Origin: Halanaerobium saccharolyticum
GTDB lineage: Bacteria > Bacillota > Halanaerobiia > Halanaerobiales > Halanaerobiaceae
Reading direction: 5' to 3'
Length of the DNA stretch: 64,000 nucleotides
Assembly (NCBI RefSeq): GCF_003053565.1
Contig: NZ_QAXS01000001.1
Coordinates: 62,001 to 126,000, forward strand
The translations under genes were made by a program, and so were the position numbers. Position 1 is the stretch's first letter, and every line of letters begins with the position of its first letter. Under the pieces are notes generated by a model, which did not search any database, was not told where the DNA came from, and saw only the letters and a program-made list of their open reading frames with translations. This document shows, one piece after another, positions 1 to 64,000 of the stretch.

Positions 1-1920
1 ATTGTCTTTGTAATTAATAATTTAAGCGATATTTTATTAAAATTAGTTACCAAAGAAAATACAGGTTTGTTAACAAAAAATATTTTAATTAAGTTTAATG
101 ATATTTTAAGAAAAAATATTAATAAAGATTATGAATCCACATATTTTTTAGCCACAAAATGGTATACTAAGTCAATTTATAGTGTTACTATTGAAGAAAG
201 TGTTTTTAATTTTGACTACTTGGAATTATTTAATAAATATTTAAAAGCAAACCTGAGAATTATCATAAAGAATGAAAAATTTAAATTATTTAACTCTTTC
301 ATTAGTGATTTAGATTTAATCCATTTAAATCGTTATAGAAAGACAATAGCAAGCTATAGTAACATTTTACTATTAAATGATAAACAAATTTATGTCGATA
401 AAAATATACAAATGTTAACAAAAAAATTAGATAAAAAATTAAATAAGCTTTATAATAACGAGTCGCTTGATGAGTGGATTAAAGAATTTGATAAATTGAA
501 AAATATAATAGAAAAGAATCTTCCTGATGAAAAACTAAATGATTTGTGGGAAGAAGAAAAAAAAGTAATTAATTTTGTTTTGGACAAATATAAATATAAT
601 AATTTATTACAAATAACTTGTTACATAGGTGCTTACTGTATTTTTAAGAAAAAATATAATTATATTAAGTATATGTGGAATTATCATCAACCCCAAGATG
701 CGAGTCATATAAATGCAGGACATGATTTTATTCCTAATTCTTTCACTGAGATTCTGGATTTAATCGTAAGAGGCAATTTGTTTTATAATAATTTTTGGGA
801 GGGTAATCATGGTAGTAAGCATTATTATGAAATTTATCTAATACTATTATTTATGAAAACAATTCAAAAAAATGAAGATACTAAAATTTCATTATCAAAT
901 TACAATGCCAGAGAATTAAATAATTTAAAATATAGAATAACTGCTTTAAAAAATAAAAAAATAAAAGAAAAAGAGCTTATTAATAATATAGGATTTGATA
1001 TTGAAGAAGCAAAATTTATAGCCAATAATGAATTATCAATTAAACTAGATATTATTATAGAAAAGTGTGAAATGAAAATAGAAAAAATACTTATGGGAAG
1101 TGAAAAAAGCCGTAAGAAATTAACTGAATTTAAAGAAAAATTTATAGAGTCATTTTATAAAAATTCAATTGTTAGGAATTGGTTAGAACAAATCAATGTT
1201 GTTAATTTTGAATATGGCGAATTCGATGATGAATATTTTGAATTCAATCCAGTCTTAGTAGATAGGTCAACATTTATAGATGACTGGTATATAGATTCCA
1301 CGGCAGTTCCTGCTAATTGGGCTATTAATTTTTCTCAGTATGAAAATAATCATTTTATAAATAAAATTTTGTCTTTAGAAATAGAGACTAAGAATATTGA
1401 TGAAAGCGAATATTTTAATCAAATTGAGAAATCAGTAAAGAAGCTTATTGATAAGTCTTCTGAAGATGTAATTTTGATTTCAATAGGTGGTAATAATATT
1501 CATAGACTTTTTAGTGAAAATGAAAAATTTATTAATATAGCTCAAGATAAAAATAAAGCTATGCTAACAGGTTATTATAAAATTGAAGATTATAAAATAC
1601 CTATATATTACTATTCCCAAGGGGGATTTCATAAAAAAATTAATAAAACTATAATTATAAATAAAAATGAACTACCTAATATAAAACAAACTCTTTCTAG
1701 TCAGGAAACAATAAAAGATATATTTGAATTTTCTATATCAGAACTTGATCAAGATAGAATTGATGAGATAATTACAAAAGAACCAAAGTATTTAGATACT
1801 GTTAAAAATAAAACTAAGTATTTAAGTAAAAAAGTAGAATTGAGAATAAGAGAAAAATTTGAATTTAATGATACTCAAAATATTAATAATGGATATAAAA
1901 TTATTTTAGATAAAGATTAA
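1..1920 (+). CDS. hypothetical protein, 5' end outside the window
   Basis: The frame is open from base 1 with no upstream stop, so the gene very probably begins before the window; the TTG at 67 is only the first possible internal start. At least 639 residues are encoded. The protein is rich in Lys, Asn and Ile and looks soluble, with no signal peptide or convincing membrane segment. A charged helical middle part (about residues 280-370 counted from 67) is followed by a possible alpha/beta part containing ILISIGGNN near residue 480. I do not recognise the family. Its strong AT bias and its position beside an IS element and defence genes suggest horizontally acquired cargo, but no function can be assigned. 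Confidence 0.75.
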   Translation: MVFVINNLSDILLKLVTKENTGLLTKNILIKFNDILRKNINKDYESTYFLATKWYTKSIYSVTIEESVFNFDYLELFNKYLKANLRIIIKNEKFKLFNSFISDLDLIHLNRYRKTIASYSNILLLNDKQIYVDKNIQMLTKKLDKKLNKLYNNESLDEWIKEFDKLKNIIEKNLPDEKLNDLWEEEKKVINFVLDKYKYNNLLQITCYIGAYCIFKKKYNYIKYMWNYHQPQDASHINAGHDFIPNSFTEILDLIVRGNLFYNNFWEGNHGSKHYYEIYLILLFMKTIQKNEDTKISLSNYNARELNNLKYRITALKNKKIKEKELINNIGFDIEEAKFIANNELSIKLDIIIEKCEMKIEKILMGSEKSRKKLTEFKEKFIESFYKNSIVRNWLEQINVVNFEYGEFDDEYFEFNPVLVDRSTFIDDWYIDSTAVPANWAINFSQYENNHFINKILSLEIETKNIDESEYFNQIEKSVKKLIDKSSEDVILISIGGNNIHRLFSENEKFINIAQDKNKAMLTGYYKIEDYKIPIYYYSQGGFHKKINKTIIINKNELPNIKQTLSSQETIKDIFEFSISELDQDRIDEIITKEPKYLDTVKNKTKYLSKKVELRIREKFEFNDTQNINNGYKIILDKD

Positions 1921-2086
1921 AAATATTTTAATACATTTTTGACCCGTTCTGGATTATAAGATAAAATGAACACCGAAGAGCTTATAACCATTTAAAAGAG
2001 GTGTGGATAGGGTATAATTAATTAAACAGTTTTTTCTCGGACATGATATAATAAGATAATAACAAACTAAAATGGAGGAAAATATC

Positions 2087-2359
2087 ATGCCTACTAAATA
2101 TCCTGAAGAAATCAAAAGAAAAGTTGTTGCTCTGGCCAATAATGGTAAAAATCAAACTGAAATACTCAATGAATATGGAATGGCAAGGTCCACACTTCAT
2201 AAATGGATAAAAGACTATAATAACTCAGGTTCATTCAGCGCTAAAGATAATAGATCTGATAAAGAAATAGAAATAATTAAGCTACGTAAAGAAAATAAGC
2301 AGCTAAAAATGGAGAATGATATTTTAAAGCAAGCGGCGCTGATAATGGGACGAAAATAG
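2087..2359 (+). CDS. IS3-family transposase OrfA (HTH protein)
   Basis: OrfA of the IS3 element, 90 residues. The N-terminal half is a helix-turn-helix of the HTH_Tnp_1 type (YPEEIKRKVVALA ... STLHKWIKDY). The C-terminal half is a leucine-zipper-like helix (KEIEIIKLRKENKQLKMEN) typical of these proteins, used for dimerisation and binding the terminal repeats. The ATG at 2087 has GGAGG at 2074-2078, eight bases upstream; the ATG at 2072 lies inside that ribosome-binding site and was rejected. The ORF ends CGA-AAA-TAG, and slipping -1 on AAA gives the OrfB frame, as expected for production of an OrfAB fusion transposase. Confidence 0.9.
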   Translation: MPTKYPEEIKRKVVALANNGKNQTEILNEYGMARSTLHKWIKDYNNSGSFSAKDNRSDKEIEIIKLRKENKQLKMENDILKQAALIMGRK

Positions 2360-2400
2360 CAGTTATCAAGGCAAACAGGGATAAATACAGTATCAGCGCC

Positions 2401-3198
2401 ATGTGCAGAGCACTCAATATATCAAGGGGTATGGTTTACTATACCCCTAAGAAAAAACAGGTTAATATTGAACTGGAAAGTGAAATAATTTCTATTCACA
2501 AAAAAAGCAGAAATCACTATGGAACCAGAAAAATCAAAAGAAAATTAGCCAAAAAAGGCTATCAGGTATCCAGACGCAGAATTAGTAAAATTATGAAGAA
2601 ATATGATTTGATTTCCACCTATACTAAAAAGCAATATAAAGTTCATTCTTCCAGCTATAATGAAGATAAAATAGCCAATGTTGTAAACAGAGAATTTGAT
2701 AAAGAAGAAGCTCTGGATGTTGTTGTTAGTGATCTAACCTATGTTAATGTAAATGGCAAGTGGAACTATATCTGCCTGATAATCGACCTCTTTAACCGTG
2801 AGTTTGTAGGTTATGCAGCAGGTAAAAAGAAAAATGCTGAATTAGTAACTGAGGCCTTTAAAAGTATTAAAAGACCATTGGATCAGATTAATATTTTACA
2901 TACTGACAGAGGTAATGAATTCAAAAATAAAGCTATCGATGATATTTTAGACAGCTTCGATATTGAGCGTTCTTTAAGCAATAAAGGCTGTCCTTATGAC
3001 AATGCAGTGGCAGAAGCAGCCTTTAAAGTAGTTAAGACTGAATTCGCTTATGATAGAATCTTCAAAAGCTTTGAAGAGCTGGAATATGAGCTATTTGACT
3101 ATGTTAACTGGTATAACAACCACAGAATCCACGGGTCGTTAGATTACCTAACACCTGTTGAATATAGATATTTAATGTTCGATAAAAAATTGTTGTAA
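2401..3198 (+). CDS. IS3-family transposase OrfB (DDE integrase core)
   Basis: Catalytic part of the transposase, 265 residues from the ATG at 2401. The frame is open back to 2320, overlapping orfA, and the in-frame upstream residues (TKIAVIKANRDKYSISA) look like genuine protein. The working enzyme is therefore probably the OrfAB fusion made by -1 slippage near 2351-2357. It has the HTH_21-like segment (YGTRKIKRKLAKKGY), then the rve fold with DDE residues in SDLTYV, HTDRGNEF and the Glu of DNAVAEAAFK, and the C-terminal WYNNHRIHGSLDYLTP signature. It is full length with no visible disruption. Confidence 0.92.
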   Translation: MCRALNISRGMVYYTPKKKQVNIELESEIISIHKKSRNHYGTRKIKRKLAKKGYQVSRRRISKIMKKYDLISTYTKKQYKVHSSSYNEDKIANVVNREFDKEEALDVVVSDLTYVNVNGKWNYICLIIDLFNREFVGYAAGKKKNAELVTEAFKSIKRPLDQINILHTDRGNEFKNKAIDDILDSFDIERSLSNKGCPYDNAVAEAAFKVVKTEFAYDRIFKSFEELEYELFDYVNWYNNHRIHGSLDYLTPVEYRYLMFDKKLL

Positions 3199-3237
3199 AA
3201 AGGGTTGACAATCCAAAGCTTATTTGGAGGTTATAGA

Positions 3238-4116
3238 GTGAAACAAAATAGTGTGAAGCAAAGTAGTATAAATGCATTAAAAAGTTTAAAATCTACTTTT
3301 CAAGCTGCTTATAATTTAGTTCCTGCATTAATTATTTCAGCAATTTTTCTTACGTTTGGAGTAGTAACTGTAATAATTAAATTTGGTTTATACATGGCTT
3401 TTAGTTTACTAATCATGATATTAGTGTCAATTATAGTGTATTTAAAAACAAGAGATTATGGTGAAGCTGCTTTATCATTGGTTGTAGGTATGCTAACTGT
3501 TTTTACAGTTAATTGGAATACAACTAAACTTATTATTTTAGCTAGTAGTTGGGTTGGATTTTCATTAATTTCAGTTGTTATTTCAAGTATAAATATTGCA
3601 TCAAAGAGTGAGTCGTTATATATATACAATGCTTCTTTTATGTCTTATTATTCTAAACATACATCAGATGAGTTATATGATTTATTACAGGAAGAAGCTA
3701 AAAAAGCAAATATTTCAACATTTGGACCAATAGAAATTGCAGAAATTATACAAATATTAGTTTATAAAAAAGTTAAGTTAGAAGATATCAAAGAAGCATT
3801 AGAAAAAATAAATATATTAACTAATATTATTCAAGTTCCATCAGATCAAACAACTAACTTTTATGTAGATTTTTGTGAAATGTTTGATATACCAATTGGT
3901 AATGTATCTGATACGTTTTTGGATTACATATACAATACTTTTCGAGATGTACCAGTTTCTCCAAAAGAATTTATTGATTATTTTAATAAAAGTAAAAGAA
4001 TAGTCTTTATGAACAGTGTAGATTCTTATGAATATATAGATAGTTTAAAAAAGGGTATTGACTTAAAGATGAATTTGAAAGATATAAATGAGTTTATTAA
4101 AAATGATATTAATTAA
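3238..4116 (+). CDS. membrane protein of unknown function
   Basis: A protein of about 292 residues. The first ~25 residues are cytoplasmic-type, then about four hydrophobic helices follow (ALIISAIFLTFGVVTVII, AFSLLIMILVSIIVYL, ALSLVVGMLTVFTV, LASSWVGFSLISVVI). The C-terminal ~170 residues are soluble and charged, with helical repeats such as EEAKKANISTFGPIEIAEIIQ. The GTG at 3238 is chosen because GGAGG lies at 3226-3230; the in-frame TTG at 3205 falls inside the IS right end. I do not recognise the family. Membrane-anchored effectors are common in defence islands, but no pore-forming or nuclease motif is visible, so that role is speculation. It is the first gene of the cassette-like region and is followed by intergenic element A. 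Confidence 0.75.
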   Translation: MKQNSVKQSSINALKSLKSTFQAAYNLVPALIISAIFLTFGVVTVIIKFGLYMAFSLLIMILVSIIVYLKTRDYGEAALSLVVGMLTVFTVNWNTTKLIILASSWVGFSLISVVISSINIASKSESLYIYNASFMSYYSKHTSDELYDLLQEEAKKANISTFGPIEIAEIIQILVYKKVKLEDIKEALEKINILTNIIQVPSDQTTNFYVDFCEMFDIPIGNVSDTFLDYIYNTFRDVPVSPKEFIDYFNKSKRIVFMNSVDSYEYIDSLKKGIDLKMNLKDINEFIKNDIN

Positions 4117-4130
4117 TAAGTGTATATTGT

Positions 4131-4297
4131 CTGTACTTCAGATAAAATGGGATTGACGTTAGGCTTAAGAGCAAGTCTACCCCTCGGGACATGATTTTTG
4201 TCAAAAAGCTTGCAATAATAGCAGCAAGAAATATAATGGCAAGATTTCGGACATGCCTAAGGTCACAGGTGCTTCGGAAATCCTAGTAACGTTATAT
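4131..4297 (+). repeat. cassette-like intergenic element, copy A
   Basis: The longest copy of a diverged intergenic element. The 5' box at 4131-4155 reads ..CTTCAGATAAAATGGGATTG and the 3' box at 4278-4295 reads AAATCCTAGTAACGTTAT. GGATT of the 5' box can pair with AATCC of the 3' box, and ATAA with TTAT further out, closing a large structured domain. Inside is CTTGC/GCAAG (4209-4229). The segment CATGA-n5-GTCA-n-AAAGCTTG is shared with copy C. It could be a structured RNA, a recombination site or a mobile repeat. Confidence 0.45.
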
Positions 4298-4359
4298 TAA
4301 ATTTAGAAAAATAAACTAAATCTTTTTTAGAATTTTAATTATCATTTTAACATAAATTT

Positions 4360-4632
4360 ATGTCAAAATTAAAAAATATTTATGATCTGAAGCTGGCAAA
4401 CAAAATTCCAGAGTTGGGTAGCAATACTGTTAATTTACTACATCCAATCAATGTAGATTTATTTAAGGTTTTTTTATTACTAGTCATTTTAAACTGGATG
4501 AAGTCAAATTTAATAGAGTTAAAAGTAAGGGAGAGGATAATGATAAGTGAAATAAGCTCTCTTTTTTATTTATTATTCAATACAGTATGGCAAATTGTTG
4601 TAGAAAAATTAACAGTTTGTCTGCCCGCTTGA
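4360..4632 (+). CDS. small ORF, doubtful
   Basis: A 90-codon frame lying between intergenic elements A and B. The ATG at 4360 has no good ribosome-binding site. An internal in-frame ATG at 4540 is preceded by GGGAGAGG and would give a 30-residue hydrophobic peptide (MISEISSLFYLLFNTVWQIV..). The long form has one hydrophobic stretch near FKVFLLLVILNWM. No family is recognised. It could be the small gene of a cassette, a degraded remnant, or non-coding; the 30-residue form resembles small membrane peptides in size only. Confidence 0.25.
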   Translation: MSKLKNIYDLKLANKIPELGSNTVNLLHPINVDLFKVFLLLVILNWMKSNLIELKVRERIMISEISSLFYLLFNTVWQIVVEKLTVCLPA

Positions 4633-4656
4633 GATTATAAGTAATTACTTGAAAAT

Positions 4657-4762
4657 TTGAACTCCATATAACATGAGATTAAAGATTTCGCTCCATATAA
4701 ATTCGTTTGGGAAGGGCAGACGCCCTAAGCCTCATAAATTTCTCAAACCCCAGTAACGTTAA
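4657..4762 (+). repeat. cassette-like intergenic element, copy B
   Basis: Second copy. The 5' box at 4657-4680 (TTGAACTCCATATAACATG followed by AGATT) and the 3' box at 4745-4762 (AAACCCCAGTAACGTTAA) match those of A and C. The centre differs and contains a GGGC-AGAC-GCCC hairpin (4714-4725). A 10-bp direct repeat, CTCCATATAA, occurs at 4662 and 4691. It lies immediately before the nuclease gene. Confidence 0.42.
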
Positions 4763-4802
4763 GTGAAATTGCAAGCTAGATTTAGATTATAGGGATAGGG
4801 AG

Positions 4803-5549
4803 ATGATAGTATTGAATAAAAATAAATTGAAGAATTATTTAAATCAAACTAAAGCATTAGAAGATTCTTTAAAGTTCATTTATGAAAAAGACAAAAATAA
4901 TATGTGGAGCTTTGGTAGTTATAAAACATTTATGAGAAAATATAATACATTAGCTAAATTTGTAGCAAAAGAATTAACCGATGTTAGTTCACTTGACTAC
5001 TTTGATACTGAAAATATAAAAAGTTCTGCTGATACTATTCCTATAGTACAAAAAAATTATTTTGATTCTATATTAGCAAATGTTACTATTTTAAAGTCTT
5101 TGCTAGAAAATGAATTAAATATTAGAAATGATGAAATAGAGGACTTAAAAAACTTTTTACAAAACAAACTTAGGAGAGCAATTTTTGATAAACCAGATAA
5201 TGAATATCAAATACAGGATGCTGTTGAACAATTACTTATTGGAAGGGGACTTTCAAAAGGTTTAGATTATGATAGAGAAACTGGAAGAGTTAAAGTTTCA
5301 GTTAAAGAAGTGATACCTGACTTTATATTTTCTAGATTAAACTTAGCATTAGAATTAAAATTTTGTAAAAACAAAAACAAAAGCAAAAGATTGGTAGATG
5401 AGATAAATGCTGATATACAGTCATATAAAAAGAAATATAATAATCTGATATTTTTAATATATGATTTAGGGAATATAAGAGATGAAGTTGAGTTCAAGAA
5501 TGATCTAGACAATAAAGATAATACATCAGTTATTATTGTTAAACACTAA
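4803..5549 (+). CDS. PD-(D/E)XK nuclease, DpnII/MboI-like
   Basis: A 248-residue protein. The N-terminal ~120 residues are helical and unassigned. The C-terminal half looks like a DpnII-MboI-type restriction endonuclease fold: the helix EYQIQDAVEQLLIGRGL (residues 134-150), then IPDF with Asp173, and LALELKF with Glu184 and Lys186 forming the PD...ExK site, then INADIQSYKKKYNNLIFLIYDLG. This fold cuts DNA in many defence proteins; no cognate methyltransferase is adjacent. The ATG at 4803 sits only two bases after GGGA, so the TTG at 4812 is an alternative start. The next gene encodes an OLD-type ATPase, from which it is separated by element C, so the two may act together. The fold is likely; the role is inferred. 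Confidence 0.75.
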   Translation: MIVLNKNKLKNYLNQTKALEDSLKFIYEKDKNNMWSFGSYKTFMRKYNTLAKFVAKELTDVSSLDYFDTENIKSSADTIPIVQKNYFDSILANVTILKSLLENELNIRNDEIEDLKNFLQNKLRRAIFDKPDNEYQIQDAVEQLLIGRGLSKGLDYDRETGRVKVSVKEVIPDFIFSRLNLALELKFCKNKNKSKRLVDEINADIQSYKKKYNNLIFLIYDLGNIRDEVEFKNDLDNKDNTSVIIVKH

Positions 5550-5567
5550 TAAATATTATATAAAACA

Positions 5568-5700
5568 TTGTAACTTCGCCTAAAATGAGATTGTTGTCAT
5601 GACTCCTGTCATAAAGCTTGTATGATAAACAATCACGGATACGAACCATGTCCTGAGGGAATCAGATACGAGAGCAAATCCCAGAAGAGTTATTTGCTAT
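5568..5700 (+). repeat. cassette-like intergenic element, copy C
   Basis: The best-folding copy. The 5' box at 5568-5593 contains TAACTTCGCCTAAAATGAG. The 3' box at 5676-5693 reads AAATCCCAGAAGAGTTAT. Three local hairpins are visible: GATTGTT/AACAATC with TCAT/ATGA nested inside (5589-5634), CTGA/TCAG (5653-5665) and AGCAAAT/ATTTGCT (5674-5699). It shares CATGA-n5-GTCA-n-AAAGCTTG with copy A. It ends just before the ribosome-binding site of the OLD-type gene. Confidence 0.48.
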
Positions 5701-5717
5701 GCTAAGAGGAGGATATC

Positions 5718-7655
5718 ATGAAAATAGAAAATATAATTATTAAAAATTATCGTTCTTTAAAGAGTATTGAAATTAATCCACAAGGTATATTGGCACTTGT
5801 TGGACAAAATAATAGTGGGAAATCTAATATTCTTAAAGCTTTACAATTGTTTTTTGAATCATCCACAAAATATGTTGATGATGAATGTTTCTATGATCAT
5901 AAAACTTCAAATCCTATTAAAATATTAATTTCATTTTCTAATTTAACGCCTTGGGAAATTGATCAATTTAAACCATGGATGAATGATAAAAAACTAATTA
6001 TTGAAAAAGAAGTAGTAAAACAAAGTGAAGGAAGTTACACTTTCAATAACTACGCAATATTAAAAGTTCCAGAAATTGAATGGTTGCAAAAGAATAAAAT
6101 TAATGGTAAATCTATTACAAAATGGTGGAAAAATAAAGAAGAACTTAAAACTAATGAGTTAAATTTTATTGATTATATTGGTACGACTAAACCAAATGTT
6201 GGTGATTGGAAAGAAGCAGCAAAAGACTTTATAAAAGATCATGATGAAGAAATTAAGTGGAAAGAAGTTAAGGTAAGTAATCCTAAAGGTTACTCTGGAG
6301 TACTAAAAGGTTCATTGCCAGAATTTATATACATACCTGCAGTTAGAGATATAACTGATGAAACTAAGGTTGCAAAAACTAATCCGTTTGGACAATTAAT
6401 AAATTCGGTTTTAGAAAAAATATCTGAAGAAAGAAAAAAATTAATATCTACCAAATTATCAGAAATTGAAAGTATATTAAATAGAGGCGAAAATGATGAA
6501 AGAATAGAAGAGATTAAAAGTATTGAAACTAAATTAAATAAACTTCTTGATGAAATAATGGATTGTGACGTTGAGATAGAAATGGATATGCCCAAAATAA
6601 ATGATGTATTTGGTGGAGCAAAATTATATGCAAATGATGGTATTAGAACTGCCATCGAAACAAAAGGACACGGTCTACAAAGAGCAATGATCTTTACAAT
6701 TTTAAGAGCATATTCTGAATTTGCGAACTTGCAAACGGCTGGTGAAAAAGCATCTGAAAAAAGTGTTTTATTTGCAATTGAAGAGCCAGAATTATATTTG
6801 CATCCACAAGCTCAAAGAACTCTTATGTCAGTAATCAGAGAAATTGCAAGTGGCAAAGATCAGGTTATATATACTACTCATTCAAGTTTATTTGTTAATA
6901 TTAGTTTTTTTGATGAAATTTGTATAATGCGTAAAAAAACAAAACAAAGAAAAACTTTTAGTAATCCTACCCAACTTCTTATTAAACAATTAAAAGATGA
7001 TTTAAAAGTAAGAAAAGGAGTTTCTGCTAGTGAAATAGGTATACGTGAACAATATTCTCATGTATTTAATCCTATGATCAATGAAGGATTTTTTGCTAAT
7101 AAAGTAGTTATTGTTGAAGGTCCTTCAGAACAATATTTGTTACCAATTGTGGCAGATACTGTAGACTATAATTTAGATAAGAATAATGTCTCTGTAATTC
7201 ATGCTGATGGTAAGGGACAAATGGATCGTCTTTTAAGAATATTTAATGGGTTTAAAATACCAACTTTTTTATGGTTTGATGGTGATAAGAATAATAATGA
7301 TAGTGCAACAAAAGAAAAGACTCTAGAGTTATTAAAATTAGTAGATAATGAAAAAAGTAGTATTGATGAAGTTGAAACAGAAATTGAAGCAACCCATGCA
7401 GTTCTAGAAGATAATCTTGAAAAAACTATACAAAAAGAAATAACTTACTTTAATTATGACTCATTAATTGATGAAGCAACTGAATCATTAGGACCAACGG
7501 GAAAGCCTTTGAAAAATAGATTTATAGCAACAAAATTAAAAGAAGCTGTCGAATCAGGTCAATCACCTCATGACATTATACCAGATACTATTATTAACAT
7601 TTTAGAAAGTATTAAAGAATTGAAATATGAAAACTCAATTTTAGAAGAACTATAG
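5718..7655 (+). CDS. OLD-family ATPase with TOPRIM nuclease domain
   Basis: A 645-residue protein with the OLD (overcoming lysogenization defect) layout. The ABC-type ATPase has Walker A GQNNSGKS at residues 29-36, a signature-like GHGLQRAM near 320, Walker B FAIEEPELYLHP near 355 and the switch histidine in YTTHSS near 390. It is split by a long helical insert (about 225-300). A C-terminal TOPRIM domain carries the acidic VEGPSEQ (about 466) and WFDGDKN (about 520) motifs. OLD proteins are ATP-regulated DNA nucleases of phage defence. GajA of the Gabija system has this layout but is paired with a UvrD-like helicase, GajB, which is absent here. The start ATG at 5718 follows AGAGGAGG. The partner is possibly the PD-(D/E)XK nuclease upstream. 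Confidence 0.9.
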   Translation: MKIENIIIKNYRSLKSIEINPQGILALVGQNNSGKSNILKALQLFFESSTKYVDDECFYDHKTSNPIKILISFSNLTPWEIDQFKPWMNDKKLIIEKEVVKQSEGSYTFNNYAILKVPEIEWLQKNKINGKSITKWWKNKEELKTNELNFIDYIGTTKPNVGDWKEAAKDFIKDHDEEIKWKEVKVSNPKGYSGVLKGSLPEFIYIPAVRDITDETKVAKTNPFGQLINSVLEKISEERKKLISTKLSEIESILNRGENDERIEEIKSIETKLNKLLDEIMDCDVEIEMDMPKINDVFGGAKLYANDGIRTAIETKGHGLQRAMIFTILRAYSEFANLQTAGEKASEKSVLFAIEEPELYLHPQAQRTLMSVIREIASGKDQVIYTTHSSLFVNISFFDEICIMRKKTKQRKTFSNPTQLLIKQLKDDLKVRKGVSASEIGIREQYSHVFNPMINEGFFANKVVIVEGPSEQYLLPIVADTVDYNLDKNNVSVIHADGKGQMDRLLRIFNGFKIPTFLWFDGDKNNNDSATKEKTLELLKLVDNEKSSIDEVETEIEATHAVLEDNLEKTIQKEITYFNYDSLIDEATESLGPTGKPLKNRFIATKLKEAVESGQSPHDIIPDTIINILESIKELKYENSILEEL

Positions 7656-7657
7656 AT

Positions 7658-7730
7658 TTGTGAATCCGCACAGAGTATAACATGTGATTTAAAATTTTGC
7701 TGACCTCCAATAAAAACCCAGGAATATTCG
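7658..7730 (+). repeat. possible cassette-like intergenic element, copy D (short)
   Basis: A weaker, shorter copy beginning just after the OLD-type gene. The 5' part has GAATCCGC..AGAGTATAACATG followed by TGATT, and the 3' part (7714-7728) has AAACCCAGGAATATT, both recognisably like the boxes of A-C. No strong internal hairpin is seen. It may be degenerate, or its 3' end may be misassigned. Confidence 0.28.
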
Positions 7731-8117
7731 AGGAGATACATTTTTCAATACTATATAAGTTGGATGTATATTAGTTATGAATGATAATATTTCGTAGAAA
7801 TCTTATGCTAAGAGACAGTTTCTTCTTCATCCCGAAAAAAAGCTTTTTATTGGCATATAAACTTATTCTAAGTAATAGTCTAGTATCTTATATTGGTTTT
7901 TTATAAAACAAGATAAAAGGTTTTTCTCGTGACTGAAGTAACTAGAAACCATTTCATGTTTGATGATCTGTAAAAAACCTGGGCACTATATTTAAAGAAC
8001 TTAATTGCGGGCTTTGTTACAAATAATTTAATTTTATTGTTATGGTTGATTTTGAAAGTTATCAATGGGAATATACATACTATTATTATTAATAATCTTT
8101 ACTAGGAGTTGAGATAA
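7731..8117. other. 387-bp AT-rich gap with a long-range inverted repeat
   Basis: No ORF is convincing here on either strand. AGGTTTTT (7918-7925) can pair with AAAAACCT (7973-7980), and GGTTT with AAACC inside it (7919-7960), so a structured transcript is possible. AAAAAGCTTTTT at about 7838-7849 is palindromic. No promoter or RNA family is recognised. Confidence 0.3.
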
Positions 8118-8420
8118 ATGAGCATAAATTATCAAGTTGGAAATCATTATACAGCAAAGTCATATAGAGAAAGTGGCTTTAATTTCCCAGAAGATGAATA
8201 TAAATTGAAGATAATTAGAGAAGGTTTTCCAAAAGATTTTGTTAATGATGAAGATGAGTTAGTTATTGCAGAAGAACAATGGCTGGAAGGATTAGAGGGC
8301 AGTGATCAATACAAGACAGACTTAGATGGTAACTGGTATTATTTTGAGTTTCCCATTAATGATGAGGGAATTGATTATATGTGGATTCCTGAATCAGTAG
8401 TCATAGAAGTTTTTGAGTGA
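8118..8420 (+). CDS. small acidic hypothetical protein
   Basis: A 100-residue, strongly acidic protein (MSINYQVGNHYTAKSYRESG...; pattern DELVIAEEQWLEGLEG and DGNWYYFEFPIND). It is well supported as coding: AGGAG lies 11 bases before the ATG, and the sequence has the look of a compact beta-rich domain ending MWIPESVVIEVFE. No family is recognised. It stands alone between the OLD-type gene and hsdM. An acidic small protein in a defence island could be an inhibitor or DNA mimic, but nothing shows that. Confidence 0.65.
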   Translation: MSINYQVGNHYTAKSYRESGFNFPEDEYKLKIIREGFPKDFVNDEDELVIAEEQWLEGLEGSDQYKTDLDGNWYYFEFPINDEGIDYMWIPESVVIEVFE

Positions 8421-8545
8421 TTTAATTATCTATGACAATACGTTGTTAGTCCTTAAAGCTAGAATAATTATAGCAAACTAATCTAAAATGATTTAGTTAT
8501 AGAAATAAATTAAATGTTAATTTTAAACGGGAGGCAATTAATATA

Positions 8546-10642
8546 ATGAACAATTTTGGAGAAAAAGTAAATTTCATTTGGAATATAGCAAATTTATTAA
8601 GGGGTCCATACAAGCCAGAAAAATATGGAGACATAATATTACCTCTTTCAGTTCTAAGACGCTTTGACTGCATTTTAGAACCGACTAAAGACAAAGTTTT
8701 AGAGAAAGCAAAGGAAGTAGATATCCCTGAACTGTTGAATGCAGCAGCAGGATTTAAATTTCACAACAAAAGTAAATATGATTTTGAAAAACTGCTTGAT
8801 GATCCAGATAATATAGCAGAAAATTTAAGAGCATATATCAGAGGTTTTAGTGCTAACATTAGAGAGATTATGGAAAACTTTGATTTTGATAAAGAGATAA
8901 CTAAACTTAACTCAAATAATCTGCTCTTTCTCGTGGTTAAAGAGTTTAATAAATTAGATTTACATCCTGAGAAAGTATCCAATCAGGAAATGGGTTACAT
9001 ATTTGAAGAATTAATTAGAAGATTTTCTGAAAATGCTGAAGCTGGTGATCACTATACACCACGAGAAGTAATAGAATTAATGGTCAATATTATTTTTAAT
9101 GGTGAAGAAGATGAGCTGACTAATCCAGGTAATATTTCTACTATAGGAGATTTTGCTTGCGGAACTGGTGGTATGCTTTCAGTAGCTGAGAACTACATTC
9201 ACGAGATGAATCCTAATGCTGAGGTTGCCTTATATGGTCAGGAGATTAATGATCAGTCCTATGCTATCTGTAAAGCAGATATGTTGATTAAAGGTGAAGG
9301 AGAAAATGCTGATAACATTGCTTTAGGAAACTCTTTAACCAATGATTTACATAAAGGTTTACGGGTTAGATATGGTTTAATGAATCCTCCCTTCGGTGTC
9401 AGCTGGAGAAAAGACAGCAAGGAAGTAAAAAAAGAGCACAAGAATCAGGGCTTTGATGGTAGATTTGGTGCTGGTACACCAAGAACTTCTGATGGATCTC
9501 TTCTCTTCCTGCAGCACATGCTTTCTAAGATGAAGACTGATAAAAAAGGTAGTAGAATGGCTATTATCTTTAATGGTTCTCCTCTCTTTACTGGTGATGC
9601 CAATAGCGGTGAGAGTGAAATCAGACGCTGGATAATAGAGAATGATTTATTGGAGGGTATTATTGCTCTGCCAGAAGAATTATTTTACAACACTGGGATC
9701 GCTACTTATATCTGGGTTTTATCCAACAGAAAAAATGATGATTTAGAAAAAGGACCAGTTAGAAAAGATAAGATTCAGCTGGTTGATGCCACTAGTTTTT
9801 ATAAAAAAATGAGAAAATCTTTGGGTGCCAAAAGAAACAAAATTTCTAAGCAGCAGATAAATAGAATAACTGAAATCTATGGTGCTTTCCAGGAAAATGA
9901 ATACTCTAAAATATTTAATAAAGAGGAATTTGGTTATCTTAAAGTTCGAATTGAAAGACCACTTAAATTAAACTTCAAAATTACTGAAGAGAGAATTGAA
10001 AATATTTATGCTGAAAATACTTTCTCCAAATTATTTGATGAAGAAAAATATAAAAAGCTGAAGAAATTATCTGAAGCACCTGAGTTTAAGTCTAAGGATA
10101 AAAAGAAACTTGAAAAACTTGAAGAAGGAAAGAAATTACAGGAGAAAATTTTAAATAGATTGAGAGAACATACTGATCAGAAAAAAGTCTGGAAAAACAG
10201 AAAAGAATTTAAAGAAGTACTGAAAGATATTTTAGGTGATTTAGATTTAAAGCGGTCCTTAATGAAAGCTGTAAGAAATGGACTTGCCAAAAGAGATGAA
10301 AATGCTGATTACTGCAAAAAGCGAGGTAAGATAGAATCAGATACAGATCTTCGTGATTATGAGAGAATTCCCTTCAGTCATAAAGTAGAAGAATATAAAC
10401 AGGATTATTCTGATTTTGTGGAGAAAGAAAAAGATAATATTACAGCTTATTTTGAAAATGAAGTTAAGCCACATGTGCCAGAAGCCTGGGTTGATTACTC
10501 TTATACCAGAGTTGGGTATGAGATTCCTTTTACCAGATATTTTTACGAGTTTGAAGAGTTAGAGCCTTCTCATGAGATTAAAGAAGATATAGAAAAGCTG
10601 GAAGCAGAAATCAATGAGATTATGCAGAAAGTTTTAGGGTAG
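8546..10642 (+). CDS. hsdM: type I restriction-modification DNA methyltransferase, HsdM
   Basis: A 698-residue modification subunit. HsdM_N-type helices (WNIANLLRGPYKPEKYGDIILP) are followed by an N6-adenine methyltransferase domain with the SAM motif DFACGTGG near residues 201-208 and the catalytic NPPF at about 279-282. A long charged helical tail (about 490-698) makes it longer than the common ~500-residue HsdM. With HsdS it methylates adenine in a bipartite site; with HsdR it forms the restriction complex. The ATG at 8546 follows GGGAGG at 8529-8534. Its stop overlaps the first codon assigned to hsdS, so the two are translationally coupled. The locus looks complete and intact. Confidence 0.95.
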   Translation: MNNFGEKVNFIWNIANLLRGPYKPEKYGDIILPLSVLRRFDCILEPTKDKVLEKAKEVDIPELLNAAAGFKFHNKSKYDFEKLLDDPDNIAENLRAYIRGFSANIREIMENFDFDKEITKLNSNNLLFLVVKEFNKLDLHPEKVSNQEMGYIFEELIRRFSENAEAGDHYTPREVIELMVNIIFNGEEDELTNPGNISTIGDFACGTGGMLSVAENYIHEMNPNAEVALYGQEINDQSYAICKADMLIKGEGENADNIALGNSLTNDLHKGLRVRYGLMNPPFGVSWRKDSKEVKKEHKNQGFDGRFGAGTPRTSDGSLLFLQHMLSKMKTDKKGSRMAIIFNGSPLFTGDANSGESEIRRWIIENDLLEGIIALPEELFYNTGIATYIWVLSNRKNDDLEKGPVRKDKIQLVDATSFYKKMRKSLGAKRNKISKQQINRITEIYGAFQENEYSKIFNKEEFGYLKVRIERPLKLNFKITEERIENIYAENTFSKLFDEEKYKKLKKLSEAPEFKSKDKKKLEKLEEGKKLQEKILNRLREHTDQKKVWKNRKEFKEVLKDILGDLDLKRSLMKAVRNGLAKRDENADYCKKRGKIESDTDLRDYERIPFSHKVEEYKQDYSDFVEKEKDNITAYFENEVKPHVPEAWVDYSYTRVGYEIPFTRYFYEFEELEPSHEIKEDIEKLEAEINEIMQKVLG

Positions 10643-12123
10643 TGGTTATGATGAGAGAATATAAGAGATATGATGAGTATAAGGATAGTGGTGTTGAATG
10701 GATAGGTACGATTCCTAATGAGTGGGATGTTGAAAGATTTAGAACCTTAACCAAGAATATTCAAAATGGAAAATGGGGAGAAGAAGCTCAAAACAATAGT
10801 GATGATATATATTGTGTAAGAGTTGCTGATTATAATAGAGAGAAAAATATAGTTGAAGATCAAGAATTCACCATTAGGAATTTAGATAAATCAAGTAGAG
10901 AAGAACTATTATTAGAAAAAGATGATTTATTACTTGAAAAATCTGGTGGTGGTGATAAACAACCTGTTGGATTTGTTGCACAATATAAATCTGAAAAACC
11001 AGCCATTTATGCTAATTTCATGGCTAAGATAGAACCAAGAAAAGAATATATAAAAACTGATTATTTAAAGTATGTGAATGTTTCTGTTTATCAAAAAAGA
11101 GAAATTTTAAAAGTTATTAATCAAACAACAGGAATTCAAAATTTAGATACAAAAAGATATTTAGAAATTGAATGTCCTTTACCTTCCAAAAGTGAACAAC
11201 AAAAAATAGCATCATATCTCGACCAAAAAACAACTGAAATAGATAAGATAATAAATAAAAAAGAAAAGCTTATAGACAATCTTGAAAAATATAAAAAATC
11301 AGTTATAACTGAAGCTGTAACTAAAGGTAAATTAGGAGATAAATATCTTAGTGAGGATGGAGAATTAGTTGATGAGATTGAGATGAAAGATAGTGGAGTT
11401 GAATGGATTGGCGAGATACCTGAATATAGTGATGTAATACCATTTAAAAGAATCTCCATTATTACTTCAGCTAAGAGAATTCATGAAAAAGATTATAGAG
11501 ATAAAGGAATTCCATTTTATCGCTCAAAAGAGGTCGCTAGGTTGAGTAAAAGATTAAAGGCTGAAGCAAGGAATTACATTTCTAAAGAACTTTTTAATAA
11601 AATAAAAAATAGATATGGTATTCCTGAAAAAGGAGATATTTTGATTACTTCTATTGGAACAATAGGGCAAGTTTGGGTTTGTGATGGTAGAGATTTTTAT
11701 TATAAAGATGGAAATATTACTCAAATTATTTTAGAATCTAATAATTATATCAATTCTAAGTTTATAAAATATTGTTTTGATTCAAATTTAATAAAAAAGC
11801 AATATAAAAAAATGTCAGCAGGATCAACTTTGCAAGCATTAACAATTGAAAAAATAAAAGAATTAATTATCATTCAAAGTAATAAAAAAATAAAAACAAA
11901 TATCGTAAATTATCTAGATAATAAAATTCAAGAAATAAACAACCTTATCAATAAAACAAAAGAATCAATAGAAAAGTATAAAGAATATAAAAAGTCTCTA
12001 ATTTTTGAAGCTGTTACAGGTAAAATAGATTTAAGAGATTACGAATTAGAAGGGGGAGAAAAACTTGCTGAGCACAATAACTCCAGCGAAACTGAAAGAA
12101 AACGCCTTTCAGCAGTTGATTAA
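10642..12123 (+). CDS. hsdS: type I restriction-modification specificity subunit, HsdS
   Basis: A 493-residue specificity subunit with two target-recognition halves. Each begins SGVEWIG.IP (about residues 17 and 251) and ends in a long helix that sets the spacing (IASYLDQKTTEIDKIINKKE and IVNYLDNKIQEINNLINKTK). It determines the two half-sites of the recognition sequence and holds the HsdM subunits. The GTG at 10642 overlaps the hsdM stop; ATGs at 10648 or 10651 are equally possible. The last 59 bases overlap hsdR. The recognition halves are more AT-rich than the helical repeats, as expected for exchangeable domains. Confidence 0.93.
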   Translation: MVMMREYKRYDEYKDSGVEWIGTIPNEWDVERFRTLTKNIQNGKWGEEAQNNSDDIYCVRVADYNREKNIVEDQEFTIRNLDKSSREELLLEKDDLLLEKSGGGDKQPVGFVAQYKSEKPAIYANFMAKIEPRKEYIKTDYLKYVNVSVYQKREILKVINQTTGIQNLDTKRYLEIECPLPSKSEQQKIASYLDQKTTEIDKIINKKEKLIDNLEKYKKSVITEAVTKGKLGDKYLSEDGELVDEIEMKDSGVEWIGEIPEYSDVIPFKRISIITSAKRIHEKDYRDKGIPFYRSKEVARLSKRLKAEARNYISKELFNKIKNRYGIPEKGDILITSIGTIGQVWVCDGRDFYYKDGNITQIILESNNYINSKFIKYCFDSNLIKKQYKKMSAGSTLQALTIEKIKELIIIQSNKKIKTNIVNYLDNKIQEINNLINKTKESIEKYKEYKKSLIFEAVTGKIDLRDYELEGGEKLAEHNNSSETERKRLSAVD

Positions 12124-15049
12124 AGAATATCTGATTTATGAGAATGGTTATGTTGAGAGTAGCAATTTAAACTATGATAAATATCATGCTTTAGATACAG
12201 AAATGTTATTTGAATTTCTGGAAACAACTCAGGAAAAAATCATGCAGGAACTAAAAAATATTTATGGACCTGAGTATAAACAGAAAATAGTTAAAAGATT
12301 AAATGAAGAATTAGCCAGGAGAAGTATGATTGATGTAATCAAACATGGTATCAAAGATTATGGCAAGAAATTGGACTTAGCATATTTTAAGCCCCCGACA
12401 GATTTTAATGAAAAATTAAATAAACTGTATAATCAGAACATCTTCTCCGTGATCGATGAATTAAATTATAAGGATAAGAAAAGAATTGATGTTGTTCTTT
12501 TTCTAAATGGTTTACCTATCATAACAATGGAGCTAAAAAATCAAGATACAGGGCAGGATTATAAGAATGCTATTTACCAATATAAAAATGATAGATCACC
12601 TAATGAAAAATTATTTAGATTTAAGCAGCGTTCAATAGTAAACTTTGCTGTTGATAAAGATGAAGTCTATATGACAACTGAACTTAATGGAAAGGATACT
12701 TTCTTTCTCCCCTTTAATAAAGGAAAAGGCAGAGGTAAATCCAAAAAAGCTGGTAACCCTGAAGTTGAGGGCAAATTAAAAACACATTATCTCTGGGAGG
12801 ATATTTTCAAGAAAGATCAGCTTTTAGAGATCCTGCAGAAATTTGTCTTTATTGATGTTGAAGAAGATATTGATGAGCAGGGAGATCTACATAAAGATGA
12901 AAAGTTAATATTCCCTCGTTACCATCAGTTGGATGTAGTATCTAAAATATTGAATGATGTTAAAGATAAGAAGGCTGGCCATAAGTATCTGATTCAGCAT
13001 AGTGCAGGCTCAGGTAAGACCTATTCAATCACGTGGTTAGCCCATAGATTGTCCAGTTTACATGATAGAGATAATAATCCTATCTTTAGCAGTGTGATAG
13101 TTGTTACCGACAGAGTTTCTTTAGACCAGCAGCTGCAGGAGACTATTTATCAGATAGATCATAAGCTGGGTGTAGTAGCTCCCATCAAAAAAGATTCACA
13201 TCAATTAGCTGATGAATTAAATTCAGGTACCAATATTATTATCAGTACAATCCAGAAGTTTCCTTTTATCCTGGACAAGGTATCAAATACTAAAGACAAA
13301 AACTTTGCAATTGTAATTGATGAGGCACACTCTTCTACCAGTGGTAAAAATATCTTAGCTTTAAAAGAATCCTTATCCTTAGAAGAGGCAGCTGAATTGG
13401 ATAGACAAGCAGAAATGAATTCTGATGATGTTGAGGATAAGATCAACAAGGAATTAATGCGGGTTCAGAGTCTGGATTCCTTGAGCTTCTTTGGTTTTAC
13501 AGCTACACCTAAATCTTCGACACTAGAACTCTTTGGTTCTACTAATAAGGTAGGTAAAAGGGAGCCGTTTCATGTCTATTCAATGCGGCAGGCAATAGAA
13601 GAAGGTTTTATTTTAGATGTTTTAGAAAACTATATGACCTACAAAACTTATTATCGGGTTAATAAAAAGATTAAAGATGATCCAGAGTTTGAAAAGTCAA
13701 GAACTTCAAAAGAGATTGCCAGGTTTGTAAGCCTTCACCCTCACAACATATCACAGAAAACTGAAATAATGATTGAACATTTCCGTGATAAGACAATGCA
13801 TAAAATTGGTGGAGAAGCTAAAGCAATGCTTGTTACCTCTTCTCGTCTACATGCAGTCAGATATAAGAAGTCTTTCGATAAATACATTAGAGATAAGGGC
13901 TATAAAAACCTAAAAAGTTTAGTCGCTTTTTCAGGCACAGTCAAAGATGATGGTTTTGAATATACGGAACCCAAAATGAATGACGGCATACCAGAATCTG
14001 AAACAGCTAAAGAATTTGATAAAGATGAATATCAGATCCTTTTAGTTGCTAATAAATATCAGACTGGCTTTGACCAGCCAAAACTGCACACCATGTTTGT
14101 TGACAAGCGGTTGAGAGGTGTTAATGCTGTCCAGACTTTATCCCGTTTAAATAGGACATATAAGGGAATTAAAGAGGATACATTTGTCCTTGATTTTGTC
14201 AATGAAGCTGATGATATCAAGAATGCTTTTGAACCTTATTATGATGTAACAAGACTGGATTCAGATAATATAAATCCAAATGAGATGTACACTCTTTATG
14301 ATGAGATAATGAATTCCATGCTTATCAATAAAGATGATATTTATGATTTTGCTCAATGCTATTATGAGAATGACTCTACAGAAGAGATAATAGCCGCTGG
14401 AGATAATGCTCTATCTCACAGTGCAGATAGAATAAGAAATTTATCGAAAGAAGATAAATTAGAATTCAGATCTAAAATGAAACGATTTATTAACCTCTAT
14501 AATCTAGTGCTGCAGGTTCATCCTATTAAAGATGCTGATCTGCACAAGATGAATATTTATTTAAGATTCCTGCTTAAAAGAATTGATATTGAGACTCCAG
14601 GTAATGTAGATATTTCTGATAAAGTTGTATTGGAATACTATCAGCTTGAGAATAAAGGTCAGCAGAGTATCGGATTAATTGGTGAAGAAGAGCTTACTGG
14701 ACCATCTCTTGGCAGTGGCAGCTATCACGAGGAAGAAAAAGAGTATTTGAGTGTTATTATTGAGAGATTGAATGAAAAGTTCCAAACTGACTTCTCAGAG
14801 GCAGCTAAAGTTGCCACCGAGCAAATGACTAATAAGTTAAAGAATGATGATGACTTAAAGAAAAGAGCTCAGGCTAATAGCTTGGAAGATTTCAAGATTG
14901 CTGTTAAGAAGAAGTTTACCGACACAGTTGTTGAGTCGTATAATGAAAATACTGAGTTCTATGGTAAGATTCTTAATGATAAAGACTTTAAGGAGCAGCT
15001 GATGGAGTTGATTATTATTGATCTTTATCGGAGTTTGAATGATAACTAG
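12065..15049 (+). CDS. hsdR: type I restriction enzyme motor/nuclease subunit, HsdR
   Basis: A 994-residue restriction subunit. The N-terminal nuclease of the HSDR_N type has RIDVVLFLNGLPIITMELKNQ (the D...E.K pattern, about residues 140-160). The SF2 translocase follows with Walker A SAGSGKT (about 314-320), DEAH in VIDEAHSS (about 420), GFTATP (about 478) and the motif V/VI region QTGFDQPKL ... LSRLNRT (about 665-700), then a C-terminal helical domain. The TTG start at 12065 is preceded by GGGGGAG, which places translation start inside hsdS with a 59-base overlap. It pulls and cuts unmethylated DNA as part of the R2M2S complex. Confidence 0.94.
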   Translation: MLSTITPAKLKENAFQQLIKEYLIYENGYVESSNLNYDKYHALDTEMLFEFLETTQEKIMQELKNIYGPEYKQKIVKRLNEELARRSMIDVIKHGIKDYGKKLDLAYFKPPTDFNEKLNKLYNQNIFSVIDELNYKDKKRIDVVLFLNGLPIITMELKNQDTGQDYKNAIYQYKNDRSPNEKLFRFKQRSIVNFAVDKDEVYMTTELNGKDTFFLPFNKGKGRGKSKKAGNPEVEGKLKTHYLWEDIFKKDQLLEILQKFVFIDVEEDIDEQGDLHKDEKLIFPRYHQLDVVSKILNDVKDKKAGHKYLIQHSAGSGKTYSITWLAHRLSSLHDRDNNPIFSSVIVVTDRVSLDQQLQETIYQIDHKLGVVAPIKKDSHQLADELNSGTNIIISTIQKFPFILDKVSNTKDKNFAIVIDEAHSSTSGKNILALKESLSLEEAAELDRQAEMNSDDVEDKINKELMRVQSLDSLSFFGFTATPKSSTLELFGSTNKVGKREPFHVYSMRQAIEEGFILDVLENYMTYKTYYRVNKKIKDDPEFEKSRTSKEIARFVSLHPHNISQKTEIMIEHFRDKTMHKIGGEAKAMLVTSSRLHAVRYKKSFDKYIRDKGYKNLKSLVAFSGTVKDDGFEYTEPKMNDGIPESETAKEFDKDEYQILLVANKYQTGFDQPKLHTMFVDKRLRGVNAVQTLSRLNRTYKGIKEDTFVLDFVNEADDIKNAFEPYYDVTRLDSDNINPNEMYTLYDEIMNSMLINKDDIYDFAQCYYENDSTEEIIAAGDNALSHSADRIRNLSKEDKLEFRSKMKRFINLYNLVLQVHPIKDADLHKMNIYLRFLLKRIDIETPGNVDISDKVVLEYYQLENKGQQSIGLIGEEELTGPSLGSGSYHEEEKEYLSVIIERLNEKFQTDFSEAAKVATEQMTNKLKNDDDLKKRAQANSLEDFKIAVKKKFTDTVVESYNENTEFYGKILNDKDFKEQLMELIIIDLYRSLNDN

Positions 15050-15133
15050 CTATTATTTTGCAGGATAAAATTATTTGCCATAGAAGTAATATAATATGCT
15101 CATTAATTCAAGATTAATGCAGGAGGTTTGCTA

Positions 15134-17044
15134 ATGGCTGATATCTATTTTGATGAAAAACACTTTTTAACATCTGATCCTAATTTAACAGAAAATGAGG
15201 ATTTAAGGGAACCTCAGATTGAAGCCTATTACAAGGCATTTAATCATTTTATAAAATATAATAAAACTTCTCATGCAATTATAGTTCTTCCTACAGGTGT
15301 AGGCAAAACAGGCTTGATGGGTATTTTGCCTTACCATATTTCTGAAGGTAGAGTTTTAATTATTACGCCTGGAACCACAATTAGAGATTCTGTTGTTGAC
15401 TCTTTAAATCCTAAAAACCCTGAAAACTTTTGGCTAAAAAGAAAAGTGTTTAATCAAGTTGATGAGTTACCAACTCTAATCGAATATGAGGGAGATAAAA
15501 CACCTAATGAGATACTTGAAAATGCTAATATAGTGGTTTTAAATATCCATAAACTTCAAGAAAGACTTGAATCTTCACTTATAAATAGACTTAATGCCGA
15601 TTTTTTCGATATGATTTTAATAGATGAAGCTCATCATTCTACAGCAGATACCTGGGTTGAGGCAACTAATTATTTTTTAGCTGAAAAGGTTGTCAAATTA
15701 ACAGGCACACCTTTCAGAAGTGATGGTAAACCTATAGTTGGTGATGAAATATTTAGGTATAAATTAAGTGCTGCTATGGCAAATGGTTATGTCAAGAGTC
15801 TGGAAGATCTTGTACATATACCAGAAGAATTGCATCTAACTGTTGATAATGATTCTTCTGAAGTGTATACTGTAGAGGAAATATATGAAATGGGAATAAA
15901 AGATGAAAACTGGGTAAGCCGCTCTGTTGCATATTCTAAAGAATGTTCACAAAAAGTGGTGAATAGAAGTATAGAACAGTTGGAGGAAAAAGCTAAGTAT
16001 AGTGATTTGCCACATAAAATCATAGCTGTTGCCTGTAGTATTGAACATGCTGAGCAAATTAAAGCTTTATACGAGCAGATGGAATATACAGCAACAATTA
16101 TTCATAGTAAATTGAAAGAAGAAGAATTACAGATGGCATATAAAAATATTGAAAATGATAGAACACAGGTAGTTGTTAATGTTGCAATGCTTGGTGAAGG
16201 ATATGATCACAAATATTTGTCTGTAGCTGCATTGTTTAGGCCCTTTAGAAGCAGATTGCCTTATGCTCAGTTTGTAGGTAGAATTTTAAGAAGAATACCA
16301 GATTCTGAAGCTCAAAGCGCTCAAGACAATGTTGGAGTTATAGTTTCTCATGAACATTTATATTTAAGAGATTTATGGAATTATTATAAAAAAGAGATTC
16401 AAGAGAGTAATACAATTCGTTTATTGGATGAATTGGAGAAATCAGAAATAGATCTTGGGTTTGAAGGTGAGTCCAATCGTGATTACTCAATTGGTAAAGC
16501 AACTGAAAAGGGTGAAGGGGAAACCATTATAGATTCTTATATCACCACAGAATTGATAGAAAAACAAAGAGAAGAGAAAGCTAAAAGGAAACAGGCCATT
16601 ATAGAATTACAAAATTTATTAGAAATCAAAAAAGAGGAAGCTGTAAAAATTTATGATCAAAACCAAAGTAAAAAGTCTAAAATTAAAAGGCCAGATCAAT
16701 ATTTTAAGGATCAAAAAAACAAAATAGATAATTTAATCAGATATGAAATAGTACCAGAAATAATTAGTGATTTTAAATTAGATGCTTCGGATAATGACAT
16801 TAAGAACTCTAAACTTTTCGAGGGGGAATTTTCGTGGATCAAAAAAATTAATTCTAATGCAGGGATGCTGGCAACTTATTTTAATAATGCTTTAAAAATG
16901 AAAATTGATAAAAAGAGAAAAGACTGGAAGTTAGCTGATTATGAACATGCTTTTGAAAAGGTAAAGCCAATAAGGGAATATGTTGAAAATGTATTGAAAA
17001 ATTATTTAAGTCCAGGAGATGAAAAGAATGAGAAAAGATATTGA
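15134..17044 (+). CDS. DEAD/DEAH-box helicase family protein
   Basis: A 636-residue SF2 ATPase of the ResIII/DEAD type. Walker A is LPTGVGKTG (about residues 51-59), DEAH in LIDEAHHST (about 163), motif III-like LTGTPFRSD (about 194), and motifs V/VI in NVAMLGEGYDH and FVGRILRRIP (about 350-395). The C-terminal ~200 residues are charged and helical with no nuclease motif I can recognise. The ATG at 15134 is eight bases after AGGAGG; an upstream TTG at 15128 overlaps that site. It overlaps the following small gene by 17 bases. A lone helicase plus small partner next to a type I locus suggests a second defence module, but I cannot name it. Confidence 0.88.
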   Translation: MADIYFDEKHFLTSDPNLTENEDLREPQIEAYYKAFNHFIKYNKTSHAIIVLPTGVGKTGLMGILPYHISEGRVLIITPGTTIRDSVVDSLNPKNPENFWLKRKVFNQVDELPTLIEYEGDKTPNEILENANIVVLNIHKLQERLESSLINRLNADFFDMILIDEAHHSTADTWVEATNYFLAEKVVKLTGTPFRSDGKPIVGDEIFRYKLSAAMANGYVKSLEDLVHIPEELHLTVDNDSSEVYTVEEIYEMGIKDENWVSRSVAYSKECSQKVVNRSIEQLEEKAKYSDLPHKIIAVACSIEHAEQIKALYEQMEYTATIIHSKLKEEELQMAYKNIENDRTQVVVNVAMLGEGYDHKYLSVAALFRPFRSRLPYAQFVGRILRRIPDSEAQSAQDNVGVIVSHEHLYLRDLWNYYKKEIQESNTIRLLDELEKSEIDLGFEGESNRDYSIGKATEKGEGETIIDSYITTELIEKQREEKAKRKQAIIELQNLLEIKKEEAVKIYDQNQSKKSKIKRPDQYFKDQKNKIDNLIRYEIVPEIISDFKLDASDNDIKNSKLFEGEFSWIKKINSNAGMLATYFNNALKMKIDKKRKDWKLADYEHAFEKVKPIREYVENVLKNYLSPGDEKNEKRY

Positions 17045-17357
17045 AAAATTGTACGACTTGTTTTATTCATCTATTTTAACTCCGCACAATTTATTAGATA
17101 ATATTGAGTTAGGTAATTACCGCTATATTAAGTATTATCAAGAGAACAATAAAACAATAGCAGAGATAGAATGTGAAGTTGAGGGTGAATTTGTAGTTTT
17201 TTATTATAAATTTGATCAAAAAAATAGGTTGGACAGTGTTTTTATGGGAGAAAACAAAAAATTAGTTTATGATAGAGAGCTGGAAAAACAGTATCAACTT
17301 GCTGAAGTTGTTCAAAATCAAATAGAAATAAAAAATAGTTTGAATAAAGCACAGTAG
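17028..17357 (+). CDS. small hypothetical protein overlapping the helicase gene
   Basis: A 109-residue protein (MRKDIEKLYDLFYSSILTPHNLLDNIELGNYRYI...). It begins with a helix, then strands (TIAEIECEVEGEFVVFYYKFD), and ends with a charged helix. The start at 17028 is chosen because AGGAG at 17014-17018 is nine bases away; the ATG at 17019 directly abuts it. Its start lies inside the end of the helicase gene, so the two are probably co-translated and the product may be a helicase partner. The family is not recognised. It is the last gene of the island before the tRNA cluster. Confidence 0.7.
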   Translation: MRKDIEKLYDLFYSSILTPHNLLDNIELGNYRYIKYYQENNKTIAEIECEVEGEFVVFYYKFDQKNRLDSVFMGENKKLVYDRELEKQYQLAEVVQNQIEIKNSLNKAQ

Positions 17358-17375
17358 ATTAGGAATTTATTGAAG

Positions 17376-17404
17376 TTGCAAACTCTTGATTTTTCCATTA
17401 TAAT
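17376..17404 (+). promoter_or_regulatory. sigma-A-type promoter with no evident gene
   Basis: TTGCAA (17376-17381), a 17-base spacer and TATAAT (17399-17404). It would start a transcript near 17411 that runs about 270 bases through a gene-free stretch to tRNA-Arg. GGGT/ACCC and AACAGC/GCTGTT (17568-17586) are small possible hairpins in it. It may drive a small RNA or be a second tRNA promoter. Confidence 0.45.
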
Positions 17405-17533
17405 ATAACCTAGAAACTACGGAAGGTTTGCAGGGTCAAAAGTGTTAATACCCAAAAAGTCAAACGCTTTTCAAATTTTTATACTGGAAATCTTATTTAA
17501 ATAACTCTAAATATTTTCTGAAAATGGTCTTTT

Positions 17534-17634
17534 TTATTGTCGTCAAGACACTTAAATCAACATTAAAAACAGCTCACAAAGGCTGTTAGTTCAATGAATA
17601 TAATTTTTTCTCAAAAATCACTTGACGATAATAA
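17534..17634. repeat. 14-bp inverted repeat around a 73-bp loop
   Basis: TTATTGTCGTCAAG (17534-17547) and CTTGACGATAATAA (17621-17634) are complementary at 13 of 14 positions. The right arm contains the -35 box of the tRNA-Arg promoter. This could be a cruciform, a protein-binding pair or a remnant of a mobile element; the surrounding 17.36-17.62 kb otherwise holds no gene. Confidence 0.45.
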
Positions 17635-17650
17635 GAGTAACTGTTATAAT
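17622..17650 (+). promoter_or_regulatory. strong sigma-A promoter of tRNA-Arg/tadA
   Basis: TTGACG (17622-17627), a 17-base spacer and a perfect TATAAT (17645-17650), about 31 bases before the tRNA-Arg gene. Strong promoter geometry is expected for a tRNA gene, and read-through would also transcribe tadA. Confidence 0.8.
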
Positions 17651-17681
17651 ATTTATTGTTGCTTAAGAAAAGTTTTAGCGT

Positions 17682-17758
<77 letters not shown>

Positions 17759-17798
17759 TTTTAAATTTTTAATTTTTTGTTTTATCAGGAGATATTCT

Positions 17799-18263
17799 AT
17801 GGAAAATGATATAAAATATATGAAGATGGCCCTGGCAGAAGCCAGGAAAGCTTATCAAAGAGCTGAAGTACCAATCGGTGCAGTTGTTGTCTGTGATGAC
17901 CAGGTTGTTGGCCGTGGGTTTAATCTCCGGGAGCAAACTCAGGATCCAACTTCTCATGCCGAAATGATTGCTCTAAGAGAAGCAGCCAAAAATGAGGCTA
18001 GCTGGCGCTTGGAAGATTGCCAGCTTTATGTGACTTTAGAGCCCTGCCCAATGTGTGCAGGTGCAATTCTACAGTCTAGGATTAAACGCCTTGTTTATGG
18101 AGCCAGTGATCCCAAAGCCGGAGCTGTCAAGAGCCTCTATCAGCTTTTAGATGATGACCGTTTTAATCATCAGGTAGAAGTTGAAGCAGGAGTAATGGAA
18201 GCAGAATCAGCTCAGCTTTTAAAAGATTTTTTCCGTGAGTTAAGACAACGGAAGGATGGGTGA
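17799..18263 (+). CDS. tadA: tRNA(adenine-34) deaminase TadA
   Basis: A 154-residue zinc deaminase that converts A34 of tRNA-Arg(ACG) to inosine so that CGU, CGC and CGA are all read. The HAE motif (His53, Ala54, Glu55) and PCPMC (Cys83, Cys86) give the zinc ligands and proton shuttle of the cytidine-deaminase fold. The ATG at 17799 has AGGAG eight bases upstream; the longer frame from 17751 would begin inside the tRNA and was rejected. Length fits the family. The last 14 bases overlap the 5' end of tRNA-Ser(CGA), so the mRNA end must be set by tRNA processing or read-through. The order tadA, SRP RNA, dnaX matches Bacillus. Confidence 0.96.
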   Translation: MENDIKYMKMALAEARKAYQRAEVPIGAVVVCDDQVVGRGFNLREQTQDPTSHAEMIALREAAKNEASWRLEDCQLYVTLEPCPMCAGAILQSRIKRLVYGASDPKAGAVKSLYQLLDDDRFNHQVEVEAGVMEAESAQLLKDFFRELRQRKDG

Positions 18264-18342
18264 GTCTGGCTGAAACCGCTCGACTCGAAATCGAGTAGAC
18301 AGTTTTGCTGTCTCGGGGGTTCAAATCCCTCTCCTTCCGCCA
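18250..18342 (+). tRNA. tRNA-Ser(CGA)
   Basis: A 93-base class II tRNA with a long variable arm. The acceptor GGAAGGA pairs with TCCTTCC, with CCA encoded. The anticodon arm CTCGA-CTCGAAA-TCGAG gives CGA, reading UCG. Its first 14 bases are also the end of the tadA coding sequence. Confidence 0.96.
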
Positions 18343-18466
18343 TTATATTTTATCATCCATAGTTTATATATAAATTTTCAAAGTAGAGACTGAGAAGAGA
18401 AGTGTTATTAAATTTGAGTATTCGAATTTAATCCTACTTCTGACTTCTTACATCCTACTTCTTTAC

Positions 18467-18560
<94 letters not shown>

Positions 18561-18588
18561 AAAACTTTATAATTTTTGAATAAGATTT

Positions 18589-18859
18589 GGCCGCACTAGA
18601 TGGGGTGGTAGCGGTACCCTGTAACCTGCAAACCGCTATAGCAGGATTGACGCCGTGGCTGAGGATTTTTTCTTTCAGGGTCTGGCCCTGATAAGTAGTG
18701 TTGACAATTGGGTCTCGCGCAATGGAGTCTTGTGAACCCCGTCAGGTCCGGGAGGAAGCAGCGGTAAGCAAGTCGCTCCATGTGCCGCGAGGGTGCCTGG
18801 TTCGAGCCAACTGTCAGGGTAACGCCTGGGAGAAGATCTTCGAAGCTCGGTGTGCGGCC
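18589..18859 (+). ncRNA. ffs: signal recognition particle RNA, long bacterial form
   Basis: About 270 bases closed by GGCCGCAC at the 5' end and GTGCGGCC at the 3' end. It contains the conserved S-domain (GTCAGGTCCGGGAGGAAGC then AGCGGTAAG), which binds Ffh. An Alu-like 5' domain makes it the long form found in Bacillus and Clostridia. It is followed at once by a terminator and lies directly before dnaX, the Bacillus arrangement. Confidence 0.95.
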
Positions 18860-18869
18860 ACTATTTTAA

Positions 18870-18892
18870 AACACCCGGAATAGGGTGTTTTT
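18870..18892 (+). terminator. intrinsic terminator of SRP RNA
   Basis: ACACCC-GGAATA-GGGTGT hairpin followed by a T run. It ends the SRP RNA transcript just upstream of the dnaX ribosome-binding site. Confidence 0.85.
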
Positions 18893-18923
18893 GTTATATA
18901 ATACTATTTTTGAGGTGAAAAAA

Positions 18924-21008
18924 ATGTCCTTTCTCTCTCTTTATCGAAAATACAGGCCAGAAAATTTCAATGATCTGATTGGTCAGGATCAGGTTAAAAT
19001 AACTTTAAAAAATGCTCTAAAAAATGATAGAGTGGCTCATGCCTACCTATTTGCCGGTCCCCGCGGAACAGGGAAAACTTCAACTGCGAAGGTTTTTGCT
19101 AAGTCGCTTAACTGTGCTAATCCGTCTGCTGACTTTGAACCCTGTGGCGAGTGTAATTCCTGCCAGCGGATTGAAAAAGGAAATTCACTTGATGTAATCG
19201 AAATTGATGCCGCTTCAAATCGCGGTATTGATGAGATTAGAGAATTGAGAGAAAAGGTTAAATTCTATCCCGGTGAAGGCCAGTACAAGGTGTATATCAT
19301 TGACGAAGTACACATGCTGACCAAGGGAGCTTTTAATGCCCTCTTAAAAACTTTAGAAGAACCGCCGGAGAGTGTAGTTTTTATCCTGGCAACTACCGAA
19401 CCTCACGAAGTTATTACAACTATTATGTCCCGCTGTCAGCGCTTTGATTTCACCCTATTAACTTTAACCAACTTAAAAAAGCGGTTAAAATATATAGCGG
19501 AAGCTGAAGGTTATGAGATTGACAGAGAAGCTCTGGATATTTTAGCCCGCAGTGCCCGGGGTGGAATGAGAGATGCAATCAGCCTTTTGGATCAGGCCAT
19601 TTCTTTTAGTGATGGTCAGCTCAGTGTTGATGAGATTTCGCGGATGCTGGGCAGAATTGATAAATCGGATTTAAAAGACTTTTTACTTCATCTAAGCAGC
19701 GAACAAAGCCAGCCGGCCTTAGAATTATTAGATAAACAGCTGGAATCTGGCCTGGGAATTGAAAGATTTAGTGATGAATTGATAGAATACTGCCGTGAAC
19801 TACTTCTAGTTAAGGAATGCGGAATTGATTCCGGGATTTTAGAGTATTCCCGCAGCTATTTAGAAGAAATTGCTTCTGTGGCTGCAAATTTGAGTACTAA
19901 AAAGATAACTCGAATCATTGATGAATTTGCTTCTTTAAAACAAAAGCTGCGCTCAAGTGCCAGACCCCGTTTACAATTGGAGATAAGTGTTATAAAATTA
20001 AGTAGTAGGGGAAGCAGTGGAAGTTCCCTGGAGGCACGTCTTTCTGAACTAGAATTTAAACTGGATAATTTCTTAACCAGCAGCGGAGATTCTGCAGGAA
20101 ATAGTAGTTCTGATTTCAAGCAGAAAATTGAAGCACAAAAGACTGCTGCTGAAAAAGAAAAAACCAGTCAGAATAATGAGCAGAACAATCAAAGTAAGAG
20201 AAGCAGTAAAGAAGAAAATACAGATAAAGATAAAAATAAAATTCAAAAAAATAATAGAGAAACCGCTCCAACTCAGCCAGCGGGTAGAAAGCCGCAGCAG
20301 GAGAAAGAGAAAAAAGCTAAGTCGGAAACAGAGCCGGCAGCAGAGAAAACTGCTTCAGCTGAAAAATCAGCTGCCGCAGCTTCTTCAAAAGAGAGTCCCC
20401 AAAAACCAGCAGCTGCTGGTGGGGCTGTCAGCCTAAATCAGGTTAAAGAAAATTGGGCTCGAGTTTTAAAAGAAACCCGTCAGCTCGATATTTCTGTTCA
20501 GGCACTCTTGCGAGAGGGAGAACCGGCGGCAGTGGAAGGAAAAACAGTTATTATTGCTTTTCCAGAATCTAAAAAGTTTCATTATAAAGGAGCATCTTCC
20601 AACAAGGCGCTGGTGGCCAGAGTTTTAAGAAATGTCTTAAATGAGGCTGTAGAGATAGAATTTCAGCTTGGTGCTAAAAAAAAACTAGCTGACGAGCCGG
20701 AAACTTCTGCTCCAGATAGGAGCGAAGGAGTTGAGGTTGTTGAAGATTCTAAACCTGCTGCTGACCGCGGACAGAACAGCGGTGCAGAGATTGATCCGGC
20801 AGTAGAAGAGGTTGATAATCCTTCAAATAAAGCTGAGGAATCTTCAAAAAATAGTGATCAAAATTTAGAAGCTGAAGAACCTGCTTCTCAGTCAGCTGAA
20901 GTGGCTGAGCAGGCCGGTGATTTGGATATAGAAAGTTTAGCCAGAATTTTTTCTGGTGAGATTATTGAAGTGGACAAATCAATTTTAGAAAATAGAGGAG
21001 GAAATTAA
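18924..21008 (+). CDS. dnaX: DNA polymerase III subunit gamma/tau
   Basis: A 694-residue clamp-loader ATPase. Walker A is GPRGTGKT at residues 45-52, zinc cysteines are C64, C74, C77 and C80, the DEVHML Walker B is near 128, and the SRC sensor region is in TTIMSRCQR near 170. A low-complexity, Glu/Lys/Ala/Ser-rich linker spans about 390-500, then a DnaX C-terminal-like domain ([14 protein letters not shown]..., about 505-580) and an acidic tail to 694. The ATG at 18924 has GAGG eight bases upstream; the frame extends to a TTG at 18885 inside the terminator, which was rejected. An A9 tract at codon ~585 may yield a shorter product by slippage. It forms a run with ybaB and recR, spaced 1 base apart and overlapping by 1 base. 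Confidence 0.95.
20676..20684 (+). promoter_or_regulatory. A9 slippery tract in dnaX
   Basis: Nine consecutive A residues read GCT-AAA-AAA-AAA-CTA in frame. A -1 shift meets TGA after two codons, and a +1 shift meets TAG directly after the tract. Slippage would therefore give a protein of about 586 residues lacking only the acidic C-terminal tail. Thermus dnaX uses an A9 tract for transcriptional slippage; here it is a candidate only. Confidence 0.4.
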
Positions 21009-21009
21009 A

Positions 21010-21318
21010 ATGAATATGCAAAAAATGATGAAACAGGCACAGAAGATGCAGGCTAAGATGGCTAAGATGCAGGAAGAACTGGAAGAAAAGACACTTGAGG
21101 CAACTGCCGGTGGTGGAGCTGTTAAGGTAGTAGTTAATGGTAAGCAGGAAGTTGTTGATCTGCAGATTGATCCTGAAGTAGTTGATCCTGAAGATGTAGA
21201 AATGCTGGAAGACCTTGTACTGGCAGCAGTCAATCAGGGTATGCGCGAAATTCAGGAAATGGTAAATGACGAAATGGGTAAAGTGACTGGTGGTATGAAT
21301 CTACCAGGGATGCCCTAA
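21010..21318 (+). CDS. YbaB/EbfC family nucleoid-associated protein
   Basis: A 102-residue DNA-binding protein. The N-terminal helix is rich in Met, Lys and Gln ([21 protein letters not shown]). The central strand [19 protein letters not shown] and the helix [18 protein letters not shown]-like C-terminal part are typical of the family, which dimerises and binds DNA near recombination or nucleoid functions. The GGAGGAAATTAAA spacing before the ATG is good. The gene lies between dnaX and recR as in most bacteria and its stop overlaps the recR start by one base. Confidence 0.95.
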
Positions 21319-21917
21319 TGAATCCATATCCTAAACCTATGGGGAAATTGATCGGCGAGCTCAGTAAACTGCCCGGTATCGGGCCTAAAACTGCTCGCCG
21401 TCTTTCTTTTTATATACTCGGTCAGCCGAAAAGTGAGGTAAAAAACCTCTCAGAGGCGCTGATTGAGGCCCGCGAAAAAATCAATTACTGTTCTAACTGT
21501 AATCACCTGACTGAAGGGGAGACCTGTACTTTCTGCCAGTCTGAAGATCGTGATAGAACTTCAATCTGTGTTGTCGAAAGCCCGCGTGATGTAGTGGCAA
21601 TGGAAAAGACCGGTGAGTATAATGGACTTTACCATGTGCTGCACGGAGCTATCTCTCCTATGGATGGAATTGGCCCTGATGAGATAAGAATCCGAAATTT
21701 GATTCCCCGCCTGGAAAAAGATGAGGTTAAAGAGATTATTGTAGCGACTGATCCTAACGCTGAGGGTGATGCGACTGCGATGTATCTTGCTAAACTGATT
21801 AAGCCGCTGGGAGTTAAGGTGACCCGGATAGCTCACGGAATCCCTGTTGGTGGAGATCTAGAGTACGCAGATGAGGTAACCCTCTCTAAAGCTCTGGAGG
21901 GAAGAAGAGAGTTATAA
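21318..21917 (+). CDS. recR: recombination protein RecR
   Basis: A 199-residue protein that works with RecF/RecO in loading RecA at gaps. Helix-hairpin-helix LPGIGPKTA at residues 18-26, a four-cysteine zinc finger (C58, C61, C70, C73), a TOPRIM domain beginning ICVVESPRD near 83, and the C-terminal [16 protein letters not shown] segment. Length is normal for the family. It is translationally coupled to the gene before it and followed by a terminator nested inside an inverted repeat. Confidence 0.97.
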
Positions 21918-21925
21918 GTATTTTC

Positions 21926-22108
21926 GTTTATGTTTGTTTATGAGCGTTTATGTACACGCACCGTGAACCTGTCGGATTTTGTCGCCGCCAGTAGCAGAGA
22001 AAGTAAATACAGCAGAGAAGTCCCTTTCTGAGGGGCTTTTTTCTTTATCAGCAGCAGTAATTTAAGCAGATATTTCGACATAAATCGGGTGGTTCACGGT
22101 GCATGTAC
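21926..22108. repeat. inverted-repeat element, full copy X1
   Basis: Left arm 21952-21984 (GTACACGCACCGTGAACC.. ending TTTTGTCG) and right arm 22076-22108 (CGACATAAATCGGG.. ending CACGGTGCATGTAC) are imperfect reverse complements. Outside the left arm, three GTTTATG heptamers at 21926, 21936 and 21946 are spaced exactly 10 bp. The recR terminator lies in the loop. Related copies occur at 40083 and, as a half, at 41454. Confidence 0.75.
22018..22043 (+). terminator. intrinsic terminator after recR
   Basis: AGTCCCT-TTCTG-AGGGGCT forms a 7-bp hairpin with one G-T pair, followed by TTTTTTC. It ends the dnaX-ybaB-recR transcript. Confidence 0.75.
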
Positions 22109-22119
22109 GTTTTATTTAC

Positions 22120-22148
22120 TTGACATTACCCTTAAGCTTTGTTAAAAT
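22120..22148 (+). promoter_or_regulatory. sigma-A promoter of guaB
   Basis: TTGACA (22120-22125), 17-base spacer, TAAAAT (22143-22148). It begins about 12 bases after the right arm of repeat X1 and leaves a leader of about 130 bases before guaB in which I see no riboswitch. Confidence 0.75.
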
Positions 22149-22259
22149 ACTTAAAATATTAGATTCCTAAAAAGCTAAACTATTATCCTTTTATCTCAAA
22201 TTATTACATATTTATTAGGGCTAATTTAATGGCTTACAGTTCATAATTTTTAGCATTAA

Positions 22260-23750
<1,491 letters not shown>

Positions 23751-23784
23751 AATTGTAGTTGAGGCAGCTAAATAGATATTATAA

Positions 23785-23816
23785 GCTCTCTGCTTTTTTA
23801 GGCAGAGAGTTTTTGT
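23785..23816 (+). terminator. intrinsic terminator of guaB
   Basis: CTCTCTGC-loop-GCAGAGAG hairpin followed by TTTTTG, 34 bases after the guaB stop. No other feature is evident in the 268-base gap to trxB. Confidence 0.85.
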
Positions 23817-24018
23817 TTTAGACTGGCTTAAATAGTTTGGACCAGTCTAAGCTTAGTTTTTGCGGGCTGTCACTATCATATCTTTGTTGCTAGTTTTACA
23901 GACATAAGCTCAAAATAGTATTAAGATTATATCTGTAAGTTAAAAAGTTTTTAAACTAAATTGAATTTAAAATGATGAAAATCATAATCCTATTAAAGTA
24001 ATAACAGGGGGAATTGAA

Positions 24019-25071
24019 ATGAGCGAAAAAAATAGACAGGAAGAAAACTTGATTATTATTGGTGGTGGACCTGGTGGTCTTTCTGCTTCCATTTATGCAG
24101 CAAGAAATGGTGTGGCACCACTGGTTTTAAATGGTCCTGAGCCAGGTGGCCAGATTACAACAACTTCCGAGCTTGAAAACTATCCTGGTTTTCCAGAGCC
24201 AGTTGGAGGTTTTGAGCTGACTCAGAAGATGACAGAGCAGGCCGAAAATTTTGGTGTGCGGCTGGAATATGAAAGTGCTGAAGAAGTTGATTTTTCTGGA
24301 GATAAATTTATTGTAAAAACTGAAGCTGGAGAATACATTGCAGATTCGATTATTATCGCAACCGGTGCTGAGCCCAAGACTTTAGGTCTTGACAAGGAGG
24401 ACAGCCTGCGTGGTAATGGAGTTTCTTACTGTGCAACCTGTGATGCAGCCTTTTTCAGAAACAAAGAGGTGGCAATTGTAGGTGGTGGTGACACAGCTTT
24501 ATGGGAATCAACTTTCCTGGCTAAATTTGCAGAGAAGGTATATATTCTGCACCGCCGTGATAAATTCAGAGGAGCCAAAATCCTTGGTGACAGAGTAAAA
24601 GCCAAAGAAAATATCGAAATTCTCTGGGATACAGAGGTAAAAAGTATCAAAGGTGAAAAGAAATTAGAAGGACTGCGCATTTTCAATAATAAAACAAATG
24701 AAGAGCGGGACCTTGATGTAGATGGATTGTTTGTTGCTATCGGTCATCATCCCCGCACCGAATGTCTTAACGGTCAGATTGAGCTGGATGACTATGGTTA
24801 TATTGTAACAGACAAAAAACAGCACACAAATGTGCCTGGAGTTTTCGCCTGTGGTGATGTACAGGATCCTGACTACAGACAGGTTGTAATTGCAGCTGGA
24901 TCTGGCGCAAAAGCAGCAATCGAAGCTTCAGAATACATTGAGGAAAAGGAAAATGCTTTTCCTGCTAAAGAAGTTAAGATGAAAAACATGGATCAAGAGT
25001 CAGATTCAGAAGAAAAAGCAGCAGGAGAAAAAGAAGAAGGAAGTTTAAATTTAAGTCTTAGTCTTGATTAA
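24019..25071 (+). CDS. trxB: thioredoxin reductase
   Basis: A 350-residue flavoprotein that passes electrons from NADPH to thioredoxin in the cytoplasm. The FAD site is IIGGGPGGLSA (about residues 12-22), the redox pair is in CATC (Cys138, Cys141), the NADPH loop is VGGGDTALWE with the usual HRRDKFR, and the second FAD motif is FACGDVQDPDYRQ. The protein is about 30 residues longer than usual because of a lysine- and glutamate-rich C-terminal tail (from about 320). The tail looks like a flexible acidic extension, plausible in a high-salt cytoplasm. Its likely partner trxA lies 30 kb away at 55397. GGGGGAATTGAA precedes the ATG. Confidence 0.95.
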   Translation: MSEKNRQEENLIIIGGGPGGLSASIYAARNGVAPLVLNGPEPGGQITTTSELENYPGFPEPVGGFELTQKMTEQAENFGVRLEYESAEEVDFSGDKFIVKTEAGEYIADSIIIATGAEPKTLGLDKEDSLRGNGVSYCATCDAAFFRNKEVAIVGGGDTALWESTFLAKFAEKVYILHRRDKFRGAKILGDRVKAKENIEILWDTEVKSIKGEKKLEGLRIFNNKTNEERDLDVDGLFVAIGHHPRTECLNGQIELDDYGYIVTDKKQHTNVPGVFACGDVQDPDYRQVVIAAGSGAKAAIEASEYIEEKENAFPAKEVKMKNMDQESDSEEKAAGEKEEGSLNLSLSLD

Positions 25072-25115
25072 GTCAGATAAAAATCAAAATCAGCTAAAGA
25101 TATATTAATTATCTA

Positions 25116-25162
25116 ACCGACGGGCGTTCTGTCTTATTGAAGAATGTTCGGTCGGTTTTTTT
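25116..25162 (+). terminator. intrinsic terminator of trxB
   Basis: CCGACGGGCGTTCT pairs with AGAATGTTCGGTCGG with G-T pairs and one bulge, followed by seven T residues. Confidence 0.85.
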
Positions 25163-25217
25163 CTTTAAAGCAGAAAAAATTCCCGGCTAAAAAAATTAAA
25201 TAGAGTTTTGAGCTTGA

Positions 25218-25246
25218 TTGCATTAGCCGGGTGATTATTATATAAT
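25218..25246 (+). promoter_or_regulatory. sigma-A promoter of the tmk operon
   Basis: TTGCAT (25218-25223), 17-base spacer, TATAAT (25241-25246), 52 bases before tmk. It probably drives tmk to metG. Confidence 0.65.
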
Positions 25247-25297
25247 TATAATATAAATAAGATTATTTTAACAAAGTTTAGAGAGGGGCTGGCGGTT

Positions 25298-25924
25298 TTG
25301 GCAGAAGGTTTTTTTATTACATTCGAAGGTATTGAGGGATCAGGAAAGACAACCCAGATCAACTTACTTGCAGGTTACCTGGAGGAAAAGGGTTATGAGG
25401 TTTTAGTCAGCAGGGAGCCGGGTGGAACTCCTCTTGGAGAAAAAATCAGGCAGCTGCTTTTAGATCCTCAGTATGATTCGATGGATTACAGAACAGAAAT
25501 TCTTCTTTATGCTGCCGATAGAGCTCAGCATGTTAAGGAAAAAATCAAACCTGCTTTAGAGCAGGGAAAAATTGTTATTTCAGATAGATTTGCAGACTCA
25601 AATTTGGCCTATCAGGCTGCAGGTAGAGGTCTCGATTATGAGATGGTTTATCAGATTAATGACTGGGTAATCGATTCAACCTGGCCTGATCTAACTTTGA
25701 TACTGGATATAGATATTAAAGAAGGCTTAAAAAGAGCCAGAGCTTTAAGCCTTGATGAAGCAGGTGACAGACTGGAAAGAGAAGTTGACGATTTTCATCA
25801 GCGGGTTAGAGATGCTTATCTTGAAATGGCAGAGTCTGAAAGGTTTGCCCTGGTAGATGCGGGCGGAACTAAAGAAGAAGTCCAGAAAGATATAAAAAAA
25901 ATTATCGCCAGGAGGTTATTCTAA
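25298..25924 (+). CDS. tmk: thymidylate kinase
   Basis: A 208-residue kinase that phosphorylates dTMP to dTDP. P-loop GIEGSGKT at residues 11-18, the REPGGTPLGEKIR segment that binds dTMP, the DRFADSNLAYQAAGRG motif with catalytic Arg/Asp, and a lid region RALSLDEAGDRLE. The TTG start at 25298 follows GAGGGG by about ten bases and gives the standard N-terminus EGFFITFEG. Its stop overlaps the darA start by one base. It opens a replication and translation operon matching the Bacillus tmk-yaaQ-holB-yaaT-yabA order, with yaaR absent. Confidence 0.96.
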   Translation: MAEGFFITFEGIEGSGKTTQINLLAGYLEEKGYEVLVSREPGGTPLGEKIRQLLLDPQYDSMDYRTEILLYAADRAQHVKEKIKPALEQGKIVISDRFADSNLAYQAAGRGLDYEMVYQINDWVIDSTWPDLTLILDIDIKEGLKRARALSLDEAGDRLEREVDDFHQRVRDAYLEMAESERFALVDAGGTKEEVQKDIKKIIARRLF

Positions 25925-26283
25925 TGGAAAAAAGAGCAGAAACAGGTAAAACAGTTAAGATGGTAGTTGCTGTAGTTCATGACCATGATGCGGCTGATCT
26001 GCTGGAAGCACTGACAACAGCTGGTTTTCAGGCAACTAAAATGGCATCTACAGGTGGTTTTTTAAGAGAAGGGAATACTACTTTTATGATTGGCTCAGAT
26101 GAGGAGCATGTGGAGGAAGTCCTGGATATCATCAAAGAAAATTGCGAGTCGCGCAACAAAACTGTAGCACCAATGTCACCTGTGGCAAATTCATTAGAGG
26201 GATATTACTCCTTTCCCATGGAGATTAAAATTGGGGGAGCAACTGTTTTTATTATTGATGTAGAGCAGTTTATCAAGATGTAG
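25924..26283 (+). CDS. darA: cyclic-di-AMP receptor, PII-like (DarA/YaaQ)
   Basis: A 119-residue PII-like trimeric protein. KMVVAVVHDHDAADLLEALTTAGFQATKMASTGGFLREGNTTFMIG is the family signature, with GGFLREGN at the ligand loop. The C-terminal GATVFIIDVEQFIKM closes the fold. Family members bind c-di-AMP, a messenger tied to potassium and osmotic control, which would be fitting in a salt-adapted cell; the downstream partner is unknown. It follows tmk directly with a one-base overlap, as in Bacillus. Confidence 0.93.
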   Translation: MEKRAETGKTVKMVVAVVHDHDAADLLEALTTAGFQATKMASTGGFLREGNTTFMIGSDEEHVEEVLDIIKENCESRNKTVAPMSPVANSLEGYYSFPMEIKIGGATVFIIDVEQFIKM

Positions 26284-26382
26284 AGATTAAGCTGCAGTCC
26301 CTGTAGACTATTTTTCTAATTTATCTTTTTAATTATAGAGCAGATTCTTAGCCAGTCAGAAGAAGTTTAAAGGAGTTTTTAA

Positions 26383-27372
26383 ATGAGTTTTAACTCAGTT
26401 ATTGGACAAAAGGAAGCGGTAGAAATACTGCAGGATGAAATTAAAAAGGATCGAATCAGCCATGCCTACCTTATTTCTGCAAAAAAAGGCAGCGGCAAGT
26501 CAAAACTGGCTTTTGAATTTGCAAAGGCCAGTTTTTGTGAGGAAGCTGAAGCTGACAGCTGCGGCAGCTGTATTAACTGCCGTAAAATGGATCACCAGAA
26601 TCATCCCGATTATAAGGTGATTTCTGTGCTGGAAGGTAAAAGCGCAATTTCAATTGATCAGATCAGGGAGTTAAAAAAGGAAATAGCCTATAAGCCCTAT
26701 GACAGTGATCACAAGATATATATTATTGAAGCAGCCGAGAAAATGACGAAAGAGGCGGCCAATTCACTTTTAAAAACCTTAGAAGAACCACCCTCTTTTG
26801 CTACGATCATCCTGCTGGTTGAAGACAGCGGCAAACTGCTGCCGACAATTGTCTCCCGCTGTCAGCAGATCAAGCTGCGGAATGTAGATCGAGCAGAGAT
26901 CAAAAAAATGCTGCTTGCAGAAGGCTTGACTGAAGAAAGAGCAGAAATTATCAGCCTGGCTGCTGCTGGAAGTCCGGGCAGGGCTTTGGATATTATAGAA
27001 ATTGAAGACTATTTTAAAGAAAGACAGCAGATTTATGATTTTCTGAAAGATATAAAATCCAAAAATACAATAGAAATTTTCAAAATTACTGAAAAAATCA
27101 CATCACTGCTTAAAGCTGATTTTCCCTGTTTTAATTTGCTATCAGACTGGTATCGCGATATAATGATGATTAAACAGGATTATCTGGAAGCAGTGATCAA
27201 TAAAGACTATTTTGAGGAATTAAAAGAGCTTGCTGCAGAGCTGAGCCTGCAGGGGTTGATTAGTGATTTGGAGTTAATAGCTCAGACTGAAGAATATATA
27301 GAGCGCAACATTCGAGAAGAACTTAGTCTGGAAGTCTTATTTTTCAAACTGCGCCAGCCTGATCAAGAATAG
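26383..27372 (+). CDS. holB: DNA polymerase III subunit delta'
   Basis: A 329-residue clamp-loader subunit. P-loop-like KKGSGKSKLAFEF near residue 35, zinc-type cysteines in SCGSCINC, Walker-B-like [24 protein letters not shown] near 115-135, and IVSRCQQI near 155. It closes the clamp-loader ring with gamma/tau from dnaX. AAGGAG precedes the ATG by eight bases. The 99-base gap from darA holds no obvious terminator. Confidence 0.93.
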   Translation: MSFNSVIGQKEAVEILQDEIKKDRISHAYLISAKKGSGKSKLAFEFAKASFCEEAEADSCGSCINCRKMDHQNHPDYKVISVLEGKSAISIDQIRELKKEIAYKPYDSDHKIYIIEAAEKMTKEAANSLLKTLEEPPSFATIILLVEDSGKLLPTIVSRCQQIKLRNVDRAEIKKMLLAEGLTEERAEIISLAAAGSPGRALDIIEIEDYFKERQQIYDFLKDIKSKNTIEIFKITEKITSLLKADFPCFNLLSDWYRDIMMIKQDYLEAVINKDYFEELKELAAELSLQGLISDLELIAQTEEYIERNIREELSLEVLFFKLRQPDQE

Positions 27373-27393
27373 ATAAATGAGGTGTGTATTTTA

Positions 27394-28200
27394 ATGAAGA
27401 CGGTAGTTGGAGTAAGTTTTAAAAAAGCCGGAAAAATCTATTATTTTGATCCTGATGATTTAGAGATAAAAACCGGAGATTATGTAATAGTAGAGACTGC
27501 CCGGGGTATAGAATATGCCGAAGTAGTTGTTGGTAAAAAAGAAGTCTCAGATGACGAAATAGTGGCGCCTTTAAAGGATGTTATCAGAAAGGCGACTTTA
27601 AAAGATAGAGATAGACATGAACGCAATCTTGAACTGGAAGAAGAAGCATTTGATATTTGTCTTAAAAAAATTGATAAACACGGACTGCCGATGAAGCTGA
27701 TAGATGTAGAATATACTTTTGACCACAATAAAATTATATTTTACTTTACAGCTGACGGCAGGGTAGATTTTAGAGAACTCGTTAAGGATCTGGCATCTGT
27801 TTTTAAAACCAGAATTGAACTGCGTCAGATTGGTGTTCGGGATGAGGCCAAAATGCTTGGCGGCCTTGGACCCTGTGGACTGCCGGTCTGCTGTGCTACT
27901 TTCCTGCGGGATTTTCAACCAATTTCGATTAAAATGGCTAAAAAACAGGATTTATCATTAAATCCTTCCAAAATATCAGGTCTCTGCGGCCGCTTGATGT
28001 GCTGTCTGCGCTACGAATCCCAGACCTATAAAACTCTAAAAAGGTTAATGCCCAATGTTGGCGAAAAAATTGAGCTGGAGATGGGTAAAGGAAAAGTTGT
28101 AGACCGTAATCTGGTTAAACATACGGTAGAAGTTGATATTGGCACAGAGGAAAATATCGAAGTTGATGTAGATGATCTGGACGAATATGACTTAGATTAA
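27394..28200 (+). CDS. ricT: RicT (YaaT), PSP1-domain regulatory iron-sulfur protein
   Basis: A 268-residue PSP1-domain protein. In Bacillus RicT forms a complex with RicA and RicF that carries iron-sulfur clusters and helps RNase Y mature mRNAs. The cysteine-rich part LGPCGLPVCC ... SGLCGRLMCC (about residues 160-200) holds the cluster ligands. The ATG at 27394 is chosen because GAGGTG is correctly spaced; the GTG at 27382 lies inside that site. It sits between holB and yabA, as in Bacillus. Confidence 0.92.
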   Translation: MKTVVGVSFKKAGKIYYFDPDDLEIKTGDYVIVETARGIEYAEVVVGKKEVSDDEIVAPLKDVIRKATLKDRDRHERNLELEEEAFDICLKKIDKHGLPMKLIDVEYTFDHNKIIFYFTADGRVDFRELVKDLASVFKTRIELRQIGVRDEAKMLGGLGPCGLPVCCATFLRDFQPISIKMAKKQDLSLNPSKISGLCGRLMCCLRYESQTYKTLKRLMPNVGEKIELEMGKGKVVDRNLVKHTVEVDIGTEENIEVDVDDLDEYDLD

Positions 28201-28220
28201 ATGGAAAGGAAGGAAATTTA

Positions 28221-28547
28221 ATGGATCAGGAAATATTGAGCAGCCTTGCCCATTTTCAGGAACAGATCGAGGCACTTTCCCTCCGTTTTCATAAACTTAA
28301 AGATATTACCTACAAATTATATCAGGAAAATGAAGAGCTGCAGCGGGAAAACGAAGAATTAAGGTCACTTCTTTTTAAAGATCAGGAAGAGGCCGAAGAA
28401 GCTGTGGTCGAAAAAGAAGGATACAGTAATTTGATTCATATTTATGATGAAGGTTATCATGTCTGTCCTTTAAGTTTTGGAGAAAAAAGAAAAGGAGACT
28501 GTCTTTTTTGTTTAAATCTGCTGGAAAATCAGGGTAAGGAGAAATAA
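28221..28547 (+). CDS. yabA: replication initiation control protein YabA
   Basis: A 108-residue protein. The N-terminal half is a leucine-rich coiled coil (FHKLKDITYKLYQENEELQRENEELRSLL) for tetramer formation. The C-terminal zinc module is H-x-C...C-x-x-C (YHVCPLSFG..GDCLFC). YabA bridges DnaA and the sliding clamp DnaN and limits over-initiation. The context beside holB and dnaX functions is conserved. AAGGAAATTTA precedes the ATG. Confidence 0.93.
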   Translation: MDQEILSSLAHFQEQIEALSLRFHKLKDITYKLYQENEELQRENEELRSLLFKDQEEAEEAVVEKEGYSNLIHIYDEGYHVCPLSFGEKRKGDCLFCLNLLENQGKEK

Positions 28548-28550
28548 TTG

Positions 28551-29273
28551 ATGGAAGAGATTCATTATTTAATTAAAGATGAGCTCGAAATTATACAGGA
28601 CGATCGTTTTTTTAAATTTGGAACTGATTCTGTACTTTTAGCAAATTTTGTGAAACTCCGCCAGGGAGATAAAGTGATTGATCTTGGTACAGGCAGTGGT
28701 GTAATCCCACTGCTTTTAGCATATAAAAATAAGGGTGTAGAAGTAACCGGGGTAGAAATTCAGCCTGAGGCAGCTGAGCTGGCCAGGCGAAATGTAGAAT
28801 ATAACCACCTGCAGGATCAGATTAAAATTATTAATCAGGATCTCTGTCAGCTGGATTCTGAACTGGAAGCCGGCTCATTTGAGGCTGTTGTTTCCAATCC
28901 TCCCTATCTGCCGGTTGAAGGCGGCAAAATGAAGGAAAACGATTTTGTGGCAGCTGCCCGGCATGAAATTCATGCAGAACTTGAGGATGTTGTGGCTGAG
29001 GCTGCCCGGCTTTTAAAATACGGAGGCCACTTTTTTCTTGTCCACCGCGCGGAAAGACTGACCGAGGTGATAGAAGCACTGGCCAGATATAACTGTCAGG
29101 CAAAGGAGCTGCGCCTGGTCCAGGCACGCCGTGACAGCGAAGCTGATATTTTTTTGCTCAAAGCCAAAAAGGGAGCCAATCCCGGCCTCAGAGTCAAACC
29201 GGTTTTAATAATTTATCAGGATCAGAGCAGTGAATATACCCGGGAGCTGAAGGAAATTTATGGTCAGGAATAA
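28551..29273 (+). CDS. trmN6: tRNA1(Val) (adenine37-N6)-methyltransferase-like protein
   Basis: A 240-residue class I methyltransferase. The SAM site is VIDLGTGSGVIPLLLA (about residues 41-56), with GVEIQPEAAELARRN, and the N6-amino catalytic motif NPPY in VVSNPPYLPVE (about 121). It belongs to the YabB/TrmN6 group that modifies A37 of a valine tRNA in E. coli; the exact substrate here is not proven. AAGGAG is nine bases before the ATG at 28551; the TTG at 28548 is directly adjacent. It has the same position as yabB of Bacillus, between yabA and rsmI. Confidence 0.88.
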   Translation: MEEIHYLIKDELEIIQDDRFFKFGTDSVLLANFVKLRQGDKVIDLGTGSGVIPLLLAYKNKGVEVTGVEIQPEAAELARRNVEYNHLQDQIKIINQDLCQLDSELEAGSFEAVVSNPPYLPVEGGKMKENDFVAAARHEIHAELEDVVAEAARLLKYGGHFFLVHRAERLTEVIEALARYNCQAKELRLVQARRDSEADIFLLKAKKGANPGLRVKPVLIIYQDQSSEYTRELKEIYGQE

Positions 29274-29307
29274 ATTAGAGGATTAATTTTTACTAGGAGG
29301 AATTTTT

Positions 29308-30177
29308 TTGCAAGCAGCAAAGCTTTATTTATGTGGGACTCCAATCGGCAATTTAGATGATGTCAGTCAGCGGCTGCTGGCCACCCTAAAAAATGTTGAT
29401 TTAATCGCCTGTGAGGATACCCGCAGAAGCCAGAAACTTTTAAACTATTTTTCAATCAAAAAGAAGATGCTCAGCTATCATGAGCACAACGAAAAAGAAA
29501 GAAGCAGAGAGCTGATTGAGCTTTTAATAGAGGGTAAAGATATTGCTTTAGTTAGTGATGCCGGGATGCCCGGTGTTTCAGATCCAGGAGAAATTCTGGT
29601 AAAAAAGGCAGTAGCAGCCGGAATAGAAGTTGTTCCGATCCCCGGACCGAGTGCTTTTTTAGCTGCTCTGGTGGTTTCGGGACTTGACATTTCTACTTTT
29701 TCCTTTAAAGCTTTTATTCCCCGCTTCGGCAAAAAACGTCAGCAGTTTTTGGAGGAGCTGGCTTTAGCAAAAGATACTACAGCCTTTTATGAGTCTCCCT
29801 ATCGACTTAATGATACACTTAAAGATTTAAGTCAATTCAGTAGTGAGCTGGCCTCACGCCAGGCAGTTGTTGCCCGCGAAATAACCAAAATGCACGAAGA
29901 AAAATATTATGGAACAGTGGCTGAGCTTAAAGAGCGCCTGCAGAGTCAGGAAATAAAAGGGGAAATAGTTGTAGTTGTTGCCGGCCGCAGCGAAGTGGAA
30001 GAGGAAAGTGAAGGCTGGGAAGATTTAAGCATTCTGGAACATCTTAAACTTTTAATTGAGAGTGGAATGACCAAAAAGCAGGCAATTAAAAAGGTTGCCA
30101 GCCTGAGGGAACTGCCAAAGAGTGATGTTTATAAAGAAGCAGTGGTTATTTCAGTTGATAAAGATAAATTTGAATAG
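29308..30177 (+). CDS. rsmI: 16S rRNA (cytidine1402-2'-O)-methyltransferase RsmI
   Basis: A 289-residue tetrapyrrole-methylase-fold enzyme that 2'-O-methylates C1402 in the decoding centre. Signatures are LYLCGTPIGNLDDVSQR (residues 6-22), IACEDTRRSQKLL, the SAM loop VSDAGMPGVSDPG and PGPSAFLAALVVSGL. A C-terminal helical domain (MTKKQAIKKVASLRELPKSDVY) is present. The TTG at 29308 follows AGGAGG by eight bases. It is one gene before metG, as in Bacillus apart from yazA and abrB, which are missing. Confidence 0.95.
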   Translation: MQAAKLYLCGTPIGNLDDVSQRLLATLKNVDLIACEDTRRSQKLLNYFSIKKKMLSYHEHNEKERSRELIELLIEGKDIALVSDAGMPGVSDPGEILVKKAVAAGIEVVPIPGPSAFLAALVVSGLDISTFSFKAFIPRFGKKRQQFLEELALAKDTTAFYESPYRLNDTLKDLSQFSSELASRQAVVAREITKMHEEKYYGTVAELKERLQSQEIKGEIVVVVAGRSEVEEESEGWEDLSILEHLKLLIESGMTKKQAIKKVASLRELPKSDVYKEAVVISVDKDKFE

Positions 30178-30247
30178 TTTTGAACACAATTTTTATAAAT
30201 AATTAGATCAAAATATTGATGATTAAATTTGGAAAGGATGATCAATT

Positions 30248-32209
30248 TTGAGCAGAGATACCTATTATGTAACAACACCAATCTACTATCCAAGTGATAA
30301 ATTACATATCGGCCATGCTTATACAACAGTGGCTGCCGACACAATTGCCCGCTATAAGAAGATGCAGGGTTATGACACCATGTTTTTAACCGGTTCTGAT
30401 GAGCACGGGCAGAAGATTGAGCGCAAGGCTCAGGAAGCAGGTAAAGAACCCAAAGAATATGTGGATCAGATCGTAGCAACTTTTAAAGATCTCTGGGATA
30501 AGCTGGATATTGATTATGATTACTTTATCCGTACTACAGAAGAGCGCCATGAAAAAGTTGTGCAGAAAATTTTCAAAAAGCTCTATGATAAGGGTGATAT
30601 TTACAAAGGTAAATATGAGGGCTGGTACTGTACTCCCTGTGAGGCTTTCTGGACCGAAAGACAGCTGGAAGAGGAAAATGGCGAGAAGGTCTGTCCTGAC
30701 TGTCACCGCCCGGTAGAATGGGTAGAAGAAGAAAGTTATTTCTTTAAAATGGGGAAATATGCAGATCGTCTATTAGAACATATTAAAAGTCATCCGGAGT
30801 TTATTGAGCCGGAATCACGCCGCAATGAGATGATTAATTTTATTGAAAATGGACTTGATGATTTAAGTGTCTCAAGAACTACCTTTGACTGGGGAGTTCC
30901 GGTGCCTATTGATGAGGATCATGTTATTTATGTCTGGATTGATGCTTTAAGCAACTATATTACAGCCATCGGTTATGAGACAGACCAGGAGAACTTTGAG
31001 CGCTACTGGCCTGCTGATTTACATCTGGTTGGCAAGGATATTCTCCGCTTCCATACAGTTATCTGGCCGATTATTTTGATGGCCCTGGATCTGGAATTAC
31101 CGGATCAGGTATTTGGTCACGGCTGGCTCTTAAGTGAGACAGGTAAGATGTCAAAGTCGAAGGGGAATGTAGTTGATCCCGTAGTTTTAATCAATGACTT
31201 TGGTAAGGATGCAATTCGCTACTACCTGCTGCGGGAAGTTGCCTTTGGTACTGACGGCAAATATTCTACAGAGGCACTGATTCAGCGGATTAACTCTGAC
31301 CTGGCAAATGACCTGGGTAATCTTCTGAACAGAACTGTTTCCATGGTGGAGCAGTATTTTGATAGTGAGATTCCGGAGCCGGGAGAAAAAGAGGCAGTGG
31401 ATAAGGAATTGATTGACCTGGCCGCTGAGACAAAAAAAGAAGTAGAAGTTGAAATGGAAGAGCTTAAATATACTGCAGCACTCGAAAAAATATGGAATTT
31501 TGTGCGCAGGACTAATAAATATATTGATCAGACAACACCCTGGATTTTAGCCAGAGAAGAAGAGAGTCGCGAAAGATTAAAAACTGTGCTCTACAATCTA
31601 CTGGAATCATTGAGGATTACTGCAGTAATGTTAAAGCCTTTTCTGACAGAGGCGCCTTATAAAATGGGTGAACAGCTCGGCCAGCTTGAAGAAATTAAAA
31701 ATGCCGACTGGGAGGCTGCCAACTGGGGTGCTTTAAAAACAGGTGTTAAGGTTTATAATGGGGAACCAATGTTCCCAAGAATAGATATAGAGGAGTATTT
31801 TGAAAAGGTTGAGGCCCGTAAAGAAGAGGCTGAAGCTGAAAAGAATGAGGAGGAAAATGATTTGGATTTAGTGGATATCAAGGATAGAATTACTTTTGAA
31901 GAATTTATGGATGCAGATATTAGAGTTGCTGAAATTTTAGAGGCAGAAAAAATTGAAGGCAGCAATAAACTTCTCAAGTTAAAAGTTGATATTGGCCTGG
32001 AAGAAAGACAACTGGTGGCAGGTATTGCCAAGCATTTTAGTGCTGAAGATGTAATTGGCCGTAAGATTTTGATTGTAGCCAATTTAGAGCCAGCCACAAT
32101 TTTTGGAGTTAAGTCAGAGGGTATGATCTTAGCTGCCTCTGATCCAGAAGGTAAGATGGTTTTATCAACAGTAAGTTCTGATATTGCAAATGGAAGTCAG
32201 GTAAAATAA
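30248..32209 (+). CDS. metG: methionyl-tRNA synthetase
   Basis: A 653-residue class I synthetase. HIGH at residues 20-23, KMSKS at 300-304, and a zinc knuckle with WYCTPCEAFW and VCPDCHRPVE (about 126-160), of the type with one zinc site. The anticodon-binding helical domain follows. A C-terminal tRNA-binding (EMAP-II-like) domain from about 545 (FEEFMDADIRVAEILEAEKI ... NLEPATIFGVKSEGMILAA) makes it the dimeric long form. An acidic linker near 520-540 (EEAEAEKNEEENDLDL) precedes it. TTG start with GGAAAGGA upstream. Confidence 0.96.
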   Translation: MSRDTYYVTTPIYYPSDKLHIGHAYTTVAADTIARYKKMQGYDTMFLTGSDEHGQKIERKAQEAGKEPKEYVDQIVATFKDLWDKLDIDYDYFIRTTEERHEKVVQKIFKKLYDKGDIYKGKYEGWYCTPCEAFWTERQLEEENGEKVCPDCHRPVEWVEEESYFFKMGKYADRLLEHIKSHPEFIEPESRRNEMINFIENGLDDLSVSRTTFDWGVPVPIDEDHVIYVWIDALSNYITAIGYETDQENFERYWPADLHLVGKDILRFHTVIWPIILMALDLELPDQVFGHGWLLSETGKMSKSKGNVVDPVVLINDFGKDAIRYYLLREVAFGTDGKYSTEALIQRINSDLANDLGNLLNRTVSMVEQYFDSEIPEPGEKEAVDKELIDLAAETKKEVEVEMEELKYTAALEKIWNFVRRTNKYIDQTTPWILAREEESRERLKTVLYNLLESLRITAVMLKPFLTEAPYKMGEQLGQLEEIKNADWEAANWGALKTGVKVYNGEPMFPRIDIEEYFEKVEARKEEAEAEKNEEENDLDLVDIKDRITFEEFMDADIRVAEILEAEKIEGSNKLLKLKVDIGLEERQLVAGIAKHFSAEDVIGRKILIVANLEPATIFGVKSEGMILAASDPEGKMVLSTVSSDIANGSQVK

Positions 32210-32233
32210 TAATTAAAGCGGGAGGAATTCACA

Positions 32234-32890
32234 GTGAAAAATAGAGAGAATATACCCAAGGCCACAATTGAGAGGCTGCCCTTATATTACAGATGTCTCG
32301 ATAAGATGGACACTTTTGAAGAAGTTGAGGTAGTTTCTTCTAAGGATCTGGGAGGAAAACTGGATATACCTTCAACTCAGGTGCGCAAGGACCTCTCTTA
32401 CTACGGAGAGTTTGGGCGCCGCGGAGTTGGCTATAATGTCAGTGAACTTAAAAAATCAGTAGGTAAAATTCTGGGGGTTGACCGGGTTTGGCCGGCAATT
32501 TTAGTTGGTGCCGGTAACCTGGGAAGGGCTCTGGTTAATTATAAAAGTTTTGCTATGATGGGATTTGAAATTTCACATGTGCTGGACAATGATCTGGATA
32601 AGATCGGGAATTTAATCAATGAGCGTGAGGTTCAGAGTGCTCAGGATATGGAAAAGATAGTTGAAGAAAATGATATAAAACTGGGAGTAATTGCTGTTCC
32701 GACTGATGCGGCTCAGGAAGTTGCTGATCAGATGATTGAAGCTGGAATTAAGGCAATCTGGAACTTTGCTCCTACCAGACTTTATGTTCCTGATGAAATT
32801 GAAGTTAAAAATGAAGACCTGGCAGTAGGAATTGTTTCCTTAATCTATCATTTAAGCTGGCAGGAAGAAATGGAAGCAAAGGGTGAATAG
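32234..32890 (+). CDS. rex: redox-sensing transcriptional repressor Rex
   Basis: A 218-residue regulator. The N-terminal winged helix (about residues 10-75) includes IPSTQVRKDLSYYGEFGRRGVGYNV. The Rossmann domain has GAGNLGRALVNY (about 92-103) and a C-terminal domain-swapped helix (LIYHLSWQEEMEAK). Rex represses fermentation and NADH-reoxidation genes and lets go when NADH/NAD+ is high, fitting an anaerobe. The GTG start at 32234 has GGGAGG nine bases upstream. It follows metG closely and may be co-transcribed with yycJ and rlmH. Confidence 0.96.
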   Translation: MKNRENIPKATIERLPLYYRCLDKMDTFEEVEVVSSKDLGGKLDIPSTQVRKDLSYYGEFGRRGVGYNVSELKKSVGKILGVDRVWPAILVGAGNLGRALVNYKSFAMMGFEISHVLDNDLDKIGNLINEREVQSAQDMEKIVEENDIKLGVIAVPTDAAQEVADQMIEAGIKAIWNFAPTRLYVPDEIEVKNEDLAVGIVSLIYHLSWQEEMEAKGE

Positions 32891-32893
32891 ATA

Positions 32894-33712
32894 GTGAGGA
32901 TCGAAACAGCGGTTTTATCCAGTGGCAGCAAAGGTAATTCCACCTATATTAGAGCCGGCAAATATTCTGTTTTAATTGATGCCGGTTTAAGCGGTAAAGG
33001 TCTGGAAGAACGGATGGCTGCTCTGGATCTTGATCCAGCTGAGCTGGATGCTTTATTGATTACTCACGAACATAAAGATCATATTAAAGGAGTAGGAATC
33101 CTCTCCCGCCGCTACGATCTCCCAATCTATGCTAATGATGGGACCTGGGCTGGAGCAGAATCTGACCTGGGTAAGATTGCACCGAAAAATAAGAGAATCT
33201 TTACTGGAGATTTTATGATTGGTGAGCTCAGTTTTTCACCTTATGCAATTTCTCATGATGCTTCTCAGCCGGTGGGTTATGTCTGCCGGACTGGCAGCAA
33301 AAAAATTGTACTGGCTACTGATACAGGGGTAATGAACGAGGAAATTATTAAAAAAATTAAAGGTGCAGATTTTTTTGTGCTGGAATCCAATCATGATCTG
33401 GAGATGCTGATGACAGGTAAATATCCTTATTTTTTAAAAAATAGAATTAAGGGTATTGAAGGACATCTCTCTAATGATGACACAGCAGCTTTACTGCCCG
33501 GCTTAATTAAGGATAATTTTCCGACAGTAGTGCTGGCTCATTTGAGTGAAGAAAATAATAATCCAAAGGTTGCCTATATTACAGTAAACAATGCTTTGAA
33601 AGAAGCGGGATTAAAAGTTGGAAAAGACTTACGAATGGGCTGTGCTGCTCAGGATAAGACAACACCTCTTTTCCGGCTTGACAAAAAAGATAGAGAAAAG
33701 GAATTGTTTTAA
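32894..33712 (+). CDS. MBL-fold metallohydrolase, YycJ/WalJ-like
   Basis: A 272-residue metallo-beta-lactamase-fold protein. It starts VLSSGSKGNSTYI, has DAGLSGKGLEERM and the metal motif LLITHEHKDHIKG (His-x-His-x-Asp-His, about residues 56-61), then LATDTGVM, LESNHD and VLAHLSEENN. This matches YycJ/WalJ, a suspected 5' nuclease linked to DNA repair and cell-wall control. The closeness to rlmH is also seen in Bacillus. The GTG start lies three bases after the rex stop and has no strong ribosome-binding site of its own, so coupling is likely. Confidence 0.88.
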   Translation: MRIETAVLSSGSKGNSTYIRAGKYSVLIDAGLSGKGLEERMAALDLDPAELDALLITHEHKDHIKGVGILSRRYDLPIYANDGTWAGAESDLGKIAPKNKRIFTGDFMIGELSFSPYAISHDASQPVGYVCRTGSKKIVLATDTGVMNEEIIKKIKGADFFVLESNHDLEMLMTGKYPYFLKNRIKGIEGHLSNDDTAALLPGLIKDNFPTVVLAHLSEENNNPKVAYITVNNALKEAGLKVGKDLRMGCAAQDKTTPLFRLDKKDREKELF

Positions 33713-34194
33713 TGCTTGATATTAATATTATTACAGTCGGCAGTTTAAAATCATCTTTTTTAGAGCCGGGAATAGAAGAATTTAAAAAACGTTTAAGCCG
33801 CTACTGCAGTTTAAATATTATTGAACTTAAAGATGAAGTGGTTCCGAAAAACCCTTCCTCTAAAGATCTTGAAGCCCTGCAGGCTCTCGAAGGGGAGCGG
33901 ATAGTAAAAAACATTCCCGAAAGAACATATACTTTTGCCCTTGATGTTAAGGGGAAACCGATGACATCTACCGGTTTTGCTAAATCACTAAATAATCTGC
34001 AGGTAAGAGGCTACAGCTCTTTTACCTTTATAATCGGGGGCGCAACCGGCTTGAGTGAGTTTGTACTGCAGCAGGCAGATTACAGATTTTCGCTCTCCCA
34101 TATGACATTTACCCACCAGATGATTCGCTTAATTTTACTGGAGCAGATCTACCGTGCCTTTAAAATTAATAATAACGAGCCCTACCATTTGTGA
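33712..34194 (+). CDS. rlmH: 23S rRNA (pseudouridine1915-N3)-methyltransferase RlmH
   Basis: A 160-residue SPOUT-class methyltransferase acting on pseudouridine 1915 of 23S rRNA. YTFALDVKGKPMTSTGFA, the trefoil-knot SAM loop FIIGGATGLSEFVLQQAD, and the C-terminal LILLEQIYRAFKINNNEPYH are all diagnostic. Length is normal. It overlaps the previous stop by one base. It is followed by a 44-bp perfect palindrome. Confidence 0.96.
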   Translation: MLDINIITVGSLKSSFLEPGIEEFKKRLSRYCSLNIIELKDEVVPKNPSSKDLEALQALEGERIVKNIPERTYTFALDVKGKPMTSTGFAKSLNNLQVRGYSSFTFIIGGATGLSEFVLQQADYRFSLSHMTFTHQMIRLILLEQIYRAFKINNNEPYHL

Positions 34195-34202
34195 TGATAT
34201 AT

Positions 34203-34246
34203 ACTTGTACCGGGTCCAAAACAATTGTTTTGGACCCGGTACAAGT
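34203..34246. repeat. 44-bp perfect palindrome
   Basis: A perfect palindrome with centre CAATTG and arms ACTTGTACCGGGTCCAAAA and its complement. It starts nine bases after the rlmH stop and could act as a terminator, although the following bases (GATAAAAAG) are not a T run on either strand. The core GGTCCAAAAC is shared with the hairpin at 55329-55368. Confidence 0.85.
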
Positions 34247-34286
34247 GATAAAAAGAACAAAATATTTTATATAAAGGATGATCAAA

Positions 34287-35045
34287 ATGGATTTGTTTGA
34301 TTTAACAGGGAAGAAGGCCTTAGTTACCGGCGGCAGCAGAGGGCTGGGACGAGCGATGGCTGAAGCGCTCTTAGAGGCTGGAGCAGAGGTTATTATAACA
34401 GGAGTTTCTGACAGAGTTTTAAAAACAGCAGCTGAGCTGCAGGAAAATGGTTATCCTGTTTCAGGACTCAGTTTTGATTTGACAAAGCGAGAGGAAATTA
34501 AAAATTCATTTCAGCAAGTTATGGCTGAGTTTGAAGGCCAGCTTGATATTCTGGTCAATAACGCTGGTATTCAGCGGAGAAATAAAGCGGAAGAGTTTTC
34601 AGAAAAAGACTGGGATGATGTAATTGAAGTTAATTTGAATTCAGTTTTTATTTTATCTCAGCTGGCAGCAAAAGAAATGCTTAAAAATGATGGTGGAAAA
34701 ATAATTAATATTGCTTCTTTACTTAGTTTTTTTGGCGGCTATACCGTTCCTGCTTATGCGGCCAGCAAAGGTGGAGTTGCTCAGTTAACGAAGGCTCTTG
34801 CTAATGAGTGGGCTGCAAAAGGAATTAATGTTAATGCAGTTGCCCCTGGTTATATGGACACAGATATGAATACAGCTTTAGTAAATAATCCCGAAAGAAA
34901 TGAACTTATTATGTCCAGAATTCCCGCCGGCAGGTGGGGAAAGCCGGAAGATATGAAGGGGATAGTGATTTTTCTTGCTTCGAGAGCTTCTAATTACCTA
35001 AACGGAACAGTAATTCCGGTTGATGGCGGCTATCTCGGTAGGTAA
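34287..35045 (+). CDS. short-chain dehydrogenase/reductase, KduD-like
   Basis: A 252-residue NAD(P)-dependent dehydrogenase. LTGKKALVTGGSRGLGRAMAEAL gives the cofactor loop (TGGSRGLG, about residues 14-21). NNAG lies near 88, the catalytic Ser is in NIASLL, and YAASK near 153. VDGGYLGR ends the protein. The opening MDLFDLTGKKALVTGG resembles 2-deoxy-gluconate 3-dehydrogenase (KduD) and gluconate 5-dehydrogenase, but no sugar-acid genes are adjacent, so the substrate is open. The ATG at 34287 has AAGGA upstream; the ATG at 34278 overlaps that site. It appears to be a single-gene unit between a palindrome and a shared terminator. Confidence 0.9.
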   Translation: MDLFDLTGKKALVTGGSRGLGRAMAEALLEAGAEVIITGVSDRVLKTAAELQENGYPVSGLSFDLTKREEIKNSFQQVMAEFEGQLDILVNNAGIQRRNKAEEFSEKDWDDVIEVNLNSVFILSQLAAKEMLKNDGGKIINIASLLSFFGGYTVPAYAASKGGVAQLTKALANEWAAKGINVNAVAPGYMDTDMNTALVNNPERNELIMSRIPAGRWGKPEDMKGIVIFLASRASNYLNGTVIPVDGGYLGR

Positions 35046-35075
35046 ATTTTTTTAAATTTTATAAAGTTTAATAAA

Positions 35076-35124
35076 AAAGGTGCCTTAAGACTCTCAAATT
35101 TAGGAGAGGCTTCGGCACCTTTGC
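35076..35124. terminator. bidirectional terminator between converging genes
   Basis: AAAGGTGCC pairs with GGCACCTTT across a loop containing CTCTC/GAGAG. It is flanked by A residues on the left and T residues on the right and lies between the converging dehydrogenase and rpsD genes, so it can stop both. Confidence 0.8.
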
Positions 35125-35140
35125 TTGATTTATTGTCAAT

Positions 35141-35737
35141 TTATTTTCTGGAATAAAATTCTATTACCAGCTGATCATTAATTTCAATTGGGATTTCCTC
35201 TATTTCAATTTCTGAAACCAGTTTTGCCTCAAAATTGTCAAAATCTCTTTCCAGATAGCTGATCGGACTTAAGTGTCTGTCCAGAAAATTTTCTCTAAAC
35301 AAATTATTTTTTCTATATTTTTCTCTCAAAGTAATCTGATCACCAATCTGAAGTTGATAGGAAGGTATATCAATTTTCCTGCCGTTGACTAAAATATGAC
35401 CGTGAACAACCATCTGTCTGGCCTGCCTAATTGAGCGGGCAAAGCCTGATCGATAAACAAGATTATCCAGTCTTTTTTCCAATTTTTTAATCAGATTATC
35501 ACCTGTCACACCATCTTCACTGGCAGCATCTTCTACATAGCGGCTGAATTTCTTCTCCATCAGTCCGTAATATGCGCGCAGACGCTGTTTTTCCAGCAGC
35601 TGTTGTCCGTAATTAGATAACTTTCTATTTGCTCTATTAAATGTTCCATCTGCTCTTTTCATTGCCTTGGGATGTCCATAAATATTAACACCCAGTCTTC
35701 TTGATTCTTTAAATCTTGGACCACGTTTTCTGGCCAA
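35141..35737 (-). CDS. rpsD: 30S ribosomal protein S4
   Basis: A 198-residue primary 16S-binding protein. It begins [21 protein letters not shown], has the central [20 protein letters not shown], and the S4 RNA-binding domain [39 protein letters not shown]. No zinc cysteines are present, so it is the C-minus form. It starts with TTG after AAGGAGG. It is a single gene on the opposite strand with its own promoter rather than in the alpha operon, as in Bacillus, where S4 represses its own mRNA leader. Confidence 0.97.
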
Positions 35738-35753
35738 TTTAAATTTCCTCCTT

Positions 35754-35782
35754 ATTAATAACTATTAGCCGCGGTTATTAAT
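35754..35782 (-). promoter_or_regulatory. leader hairpin at the rpsD ribosome-binding site
   Basis: ATTAATAAC and GTTATTAAT form a perfect 9-bp stem around an 11-base GC-rich loop, ending just before AAGGAGG on the - strand. It is well placed for translational autoregulation by S4. I cannot show pseudoknot partners by eye. Confidence 0.5.
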
Positions 35783-35813
35783 CCATAGTAATCTTATCAA
35801 GTTTGAAGGAGTA

Positions 35814-35842
35814 ATTATAGTTCCTGTTTAACAATTTAACAA
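35814..35842 (-). promoter_or_regulatory. sigma-A promoter of rpsD
   Basis: On the - strand TTGTTA (35842-35837), a 17-base spacer and TATAAT (35819-35814). Transcription would start about 70 bases before the rpsD start codon. Confidence 0.65.
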
Positions 35843-36019
35843 TTTTCTGGATAATAAATATTTTTAGAGCAAATTGATTTACAAAAGCAGAGCTGATGTA
35901 ATATAATAGAATATAGGATATTAAATATAAATTTAACTCGTTTAGTTTTGCCAGTTAGATGCAAGAAGTTGTTTATGAGCGGGTAAAAATCAAGTTAAAG
36001 AGAAAGAGGAGTGTAAGTT

Positions 36020-36655
36020 TTGGAGTGTAAGATTTGTGGAAGCAGTGATTTAGAAGTCTTAAATATTCAGAATAAGTATTACCACTGTCAGCAGTGTGAG
36101 GTAATTTTTATAGATCCAGCAGAAATTGTTGAGCAGAGTGAGGAAAAAGAGCGCTATGAGGGGCATGATAATAACCATCAAAATGAAGGTTATGTCAGGA
36201 TGTTCAAAGATTTTATAGCTGAGGTTATAAAACCCCATATTAATTTAGATGAGCTAAATAATGGTCTGGAATTTGGCTGTGGTCCGGGGCCGGTACTGGC
36301 TGACCTTCTGCAGTCGCAGGGACTTAAAGTTGACCGCTATGACCCTTATTTTTTCCCAGAAAAAGTATTTTCAAATAAAAATTATGATTTAATTACTTCA
36401 ACTGAGGTTTTCGAACATTTTTCAGATCCAGTTAAAGAAATGGAGCTTTTGACTTCTCACCTTAAGGAAGGTTCTTATCTGGCGGTGATGACTTCGTTTC
36501 ATCCTGGTCCGGAAGACTTCGAAGACTGGTGGTATAAATGGGATCCTACCCATATAGTTTTTTATAATCAAAAAACATTTAATAAAATTGCTTCAGATTT
36601 TGATTTAGATATTGTTTATTCTGATCAAGAAAAATATATTCTTTTTAAAGCTTAG
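36020..36655 (+). CDS. class I SAM-dependent methyltransferase with zinc ribbon
   Basis: A 211-residue protein. An N-terminal zinc ribbon (CKICGS ... YYHCQQCEVIF, residues 3-30) is followed by a methyltransferase fold: LEFGCGPGPVLADLL (about 84-98) and the STEVFEHFSDPVKEM catalytic-side segment (about 127-141) typical of Methyltransf_23-type enzymes. The substrate is unknown. The TTG start follows GAGGAG. It is 14 bases before the next gene, so the two may be co-transcribed. Confidence 0.85.
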   Translation: MECKICGSSDLEVLNIQNKYYHCQQCEVIFIDPAEIVEQSEEKERYEGHDNNHQNEGYVRMFKDFIAEVIKPHINLDELNNGLEFGCGPGPVLADLLQSQGLKVDRYDPYFFPEKVFSNKNYDLITSTEVFEHFSDPVKEMELLTSHLKEGSYLAVMTSFHPGPEDFEDWWYKWDPTHIVFYNQKTFNKIASDFDLDIVYSDQEKYILFKA

Positions 36656-36669
36656 AGGGGGAGAGACTC

Positions 36670-37143
36670 TTGAAAAAAATTGTAGTGCTGGTGAGTGTTT
36701 TGGCAGCTATGTTTATGTTTTTGGCAGCAGTTCAGGCTGAGGAAATTGATGTCTGGGAACAGGCAAGAGAAGAAGGGGTTCAGTTCCGGGCAGTAGGAAA
36801 TGAGCCTGGCTGGCTGGTTGAAGTGAAAGATGATCAGAGAATAAAATTTGTTAATGATTATGGTAATTTAGAGATTAAGGCACCTGTTGATGATCTCTGG
36901 CTGGGTCCTGCTGGTGAGGACAAGATTTATTATATAGAAAATGATGTGGTTCAGTTTCAGGTAATAATTATGAAAAAATCATATCAGGATCCAATGAGCG
37001 GAGAAGTGTTTCCCTATCAGGTGAGAGTAGTTTTCCCTAATAAAAGTTATGTCGGTGGGGGAAGGTTATTAATTGAGGCTGAAGATAATACTCGCGGAGT
37101 CGAAGAGGAAAATAGTCAGCCCGAAGGAAATACTGAAAATTAA
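36670..37143 (+). CDS. exported protein, COG3650-like
   Basis: A 157-residue secreted protein. Signal peptide MKKIVVLVSVLAAMFMFLAAVQA (cleavage about residue 23/24, no lipobox). The mature part has FRAVGNEPGWLVEV near residues 39-52, a GNEPxW pattern seen in COG3650-type periplasmic or lipoprotein domains, then short strands and GEVFPYQVRVVF. The role is unknown. The acidic, polar C-terminal tail looks unstructured. The TTG at 36670 follows GAGGGGGAGAG. A strong terminator follows. Confidence 0.8.
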   Translation: MKKIVVLVSVLAAMFMFLAAVQAEEIDVWEQAREEGVQFRAVGNEPGWLVEVKDDQRIKFVNDYGNLEIKAPVDDLWLGPAGEDKIYYIENDVVQFQVIIMKKSYQDPMSGEVFPYQVRVVFPNKSYVGGGRLLIEAEDNTRGVEEENSQPEGNTEN

Positions 37144-37171
37144 CGCTAAATTTAATAAATTTGATAGAGTA

Positions 37172-37235
37172 AGCCCCCTTGATTGGACAGAGCTGCAGCA
37201 AAATATCTGTCCTAATTGAGGGGGTTTATTTTTTA
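37172..37235 (+). terminator. intrinsic terminator
   Basis: Long hairpin with AAGCCCCCTTGATTGGACAG pairing to CTGTCCTAATTGAGGGGGTTT, followed by a T-rich stretch, after the exported-protein gene. Confidence 0.85.
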
Positions 37236-37306
37236 GTCATTTAAATGACAGCTACCAGGATAATCTCTTGAATTTATCTTTATTTTTATTCTAAAAAAAT
37301 AATGTC

Positions 37307-37335
37307 TTTACAGCTGTCAATTCAGATGATATAAT
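37307..37335 (+). promoter_or_regulatory. niaR promoter with candidate NiaR operator
   Basis: TTTACA (37307-37312), 17-base spacer, TATAAT (37330-37335). The 12-mer TTTACAGCTGTC (37307-37318) covers the -35 box and recurs, inverted, before the transporter operon. Binding there would block RNA polymerase, so the gene is probably autoregulated. Confidence 0.6.
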
Positions 37336-37359
37336 AGTCAGCAAGACAATTAAAATGAG

Positions 37360-37887
37360 GTGATAAAAATTAAAACTCAGGAGCGAAGACATAAACTTTT
37401 GCAGCGGTTAAAAGCTTCAAATGAGGCATTGATAGGTTCTCAACTTGCCGAAGAATTTGGGGTCAGCCGCCAGGTTATTGTTCAGGATATCGCCCTGCTT
37501 AGAGCTCAGGGAGAAAAAATTGTTGCCACCTCTCAGGGATACTTTTATGAAGATAATCTGGGGATGACAACTGTTAAAGCTTCTATTGCCTGCCGCCACG
37601 GTGATCAGGAAGAACTCAGAGATGAGCTTTCAACTGTAGTTAATTATGGGGGAAGAGTTATTGATGTTAAGGTTGAGCACCCAATCTACGGTGAGCTGAG
37701 CGGAAATTTGATGATTAGTACCCTTGCTGATGTAGATAATTTCATTAAAAATTATCAGGATAATGAGGCAGCACTGCTTTCAAAATTGACTGATGGGATC
37801 CATCTGCATACAATTGAAGCGGTTAATGAGCAGGTTTTAGAAAAAATCAAGGCAGAATTAAGAGAAAAGGGTTATTTGCTGGAATAA
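37360..37887 (+). CDS. niaR: niacin-responsive repressor NiaR
   Basis: A repressor of about 172-175 residues. The N-terminal HTH_11 winged helix is ERRHKLLQRLKASNEALIGSQLAEEFGVSRQVIVQDIALLRAQG. The C-terminal 3H domain has the three histidine-bearing motifs ACRHGDQEEL, VEHPIYGEL and GIHLHTIEA, which bind metal and nicotinic acid. NiaR represses NAD synthesis or niacin uptake genes when niacin is present. The start is unclear: GTG at 37360 lacks a ribosome-binding site because it is itself inside GAGGTGAT; an ATT codon at 37369 is ideally spaced. The transporter operon follows. Confidence 0.92.
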   Translation: MIKIKTQERRHKLLQRLKASNEALIGSQLAEEFGVSRQVIVQDIALLRAQGEKIVATSQGYFYEDNLGMTTVKASIACRHGDQEELRDELSTVVNYGGRVIDVKVEHPIYGELSGNLMISTLADVDNFIKNYQDNEAALLSKLTDGIHLHTIEAVNEQVLEKIKAELREKGYLLE

Positions 37888-37900
37888 TAATTTTTTGTTT

Positions 37901-37930
37901 TTGCTGTAAAGACAGCTGTAAACTTATACT
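37901..37930 (+). promoter_or_regulatory. transporter promoter with candidate NiaR operator
   Basis: TTGCTG (37901-37906), 18-base spacer, TATACT (37925-37930). The inverted 12-mer GACAGCTGTAAA (37911-37922) fills the spacer, and CTGTAAA occurs twice. Its match to the niaR promoter suggests control by NiaR. Confidence 0.55.
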
Positions 37931-37954
37931 GTAATTATTGGGAGGTTTAAATTC

Positions 37955-38155
37955 ATGGAAAATGATAAGCTAAAAAAACTGCGTTACATTTATTTAATAT
38001 TAATTTCTCTGCTGGTGATTTCAGCCTTTGCTGTGCCCTATACTCTGCTAACTTCAATTAATTTATTTTACGGGGCCTTTTTGTTCTGGAGTCTTTTTGC
38101 TGCAGCAGTTATCTTTTTGACTATTAAAATTACAACTTACTGGAGGAATAATTAA
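37955..38155 (+). CDS. DUF997/YhdT family small membrane protein
   Basis: A 66-residue protein with two transmembrane helices (YIYLILISLLVISAFAVPYTLL and LFYGAFLFWSLFAAAVIFLTI). It is typical of the YhdT family, found next to sodium:pantothenate or related symporters, as yhdT is next to panF in E. coli. Its stop overlaps the symporter start by one base, so the two are made together. GGGAGG precedes the ATG. Confidence 0.85.
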   Translation: MENDKLKKLRYIYLILISLLVISAFAVPYTLLTSINLFYGAFLFWSLFAAAVIFLTIKITTYWRNN

Positions 38156-39642
38156 TGCCTACTACATACTTATATATCGCGGTAATTTTATACATAATAG
38201 CTGGTTCTGCTGTTGCGTTAATGGCCAGAAGAGAGATGAATGAAGGAATTGTGGAATATTTTTTAAGTGGCAGAAATACTGGTGGTTTTGTGGCTGCTCT
38301 ATCTTACAGCGCAACGACTTACAGTGCTTTTATGATGATTGGTCTGGCCGGTTTTACTTATTCAGGTGGGGTGGGTGCCCTGGGATTTGAACTGGTCTAT
38401 CTTTCCGGACTCTCCCTTGTTGCCTTTTTTGGTCCCCGCTTCTGGCTGATTGGTAAAAAGAATAATTATGTATCTCCTTATGAGATGCTTGGTGACCGTT
38501 ATCAGAATCAGTGGATTGCCTTTGCTGCTTCTCTTTCTGCCTGTGTTTTTTTAATTCCCTATCTGGCTGTTCAGCTGATGGGAGTTGGCTATCTGTTGAG
38601 TGGACTTTCTGGGGGAGAGATTCCTTTCTTTTTTGGAGTAGTTATTGCAGTTGTGCTGGCCATCGCCTGGGCTCTAATTGCCGGGATGAAGTCTGTAACC
38701 TGGACTGATTCTCTGCAGTCTTTAATCATGATTGTGGTCAGTATAATCATTTTATTTTATGTAATTTATCAGCATCTGGGAGGATTTGCAGAGTTTTTTG
38801 GCTCTCTGGCTGCTCTAGAAGGAGATGTGCTGAGTGTGCCGGGGCCGGGATTCTTTAGTTTCAAGACATTTCTTGGCTTAAGTCTGCCCTGGTTTTTCTT
38901 TTCAATCTCTAATCCTCAGGTCAGCCAGCGGCTTTTTATTCCCCGTGATCTGAAGGCGATGAAGACGATGATCAAGGGATTTTTAATCTTTGGTTTTATT
39001 TATACAATGGTTTCTGTTATCTGGGGCTTTTCGGCGCGACTTTTAATTCCCGGGCTGAGCAATGCTGACCTGGCAACTCCGGAACTGCTGGCATCAGAGT
39101 ATGTGCCGACTGTCCTGGCGCTGGTAGCGATGATAGGAATTACAGCTGCAGCAATTTCGACCATTGATTCAATTATGCTGACCCTATCGTCACTTGTAGT
39201 TAGAGATATTTTCAAAAATATGGAGGACAATTTAGATCGGGATCAGAATTTAAGACAGCTGAGAACTGCCAAGATTGCTATTTTGCTTATTGCTCTTTTG
39301 GGCTTTTTCTTTGCAATTCAGGAGCTTGATTTAATTGCCACTCTCTCAGTCGCGGCTTCAGTTGGACTGCTGGTAGTAGTTCCTTCAATGTTTGGTGCCT
39401 TTTTCTGGAAAAAAGCTACAGCTGCGGGCTCACTAAGCAGTATAATTTTTGGCTCTTTGACCGCCCTTTATCTTCAGTTCAGCGGCTGGAGGCCTCTGGG
39501 ACACTGGGCAGGAGTCTGGACTTTAATTGTGACAGCAGCAGTTTTTGTTGGAGTCAGCTTCTTTACTCAGGCACCAGCTGATAAAGCAGAAGAGTTTATC
39601 GGTTATTTAAATCGGGAATGTAAAGAGAGGAATATTATTTAA
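38155..39642 (+). CDS. sodium:solute symporter family transporter
   Basis: A 495-residue SSS-family carrier with about 13 membrane helices. Landmarks are FLSGRNTGGFVAALSYSATTYSAFMMIGLAGFTY near the start, the sodium-site helix, and AAAISTIDSIMLTLSSLVVRDIF near residues 325-345. The YhdT partner suggests a PanF-like pantothenate carrier, whereas the NiaR-like operator suggests niacin or a related NAD precursor; the sequence alone does not decide. Sodium-driven uptake would fit a halophile. Confidence 0.88.
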   Translation: MPTTYLYIAVILYIIAGSAVALMARREMNEGIVEYFLSGRNTGGFVAALSYSATTYSAFMMIGLAGFTYSGGVGALGFELVYLSGLSLVAFFGPRFWLIGKKNNYVSPYEMLGDRYQNQWIAFAASLSACVFLIPYLAVQLMGVGYLLSGLSGGEIPFFFGVVIAVVLAIAWALIAGMKSVTWTDSLQSLIMIVVSIIILFYVIYQHLGGFAEFFGSLAALEGDVLSVPGPGFFSFKTFLGLSLPWFFFSISNPQVSQRLFIPRDLKAMKTMIKGFLIFGFIYTMVSVIWGFSARLLIPGLSNADLATPELLASEYVPTVLALVAMIGITAAAISTIDSIMLTLSSLVVRDIFKNMEDNLDRDQNLRQLRTAKIAILLIALLGFFFAIQELDLIATLSVAASVGLLVVVPSMFGAFFWKKATAAGSLSSIIFGSLTALYLQFSGWRPLGHWAGVWTLIVTAAVFVGVSFFTQAPADKAEEFIGYLNRECKERNII

Positions 39643-39720
39643 GTTAGTAGATCTGGTTCAGTAAAGCTCATTAATCCGAAAAATATAAAATTACTGACCA
39701 AATTAAATGAGAGAATAAGC

Positions 39721-39749
39721 TTGACAAAGTGATTTTTATAAGGTAAAAT
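39721..39749 (+). promoter_or_regulatory. sigma-A promoter of pheA leader
   Basis: TTGACA (39721-39726), 17-base spacer, TAAAAT (39744-39749). Transcription would begin near 39756, about 40 bases before Stem I of the T-box. Confidence 0.75.
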
Positions 39750-39796
39750 TAAAAAAACTTGAATTAGAATAAAATATTAAATTTAAAAACTGTGAT

Positions 39797-40046
39797 CAGG
39801 GAAAGTAATTAAAAATATTTATCTCAGCGAAGCGGGGTTAGTGAGAGCCCGTTGGTAGATATTTTAATGAAGTTCCCCTGTGAGTTGTCAGCTGAACAAA
39901 AAAGTAAGCCTGTACCGGCCGTCTACCGTTATCCCGACAGATTATAGGAGTTATTACTAATTCCCGTAATTAATGAGTGGGCTTTTTAGCCAAAAAGACT
40001 GGTACCACGAGTATACAACCCTCGTTCTTTAATTAGAACGGGGGTT
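39797..40046 (+). promoter_or_regulatory. T-box leader, Phe (UUC) specifier, before pheA
   Basis: The Stem I base pairs CAGGG (39797) with CCCCTG (about 39875-39880). AGTAA lies on the 5' side of the specifier loop and GAAGTTC on the 3' side, with specifier TTC at 39873-39875. The next helix is AAAATAT/ATATTTT, topped by a distal part with GCGAAGC and GTGAGAGCCC. The T-box sequence ACTGGTACCACGAG (39998-40011) can pair with an uncharged tRNA ending in ACCA. The terminator is AACCCTCGTTCT/AGAACGGGGGTT plus T6 (40017-40046). Uncharged tRNA-Phe should allow read-through to prephenate dehydratase. Confidence 0.88.
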
Positions 40047-40082
40047 TTTTGCATTTTGACAGGGTTTTACAAAAACTGACAA

Positions 40083-40176
40083 GCACCGTGAACCTGTCGG
40101 TTTATGTCATAATAAATCGAAATAATTATTTTAATCAAGTTGTCTGACATAATTCGGGTGGTACACGGCGCTGTGC
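40083..40176. repeat. inverted-repeat element, full copy X2
   Basis: Left arm CACCGTGAACCTGTCGG then TTTATGTCA, and right arm TGACATAATTCGGG then TGGTACACGGCG, are imperfect complements around a ~40-bp AT-rich loop, extended by GCAC/GTGC. It lies between the T-box terminator and pheA, so it is transcribed into the 5' leader. Confidence 0.72.
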
Positions 40177-40194
40177 ATTTAAAGGAGTGAGTAG

Positions 40195-41061
40195 ATGAGT
40201 AATTTAGAATATGGATATTTAGGACCACCAGGAACATTTAGTGAGCAGGCGATCTCTAACTACTGTGCCCGTTATGGTGGCAGTACAACTGCCTGTGGCT
40301 CAATTAGAGACATTGTAGAGGCGGTAACAGCAGATCGGGTTGACCTCGGACTGCTGCCGCTTGAGAATTCACTGGAGGGATCGGTAAATTTAAGTCTTGA
40401 CCTTTTATATCAGCATCCAGAACTTAAGCTTTACCGGGAGATAGTCCTTCCAATCGAGCAGTACCTGCTGGCCCGGCCGGGGGTTAAAAAAGAAGAGATT
40501 AAGGAAATTTACAGCCACCCTCAGGCAATTGCGCAGTCAGGTGATTACCTGGCCAATGAATTTAAAGATGCAAAAATCATTTACACAGATAGTACTGCGG
40601 CAGCAGCAAAAAAAGCGCTTGCAGACAGAAACCGAGCTGCTGTGGGCTCAATCAGACTGGCTGAGATTTATGAACTGGAAATTATGGCAGAAAATCTGCA
40701 GGGAGATTTGCCGAATGCGACCCGCTTTGTCCTGGCAGCAAAAAAGGATAAGGATTTGGGTCCGAATAACCATCTGGGAGAAGCGGCAGCAAGTGACTTT
40801 AAAACTTCTATTATCTGCGCACCAAAAGTCAATGAAGCTGGAGTTCTGCACCGGATACTGGGGAAATTTGCTGAAGAAAATATTGATCTGACAAGAATTG
40901 AATCCCGCCCGAGCAGACAGCGGCTGGGAGAATATATTTTCTATATTGACTTAAAAGGCTGCAGCAGTGATCAGCATCTGAGTTCAGCCCTGGAGGAGGT
41001 AAAAAAGATATCATCATATTTTAGACTTTTGGGTTCCTATCCGAAGACAGTAATCGAGTAA
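40195..41061 (+). CDS. pheA: prephenate dehydratase
   Basis: A 288-residue enzyme that converts prephenate to phenylpyruvate, the Phe branch. The catalytic domain has YLGPPGTFSEQAI, LPLENSLEGSVN and the TRF motif in NATRFVLAA (about residues 175-183). The C-terminal ACT domain (GVLHRILGKFAEENIDLTRIESRPSRQ) gives Phe feedback control. No chorismate mutase domain is fused. AAGGAG precedes the ATG by nine bases. Expression is probably controlled by the Phe T-box upstream. Confidence 0.96.
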   Translation: MSNLEYGYLGPPGTFSEQAISNYCARYGGSTTACGSIRDIVEAVTADRVDLGLLPLENSLEGSVNLSLDLLYQHPELKLYREIVLPIEQYLLARPGVKKEEIKEIYSHPQAIAQSGDYLANEFKDAKIIYTDSTAAAAKKALADRNRAAVGSIRLAEIYELEIMAENLQGDLPNATRFVLAAKKDKDLGPNNHLGEAAASDFKTSIICAPKVNEAGVLHRILGKFAEENIDLTRIESRPSRQRLGEYIFYIDLKGCSSDQHLSSALEEVKKISSYFRLLGSYPKTVIE

Positions 41062-41164
41062 AAATTAACTGTGATTGGCTAGAAATCTGGTGAAAAGTTA
41101 TTCAAAAGCGAGCTGAAAGTTAGAATTAAAATTGAATATTTGGGCGAAAAAGCGGAAATTTTAT

Positions 41165-41193
41165 TTGACAGAACTAAAATTGCCTGCTATAAT
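41165..41193 (+). promoter_or_regulatory. sigma-A promoter of the aroF1 operon
   Basis: TTGACA (41165-41170), 17-base spacer, TATAAT (41188-41193). Transcription would begin near 41200, only about 30 bases before the T-box Stem I, which shows that Stem I cannot extend far upstream. Confidence 0.85.
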
Positions 41194-41228
41194 ACTCATT
41201 AAATAAATAATGTCACCCAAAAACTTTG

Positions 41229-41430
41229 AAAGAGGACCCAGTAAGCCACAGGCTGAAATACACCTCTTGAGTTGCCAGCTGAAAGTTAAACGAGTAAGCT
41301 TAAATGGCCGTCAGCCGTCGTTACCCGGTGCGGAAGTGTTGGCTTCCAGTAGAGATAATCTGTTATTTAATGAGATTAAAACAGGTGGTACCGCGATTTC
41401 AATCGCCCTGACTAAGGGGCGATTTTTTGT
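41229..41430 (+). promoter_or_regulatory. T-box leader, Tyr (UAC) specifier, ultrashort Stem I
   Basis: Stem I spans only about 40 bases: AGAGG (41231-41235) pairs with CCTCT, AGTAA lies on the 5' side of the loop and TGAAATACA on the 3' side, with specifier TAC at 41259-41261. GCC-ACA-GGC is all that remains above it. The following GAGTTGCCAGCTGAA matches the Phe T-box (GAGTTGTCAGCTGAA). The T-box is AGGTGGTACCGCG (41383-41395), and the terminator is AATCGCCC/GGGCGATT plus T run (41401-41429). It should sense uncharged tRNA-Tyr and control aroF1-tyrA and downstream genes. Confidence 0.87.
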
Positions 41431-41453
41431 ATTTTTAGAGAAAAAATATTTAT

Positions 41454-41514
41454 TTCGACAAAAAATGACAGGTTCACGGTGCGTGCACATGAACAATCAC
41501 AAACGAACATAAAC
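41454..41514. repeat. half copy X3 of the inverted-repeat element
   Basis: TTCGACA..GACAGGTTCACGGTGCGTGCACATG is the reverse complement of the X1 left arm. On its - strand, heptamers GTTTATG, GTTTGTG and GTTCATG lie exactly 10 bp apart (ending at 41508, 41498 and 41488), as in X1. It lies between the Tyr T-box terminator and the aroF1 ribosome-binding site. Confidence 0.72.
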
Positions 41515-41547
41515 AAAAAAGCATTTTAGTAGAGAGGAGAATTAATT

Positions 41548-42597
41548 ATGATAGCAGTATTAAAAAGAGATGCAAGTCAGGAAGATAAGGATCAGGTAAT
41601 AGAGGTAATTCGAGGTGAAAATTTTGAGGTTCACCCAATTCAGGGAGTAGAAAAAACTGTAGTAGGTGTTCTGGGTGATCCGGCAAGAAAGTCAAATTTG
41701 AAGGAAAAGTTAGAGACCATGGGGGCCGTAGAAAAAGTTGTGCTGATTTCCGATCCCTATAAATTAACCAGCTGGAATTTTAAGCAGGAAAAAACGGTCA
41801 TTGACCTCGGTGATGGAGTTAAGGTCGGTGGTGATGAGATGACGGTGATGGCCGGTCCCTGTTCGGTGGAAAGCAGAGAACAGATTATTGAGACAGCCAA
41901 AATAGTGAAGGCCGGAGGAGCTCAGATACTGCGTGGTGGAGCCTTTAAGCCGCGGACATCCCCATATTCTTTCCAGGGGCTGGGAGAAGAGGGCCTGAAG
42001 CTGATGGCAGAGGCCAGAGAAGAAACTGGACTGAAGATAGTAACTGAACTGATGGATATTGAACATATTGATGTGGTCTGCAAATACACTGATATTATCC
42101 AGATCGGGGCCCGCAATATGCAGAACTATTCTCTTTTAAAGGAGATCGGAAAACTTGATAAGCCAGTAATGCTCAAGCGGGGGATGGCAGCGACAATCAA
42201 GGAATGGCTGCTGGCGGCTGAATATGTAATGAATAACGGTAACCATAATGTAATTTTATGTGAAAGAGGGGTTAGAACCTTTGGTGAAGAAACTCGCAAT
42301 ACAATGGATTTAAGTTCAATTCCTTTAGTTCAGCAGTTAAGTCACCTGCCGGTTATTGCAGACCCAAGTCATGGAACCGGCCGCTGGGAGTTAGTAATTC
42401 CGGTTGCCAGAGCAGCAGTCGCTGTGGGTGCAGATGGAATTATGGTTGAGGTTCACCCTGATCCCCAGAATGCTCTTTCTGATGGTCCCCAGTCATTGAA
42501 GCCTAAAAACTTTAATTTAATGATGGATGAACTTAAAGCAATTAATAATTCTCTGCACACATTTGAATCCAGAGAAAGAAAAATTGCTTATGCCTAA
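41548..42597 (+). CDS. aroF: 3-deoxy-7-phosphoheptulonate synthase (first copy)
   Basis: A 349-residue enzyme that joins phosphoenolpyruvate and erythrose 4-phosphate, the first step to chorismate. An N-terminal ferredoxin-like regulatory domain (MIAVLKRDAS, residues 1-75) precedes the barrel, as in the Thermotoga-type class I-beta enzymes. Metal and substrate motifs are [62 protein letters not shown] and VEVHPDP. GAGAGGAG precedes the ATG. It is the first gene after the Tyr T-box and a close paralogue of the gene at 46106. Confidence 0.95.
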   Translation: MIAVLKRDASQEDKDQVIEVIRGENFEVHPIQGVEKTVVGVLGDPARKSNLKEKLETMGAVEKVVLISDPYKLTSWNFKQEKTVIDLGDGVKVGGDEMTVMAGPCSVESREQIIETAKIVKAGGAQILRGGAFKPRTSPYSFQGLGEEGLKLMAEAREETGLKIVTELMDIEHIDVVCKYTDIIQIGARNMQNYSLLKEIGKLDKPVMLKRGMAATIKEWLLAAEYVMNNGNHNVILCERGVRTFGEETRNTMDLSSIPLVQQLSHLPVIADPSHGTGRWELVIPVARAAVAVGADGIMVEVHPDPQNALSDGPQSLKPKNFNLMMDELKAINNSLHTFESRERKIAYA

Positions 42598-43606
42598 ATT
42601 CGAAAAAATTGCTGTTGTCGGGATTGGCCTGATTGGGGCCTCCCTGGCAGCAGCTTTAAAAAAATCCGAATCGAAGCTGGAGCTTACAGGAGTTGACAGC
42701 TGTGCAGAGACTATCAGCAAAGCAGAAAAGATGGGGATTATTGATCAGGGATTTACAGAAATAGCAGCTAACTTAGAAGATCAGGATCTGATTTTTATTG
42801 CTGTTCCGGTAGCAGCCATCCCGGCTGTAATGAGAGAGATTAAAGCTGGAGGCAGCAGTCAGCAGCTGCTGGTTGATGCAGGCAGCACTAAAAAGGAAGT
42901 AATGCTGGAGGCGGAAGAAATTTTAAAGGACAGCCCGAAAATTTTTATCGGCGGTCATCCGATGGCAGGCTCACATAAATCAGGGATTGACTGGCATGAT
43001 CCGGAGCTCTTTAAAGGTGCCCCTTTTATTTTAACACCCTGGCTGGATCAGAGCCAGCAGGAAGAGGAAGAAAAGATCTTGAAAGATAGCTCACTATTTG
43101 ATCTTTTAGAAACTTTTTCAAAATCAAGAATTGATTCGGCCGAAGATCTAGATCAGGATGAGGCTGAGCTGAAAAACTTAGTTCAAAAAAAAGAACTGCT
43201 GCAGCAGCTAAAAGAACTGATAGGAAAAATTGGAGCCAGAGTCCATATTATTTCGGCAGCAGAGCACGACCACTGCACAGCCTACTTAAGCCACCTGCCG
43301 CATCTATTATCATCAGCACTGGTAAATTTAAGCCAGCAGCAGGATTTTAAAGGTGAATTTTTTGAACTTTCAGGAAGCGGCTACCGGGATATGACCAGAA
43401 TTGCAGGCAGCTCAGCTGAACTCTGGCAGGATATTATACTCTCTAACCGGGAAAACCTGGCAGAATTGATTGGAAATTACATAGAGGAACTGCAGGAACT
43501 GCAGCATGATCTGGAAGCCAATGAGCAGGATAAAATTTATAATTTTTTAGCAAAAGCAGCAGAGATTAAAACTGGGGCAGAAAATAAAAGTGATACTGAA
43601 AAATAG
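42590..43606 (+). CDS. tyrA: prephenate dehydrogenase
   Basis: A 338-residue NAD-dependent enzyme that converts prephenate to 4-hydroxyphenylpyruvate, the Tyr branch. The NAD loop is VGIGLIGASLA (about residues 10-20), then GGHPMAGSHKSGI and AAEHDHCTAYLSHLPHLLSSAL carrying the catalytic histidine. A charged insert (about residues 160-215, LETFSKSRIDSAEDLDQDEAELKNL) is longer than usual and looks helical and acidic. There is no ACT domain. The ATG at 42590 overlaps the aroF1 end by eight bases; the frame extends upstream to 42527 but that part is inside aroF1 and does not resemble the family. Confidence 0.93.
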   Translation: MPKFEKIAVVGIGLIGASLAAALKKSESKLELTGVDSCAETISKAEKMGIIDQGFTEIAANLEDQDLIFIAVPVAAIPAVMREIKAGGSSQQLLVDAGSTKKEVMLEAEEILKDSPKIFIGGHPMAGSHKSGIDWHDPELFKGAPFILTPWLDQSQQEEEEKILKDSSLFDLLETFSKSRIDSAEDLDQDEAELKNLVQKKELLQQLKELIGKIGARVHIISAAEHDHCTAYLSHLPHLLSSALVNLSQQQDFKGEFFELSGSGYRDMTRIAGSSAELWQDIILSNRENLAELIGNYIEELQELQHDLEANEQDKIYNFLAKAAEIKTGAENKSDTEK

Positions 43607-43705
43607 CTTATAATTGAAACTATATTAATGGAGAAAATTAATGCAGAAACTAAAATCAAGCTAAGCTAGAAGCAAAAAAGAAGAGAGAAATGAGGAGGAA
43701 ATATA

Positions 43706-44995
43706 TTGTTTAAAGTTAATCCAGCAGATAAAATCAGTGGTGAAATTAGGGTGCCGGGAGATAAGTCGATTTCCCACCGCTCCCTGATTTTAGCATCAAT
43801 AGCAGCAGGAGAAAGTAAGATAGAGGGGCTTTTAGAGGCGGAAGACTGCCTGAGCACAATGGGGATTATGCGCGATTTAGGAATTGAGATTACCAAAGGA
43901 GGGGCGGGTAAATACACCGTTCAGGGCAAAGGTCTTGACGGACTTGAAGAGGCAGATGATGTTTTAGACTGTGGTAATTCAGGGACATCAATGCGGCTTC
44001 TGGCCGGACTTTTAGCCTCTCAGGATTTTTATTCAGTGCTGACAGGAGACCACTCGCTGCGCAAAAGACCGATGCAGCGGATTATTGGACCACTTTCCAA
44101 AATGGGAGCTAAAATATGGTCCCGCCGGGACGGACTAGCCCCACTGAGTATTAAGGGCCAACAACTGGAGGCGATGGAATACAAACTTCCTGTTGCCAGT
44201 GCCCAGCTTAAGTCTTCAATTTTACTGGCAGCTTTAAAAACTGAAGCCGAAACGGTAATCATTGAACCGGCAGTTTCCAGGGATCACACCGAGCGGATGC
44301 TCAAAGGTGCCGGGATCGATCTGGAGATTTTAGAGGATAGGATTATTCTAAAGCAGGCAGCAGAGAGAAAACTTAATCCATTTGAGATAAATGTTCCGGG
44401 AGATATTTCTTCGGCCGCCTTTTTTATTGCAGCTGGACTTTTGGCAGCCGAGGGTGAGCTCTTAATTAAAAATGTCGGCATCAACCAGACCCGCAGTGGC
44501 TTTTTAGAAGTAGTTGAGGCCATGAATGGTAAAATTGAACTTTTAAATAAGAGAGATCAGGGAGGAGAACCAACTGCAGATATTCTGGTTAAACCCTCAG
44601 ACTTAAAAGGGACAGAAGTCAGTGGTGAAGTAATTCCCCGCCTAATTGATGAGATCCCCATAATCTCTGTGCTGGCAGTTTTTGCTGAAGGTAAAACAGT
44701 GATCAAAGATGCAGAAGAATTGAGAGTTAAGGAAACAGACCGGATCAAAGCAGTGGTCACAGAATTTGAAAGACTGGGAATAGAAATTACAGAAAATGAG
44801 GACGGGATGGAAATCAGCGGCCCCCAGCCAGTAGAGGGTGGAATTGAAGTTGAAAGCTATCATGACCACCGGATTGCAATGTCGCTGGCGGTACTGGCTT
44901 TAAATTCTAAAAGAGGAATTACAATTAACGGCAGTGAAATTATAGCTACATCTTTTCCTAATTTTAAAGAATTACTAAAAGAGGTGATTGGATGA
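43706..44995 (+). CDS. aroA: 3-phosphoshikimate 1-carboxyvinyltransferase (EPSP synthase)
   Basis: A 429-residue enzyme that adds enolpyruvate to shikimate 3-phosphate. Signatures are IRVPGDKSISHRSLI (about residues 15-29), LDCGNSGTSMRLLAG, the glycine loop region GDHSLRKRPMQRII, and RVKETDRIKAV in the C-terminal half, plus YHDHRIAMS. Length is standard. The TTG at 43706 follows GAGGAGG. It overlaps hisC by four bases (ATGA), so the two are coupled. Confidence 0.96.
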   Translation: MFKVNPADKISGEIRVPGDKSISHRSLILASIAAGESKIEGLLEAEDCLSTMGIMRDLGIEITKGGAGKYTVQGKGLDGLEEADDVLDCGNSGTSMRLLAGLLASQDFYSVLTGDHSLRKRPMQRIIGPLSKMGAKIWSRRDGLAPLSIKGQQLEAMEYKLPVASAQLKSSILLAALKTEAETVIIEPAVSRDHTERMLKGAGIDLEILEDRIILKQAAERKLNPFEINVPGDISSAAFFIAAGLLAAEGELLIKNVGINQTRSGFLEVVEAMNGKIELLNKRDQGGEPTADILVKPSDLKGTEVSGEVIPRLIDEIPIISVLAVFAEGKTVIKDAEELRVKETDRIKAVVTEFERLGIEITENEDGMEISGPQPVEGGIEVESYHDHRIAMSLAVLALNSKRGITINGSEIIATSFPNFKELLKEVIG

Positions 44996-46104
44996 AAAAG
45001 ATAATTGATGATATTTCAGCCGGTGTTAAAGAGATGAACCGCTATCAGGCCGGCAAAAGCATAGAAGAGGTACAGGAAGAATACGGACTGGAAAAAATAG
45101 TTAAACTTGCTTCTAATGAAAATCCACTGGGACCAGCAATTCAGGTGATTGATACAATACAGTCAGAGGCTAAAAATGTCTGTCTCTATCCAGATTCAGA
45201 CAGCAGGGAGCTTAAGACAGCTCTGGCGGAAAAGTATCAGCTGGCAGAGGAAAAAATATTTCTGGGCAATGGCTCCGATGAAATTTTAGACCTATTAATG
45301 ACTTTGATTTTAAAGCCAGGGGACGAGGTTATTCAGGCAGATCCAGCTTTTATCAAATATGAGCTGGCAGTAAAGTCCAGGGGCGGCAGCAGTGTCAAGG
45401 TTCCACTTGATCAAAATCACAGACATGATCTGCAGGCGATGGAAGCTGAAATCAGCGATCAGACAAAGGCAGTTTTTATCTGTAACCCTAATAATCCAAC
45501 CGGAACCATGCTCGAGCGGGAAGAGATAGAAGACTTTTTGGAAAAGGTGTCAGAGGAAGTACTGGTAATAGTCGACCAGGCTTATCAGGAGTATATCACA
45601 GCCGAAGATCCCTTTGATGGAGTTGAGCTGCTGGAAAAATATCCAAACCTAATGCTGATGCGGACATTTTCTAAGGCCTACGGTCTGGCCGGAATGCGGA
45701 TAGGTTATGCCCTGGCTGATCCAGAACTAATTGATTATTTAAATAGAATTAGAGGCCCCTTTAATGTCAACCGCCTGGCGCAGAAGGCTGCAGTGACAGC
45801 TTTAGAGTCAGAATCACATCTGGAAATCTGTCAGAATTTAAATAACAAAGAAAAAGAATTTCTCTATCAGAAGTTTGAAGAACTGGGACTTGATTATATA
45901 GAAACTGAGGCCAATTTTATGATGGTTGACACCGGGATGCCGGCCGCTGAAGTCTTTAAAGAGCTGCAGCAGCGGGGAGTAATTATTAGACCGGGCCATC
46001 AATTTGGGATGGAAAGCTGGATCAGAGTAACCATCGGGACCAGAGCTGACAATGAATATTTTATCAGGAACTTAAAAAAAGTATTAGCAGAGGGGAATGA
46101 GTAA
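44992..46104 (+). CDS. hisC: histidinol-phosphate/aromatic aminotransferase
   Basis: A 370-residue PLP enzyme of fold type I. KLASNENPLGP near residue 38, the NPNNPTGTM motif near 160, and the PLP lysine in RTFSKAYGLAGMRIGYA near 225-240. In this operon, away from his genes, it probably transaminates phenylpyruvate and 4-hydroxyphenylpyruvate, the last step to Phe and Tyr, but it may also serve histidine synthesis. This double use is known in other bacteria and is an inference here. Confidence 0.9.
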   Translation: MKKIIDDISAGVKEMNRYQAGKSIEEVQEEYGLEKIVKLASNENPLGPAIQVIDTIQSEAKNVCLYPDSDSRELKTALAEKYQLAEEKIFLGNGSDEILDLLMTLILKPGDEVIQADPAFIKYELAVKSRGGSSVKVPLDQNHRHDLQAMEAEISDQTKAVFICNPNNPTGTMLEREEIEDFLEKVSEEVLVIVDQAYQEYITAEDPFDGVELLEKYPNLMLMRTFSKAYGLAGMRIGYALADPELIDYLNRIRGPFNVNRLAQKAAVTALESESHLEICQNLNNKEKEFLYQKFEELGLDYIETEANFMMVDTGMPAAEVFKELQQRGVIIRPGHQFGMESWIRVTIGTRADNEYFIRNLKKVLAEGNE

Positions 46105-46105
46105 T

Positions 46106-47158
46106 ATGATAGCGGTATTAAAAAGAGGGGCAACTAAAGATGATGAACAGAAGGTAATTGAGTTAATTGAAGAAGCTGGTTTCTCAGCCCATCCGGATAC
46201 CGGGGCGGAAACTACGATTGTCGGAGTTGTTGGAGTTGCACCTGAAAAAAAGGTTAACCTAAAAGAGAAACTGCAGGTTATGAGCTGTGTGGAAAAGGTA
46301 GTAGTGATTTCTGACCCCTATAAGCTGACCAGCTGGAACTTTAAACAGGATAAAACAGTAATTGACCTCGGCGATGGCGTTAAGGTCGGTGGAGATGAGC
46401 TGACAGTGATGGCCGGCCCCTGCTCGGTAGAAAATGAAGAGCAGATGCTGGAGACTGCCAGGGTGGTCAAGGAAGCGGGAGCTAAAATACTTCGCGGTGG
46501 TGCCTTTAAGCCGAGAACTTCTCCCTATTCTTTTCAGGGGCTGGGTGAAGAAGGTCTTAAGTTATTAGCCAAGGCCAGAGAAGAAACCGGGCTCAAGGTA
46601 ATTACAGAATTGATGGATATTGAGCATATAGATGTTGTCTGCAAATATACTGATATTATCCAGATTGGAGCCCGCAACATGCAAAACTATGCTCTTTTAA
46701 AGGCAATTGGGAAGCTCGATAAACCGGTAATGCTTAAAAGAGGGATGTCCGCTACCATCAAAGAGTGGCTGCTGTCAGCAGAGTACGTGATGAACGAGGG
46801 CAACCATCAGGTTATTTTATGTGAAAGAGGAGTTAGAACTTTCGGTGAAGAAACCAGAAATACAATGGACTTAAGTTCAATTCCTTTAGTTCAGCAGTTA
46901 AGTCACCTGCCTGTGATTGCTGATCCGAGCCACGGAACCGGACGCTGGGAGTTAGTAATCCCGGTTGCCAGAGCGGCAGCCGCAGTTGGCGCAGATGGAA
47001 TTATGGTTGAAGTCCACCCGCATCCGGAAAATGCACTTTCTGATGGACCACAGTCTCTAAAGCCTGATAACTTTAGGCTGCTGATGGAAGAATTGAATGC
47101 AATTACAACTTCTCTCAAATCATTTAAAGCAAGAGAAAAGAAAATTGACTATAAATAA
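46106..47158 (+). CDS. aroF: 3-deoxy-7-phosphoheptulonate synthase (second copy)
   Basis: A 350-residue paralogue of the 41548 gene with the same ferredoxin-like N-terminus and all catalytic motifs intact ([49 protein letters not shown]). Divergence is greatest in the regulatory N-terminal 70 residues ([19 protein letters not shown] versus GVEKTVVGVLGDPARKSN). Some catalytic stretches are nearly identical even at DNA level. The ATG at 46106 is chosen because AGGGG is ten bases upstream and the N-terminus then matches the first copy; the ATG at 46097 overlaps the hisC end. The two copies may respond to different amino acids. Confidence 0.93.
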
Positions 47159-47238
47159 TGTAGGTTAAATTTCATCAAACACATTAGATTAAAGCAGCAA
47201 ATATAAATTGAGAAGTAGAGTATAAAGGAGGAAAAATT

Positions 47239-48438
47239 TTGTTTGAATATATAACAGCTGGAGAATCACACGGGCCGCGGCTGACAGCAATAATTAAGAG
47301 TCTGCCCGCTGGCCTTAAAGTAGAAGTTGAGCAGATAAATGAACAGTTATTTAGAAGGCAGCAGGGTTATGGACGCGGTGGTCGAATGAAAATAGAGAGT
47401 GACCGGGCAATAATCAATTCCGGGTTGAGGCATCAGGAAACTCTTGGGACCCCCTTAAGTATGACAATTGAAAATAAGGACTGGCAGAACTGGGTTGAGG
47501 CAATGGCTCCTGATAAAGAGCGGGGAGATGATGTGGAAGCCCTGACAAATCCCAGACCCGGCCATGCTGACCTTCCCGGAGCTTTAAAATACAACCACCG
47601 GGATCTGCGCAATGTCCTGGAGCGGGCAAGTGCTCGCGAAACTGCAGCCAGAACTGCAGTCGGAGCAGTGGCCAGGCAGTTTTTAAATGAATTTAATGTC
47701 AATATTTACAGTCATGTTGTCCAGATTGGTAACTTAAAAAGCGAGACCTGGACAGATCTAAAAGCAAGAGATCCGGAGCGTTTCAAAAATGAGGCTGAAA
47801 TCAAAAAATATTTTGCCGAGCTTGACAAAACAGCCCTCCGCTGCGGAGACGAGGCTAAAACAGAAGCGATGAAAAATTTAATTGATTCCTGGCGGGCCAA
47901 TGGAGATTCTGTGGGAGGAGTTTTCGAAATCGTGGTTACCGGTCTGCCGGTCGGACTGGGCAGCCATGTTCACTGGGATTTAAAACTGGAAAGTAAACTG
48001 GCAGCTCAGCTGATGGGCATCCAGGCGATCAAAGGGGTAGAAATCGGCTCCGGATTTAAGGGTGCAGGTTTACCGGGTTCCAAGGCTCATGATGAAATAT
48101 ACTATGATCTTGACCGCGGTTTTTACCGGAGTTCCAACCAGGCAGGTGGAATAGAAGGTGGAATGAGCAATGGCGAAGAACTGATTATCCGTCTGGCCAT
48201 GAAACCTATTCCTACTCTGGCCAAGGCGCTGCATTCTGCTGATATAATCTCTAAAAAGGAAACTACAGCTGCCAAAGAGCGTTCTGATGTCTGTGCTGTT
48301 CCAGCAGCCAGTATAGTTGGGGAAGCGGTTACTGCTTCAGTGCTGGCAAAAAGTACAGCTGAGAAATTCGGCGGCGACAGCATCAGAGAAATCAAACGCA
48401 ATTATGACGGTTATTTAGAGCAGTTAAGAAAGTTTTAA
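47239..48438 (+). CDS. aroC: chorismate synthase
   Basis: A 399-residue FMN-dependent enzyme that makes chorismate from EPSP. Signatures are TAGESHGPRLTAII (about residues 5-18), RRQQGYGRGGRMKIE, RPGHADLPGALKY, RASARETAARTAVGA, and the C-terminal GGMSNGEELIIRLAMKPIPTL. Full length. The TTG start has AAGGAGG seven to eight bases upstream. An 80-base gap follows the second DAHP synthase; no terminator is evident, so it may belong to the same operon. Confidence 0.96.
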   Translation: MFEYITAGESHGPRLTAIIKSLPAGLKVEVEQINEQLFRRQQGYGRGGRMKIESDRAIINSGLRHQETLGTPLSMTIENKDWQNWVEAMAPDKERGDDVEALTNPRPGHADLPGALKYNHRDLRNVLERASARETAARTAVGAVARQFLNEFNVNIYSHVVQIGNLKSETWTDLKARDPERFKNEAEIKKYFAELDKTALRCGDEAKTEAMKNLIDSWRANGDSVGGVFEIVVTGLPVGLGSHVHWDLKLESKLAAQLMGIQAIKGVEIGSGFKGAGLPGSKAHDEIYYDLDRGFYRSSNQAGGIEGGMSNGEELIIRLAMKPIPTLAKALHSADIISKKETTAAKERSDVCAVPAASIVGEAVTASVLAKSTAEKFGGDSIREIKRNYDGYLEQLRKF

Positions 48439-48467
48439 TCTGATTAATATCTTATTTTAAACTTTCT

Positions 48468-48499
48468 CTCACATTTTTAACACATTCCTTTTCTATACT
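48468..48499 (+). promoter_or_regulatory. promoter with 11-bp-spaced direct repeats (first SurA-like gene)
   Basis: CTCACAT at 48468 and AACACAT at 48479 start 11 bp apart, followed by TATACT at 48494-48499. The layout is identical to that before the paralogue (49447). Such spacing is typical of OmpR/PhoB-family binding sites, and a regulator of that family is encoded at 50501. Confidence 0.6.
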
Positions 48500-48578
48500 A
48501 TTAATTGAGAAATGAGAAAAAAACAGAAATCATTACAGTAAATTTCAAAAAATTAATTTTCAAAGGAGTGTTTTAGAA

Positions 48579-49337
48579 ATGAAAAAAGTTCTCGTTTCAC
48601 TTTTATTAATCACAGTGCTGATGGTTCCGACGACAGTTATGGCTCAGGAGATGGAATTAAATGGTGAGCAGCCGGCCGATCCCTCTCTGGAAGAGAATAT
48701 TAACAGTAATTCTGCAGTAGCCGAAGTTAACGGAGAAGAAATTACACAGGCAGAACTAAATCAGCAGGCAAATGTTAACCAGCTCCTGCAGCAGCTAAGT
48801 CAGATAGACCAGCAGCTGGTTCAAATTTTAGCTCAGTCTGAAGCCGGGTCTGAAGTTATCAAGGAATACCAAAAGCAGAAGCTTGATTCTATTATAGATA
48901 ATGTACTGCTCAAACAGCAGGCTAAAGAAAAAGGTATTAGCCTCAGTCAGCAGGAAAAGGAAGAAATTTACAAAGAGCAGAAAGCAGCAATTTTGGAACA
49001 AAATCAGATGGATGAAGAAGAGTTCTTATCTGTCTTAGAAAAACAGGGCTTTGAAAATGAAGAGGCTTATAAAAAAGAATTTCTAAGTAATCCTCAAATT
49101 AAAATCAATAAGTTAATTGAAGAGGAAGTAGCAGCTGAGATTGAAATTAGCGAAGAAGAACTTAAAAAGGCTTATGAGAAAAACAAAGATGCCTTTGCTC
49201 AAAGTGGTAAAGATACTGATTTTGAAGATTTAAAGCCACAGCTGGAGAAGATGCTCAGACAGCAGAAGCGAAATAAAAAGATAAGTCAGTATCTAAGTAA
49301 TTTACGTGAAGAAGCAGAGATTGAAAAGATGATTTAA
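48579..49337 (+). CDS. exported SurA_N-domain protein (first copy)
   Basis: A 252-residue exported protein. Signal peptide MKKVLVSLLLITVLMVPTTVMAQ (cleavage about residue 22/23). The mature part has AEVNGEEITQAELNQQANVNQLLQQL and QKQKLDSIIDNVLLKQQAKEKGISLSQQEKEEIYKEQKAA, the SurA N-terminal chaperone-type domain. There is no rotamase (parvulin) domain, so a pure chaperone or periplasmic assembly role is more likely than prolyl isomerisation. Rich in Gln and Glu. AAGGAG precedes the ATG. A close paralogue follows, and both share promoter structure. Confidence 0.85.
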   Translation: MKKVLVSLLLITVLMVPTTVMAQEMELNGEQPADPSLEENINSNSAVAEVNGEEITQAELNQQANVNQLLQQLSQIDQQLVQILAQSEAGSEVIKEYQKQKLDSIIDNVLLKQQAKEKGISLSQQEKEEIYKEQKAAILEQNQMDEEEFLSVLEKQGFENEEAYKKEFLSNPQIKINKLIEEEVAAEIEISEEELKKAYEKNKDAFAQSGKDTDFEDLKPQLEKMLRQQKRNKKISQYLSNLREEAEIEKMI

Positions 49338-49360
49338 TCCTCCTGAATAGATAAATTTGT

Positions 49361-49387
49361 TATGGGCCCCTTAGAGGGCCCATATTT
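49361..49387 (+). terminator. intrinsic terminator of the first SurA-like gene
   Basis: TATGGGCCC-CTTAGA-GGGCCCATA forms a perfect 9-bp stem followed by TTTAAC. It separates the two paralogues into two transcription units. Confidence 0.8.
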
Positions 49388-49446
49388 AACTTAACTTGAT
49401 TTAAAATTATTTTAAAAAGCAGATTTTAGATTAATTTAATCTTTCT

Positions 49447-49478
49447 CTCACATTTTTCTCACATTTCTAACCTATACT
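49447..49478 (+). promoter_or_regulatory. promoter with 11-bp-spaced direct repeats (second SurA-like gene)
   Basis: CTCACAT at 49447 and again at 49458, exactly 11 bp apart, then TATACT at 49473-49478. Both the repeats and their 26-bp distance to the -10 box equal those at 48468. Confidence 0.65.
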
Positions 49479-49562
49479 TATAATCAGATAAATAAAAAAA
49501 TGCTTAACTAAATTATTTTAATAGTTAAGTCAATAGTAATTTAAGGGGAGTGCTTATATTTA

Positions 49563-50312
49563 ATGAAAAAGATTTTAGTTTCACTTTTATTGATAACTGT
49601 TCTGATGGTTCCGACAGCTGCTCTGGCTCAGGATACGGAGTCTAACAGCGAAAAACCTGCCGCCCAGTCTTTAAATCAGGGTAATCAGGTTGTAGCTACT
49701 GTAAATGGAGAAGAAATTTCTTCCCAGCAGCTGGCACAGCAGGCAAATGTTAATCAGATCTTACAGCAGGTAAGTCAGGTAGATCAGCAGCTGGCACAGC
49801 TTTTGGCAAGTTCTGAAGCTGGAAAGACTGTACTGGAAGAACTGCAGAAGGCTAAATTAGACAGCCTGATTGACAATGTATTATTAGAACAGGCAGCAGC
49901 AGAGTCAGATATTACTTTAACTCAGGAAGAAAAGAACGAGATTTATGAACAGCAGAAATCAGCAATTTTACAGCAGAACCAGATGGACGAAGAACAGTTC
50001 CTTTCAATTTTAGAACAGCGTGGTTATGAAAATGAAGAGGCTTATAAAGAAGAATTTTCTAATAACCCTCAGATTAAAATCAATAAGTTAATTGAAGAGG
50101 AAGTGCTGGCTGATATTGAAGTTAGCGAAGAAGAATTAAAATCAGCTTATGAGGAAAATAAAGAGGCCTTTGAGCAGAGCGGTCAGGATGCTTCTTTTGA
50201 GAAGCTGAAGCCGCAGCTGGAGCAGATGCTCAAACAGCAGCAGCAGAGTCAGGCAATCAATCAGTATTTAGATAAATTAAGAGAAGATGCTGAAATTGAG
50301 AAAAATATTTAA
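49563..50312 (+). CDS. exported SurA_N-domain protein (second copy)
   Basis: A 249-residue tandem paralogue of the previous gene. Signal peptide MKKILVSLLLITVLMVPTAALAQ. The mature domain is the same (VATVNGEEISSQQLAQQANVNQILQQV; NPQIKINKLIEEEVLADIEVSEEELKSAYEENK) and there is again no rotamase domain. GGGGAG is about 13 bases before the ATG, longer than usual, but no better in-frame start is present. Duplication with separate promoters and terminators suggests dosage demand or divergent clients. Confidence 0.85.
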   Translation: MKKILVSLLLITVLMVPTAALAQDTESNSEKPAAQSLNQGNQVVATVNGEEISSQQLAQQANVNQILQQVSQVDQQLAQLLASSEAGKTVLEELQKAKLDSLIDNVLLEQAAAESDITLTQEEKNEIYEQQKSAILQQNQMDEEQFLSILEQRGYENEEAYKEEFSNNPQIKINKLIEEEVLADIEVSEEELKSAYEENKEAFEQSGQDASFEKLKPQLEQMLKQQQQSQAINQYLDKLREDAEIEKNI

Positions 50313-50347
50313 TTTAACCTTCCTTATATAGAAATTATATACAGCAG

Positions 50348-50378
50348 AGTCCTGCCCTAAAAAGCAGGACTTTTTTCT
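50348..50378 (+). terminator. intrinsic terminator of the second SurA-like gene
   Basis: AGTCCTGC-loop-GCAGGACT hairpin followed by TTTTTC. Confidence 0.85.
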
Positions 50379-50500
50379 TTATGGTATAATTAATTTAATT
50401 GAAAAGGAATATAAGCAGAGCCTGTTGTGAGGCTGTTTCAGATTTTATTTTTTTAACATTGATTAGATTTTTTACAATTATCTTTTAAGGAAGTGACAGA

Positions 50501-51190
50501 ATGAGCGGCAAAAATGTTTTGATAATTGACGACGATCCTCATATTAGAGAAATACTGGAAGATTACCTTAAATTTGAGGGCTTCAGTGTTTCGGCAGCTG
50601 AAGATACGGAAAAGGGATATCAGCTTTTAAAAACCCAGTCTGTAGATGTCTTGATTCTGGATATAATGCTGCCAGATGAAAACGGCTGGGAATTCTGTCA
50701 GCGGATCAGGCCGGAGTTTGAGCTGCCGATTATTTTTCTCAGTGCCAAGGACGAATCTACAGATAAGATTACCGGTCTTGAGCTGGGAGCAGATGATTAT
50801 ATCAGCAAACCCTTTAGTCCACGGGAGGTTGTTGCCAGAATTAAAGCTGTCTTAAGAAGATATCAGCAGGGAGAGGAAGAATCAAAACTGCTTCAGTTTG
50901 GTGATCTGATAATTAATAAGGAAGAACATTATATTAAATATCAGGAAGAACTTATTGAAGTTACTCCCAAAGAGTTTTCTCTACTCTGGCATCTGGCTCA
51001 AAATCCAAAAAAAGTTTTTAGGCGGGAAAATTTACTGAAGGCTGTCTGGGGTTATGATTATTTTGGTGATGTGCGAACAGTAGATACTCATATTAAATCA
51101 CTGCGGAAAAAGCTGGGTGATGCTGCAGCTGCAGTTGAGACAGTCTGGGGGGTTGGATATAAATTTGAAGCTGAAAAACTTAAAGACTAA
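50501..51190 (+). CDS. OmpR/PhoB-family response regulator
   Basis: A 229-residue two-component regulator. The receiver domain has the acidic pair in LIIDDDPH, phospho-acceptor Asp54 in LILDIMLP and the switch Lys in LSAKDE near 103. The winged-helix DNA-binding domain (about 130-228) has EVTPKEFSLLWHLAQNPKKVFRRENLLKAVWGYDYFGDVRTVDTHIKSLRKKLGD. It pairs with the kinase that overlaps its 3' end. The likely targets include the two SurA-like promoters upstream, which carry PhoB-box-like repeats; this is inferred from position. Confidence 0.93.
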   Translation: MSGKNVLIIDDDPHIREILEDYLKFEGFSVSAAEDTEKGYQLLKTQSVDVLILDIMLPDENGWEFCQRIRPEFELPIIFLSAKDESTDKITGLELGADDYISKPFSPREVVARIKAVLRRYQQGEEESKLLQFGDLIINKEEHYIKYQEELIEVTPKEFSLLWHLAQNPKKVFRRENLLKAVWGYDYFGDVRTVDTHIKSLRKKLGDAAAAVETVWGVGYKFEAEKLKD

Positions 51191-52946
51191 CAGTTTATTT
51201 GGTAAATTATTTTTTCGATTTATAGTGCTCTCGCTGATCATTATAGTGATTTTTGGTTTAATAGTTATCTATTATTTAGAAGATTTTCTTTATAACCGCC
51301 GCGAAAATGAGGTCCTTTATAATTTAAATCAGTTAAAAAACGATATAGACCAATATCTGGCAGCCGGAGAAGATGAGGAAATCAATAAAATTTTGAGCTT
51401 AACCGCCCGGCAAAATCGGGGGCAGATCTGGTTAACTGACCGAGAAGGAGATATTATTTACAGTTATCCCGGCCGGATAGATGAGCGGGTAGATTTTGAA
51501 GGTTTTGAGCAGATTTTCGACAATAAAATGCTTTCCAGCCGGGTTGATTCAGAGCAGTTTGATCGGCCGATGCTCTTAAATGCAGCTTCAATAGAAGTTG
51601 AAGGAGAAAAATATGGACTGCTGTTTTTCACTTCGGTCCAGGGAATTAATTCAACGGTTGGCCAGATTCAAAAAATTATGCTTTATTTGATTCTTTTTTC
51701 AGCCCTGCCGGCACTACTGCTTGCCTATTTCTGGGCTAAAAGCATTTCTGAACCTCTAAAAAATATTAGTAAGACCGCTGAAGAAATAAGCCGCGGTAAC
51801 TTTATAGAAATCAGTAATGCTCAGAATACAAAAGAATTAAAAAATCTGGCAGAAAGCATCAATGAAATGTCAAAAACTCTGGCTCAAAACATGAATAATT
51901 TAAAGGAAGAAAAAAATAAGTTGAACTACATTCTTTCGGGAATGGAAGAAGGGGTGCTGGCTTTAAATTCAGCTCAGGAAATCATTCTGCTTAACCAGTC
52001 CTTTGCAGATCTTTTTATTTCCGAGGAGCAAGTTGAATTGAATAAGCAGCAGAGCCTTTCTGAGCTGATCGATAATCAGGAAGTAATTGATTTTATAAAT
52101 GAGAGCATTCAAAAAAGGGAAAATAGAAGTCTGGAAGTTAAGGTAGAGGAAGCTGATAAATATCTACTGCTGCACAGTACAGCTATTTTTAGAGAGAGTA
52201 AGTTCTGGGGAATTGTTGTAATTTTTCAGGATATTTCAGAGAGGTGGCGGTTTGAGAAGCTGCAGAATGATTTTGTGGCTAATGTTTCTCACGAATTAAA
52301 AACCCCACTTTCTTCAATCAGAGGTGCGGCTGAGATTGTCTATGATGGTGCTGTCAGTCAAAAAAAGGCCAGGGAAAAATACTTAAATATGATTATTGAA
52401 GAGAGCAACAGGCTGGAAACAATGGTCAACAATATTTTGAGTATTTCGGAACTTAAATCTGATATTCTGCGGTGTACAGAAGTCAATTTTTCAGAATTTG
52501 TCTATAATATGCTGCAGGATTATAAGAGTGTGAATGAAATAGAGCAGGATTTTAACTATCAGCTGCAAGAAAAGATAACGCTCAGGCTGGATGCCGATAA
52601 AATCAAAAGGGTAATTATCAATCTGCTCGATAATGCGGTCAAATATTCGCCTGCTGCTGGAGAAATAAAAATTATTCTAACTAAAACTGATTCAGCAGTA
52701 AAATTTGCAGTCCGGGATCAGGGACCGGGTGTGCCGCCAGAAGAACAAAAAAATATCTGGGAAAGGTTTTATAAGGTCAATAAAAAAGGTTTTCAGAGCA
52801 AAAAACGGGGCAGTGGACTGGGGCTGGCTATTGTCAAAGATATTATAAAGCTTCACGGCGGCAGAGTTTATCAAAAAAATTTGGAGACAGGTTCGGAATT
52901 CGCCTTTGTACTTCCTGAAGCTAATAATCTGCCGGCTGCAGAGTGA
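51165..52946 (+). CDS. sensor histidine kinase, PhoR/WalK-like
   Basis: A membrane kinase of about 590 residues. Transmembrane helix near residues 15-37 (FRFIVLSLIIIVIFGLIVIYYL), an extracytoplasmic sensor of about 130 residues, a second helix (MLYLILFSALPALLLAYFWA), HAMP, a PAS domain (LNYILSGMEEGVLALNSAQE), HisKA with the His in NVSHELKTPLSSIRG, and HATPase with NLLDNAVKYSP, RDQGPGVP and GSGLGLAIVKDIIKLHGG. The start is uncertain: the frame is open into the regulator gene and TTG codons at 51153 or 51165 are candidates. It overlaps the regulator by about 25 bases. Confidence 0.9.
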   Translation: MKLKNLKTNSLFGKLFFRFIVLSLIIIVIFGLIVIYYLEDFLYNRRENEVLYNLNQLKNDIDQYLAAGEDEEINKILSLTARQNRGQIWLTDREGDIIYSYPGRIDERVDFEGFEQIFDNKMLSSRVDSEQFDRPMLLNAASIEVEGEKYGLLFFTSVQGINSTVGQIQKIMLYLILFSALPALLLAYFWAKSISEPLKNISKTAEEISRGNFIEISNAQNTKELKNLAESINEMSKTLAQNMNNLKEEKNKLNYILSGMEEGVLALNSAQEIILLNQSFADLFISEEQVELNKQQSLSELIDNQEVIDFINESIQKRENRSLEVKVEEADKYLLLHSTAIFRESKFWGIVVIFQDISERWRFEKLQNDFVANVSHELKTPLSSIRGAAEIVYDGAVSQKKAREKYLNMIIEESNRLETMVNNILSISELKSDILRCTEVNFSEFVYNMLQDYKSVNEIEQDFNYQLQEKITLRLDADKIKRVIINLLDNAVKYSPAAGEIKIILTKTDSAVKFAVRDQGPGVPPEEQKNIWERFYKVNKKGFQSKKRGSGLGLAIVKDIIKLHGGRVYQKNLETGSEFAFVLPEANNLPAAE

Positions 52947-52972
52947 TAATCAGACTATTGTAAAAGATTTAC

Positions 52973-53001
52973 TTACAATTTTGCTCTGCAGCTGGTATAA
53001 T
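52973..53001 (+). promoter_or_regulatory. sigma-A promoter of the aminopeptidase gene
   Basis: TTACAA (52973-52978), 17-base spacer, TATAAT (52996-53001), 35 bases before the ATG. Confidence 0.65.
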
Positions 53002-53036
53002 TAATAAGAATAAAATTTATTAAGGGGGCATTATAG

Positions 53037-54437
53037 ATGAGTGAAGAAAAAAAGAACGAAAATGCGTATCAGGCCAAAAATGCCTGGGCGGAAATGGGCA
53101 AAGAAGAGAGAGAAGAAGTTTTTGCCTTTAATGAAGGTTATGCTAAATTTTTAAGTGAAAATAAAACCGAAAGAGAATTTGCTTCTGCAGCAATTGCTGA
53201 ACTGGAAGCAGCCGGTTTTAAAAATATTAATCAGTTTGAAAGTCTCAAAAAGGGAGATAAGGTTTATGTAGAAAATCGCTCCCGGGCTCTGATGGCGGCT
53301 GTGATTGGAGAAAAAGATTTAAAAGAAGGTCTCAAAATAGTCGGCAGCCATATTGATTCACCAAGACTTGACCTAAAACCAAACCCACTTTATGAAGATG
53401 GTGAGATGGCAATGTTTAAGACTCACTATTATGGTGGAGTTAAAAAATATCAGTGGGTAACTATGCCGCTGGCTCTGCACGGAGTGGTTGTTAAAGATGA
53501 TGGAACTCAGATAAATATCAGCATCGGCGAAAAAGAAGATGATCCGGTCTTTTTTATTAGTGATGTCCTGCCTCATCTCGGTAAAGAGCAGATGAAAAAG
53601 TCAATGAGTGAGGGTATTAGTGGAGAGCAGCTTAATGTAGTTGTCGGCAGTATTCCTGTGGCTGATGAAGATGCAAAAGAAAAAATTAAGGAAGCTGTTT
53701 TAAATCACCTAAAATCCGAATATGATTTTAAAGAAGAAGACTTTATCAGCGCTGATCTGCAGGTAGTTCCTGCTTTTAAGACCAGGGATGCCGGTTTTGA
53801 CCGCGGCTTACTTGCCGGTTATGGTCATGATGATCGGGTCTGCAGTTATACAGCTTTAGAGGCGATTTTGGATATCAAAGACCCTCAGTACACTTCAGTA
53901 GTTTTACTGATGGACCGTGAGGAAGTTGGCAGTATGGGTTCAACAGGTATGCAGTCCCACTTCTTTGAGGATCAGGTGGCCAATCTGGTTGACCTCTATT
54001 ACAATGAATACAGCGAACTGCTGGTGCGTAAGGTAATGCAGAATTCTAAGGTTTTATCAGCAGATGTTAATGCTGCTTATGATCCTGATTTTGCTGAAGT
54101 TTATGCCAAACATAATTCTGCTTATCTCGGTAAAGGAATTGTTGTCTCTAAATATACTGGAGCCCGCGGTAAGGCTGGAGCTTCAGAAGCCAGTGCAGAA
54201 TTTATGGGAGAAATCAGAGGTCTCTTTAATAATGCAGGTGTGGTCTGGCAGACTGCTGAACTTGGTAAGATTGATGAAGGCGGCGGCGGAACTATCGCTC
54301 AGTTCCTGGCCAATTACAATATGGATGTAGTTGACTGTGGTCCGGCTGTGCTTTCTATGCACTCACCTTATGAGGTTGTAAGTAAGGCAGATGTTTATCA
54401 TTCCTATTTAGCTTATAATGTATTTTTAGAAAAATAG
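53037..54437 (+). CDS. M18-family aminopeptidase
   Basis: A 466-residue zinc aminopeptidase of the aspartyl/I (M18) family. Metal motifs are VGSHIDSPRLDLKPNPLYE (about residues 103-121), GYGHDDRVCSYTALEAI (about 262-278), LLMDREEVGSMGSTGMQ (about 292-308) and the C-terminal MHSPYEVVSKADVYH. These enzymes are cytoplasmic dodecamers that trim N-terminal residues from peptides. It has its own promoter and a terminator. The protein is acidic. GGGGGC precedes the ATG by about nine bases. Confidence 0.92.
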   Translation: MSEEKKNENAYQAKNAWAEMGKEEREEVFAFNEGYAKFLSENKTEREFASAAIAELEAAGFKNINQFESLKKGDKVYVENRSRALMAAVIGEKDLKEGLKIVGSHIDSPRLDLKPNPLYEDGEMAMFKTHYYGGVKKYQWVTMPLALHGVVVKDDGTQINISIGEKEDDPVFFISDVLPHLGKEQMKKSMSEGISGEQLNVVVGSIPVADEDAKEKIKEAVLNHLKSEYDFKEEDFISADLQVVPAFKTRDAGFDRGLLAGYGHDDRVCSYTALEAILDIKDPQYTSVVLLMDREEVGSMGSTGMQSHFFEDQVANLVDLYYNEYSELLVRKVMQNSKVLSADVNAAYDPDFAEVYAKHNSAYLGKGIVVSKYTGARGKAGASEASAEFMGEIRGLFNNAGVVWQTAELGKIDEGGGGTIAQFLANYNMDVVDCGPAVLSMHSPYEVVSKADVYHSYLAYNVFLEK

Positions 54438-54459
54438 ATTAAGCTCAAATAGATTATTT

Positions 54460-54499
54460 AAACACAGGAGGGGCTGAAAGAAGCTTCTTCTGTGTTTTG
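54460..54499 (+). terminator. intrinsic terminator of the aminopeptidase gene
   Basis: AACACAGGAG pairs with CTTCTGTGTT around a loop, followed by TTGAAATTT. Confidence 0.65.
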
Positions 54500-54642
54500 A
54501 AATTTAATTTAGGAAAATGTTAATTGCTTAACTTTAATTAAATTTATATCGTATATAATAAATGTTGTAAGTCAAAATGAAATTGTAAATCGAAGGCCAT
54601 AATTAAAGTTAAAAATTAATAATACCCAGGGAGTGATATATA

Positions 54643-55302
54643 ATGGCAAAGATCGATCAGGAAGAAAAAAATAAAATTAAAGAATTGTTCTCAAAAAATT
54701 TAAAAGACGATGTTAATTTACTTTTCTTTTCTCAAGAAGAGGGCTGTCAGTACTGTGCAGATACAGAAGAGATTTTATCAGAGGTTACAGCCTTAGATGA
54801 AAAAGTAGATTTTGAAAAACATTTATTAGGCAGCGAAAAAGCTGAAGAATTTGGTGTAGATAGAGCACCAGCAATTATCTTCTTAAATAATGAAGGTCAG
54901 GATAGTGGAGTTCATTTTTATGGAATTCCTTCAGGCTATGAATTTACTTCATTAATTGAAGATATTTTAGATATGTCTGACCATGAAAGAATAGACCTTT
55001 CTGAAGATATCAAAAAAGAAGTAAAAGCTATTGATTCTGATGTACTGCTGCAGGTATTTATTACACCTACCTGTCCATACTGTCCTCGTGCGGTTAGAGT
55101 TGCCCATCAGATGGCAATGCTCAACCCTAAGGTCAGAGGAGAAATGGTAGAGGCAATGGAATTTGAAGAACTGTCTTCCAGCTTCAATGTATCCGGAGTA
55201 CCAAAAACAGTTATTAACTCTGGTGCAGACGAACAGGTTGGAGCAGTACCTGCCAAAACAATTCTGAAAAAGATTCAGGATTTAGCAGTAGCAGCAAGCT
55301 AA
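54643..55302 (+). CDS. protein disulfide oxidoreductase, two glutaredoxin-like folds
   Basis: A 219-residue cytoplasmic oxidoreductase made of two thioredoxin folds, each with a CxxC: CQYC (Cys35, Cys38) and CPYC (Cys144, Cys147, in TPTCPYCPRAV). The cis-proline loop of the second fold is SGVPKTVINSG. The layout matches the PDO family of thermophiles and anaerobes, which exchange disulfides with thioredoxin reductase. It lies 95 bases before trxA, separated by a hairpin. GGGAG precedes the ATG. Confidence 0.9.
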   Translation: MAKIDQEEKNKIKELFSKNLKDDVNLLFFSQEEGCQYCADTEEILSEVTALDEKVDFEKHLLGSEKAEEFGVDRAPAIIFLNNEGQDSGVHFYGIPSGYEFTSLIEDILDMSDHERIDLSEDIKKEVKAIDSDVLLQVFITPTCPYCPRAVRVAHQMAMLNPKVRGEMVEAMEFEELSSSFNVSGVPKTVINSGADEQVGAVPAKTILKKIQDLAVAAS

Positions 55303-55328
55303 AATAAAGACTTAGTATTTTTATTCAC

Positions 55329-55368
55329 TTGTACCCGGTCCAAAACGACCGTTTTGGACCGGGTTCAA
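55329..55368. repeat. 40-bp hairpin related to the 34203 palindrome
   Basis: TTG.ACCCGGTCCAAAACG and CGTTTTGGACCGGGT.CAA form a 19-bp stem with one mismatch around a 2-base centre. It may be the terminator of the oxidoreductase gene, though no T run follows. It shares GGTCCAAAAC with the 34203 palindrome. Confidence 0.8.
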
Positions 55369-55396
55369 ATAAACACAACACAGGAGGAAATTCAAT

Positions 55397-55717
55397 ATGA
55401 GTAAACCGGTAAAAGTAACAGATGGAAACTTCAGCAGTGAAGTTTTAAGCGCAGACAAAAAAGTTTTAGTTGATTTTTGGGCAGAATGGTGTGGTCCCTG
55501 TAGAATGGTGGCACCTGTAGTAGAAGATATCGCAAACGAATATGGTGACCAGATTAAGGTTGCTAAATTAAATGTTGATGAAAATCAGTCTACTGCTTCC
55601 CGCTATGGAATCATGAGTATTCCAACTATGTTAGTAATGGAAGACGGCAAGGTAAAAGATAAGCTTGTTGGTTATATGCCAAAGGATAAACTGGTAAACA
55701 AATTGGGTCTAAAATAA
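55397..55717 (+). CDS. trxA: thioredoxin
   Basis: A 106-residue thioredoxin with the classical WCGPC active site (Cys32, Cys35) in VLVDFWAEWCGPCRM and the cis-proline in MSIPTMLVM. It is reduced by the trxB product encoded at 24019. GGAGG precedes the ATG. It is a separate small unit with a terminator directly downstream. Confidence 0.97.
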   Translation: MSKPVKVTDGNFSSEVLSADKKVLVDFWAEWCGPCRMVAPVVEDIANEYGDQIKVAKLNVDENQSTASRYGIMSIPTMLVMEDGKVKDKLVGYMPKDKLVNKLGLK

Positions 55718-55740
55718 TAAAATTTTGCTTGATTTGAAAG

Positions 55741-55780
55741 CCTCTCTTTTTATTTTATTATAAGAAGAGAGGTTTTTTAT
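55741..55780 (+). terminator. intrinsic terminator of trxA
   Basis: CCTCTCTT-loop-AAGAGAGG hairpin followed by TTTTTTAT. Confidence 0.85.
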
Positions 55781-55858
55781 ATTTTCTTGCCGATTACCCT
55801 GTAAAAGTTTAATCTTTTATGATAAAATTAAGATTGATTAAAAAAAGGAGGGTTATCA

Positions 55859-56266
55859 GTGCAGCGTTTACTAATTATACATACACCTGATGCTGATCTT
55901 AAAGATATAGCAGAGGGTATAAAAGAAGGGGCAGAATCACAGGGGTTTAGAGTTGATATCAAAAACACAAATGATGTGGGGAATGGAGTCTCCTTTTATC
56001 CCTATGACCTTATTTTAGCGGGCAGTCCGACTAAGGGGATTTTTAGAGGGAAAATAGACGAATCTTTAAGTTCATTTCTTTCTGAAGCCAAAAGAACTGT
56101 CGGTAAAGATGCTGTTGCCTATGTTAAACCTCGCTTTTTTGCAACGAATAAGGCTTTAAAAAAGGTAATGGCAGCTCTCGAATCTCAGGGCTGTATTGTC
56201 AAGAATTTCAAAGCAATTAAGAACCACCAGTCAGCAGTAGAATTTGGTAAAAATATTAAAATATAG
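55859..56266 (+). CDS. flavodoxin-like protein
   Basis: A 135-residue protein with a flavodoxin-like fold: LLIIHTPDADLKDIAEGIKEGAESQGFRVDI, then YDLILAGSPTKGIFRGKIDESLSSFL at the flavin loop. The usual T/SxTGxT phosphate loop is replaced by HTPDAD, so FMN binding is uncertain. The GTG start follows AAGGAGG. It is a single-gene unit between two terminators, near the thioredoxin genes, which fits a redox role without proving one. Confidence 0.7.
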   Translation: MQRLLIIHTPDADLKDIAEGIKEGAESQGFRVDIKNTNDVGNGVSFYPYDLILAGSPTKGIFRGKIDESLSSFLSEAKRTVGKDAVAYVKPRFFATNKALKKVMAALESQGCIVKNFKAIKNHQSAVEFGKNIKI

Positions 56267-56274
56267 AATCTAAA

Positions 56275-56307
56275 AACCGCAGTTAAAATTTGGGCTGTGG
56301 TTTTTTC
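56275..56307 (+). terminator. intrinsic terminator of the flavodoxin-like gene
   Basis: AACCGCAG-loop-CTGTGGTT hairpin followed by TTTTC. Confidence 0.8.
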
Positions 56308-56340
56308 AAATTATAAAATTTTGGAGTGAATTAATAAAGT

Positions 56341-56772
56341 ATGAGTAAAAATTGTTCTATCAAGTTAGAAAATTTACAGAAACTTACTGATGATCCTGAA
56401 AAACAAAAGATCAACAACCAGTATCAGGGAGAGTTTTATATAAAAAATGAAAAGTTATACCTGAGTTATCTTGATGATGCTGAAGGTATTGATGGCTCCC
56501 AGACAATCGTTAAAATTGATCCGGAGCGGGAGCGGGTGCTGCTTCTGCGTCAGGAACCTGCAGCTATGAAACAGGATTTTAGGGTCGGCAAAAAGCAGGA
56601 AGGTTATTTTAAGACGGCCTATGGTGAAATTAAAATGGCTGTTAAAACTAAGAGATTGGAAATGGAAATCAGTGATAATTCCGGCCTGATTAGAATTAAC
56701 TATCAGGTCTTTTTGGGTGGAGAGTTAAACGCTGAACACCATTTGAAAATAAATTATAAAATTACAAAGTAA
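56341..56772 (+). CDS. DUF1934 (YwiB-like) beta-barrel protein
   Basis: A 143-residue calycin-like protein. EGIDGSQTIVKIDPERERVLLLRQ, then GYFKTAYGEIKMAVKTKRLEMEIS and LIRINYQVFLGGELNAEHHLKINYKI, fit DUF1934, named YwiB in Bacillus, where it also lies directly upstream of argS. The function is unknown. The ATG at 56341 has only a weak ribosome-binding site (GGAGTGAA). Confidence 0.88.
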   Translation: MSKNCSIKLENLQKLTDDPEKQKINNQYQGEFYIKNEKLYLSYLDDAEGIDGSQTIVKIDPERERVLLLRQEPAAMKQDFRVGKKQEGYFKTAYGEIKMAVKTKRLEMEISDNSGLIRINYQVFLGGELNAEHHLKINYKITK

Positions 56773-56794
56773 AATTTATAGGAGGTTTTTTGTT

Positions 56795-58456
56795 TTGCAG
56801 AAAAATTTACAGGCCGCTGTGGAAGCTGAATTAATCAGTTTTCTGGTCGAAAGTGTAAAAAAAGCAATTTATGATGGAGACTTGGATTTAGAAAAGGTGC
56901 CTGAGGTTTCAATTGAGGTGCCGCGCGAAAAAGGTCACGGAGATTATGCTACTAATCTGGCCATGGTTTTAGCAGGACAGGCAGGGATGAACCCCCGCAA
57001 AATTGCCGAAATTATTGTAGAAAATTTTGAAAGTGATATTGTAGAGGATATTAATATTGCTGGCCCGGGCTTTATTAATTTTAAGCTTAAAAATGCCTGG
57101 CTCTGGAATAACCTTAAAATCATTACTAAAAGAGCAGCGGATTATGGTAAAATTGATGCCGGTAAAGGCAAAAGGGTGCAGGTGGAATTTGTTTCAGTTA
57201 ATCCGACCGGACCTTTACATGTAGGCCACAGCCGGGGAGCTGTAGTTGGAGATGTAACTGCTTCAATCATGGAAGCTGCAGGTTATGATGTGGAAAAAGA
57301 ATACTATATCAATGATGCCGGAAATCAGATGGATATTCTTGGTAAATCAACTCTCTTACGATATCGAGAAATTTTGGGTGAAGATATTGAAATGCCTGAG
57401 GATGTTTATGCCGGTGATTATATAAAAGAAATTGCTCAGGATTTATATGATGAGCACGGGGCAGAGCTAATGGAAAAAGACGAGGAGCAGCAGCTTGAAA
57501 TCTGCCGCGAATATGCCTACCAGGAAATGCTGGCAGATATTGAAGAGGATTTAGAAGAATTCGGAATCGAATTTGATAACTGGTTCAGTGAGCGAACTCT
57601 TCATCCCGATAAAATTGAGCAGGCTATTGACCTGCTGCGAGATAAGGGTTATATTTTTGAAAAAGAAGATGCTCTCTGGTTTAAATCAACTGATTTTGGA
57701 GATGATAAAGATCGAGTTATTATCAAATCAGACGGCTCACCAACCTATCTGGCAGCAGATATGGCCTATCATTTAGATAAACTGGAGCGAGGTTTTGATA
57801 AACTGATTAATGTCTGGGGAGCTGACCACCACGGCTATATTCCGCGAATGAAAGCTGTAATTGAAGCTTTTGGTTATGATAAAGATATTCTGGAAGTAAT
57901 TGTGGTCCAGATGGTGACTCTGCTTCGTAATGGTAAGAAGGTGCCGATGTCCAAAAGAGCAGGCAGTTTTGTGACTATGAAAGAGGTAAATCAGGAAGTT
58001 GGTACAGACGCAGCCCGCTACTACTATGTGATGCGGAGCACTGACAGCCACCTTGACTTTGACCTGGAGCTGGCCAAAGAAGAATCCAGCAATAACCCGG
58101 TTTATTATGTGCAGTATGCCCATGCCAGAATTCACAGTATTTTAGATAATGCTGAGCTTAAAGCAGATGCGGAAAACTTAGACTTACTGACACATGAGGC
58201 AGAGCTTGAGCTGATGAAAATGCTGGCAAAATTACCGGAAGAGATAAAAATGATTGCTGAATCGAGACAGCCTCATCACCTGACAACTTATGCCTATGAC
58301 CTTGCAACTGCTTTCCATTCATTCTATAATAACTGTCGGGTAAATACTGACAGTAAGGAACTGGCTCAGGCAAGACTTTATCTGGTAAATGCTGCCCGTC
58401 AGGTTCTCAAAAATGTTTTAACCCTGCTTGGAATTAGTGCACCGGAGCAGATGTAG
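56795..58456 (+). CDS. argS: arginyl-tRNA synthetase
   Basis: A 553-residue class I synthetase. N-terminal Add-1 domain (EVPREKGHGDYATNLAM), HIGH-like motif in VNPTGPLHVGHSRGAVVGD (about residues 137-155), the KMSKS-equivalent KVPMSKRAGSFV (about 383-394), and a C-terminal DALR anticodon-binding domain ending LLGISAPEQM. The TTG at 56795 follows GGAGG by about ten bases. It charges the tRNA-Arg(ACG) found at 17682 among others. The DUF1934-argS pair precedes pyrG and fba as in Bacillus. Confidence 0.96.
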   Translation: MQKNLQAAVEAELISFLVESVKKAIYDGDLDLEKVPEVSIEVPREKGHGDYATNLAMVLAGQAGMNPRKIAEIIVENFESDIVEDINIAGPGFINFKLKNAWLWNNLKIITKRAADYGKIDAGKGKRVQVEFVSVNPTGPLHVGHSRGAVVGDVTASIMEAAGYDVEKEYYINDAGNQMDILGKSTLLRYREILGEDIEMPEDVYAGDYIKEIAQDLYDEHGAELMEKDEEQQLEICREYAYQEMLADIEEDLEEFGIEFDNWFSERTLHPDKIEQAIDLLRDKGYIFEKEDALWFKSTDFGDDKDRVIIKSDGSPTYLAADMAYHLDKLERGFDKLINVWGADHHGYIPRMKAVIEAFGYDKDILEVIVVQMVTLLRNGKKVPMSKRAGSFVTMKEVNQEVGTDAARYYYVMRSTDSHLDFDLELAKEESSNNPVYYVQYAHARIHSILDNAELKADAENLDLLTHEAELELMKMLAKLPEEIKMIAESRQPHHLTTYAYDLATAFHSFYNNCRVNTDSKELAQARLYLVNAARQVLKNVLTLLGISAPEQM

Positions 58457-58549
58457 CTATAAATCTGTCAGTTTAGGAAAATAACTAGTAGAGTTTTAAA
58501 ATAAGGGAGATTTGCTAAAATATTTATGGTAAATCTTCTTCTTACATAA

Positions 58550-60208
<1,659 letters not shown>

Positions 60209-60227
60209 GTAATGAGGGGGAAAAAAC

Positions 60228-61001
60228 ATGGCAGGGGATTTAGTCAAATGTGACTTCGATTCTCCGGTAGCAACTGTCAGTATCAACCGGCCGGAAGTTT
60301 TAAATGCTTATAATGAAGAACTATTAGACCAGCTGCAAAAGACGCTAGAAAAACTTTTTGCAGCTGAGGAAGCAGCAGCGGTAATTTTAACTTCAGAAGG
60401 CAGCAGAGCTTTTTCGGTCGGCGGAGATATTGATTATCTGGAAAAATTGAACTTTGAGCAGGCAAAGAAGCTTTCCCAAAAAGGACAGCAGCTCTGCAGT
60501 TTAATCGAGGAAGCTGATCCGGTCGTCATAGCAGCAATCGATGGTTATGCCCTTGGTGGTGGGATGGAGATCAGCTTAGCCTGTGATATTCGGCTTGCTT
60601 CAACCCGCTCCCGTTTTGGTCAGCCGGAAGTTAAACTGGGGATTATTCCTGCTTTTGGAGGAACCCAGAGGCTGCCGCGTCTGATCGGTGAGGCAGAAGC
60701 AAAAGAATTATTATATACAGGTGATATTATTGATGCAGCTTTAGCTTATGAGCTGGGCTTGATTAATAAAGTTGTTACTCCCCGCAGCCTGCTTTCTGAG
60801 GCCAGAGAACTGGCTTTGGAAATCACAGAGCGCTCAACTCAGGCTGTCAAAATGATCAAAAAAGCTGTAAATAAGAAGTATCTGGAAGCTTCTAAAGCCG
60901 GTTATGAATATGAAAGTGAAGCATTTGCTGAATGTTTTAAAACTGAAGAGCACAGAGTTCGGATTAAAGAAATTAAGCGAATTGTTAAAGAGGATAATTA
61001 G
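60228..61001 (+). CDS. enoyl-CoA hydratase/isomerase family protein
   Basis: A 257-residue crotonase-fold enzyme. The oxyanion-hole segments are AFSVGGDIDYLEKL (about residues 62-75) and DGYALGGGMEISLACDIRLAS (about 105-125), then FGQPEVKLGIIPAFGGTQRLPRLIG with the catalytic Glu positions. It probably hydrates short-chain enoyl-CoA, but family members have several activities and no other fatty-acid or butyrate genes are adjacent. GAGGGGG precedes the ATG. It is likely co-transcribed with pyrG. Confidence 0.9.
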   Translation: MAGDLVKCDFDSPVATVSINRPEVLNAYNEELLDQLQKTLEKLFAAEEAAAVILTSEGSRAFSVGGDIDYLEKLNFEQAKKLSQKGQQLCSLIEEADPVVIAAIDGYALGGGMEISLACDIRLASTRSRFGQPEVKLGIIPAFGGTQRLPRLIGEAEAKELLYTGDIIDAALAYELGLINKVVTPRSLLSEARELALEITERSTQAVKMIKKAVNKKYLEASKAGYEYESEAFAECFKTEEHRVRIKEIKRIVKEDN

Positions 61002-61120
61002 CAGTATTCTAAGCCTTAACCTAATTTTTGAGATTCAAAAAAGGATTTTCACAATCAATGAAGAATAATTAGGTTAAGGAGGTGAAGACCTGGCCTCAAG
61101 TTTACAGGCCGGGATATATA

Positions 61121-61753
61121 ATGTTAATCAATCTTTCAACAACAATTGCTTTAAGCTGTCCTGCCTGTGGTCGTCTGGAAAAGGAAAAGGTAAATATCTT
61201 TGAACTGCCGGTGGGAGAACTAAAGCAGTTAAGCTGCAGCTGTGGAGCGGAAAAGGCTGCCCTGCTGAGAAAAGAAAATTCTCAGGTGCAGATCAATTAT
61301 TTCTGTCTGCACTGTGATAAGGCACATAAGGAGATATTTTCTGCCCAGGATTTCTGGCATTCAAATTATCTACAACCTCTTTCCTGCAGGGATACGGGTC
61401 TGAACCCGGGATTTTTTGGACCTCCAGCTCTGGTTAATGACGAAATAAAAAAGGAAAAGCAGGATCTGGAGTTAATGGCAGCAGAACTCGGTTTTGATGA
61501 TTTTAAAAACCCTGAGATTATGCTGCAGGCGCTTGATATTATTCATGACATTGCTGCTGAGGGAGCTCTAAGCTGTGAATGCGGCAGTGATGATATAAAT
61601 ATAGAACTATTTTCTGATAAAATTCAACTAATTTGTAACAACTGCGGCTCGCGTTTAAATATAGAAGCTGTTGATAAAGAAGATTTAAAAAATCTGCGAC
61701 AGCTAAACAGCGTGCAGCTGCATTCTATTCAGGGAAAACCAAATAATTTTTAA
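61121..61753 (+). CDS. zinc-ribbon hypothetical protein
   Basis: A protein of about 210 residues with three cysteine groups: ALSCPACGRL near the start, LSCSCGAEK and INYFCLHCDK in the first 70 residues, and LSCECGSDD with LICNNCGSRL near the C-terminus. These look like two or three zinc ribbons around a helical centre. The family is not recognised. The start is uncertain: AAGGAGGTG at 61076-61084 would suit a start near 61090, but in this frame only GTG 61082 or ATG 61121 exist. It lies 39 bases before fba. Confidence 0.75.
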   Translation: MLINLSTTIALSCPACGRLEKEKVNIFELPVGELKQLSCSCGAEKAALLRKENSQVQINYFCLHCDKAHKEIFSAQDFWHSNYLQPLSCRDTGLNPGFFGPPALVNDEIKKEKQDLELMAAELGFDDFKNPEIMLQALDIIHDIAAEGALSCECGSDDINIELFSDKIQLICNNCGSRLNIEAVDKEDLKNLRQLNSVQLHSIQGKPNNF

Positions 61754-61768
61754 AAGACCCTGGATTAA

Positions 61769-62650
<882 letters not shown>

Positions 62651-62663
62651 GTTAAGTTATAGG

Positions 62664-62706
62664 TACCGGGTACTTGTAAAATTTTTCCACAAGTATCCGG
62701 TTTTCT
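62664..62706 (+). terminator. intrinsic terminator of fba
   Basis: ACCGGGTACTTGT pairs with ACAAGTATCCGGT around a short AT loop and is followed by TTTC. The same left arm recurs 60 bases on. Confidence 0.85.
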
Positions 62707-62722
62707 ATTTTAAACTATTATT

Positions 62723-62795
62723 AGTACCGGGTACTTGTAAAATATTTCCATATAACAATTATGAGTTTGAAGTATTTTATCAGTATCCGTGTTGA
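62723..62795. repeat. partial duplicate of the fba terminator arm
   Basis: TACCGGGTACTTGTAAAAT recurs at about 62724, a direct repeat of 62664, but its right arm is degenerate (CAGTATCCGTG near 62780). It lies in the leader of the antiporter gene. Confidence 0.6.
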
Positions 62796-62813
62796 AAGAT
62801 GAGGAGGGTTTAT

Positions 62814-63833
62814 TTGACACAGCTTTGGTTAGAATTTATTTTAATGGCAGTTTTTATTATAATTTCAGGAACTTATTTATCAAGATTTGGCGATATAATT
62901 GCTGATAAAAGTGGACTGGGTCAGGCTTTTATTGGTGGTATCTTGATTGCAATGGCAACTTCTTTACCGGAACTGGTAACCAGTATCAGTTCGGCTCTTG
63001 TTGGAGCGCCGGATATTGCAGTCGGTAATGCTTTTGGGAGTAATACTTTTAACCTTGTTATTTTAGCCTTTGCTGATCTGCTGCAGGGCAAAGGTCCACT
63101 ACTACTTCGAGTTAACTACAGCCACATTCTTTCCGGTCTGGTAGGTGTTTTACTTTCAGCCCTGGTAGTCTTCAGCCTAATTTTATCTCATTTTATGAAC
63201 TTTAATTTAAGTATTTTTGGAGTTGGAGTAGATAGTATCATTCTGCTGCTTACTTATCTTGTAAGTGTGCGGATGATTTACCGTTATGATAAGAAAAATC
63301 CTCTTGATCCCGATGATCCAGTCAAGGAAGAGGATCCAAATCCAGATTACACTCTAAATAAGGCTCTGATGGGCTTTGCTCTCTGTGCAGTTGTAATTGT
63401 TTTTAGCGGCTATCGTTTAACTATTACTGCTGATCAGATATCAATGTTGACCGGAATCGATCAAAGTTTTATTGGTTCAATAATGGTGGCAGCGGCAACT
63501 TCACTGCCGGAACTCGTGGCAACTATTTCTGCTATTAAGATCGGTGCCTATAATATGGCAGTCGGAAATGTCTTCGGCAGCAATATTTTCAATATGACAG
63601 TTATTTTCTTTGCCGATGTTTTTTACCGGCAGGGAGTTTTATTAGAAGATGCCCGCATAGTACATATTTTAACTGCAACGGTAGGTATTGTGATGGCAAC
63701 AATAATTTTAATTGGTTTGTTTTATCGCTCACGCCGCTCGTTTATGTGGATGGGCTGGGATGCGATTGCAGCCACAGTAGTTTATTTTGCAGGAGTTTAT
63801 CTGCTTTTTCAGTTAGGATTGAACGTAATTTAA
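62814..63833 (+). CDS. calcium/sodium antiporter, CaCA family
   Basis: A 339-residue exchanger with ten membrane helices in two inverted halves. Each half has an alpha repeat: GGILIAMATSLPELVTSISSALVG..GNAFGSNTFNLVIL and GSIMVAAATSLPELVATISAIKIG..GNVFGSNIFNMTVI. A hydrophilic loop (KKNPLDPDDPVKEEDPNPD) separates the halves. The protein probably expels Ca2+ in exchange for Na+ or H+. The TTG at 62814 is six bases after GAGGAGG; the ATG at 62799 overlaps that site. It fits a high-sodium environment. Confidence 0.93.
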   Translation: MTQLWLEFILMAVFIIISGTYLSRFGDIIADKSGLGQAFIGGILIAMATSLPELVTSISSALVGAPDIAVGNAFGSNTFNLVILAFADLLQGKGPLLLRVNYSHILSGLVGVLLSALVVFSLILSHFMNFNLSIFGVGVDSIILLLTYLVSVRMIYRYDKKNPLDPDDPVKEEDPNPDYTLNKALMGFALCAVVIVFSGYRLTITADQISMLTGIDQSFIGSIMVAAATSLPELVATISAIKIGAYNMAVGNVFGSNIFNMTVIFFADVFYRQGVLLEDARIVHILTATVGIVMATIILIGLFYRSRRSFMWMGWDAIAATVVYFAGVYLLFQLGLNVI

Positions 63834-64000
63834 TTTCAAATTTTTGTTATTGACTTAAATATTTTGTCTGCAAACCCTAGTCTCGTTCCAAATTTAATTA
63901 CAAGAAAAAGTAGAATTCTTATTAGAGTTAAAACTGACTTCCTTCTTAATCGGCACATCCTGTGCCGCAGTCAGCTCAGAACCTCGTGTTCTTCGGTCGG
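63834..64000. other. gene-free end of the window with a GC-rich hairpin
   Basis: CGGCACA-TCC-TGTGCCG (63951-63967) is a perfect 7-bp hairpin, extended by CTGAC/GTCAG outside. No ORF or promoter is convincing. It could be a terminator on either strand or the edge of a repeat that continues beyond the window. Confidence 0.4.

What the first reader, a model, noticed from the sequence alone, without database searches (positions are those of the whole stretch)
41229..41430. Transcriptional Tyr T-box with an ultrashort Stem I
Stem I has only a base helix, the specifier loop (AGTAA opposite UAC-A) and a 3-bp cap. The apical part that contacts the tRNA elbow is missing, and the promoter position excludes an upstream extension. 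Ultrashort Stem I T-boxes are known from actinobacterial ileS leaders that act on translation. This one precedes a DAHP synthase, reads Tyr and has an intrinsic terminator, an apparently different combination.
Basis: partly seen in the sequence, partly recalled or inferred. Interest (0 to 1): 0.65.

Follow-up and report, generated by a model that had tools for sequence, protein, structure and literature searches.

The report
Transcription-type tyrosine T-box lacking elbow arm
In Halanaerobium and related bacteria, the RNA switch that senses tyrosine shortage in front of the aromatic amino-acid genes has lost the arm that normally grips the tRNA's elbow, yet keeps a transcription terminator, a combination that current T-box models do not expect, and nobody has tested it at the bench.

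Summary
Window 41217-41428 is a T-box leader (RF00230, 67.3 bits, E 6e-14; below Rfam's cutoff of 93) in front of a DAHP-synthase (aroF) operon. It has a 12/12 promoter, K-turn, Stem II, pseudoknot hairpin, antiterminator and intrinsic terminator. Only 11 nt separate AGUA from the specifier-side GAA; the genome's ten other T-boxes have 55-68 nt. The specifier UAC and the bulge UGGU fit both tRNA-Tyr genes (GUA anticodon, ACCA end).

It is not a decayed copy. Seventeen short-Stem-I leaders exist across four families of the order, before aroF, aroA or NhaC-type transporter genes. All have promoters and terminators, and one reads Phe. Among the eleven closest, base helix and cap show compensatory changes. 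Long Tyr/Phe T-boxes coexist in the same order, once in the same genome. A rough tree hints at more than one truncation. No short form was seen elsewhere in 398 sampled genomes of the phylum.

Classes III/IV are mostly translational, and the elbow-binding arm is described as essential in transcriptional T-boxes. So this is a new variant of a known kind. No binding or termination data exist; two key earlier surveys could not be read.

The parts
41165..41193 (+). sigma-70-type promoter TTGACA-17-TATAAT with TG before the -10; start site expected near 41200
   Evidence: 12 of 12 consensus; identical hexamers and spacing in the ten orthologous aroF leaders
41222..41229 (+). K-turn 5' side: C-stem AAC, loop UUU, G-A (pairs with GA-GUU at 41269-41273)
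   Evidence: sequence; conserved
41230..41268 (+). short Stem I: base helix AAGAGG/CCUCUU (41230-41235 with 41263-41268) enclosing the specifier loop and the cap
   Evidence: compensatory changes at two pairs; RNAfold gives both helices
41240..41253 (+). AGUAA (specifier loop 5' side, 41240-41244) and 3-bp cap GCC-ACA-GGC (41245-41253) in place of the 55-68 nt apical arm
   Evidence: cap third pair C-G/U-A covaries
41259..41261 (+). specifier UAC (Tyr), after UGAA-A and before A41262
   Evidence: register as in the Phe (UUC) T-box at 39783-40031; both tRNA-Tyr genes carry anticodon GUA
41274..41308 (+). Stem II with S-turn motif (GAA opposite AGUA); GCC/GGC and GCU/AGC helices
41309..41330 (+). 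Stem IIA/B region; hairpin GCCG/CGGU with CGUUA in the loop
   Evidence: paired in all eleven close leaders, one-sided G-U/A-U change; Rfam alignment
41352..41381 (+). Stem III region (GAGAU-AAUCU...AGAUU-AA)
   Evidence: sequence; conserved
41382..41410 (+). antiterminator: CAGG, bulge UGGUACC (41386-41392), GCGAU/AUCGC, CCUG
   Evidence: -7.9 kcal/mol; UGGU is complementary to the tRNA-Tyr 3' end ACCA
41401..41428 (+). intrinsic terminator hairpin AAUCGCCCU-GACUAA-GGGGCGAUU plus U run; shares 41402-41409 with the antiterminator
   Evidence: -14.5 kcal/mol
41548..42597 (+). aroF, DAHP synthase (3-deoxy-7-phosphoheptulonate synthase), first gene of the regulated operon; followed by tyrA, aroA, hisC-like, second aroF, aroC (to 48438)
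   Evidence: NCBIfam NF006421, 504.5 bits; operon ORFs
39783..40031 (+). for comparison: canonical long-Stem-I Phe T-box in front of pheA
   Evidence: RF00230, 104.7 bits; gap 61 nt

Best explanation
It is a tRNA-Tyr-sensing transcriptional T-box whose Stem I has been cut back to K-turn, base helix, specifier loop and a 3-bp cap. Uncharged tRNA-Tyr should pair by its anticodon with UAC. With no elbow contact, Stem II and its S-turn, held in place by the K-turn and the IIA/B pseudoknot, should clamp the codon-anticodon duplex from the side, as shown for Class III T-boxes. The free 3' ACCA end should pair with UGGU, stabilise the antiterminator and let RNA polymerase read into aroF-tyrA-aroA-hisC-aroF-aroC. 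Charged tRNA cannot do this, so the stronger terminator forms. Shown here: sequence, promoter, folds, conservation, covariation, the matching tRNA. Inferred: tRNA binding, the Stem I-II clamp, and switching during transcription.
For: RF00230 end to end, E 6e-14. Gap 11 nt against 55-68 nt in ten siblings. Orthologous short leaders before aroF in ten relatives with conserved promoter and terminator. Covariation: 98.8% of cells paired, three pairs with two-sided changes, 4 of 500 shuffles reach that. Six further short leaders in three other families and in another Halanaerobium, before NhaC-type transporters, aroA and (Phe) aroF, all with terminators. tRNA-Tyr GUA with A discriminator. Antiterminator and terminator mutually exclusive. 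K-turn and Stem II, which short Stem I T-boxes are reported to need, are kept (PMC7583486). Aromatic biosynthesis genes downstream fit Tyr.
Against: No expression, binding or termination data. PMC7583486 section 6.2 says disabling the elbow-binding motif impairs transcriptional T-boxes. Two relatives (G007, G010) have AUUA instead of AGUA in the Stem II S-turn. The discriminator's RRRxG motif is imperfect (GAGAU), though long T-boxes of the order share this. Most sequences compared are close relatives, so conservation is partly shared descent.
Confidence: 0.85

Rival explanations
1. A decayed or crippled T-box: the arm was lost and the leader is now only a constitutive or weak attenuator.
For: Score below the Rfam cutoff; function of the lost arm is reported essential in transcriptional T-boxes; the cap is only 3 bp.
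Against: Specifier, K-turn, T-box bulge and terminator are invariant or nearly so across the orthologues while the cap loop drifts, with two-sided changes in base helix and cap. Short forms recur before other genes and for Phe.
Confidence: 0.08
2. A sub-hypothesis of the best explanation: it works, but another element replaces the elbow contact, such as a K-turn-binding protein, the high-potassium cytoplasm of this salt-tolerant order, or a peripheral RNA contact.
For: The trait is confined, in the sample, to Halanaerobiales, and may have arisen more than once there. Salt accumulation in this order is from memory, not tested. K-turn proteins may aid T-boxes (PMC7583486).
Against: Ten other T-boxes in the same cytoplasm keep the long arm. 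No extra conserved element shows in the alignment.
Confidence: 0.25
3. A hidden arm upstream or in read-through transcripts from pheA provides the missing contact.
For: No terminator was found between pheA and this promoter, so longer transcripts may exist.
Against: The missing arm is inserted between AGUA and GAA in all long T-boxes; here those are 11 nt apart. Only about 20 AU-rich nt lie between the expected start site and the K-turn. Promoter position is conserved.
Confidence: 0.03
4. Translational control, as in most short-Stem-I T-boxes.
For: Classes III and IV mostly act on translation (PMC10482949).
Against: A strong terminator with U run shares bases with the antiterminator. The likely ribosome site (about 41533-41541) lies more than 100 nt beyond it. 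All 17 short leaders have terminators.
Confidence: 0.03

Closest known systems
Class I transcriptional T-box (Bacillus subtilis tyrS type)
   Same: K-turn, specifier in an internal loop, Stem II with S-turn, IIA/B, antiterminator/terminator, amino-acid gene downstream
   Different: no distal double T-loop (elbow-binding) arm: 11 nt instead of 55-68 nt between AGUA and GAA
Class IV T-box (Actinomyces odontolyticus ileS type, after PMC10482949)
   Same: no elbow-binding arm; specifier in a side bulge between two Stem I helices; Stem II present
   Different: acts, by its anatomy, on transcription; Tyr (once Phe) instead of Ile; Halanaerobiales; the cap is only 3 bp
Class III 'ultrashort' T-box (Nocardia farcinica / Mycobacterium ileS)
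   Same: no elbow-binding arm; Stem II and pseudoknot expected to carry the binding
   Different: there the specifier is in an apical loop and control is translational
Long-Stem-I Tyr and Phe T-boxes of the same order (e.g. L237, L256, L275, L279, L269)
   Same: same specifier frame, Stem II, IIA/B, discriminator and terminator style
   Different: keep the apical arm; in G013 a long and a short Tyr T-box coexist

Membership tests
T-box leader (RF00230) | full-length match to the covariance model | tested here: met
   model 1-219, 67.3 bits, E 6.2e-14, though below the gathering score of 93
T-box leader (RF00230) | specifier codon matching a tRNA of the cell, and UGGN matching its 3' end | tested here: met
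   UAC with two GUA tRNA-Tyr genes; UGGU with ACCA
T-box leader (RF00230) | antiterminator exclusive with a terminator or sequestrator | tested here: met
   bases 41402-41409 shared; -7.9 against -14.5 kcal/mol
T-box leader (RF00230) | response to uncharged cognate tRNA | not testable with these tools
   needs in vitro transcription
Class I T-box | long Stem I with distal double T-loop (elbow) motif | tested here: not met
   53 model positions missing; 11-nt gap
Class I T-box | intrinsic terminator | tested here: met
Class III T-box | specifier in a 5-6 nt apical loop | tested here: not met
   specifier lies in an internal loop under a covarying cap
Class IV T-box | intermediate Stem I without elbow motif, specifier in a side bulge between two helices | tested here: met
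   definition in PMC10482949
Class IV T-box | translational platform (usual, not strict) | tested here: not met
   terminator in all 17 leaders; likely ribosome site more than 100 nt downstream
Class IV T-box | direct sequence comparison with an actinobacterial Class IV leader | not tested
   none was fetched

The most novel reading that the evidence does not exclude
Halanaerobiales have repeatedly evolved a further T-box architecture: a Class IV-like, elbow-independent Stem I driving transcription termination for Tyr and Phe. It would show that the Stem I-Stem II anticodon clamp alone captures tRNA fast enough to beat RNA polymerase.
Probability: 0.5. Interest if true: 0.7.

Novelty: new variant of a known kind. 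Interest (0 to 1): 0.55.

Why it matters
The standard view (PMC7583486, section 6.2) is that transcriptional T-boxes need the elbow-binding arm to load tRNA before polymerase reaches the terminator, while translational ones can do without. A natural, conserved set of transcriptional T-boxes without that arm makes the kinetic argument directly testable, with long and short Tyr T-boxes in one genome (G013) as a built-in control. It also shows that Rfam's cutoff hides a whole subgroup, and offers a shorter, simpler transcriptional T-box for structural work.

Tried and rejected
After a helix filter only Halanaerobium/Halanaerobiaceae records kept both helices convincingly, but the scan is a partial sample, not a census. 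2) R1 covariance search over 398 phylum genomes gave 22 genomes with hits; read by eye, every hit outside the order is a canonical or partly matched long T-box. Strict filters scored only 9 candidates per genome, so sensitivity is limited. 3) Two structural patterns over the same 398 genomes: the first finds only two leaders, both in this group; the two hits of the second carry no T-box motif downstream. 4) MAFFT misaligned Stem I of the distant short leaders, so covariation was counted only on the eleven close ones. 5) The cap is unpaired at its third position in G006 and shorter in G009 and G013. 6) RNAfold of Stem I alone is not unusual for its composition (z -1.25), so single-sequence folding is weak evidence; the comparison carries the case.

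Full report
WHAT IS THERE. The region is a T-box leader on the + strand. Rfam RF00230 matches end to end at 41217-41413 with 67.3 bits (E 6.2e-14), but the family cutoff is 93 bits, so a default scan reports only the pheA T-box at 39783-40031. The alignment skips 53 model positions at the top of Stem I. From the sequence: promoter TTGACA-17-TATAAT (41165-41193, 12 of 12); K-turn; base helix AAGAGG/CCUCUU; specifier loop AGUAA opposite UGAAAUACA; cap GCC-ACA-GGC; Stem II; IIA/B hairpin; Stem III; antiterminator CAGG-UGGUACC-GCGAU...AUCGC-CCUG; terminator AAUCGCCCU-GACUAA-GGGGCGAUU-UUUU. Antiterminator and terminator share 41402-41409 and fold at -7.9 and -14.5 kcal/mol.

SPECIFICITY. The pheA T-box has GAA-G-UUC-C in the same frame, so GAA-A-UAC-A reads Tyr. 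The genome has two tRNA-Tyr genes with anticodon GUA and 3' end ...CCTCC-ACCA, matching UAC and UGGU. The operon downstream is DAHP synthase, prephenate dehydrogenase, EPSP synthase, a HisC-type aminotransferase, a second DAHP synthase and chorismate synthase, which is what a Tyr switch should control.

HOW SHORT. AGUA and the specifier-side GAA are 11 nt apart; in the other ten T-boxes of this genome the distance is 55-68 nt. The elbow-binding distal motif therefore has no room. The cap is real though small: its third pair is C-G in some species and U-A in others, and two pairs of the base helix change on both sides in the sister genus. Over 22 pairs, 98.8% of cells pair. Three pairs have two-sided changes, reached by 4 of 500 shuffles, and sliding the partner by 1-3 columns drops pairing to 26-52%. 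These sequences are related, so the shuffle count is not a probability.

DISTRIBUTION. Using the aroF protein and a covariance model of the short form (R1), I found the short Tyr T-box before aroF in nine further Halanaerobium species and a sister genus. Short Tyr T-boxes also stand before aroA in G020 and G026, and before an NhaC-type transporter (TIGR00931-like) in G009, G014 and G024. A short Phe (UUC) one precedes a DAHP synthase in G020. All 17 have a promoter (10-12 of 12), a gap of 10-14 nt, a UGGU bulge and a hairpin with U run. Long Tyr or Phe T-boxes occur in the same order, for example before a tryptophanase/tyrosine phenol-lyase-like gene in G013 and G012, before a hisC-like gene in G018 and G021, and before aroF in family f4. 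G029 has an intermediate form.

EVOLUTION. On a tree of the 3' part of 29 leaders, holding the short ones as one clade is disfavoured (AU p 0.006) and the label changes five times. The alignment is short, most forks are open and the group was named after seeing the data, so I read this only as a hint of repeated truncation.

OUTSIDE THE ORDER. Among 398 genomes (266 genera) of the phylum, a structural pattern for K-turn, base helix and short gap finds only two, both in this group, and the covariance model finds no short form elsewhere. The short form is thus characteristic of Halanaerobiales in this sample, not proven absent elsewhere.

MECHANISM. Short-Stem-I T-boxes of Actinobacteria bind tRNA through the Stem I codon plus the Stem II S-turn, with K-turn and pseudoknot as scaffolds (PMC7583486, PMC10482949). 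All these parts are present here. I therefore infer the same clamp, coupled to a terminator. The ribosome site lies more than 100 nt beyond the terminator, so translational sequestration is unlikely. Read-through from pheA may add a second input, since no terminator was found between pheA and this promoter.

KNOWN OR NEW. By the four-class scheme Stem I is Class IV-like, not 'ultrashort' Class III, while the platform is that of Class I. Classes III and IV are said to be mostly translational, and the review states that the elbow motif is essential in transcriptional T-boxes. I found no paper in the library describing this combination or T-boxes of Halanaerobium aromatic genes, but two central surveys are not held. 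Verdict: a new variant of a known kind, well supported by comparison, functionally untested.

Noticed in passing
window 40083-40098 (-), 41467-41482 (+), 21958-21973 (-), 22087-22102 (+): A dispersed intergenic repeat with core GACAGGTTCACGGTGC: 4 copies in the window (0.1 expected) and 13 near-exact core matches in the genome, with few or none in most relatives. One copy follows each of the two T-box terminators, in opposite orientation.
   Followed up: partly
window 39783-48438: Tandem control: a Phe T-box and pheA, then the Tyr T-box with its own promoter and the aro/tyr operon. No terminator was found between them, so transcripts from the Phe promoter may pass through the Tyr T-box too.
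   Followed up: partly
window 41548-42597 and 46097-47158: Two DAHP synthase genes (about 81% identical proteins) in one operon, a duplication shared by several relatives; the second has no T-box of its own.
   Followed up: partly
L277 (G020:C4:105195-105296): Short-Stem-I T-box reading Phe (UUC) before a DAHP synthase, in the same genome as a short Tyr one.
   Followed up: yes
L274 (G029:C18:27478-27606): Phe T-box with Stem I of intermediate length (GUCUC/GAGAC helix and a simple loop), a possible step between long and short.
   Followed up: no
L256 (G013:C11:5454-5571) and L237 (G012:C35:48602-48749): Long Tyr T-boxes before a tryptophanase/tyrosine phenol-lyase-like gene, an unexpected target for starvation control.
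   Followed up: no
G008 (2309262-bp single contig, same genus): This relative has a shorter DAHP synthase match and no short Tyr T-box, so the trait is not universal in the genus.
   Followed up: partly
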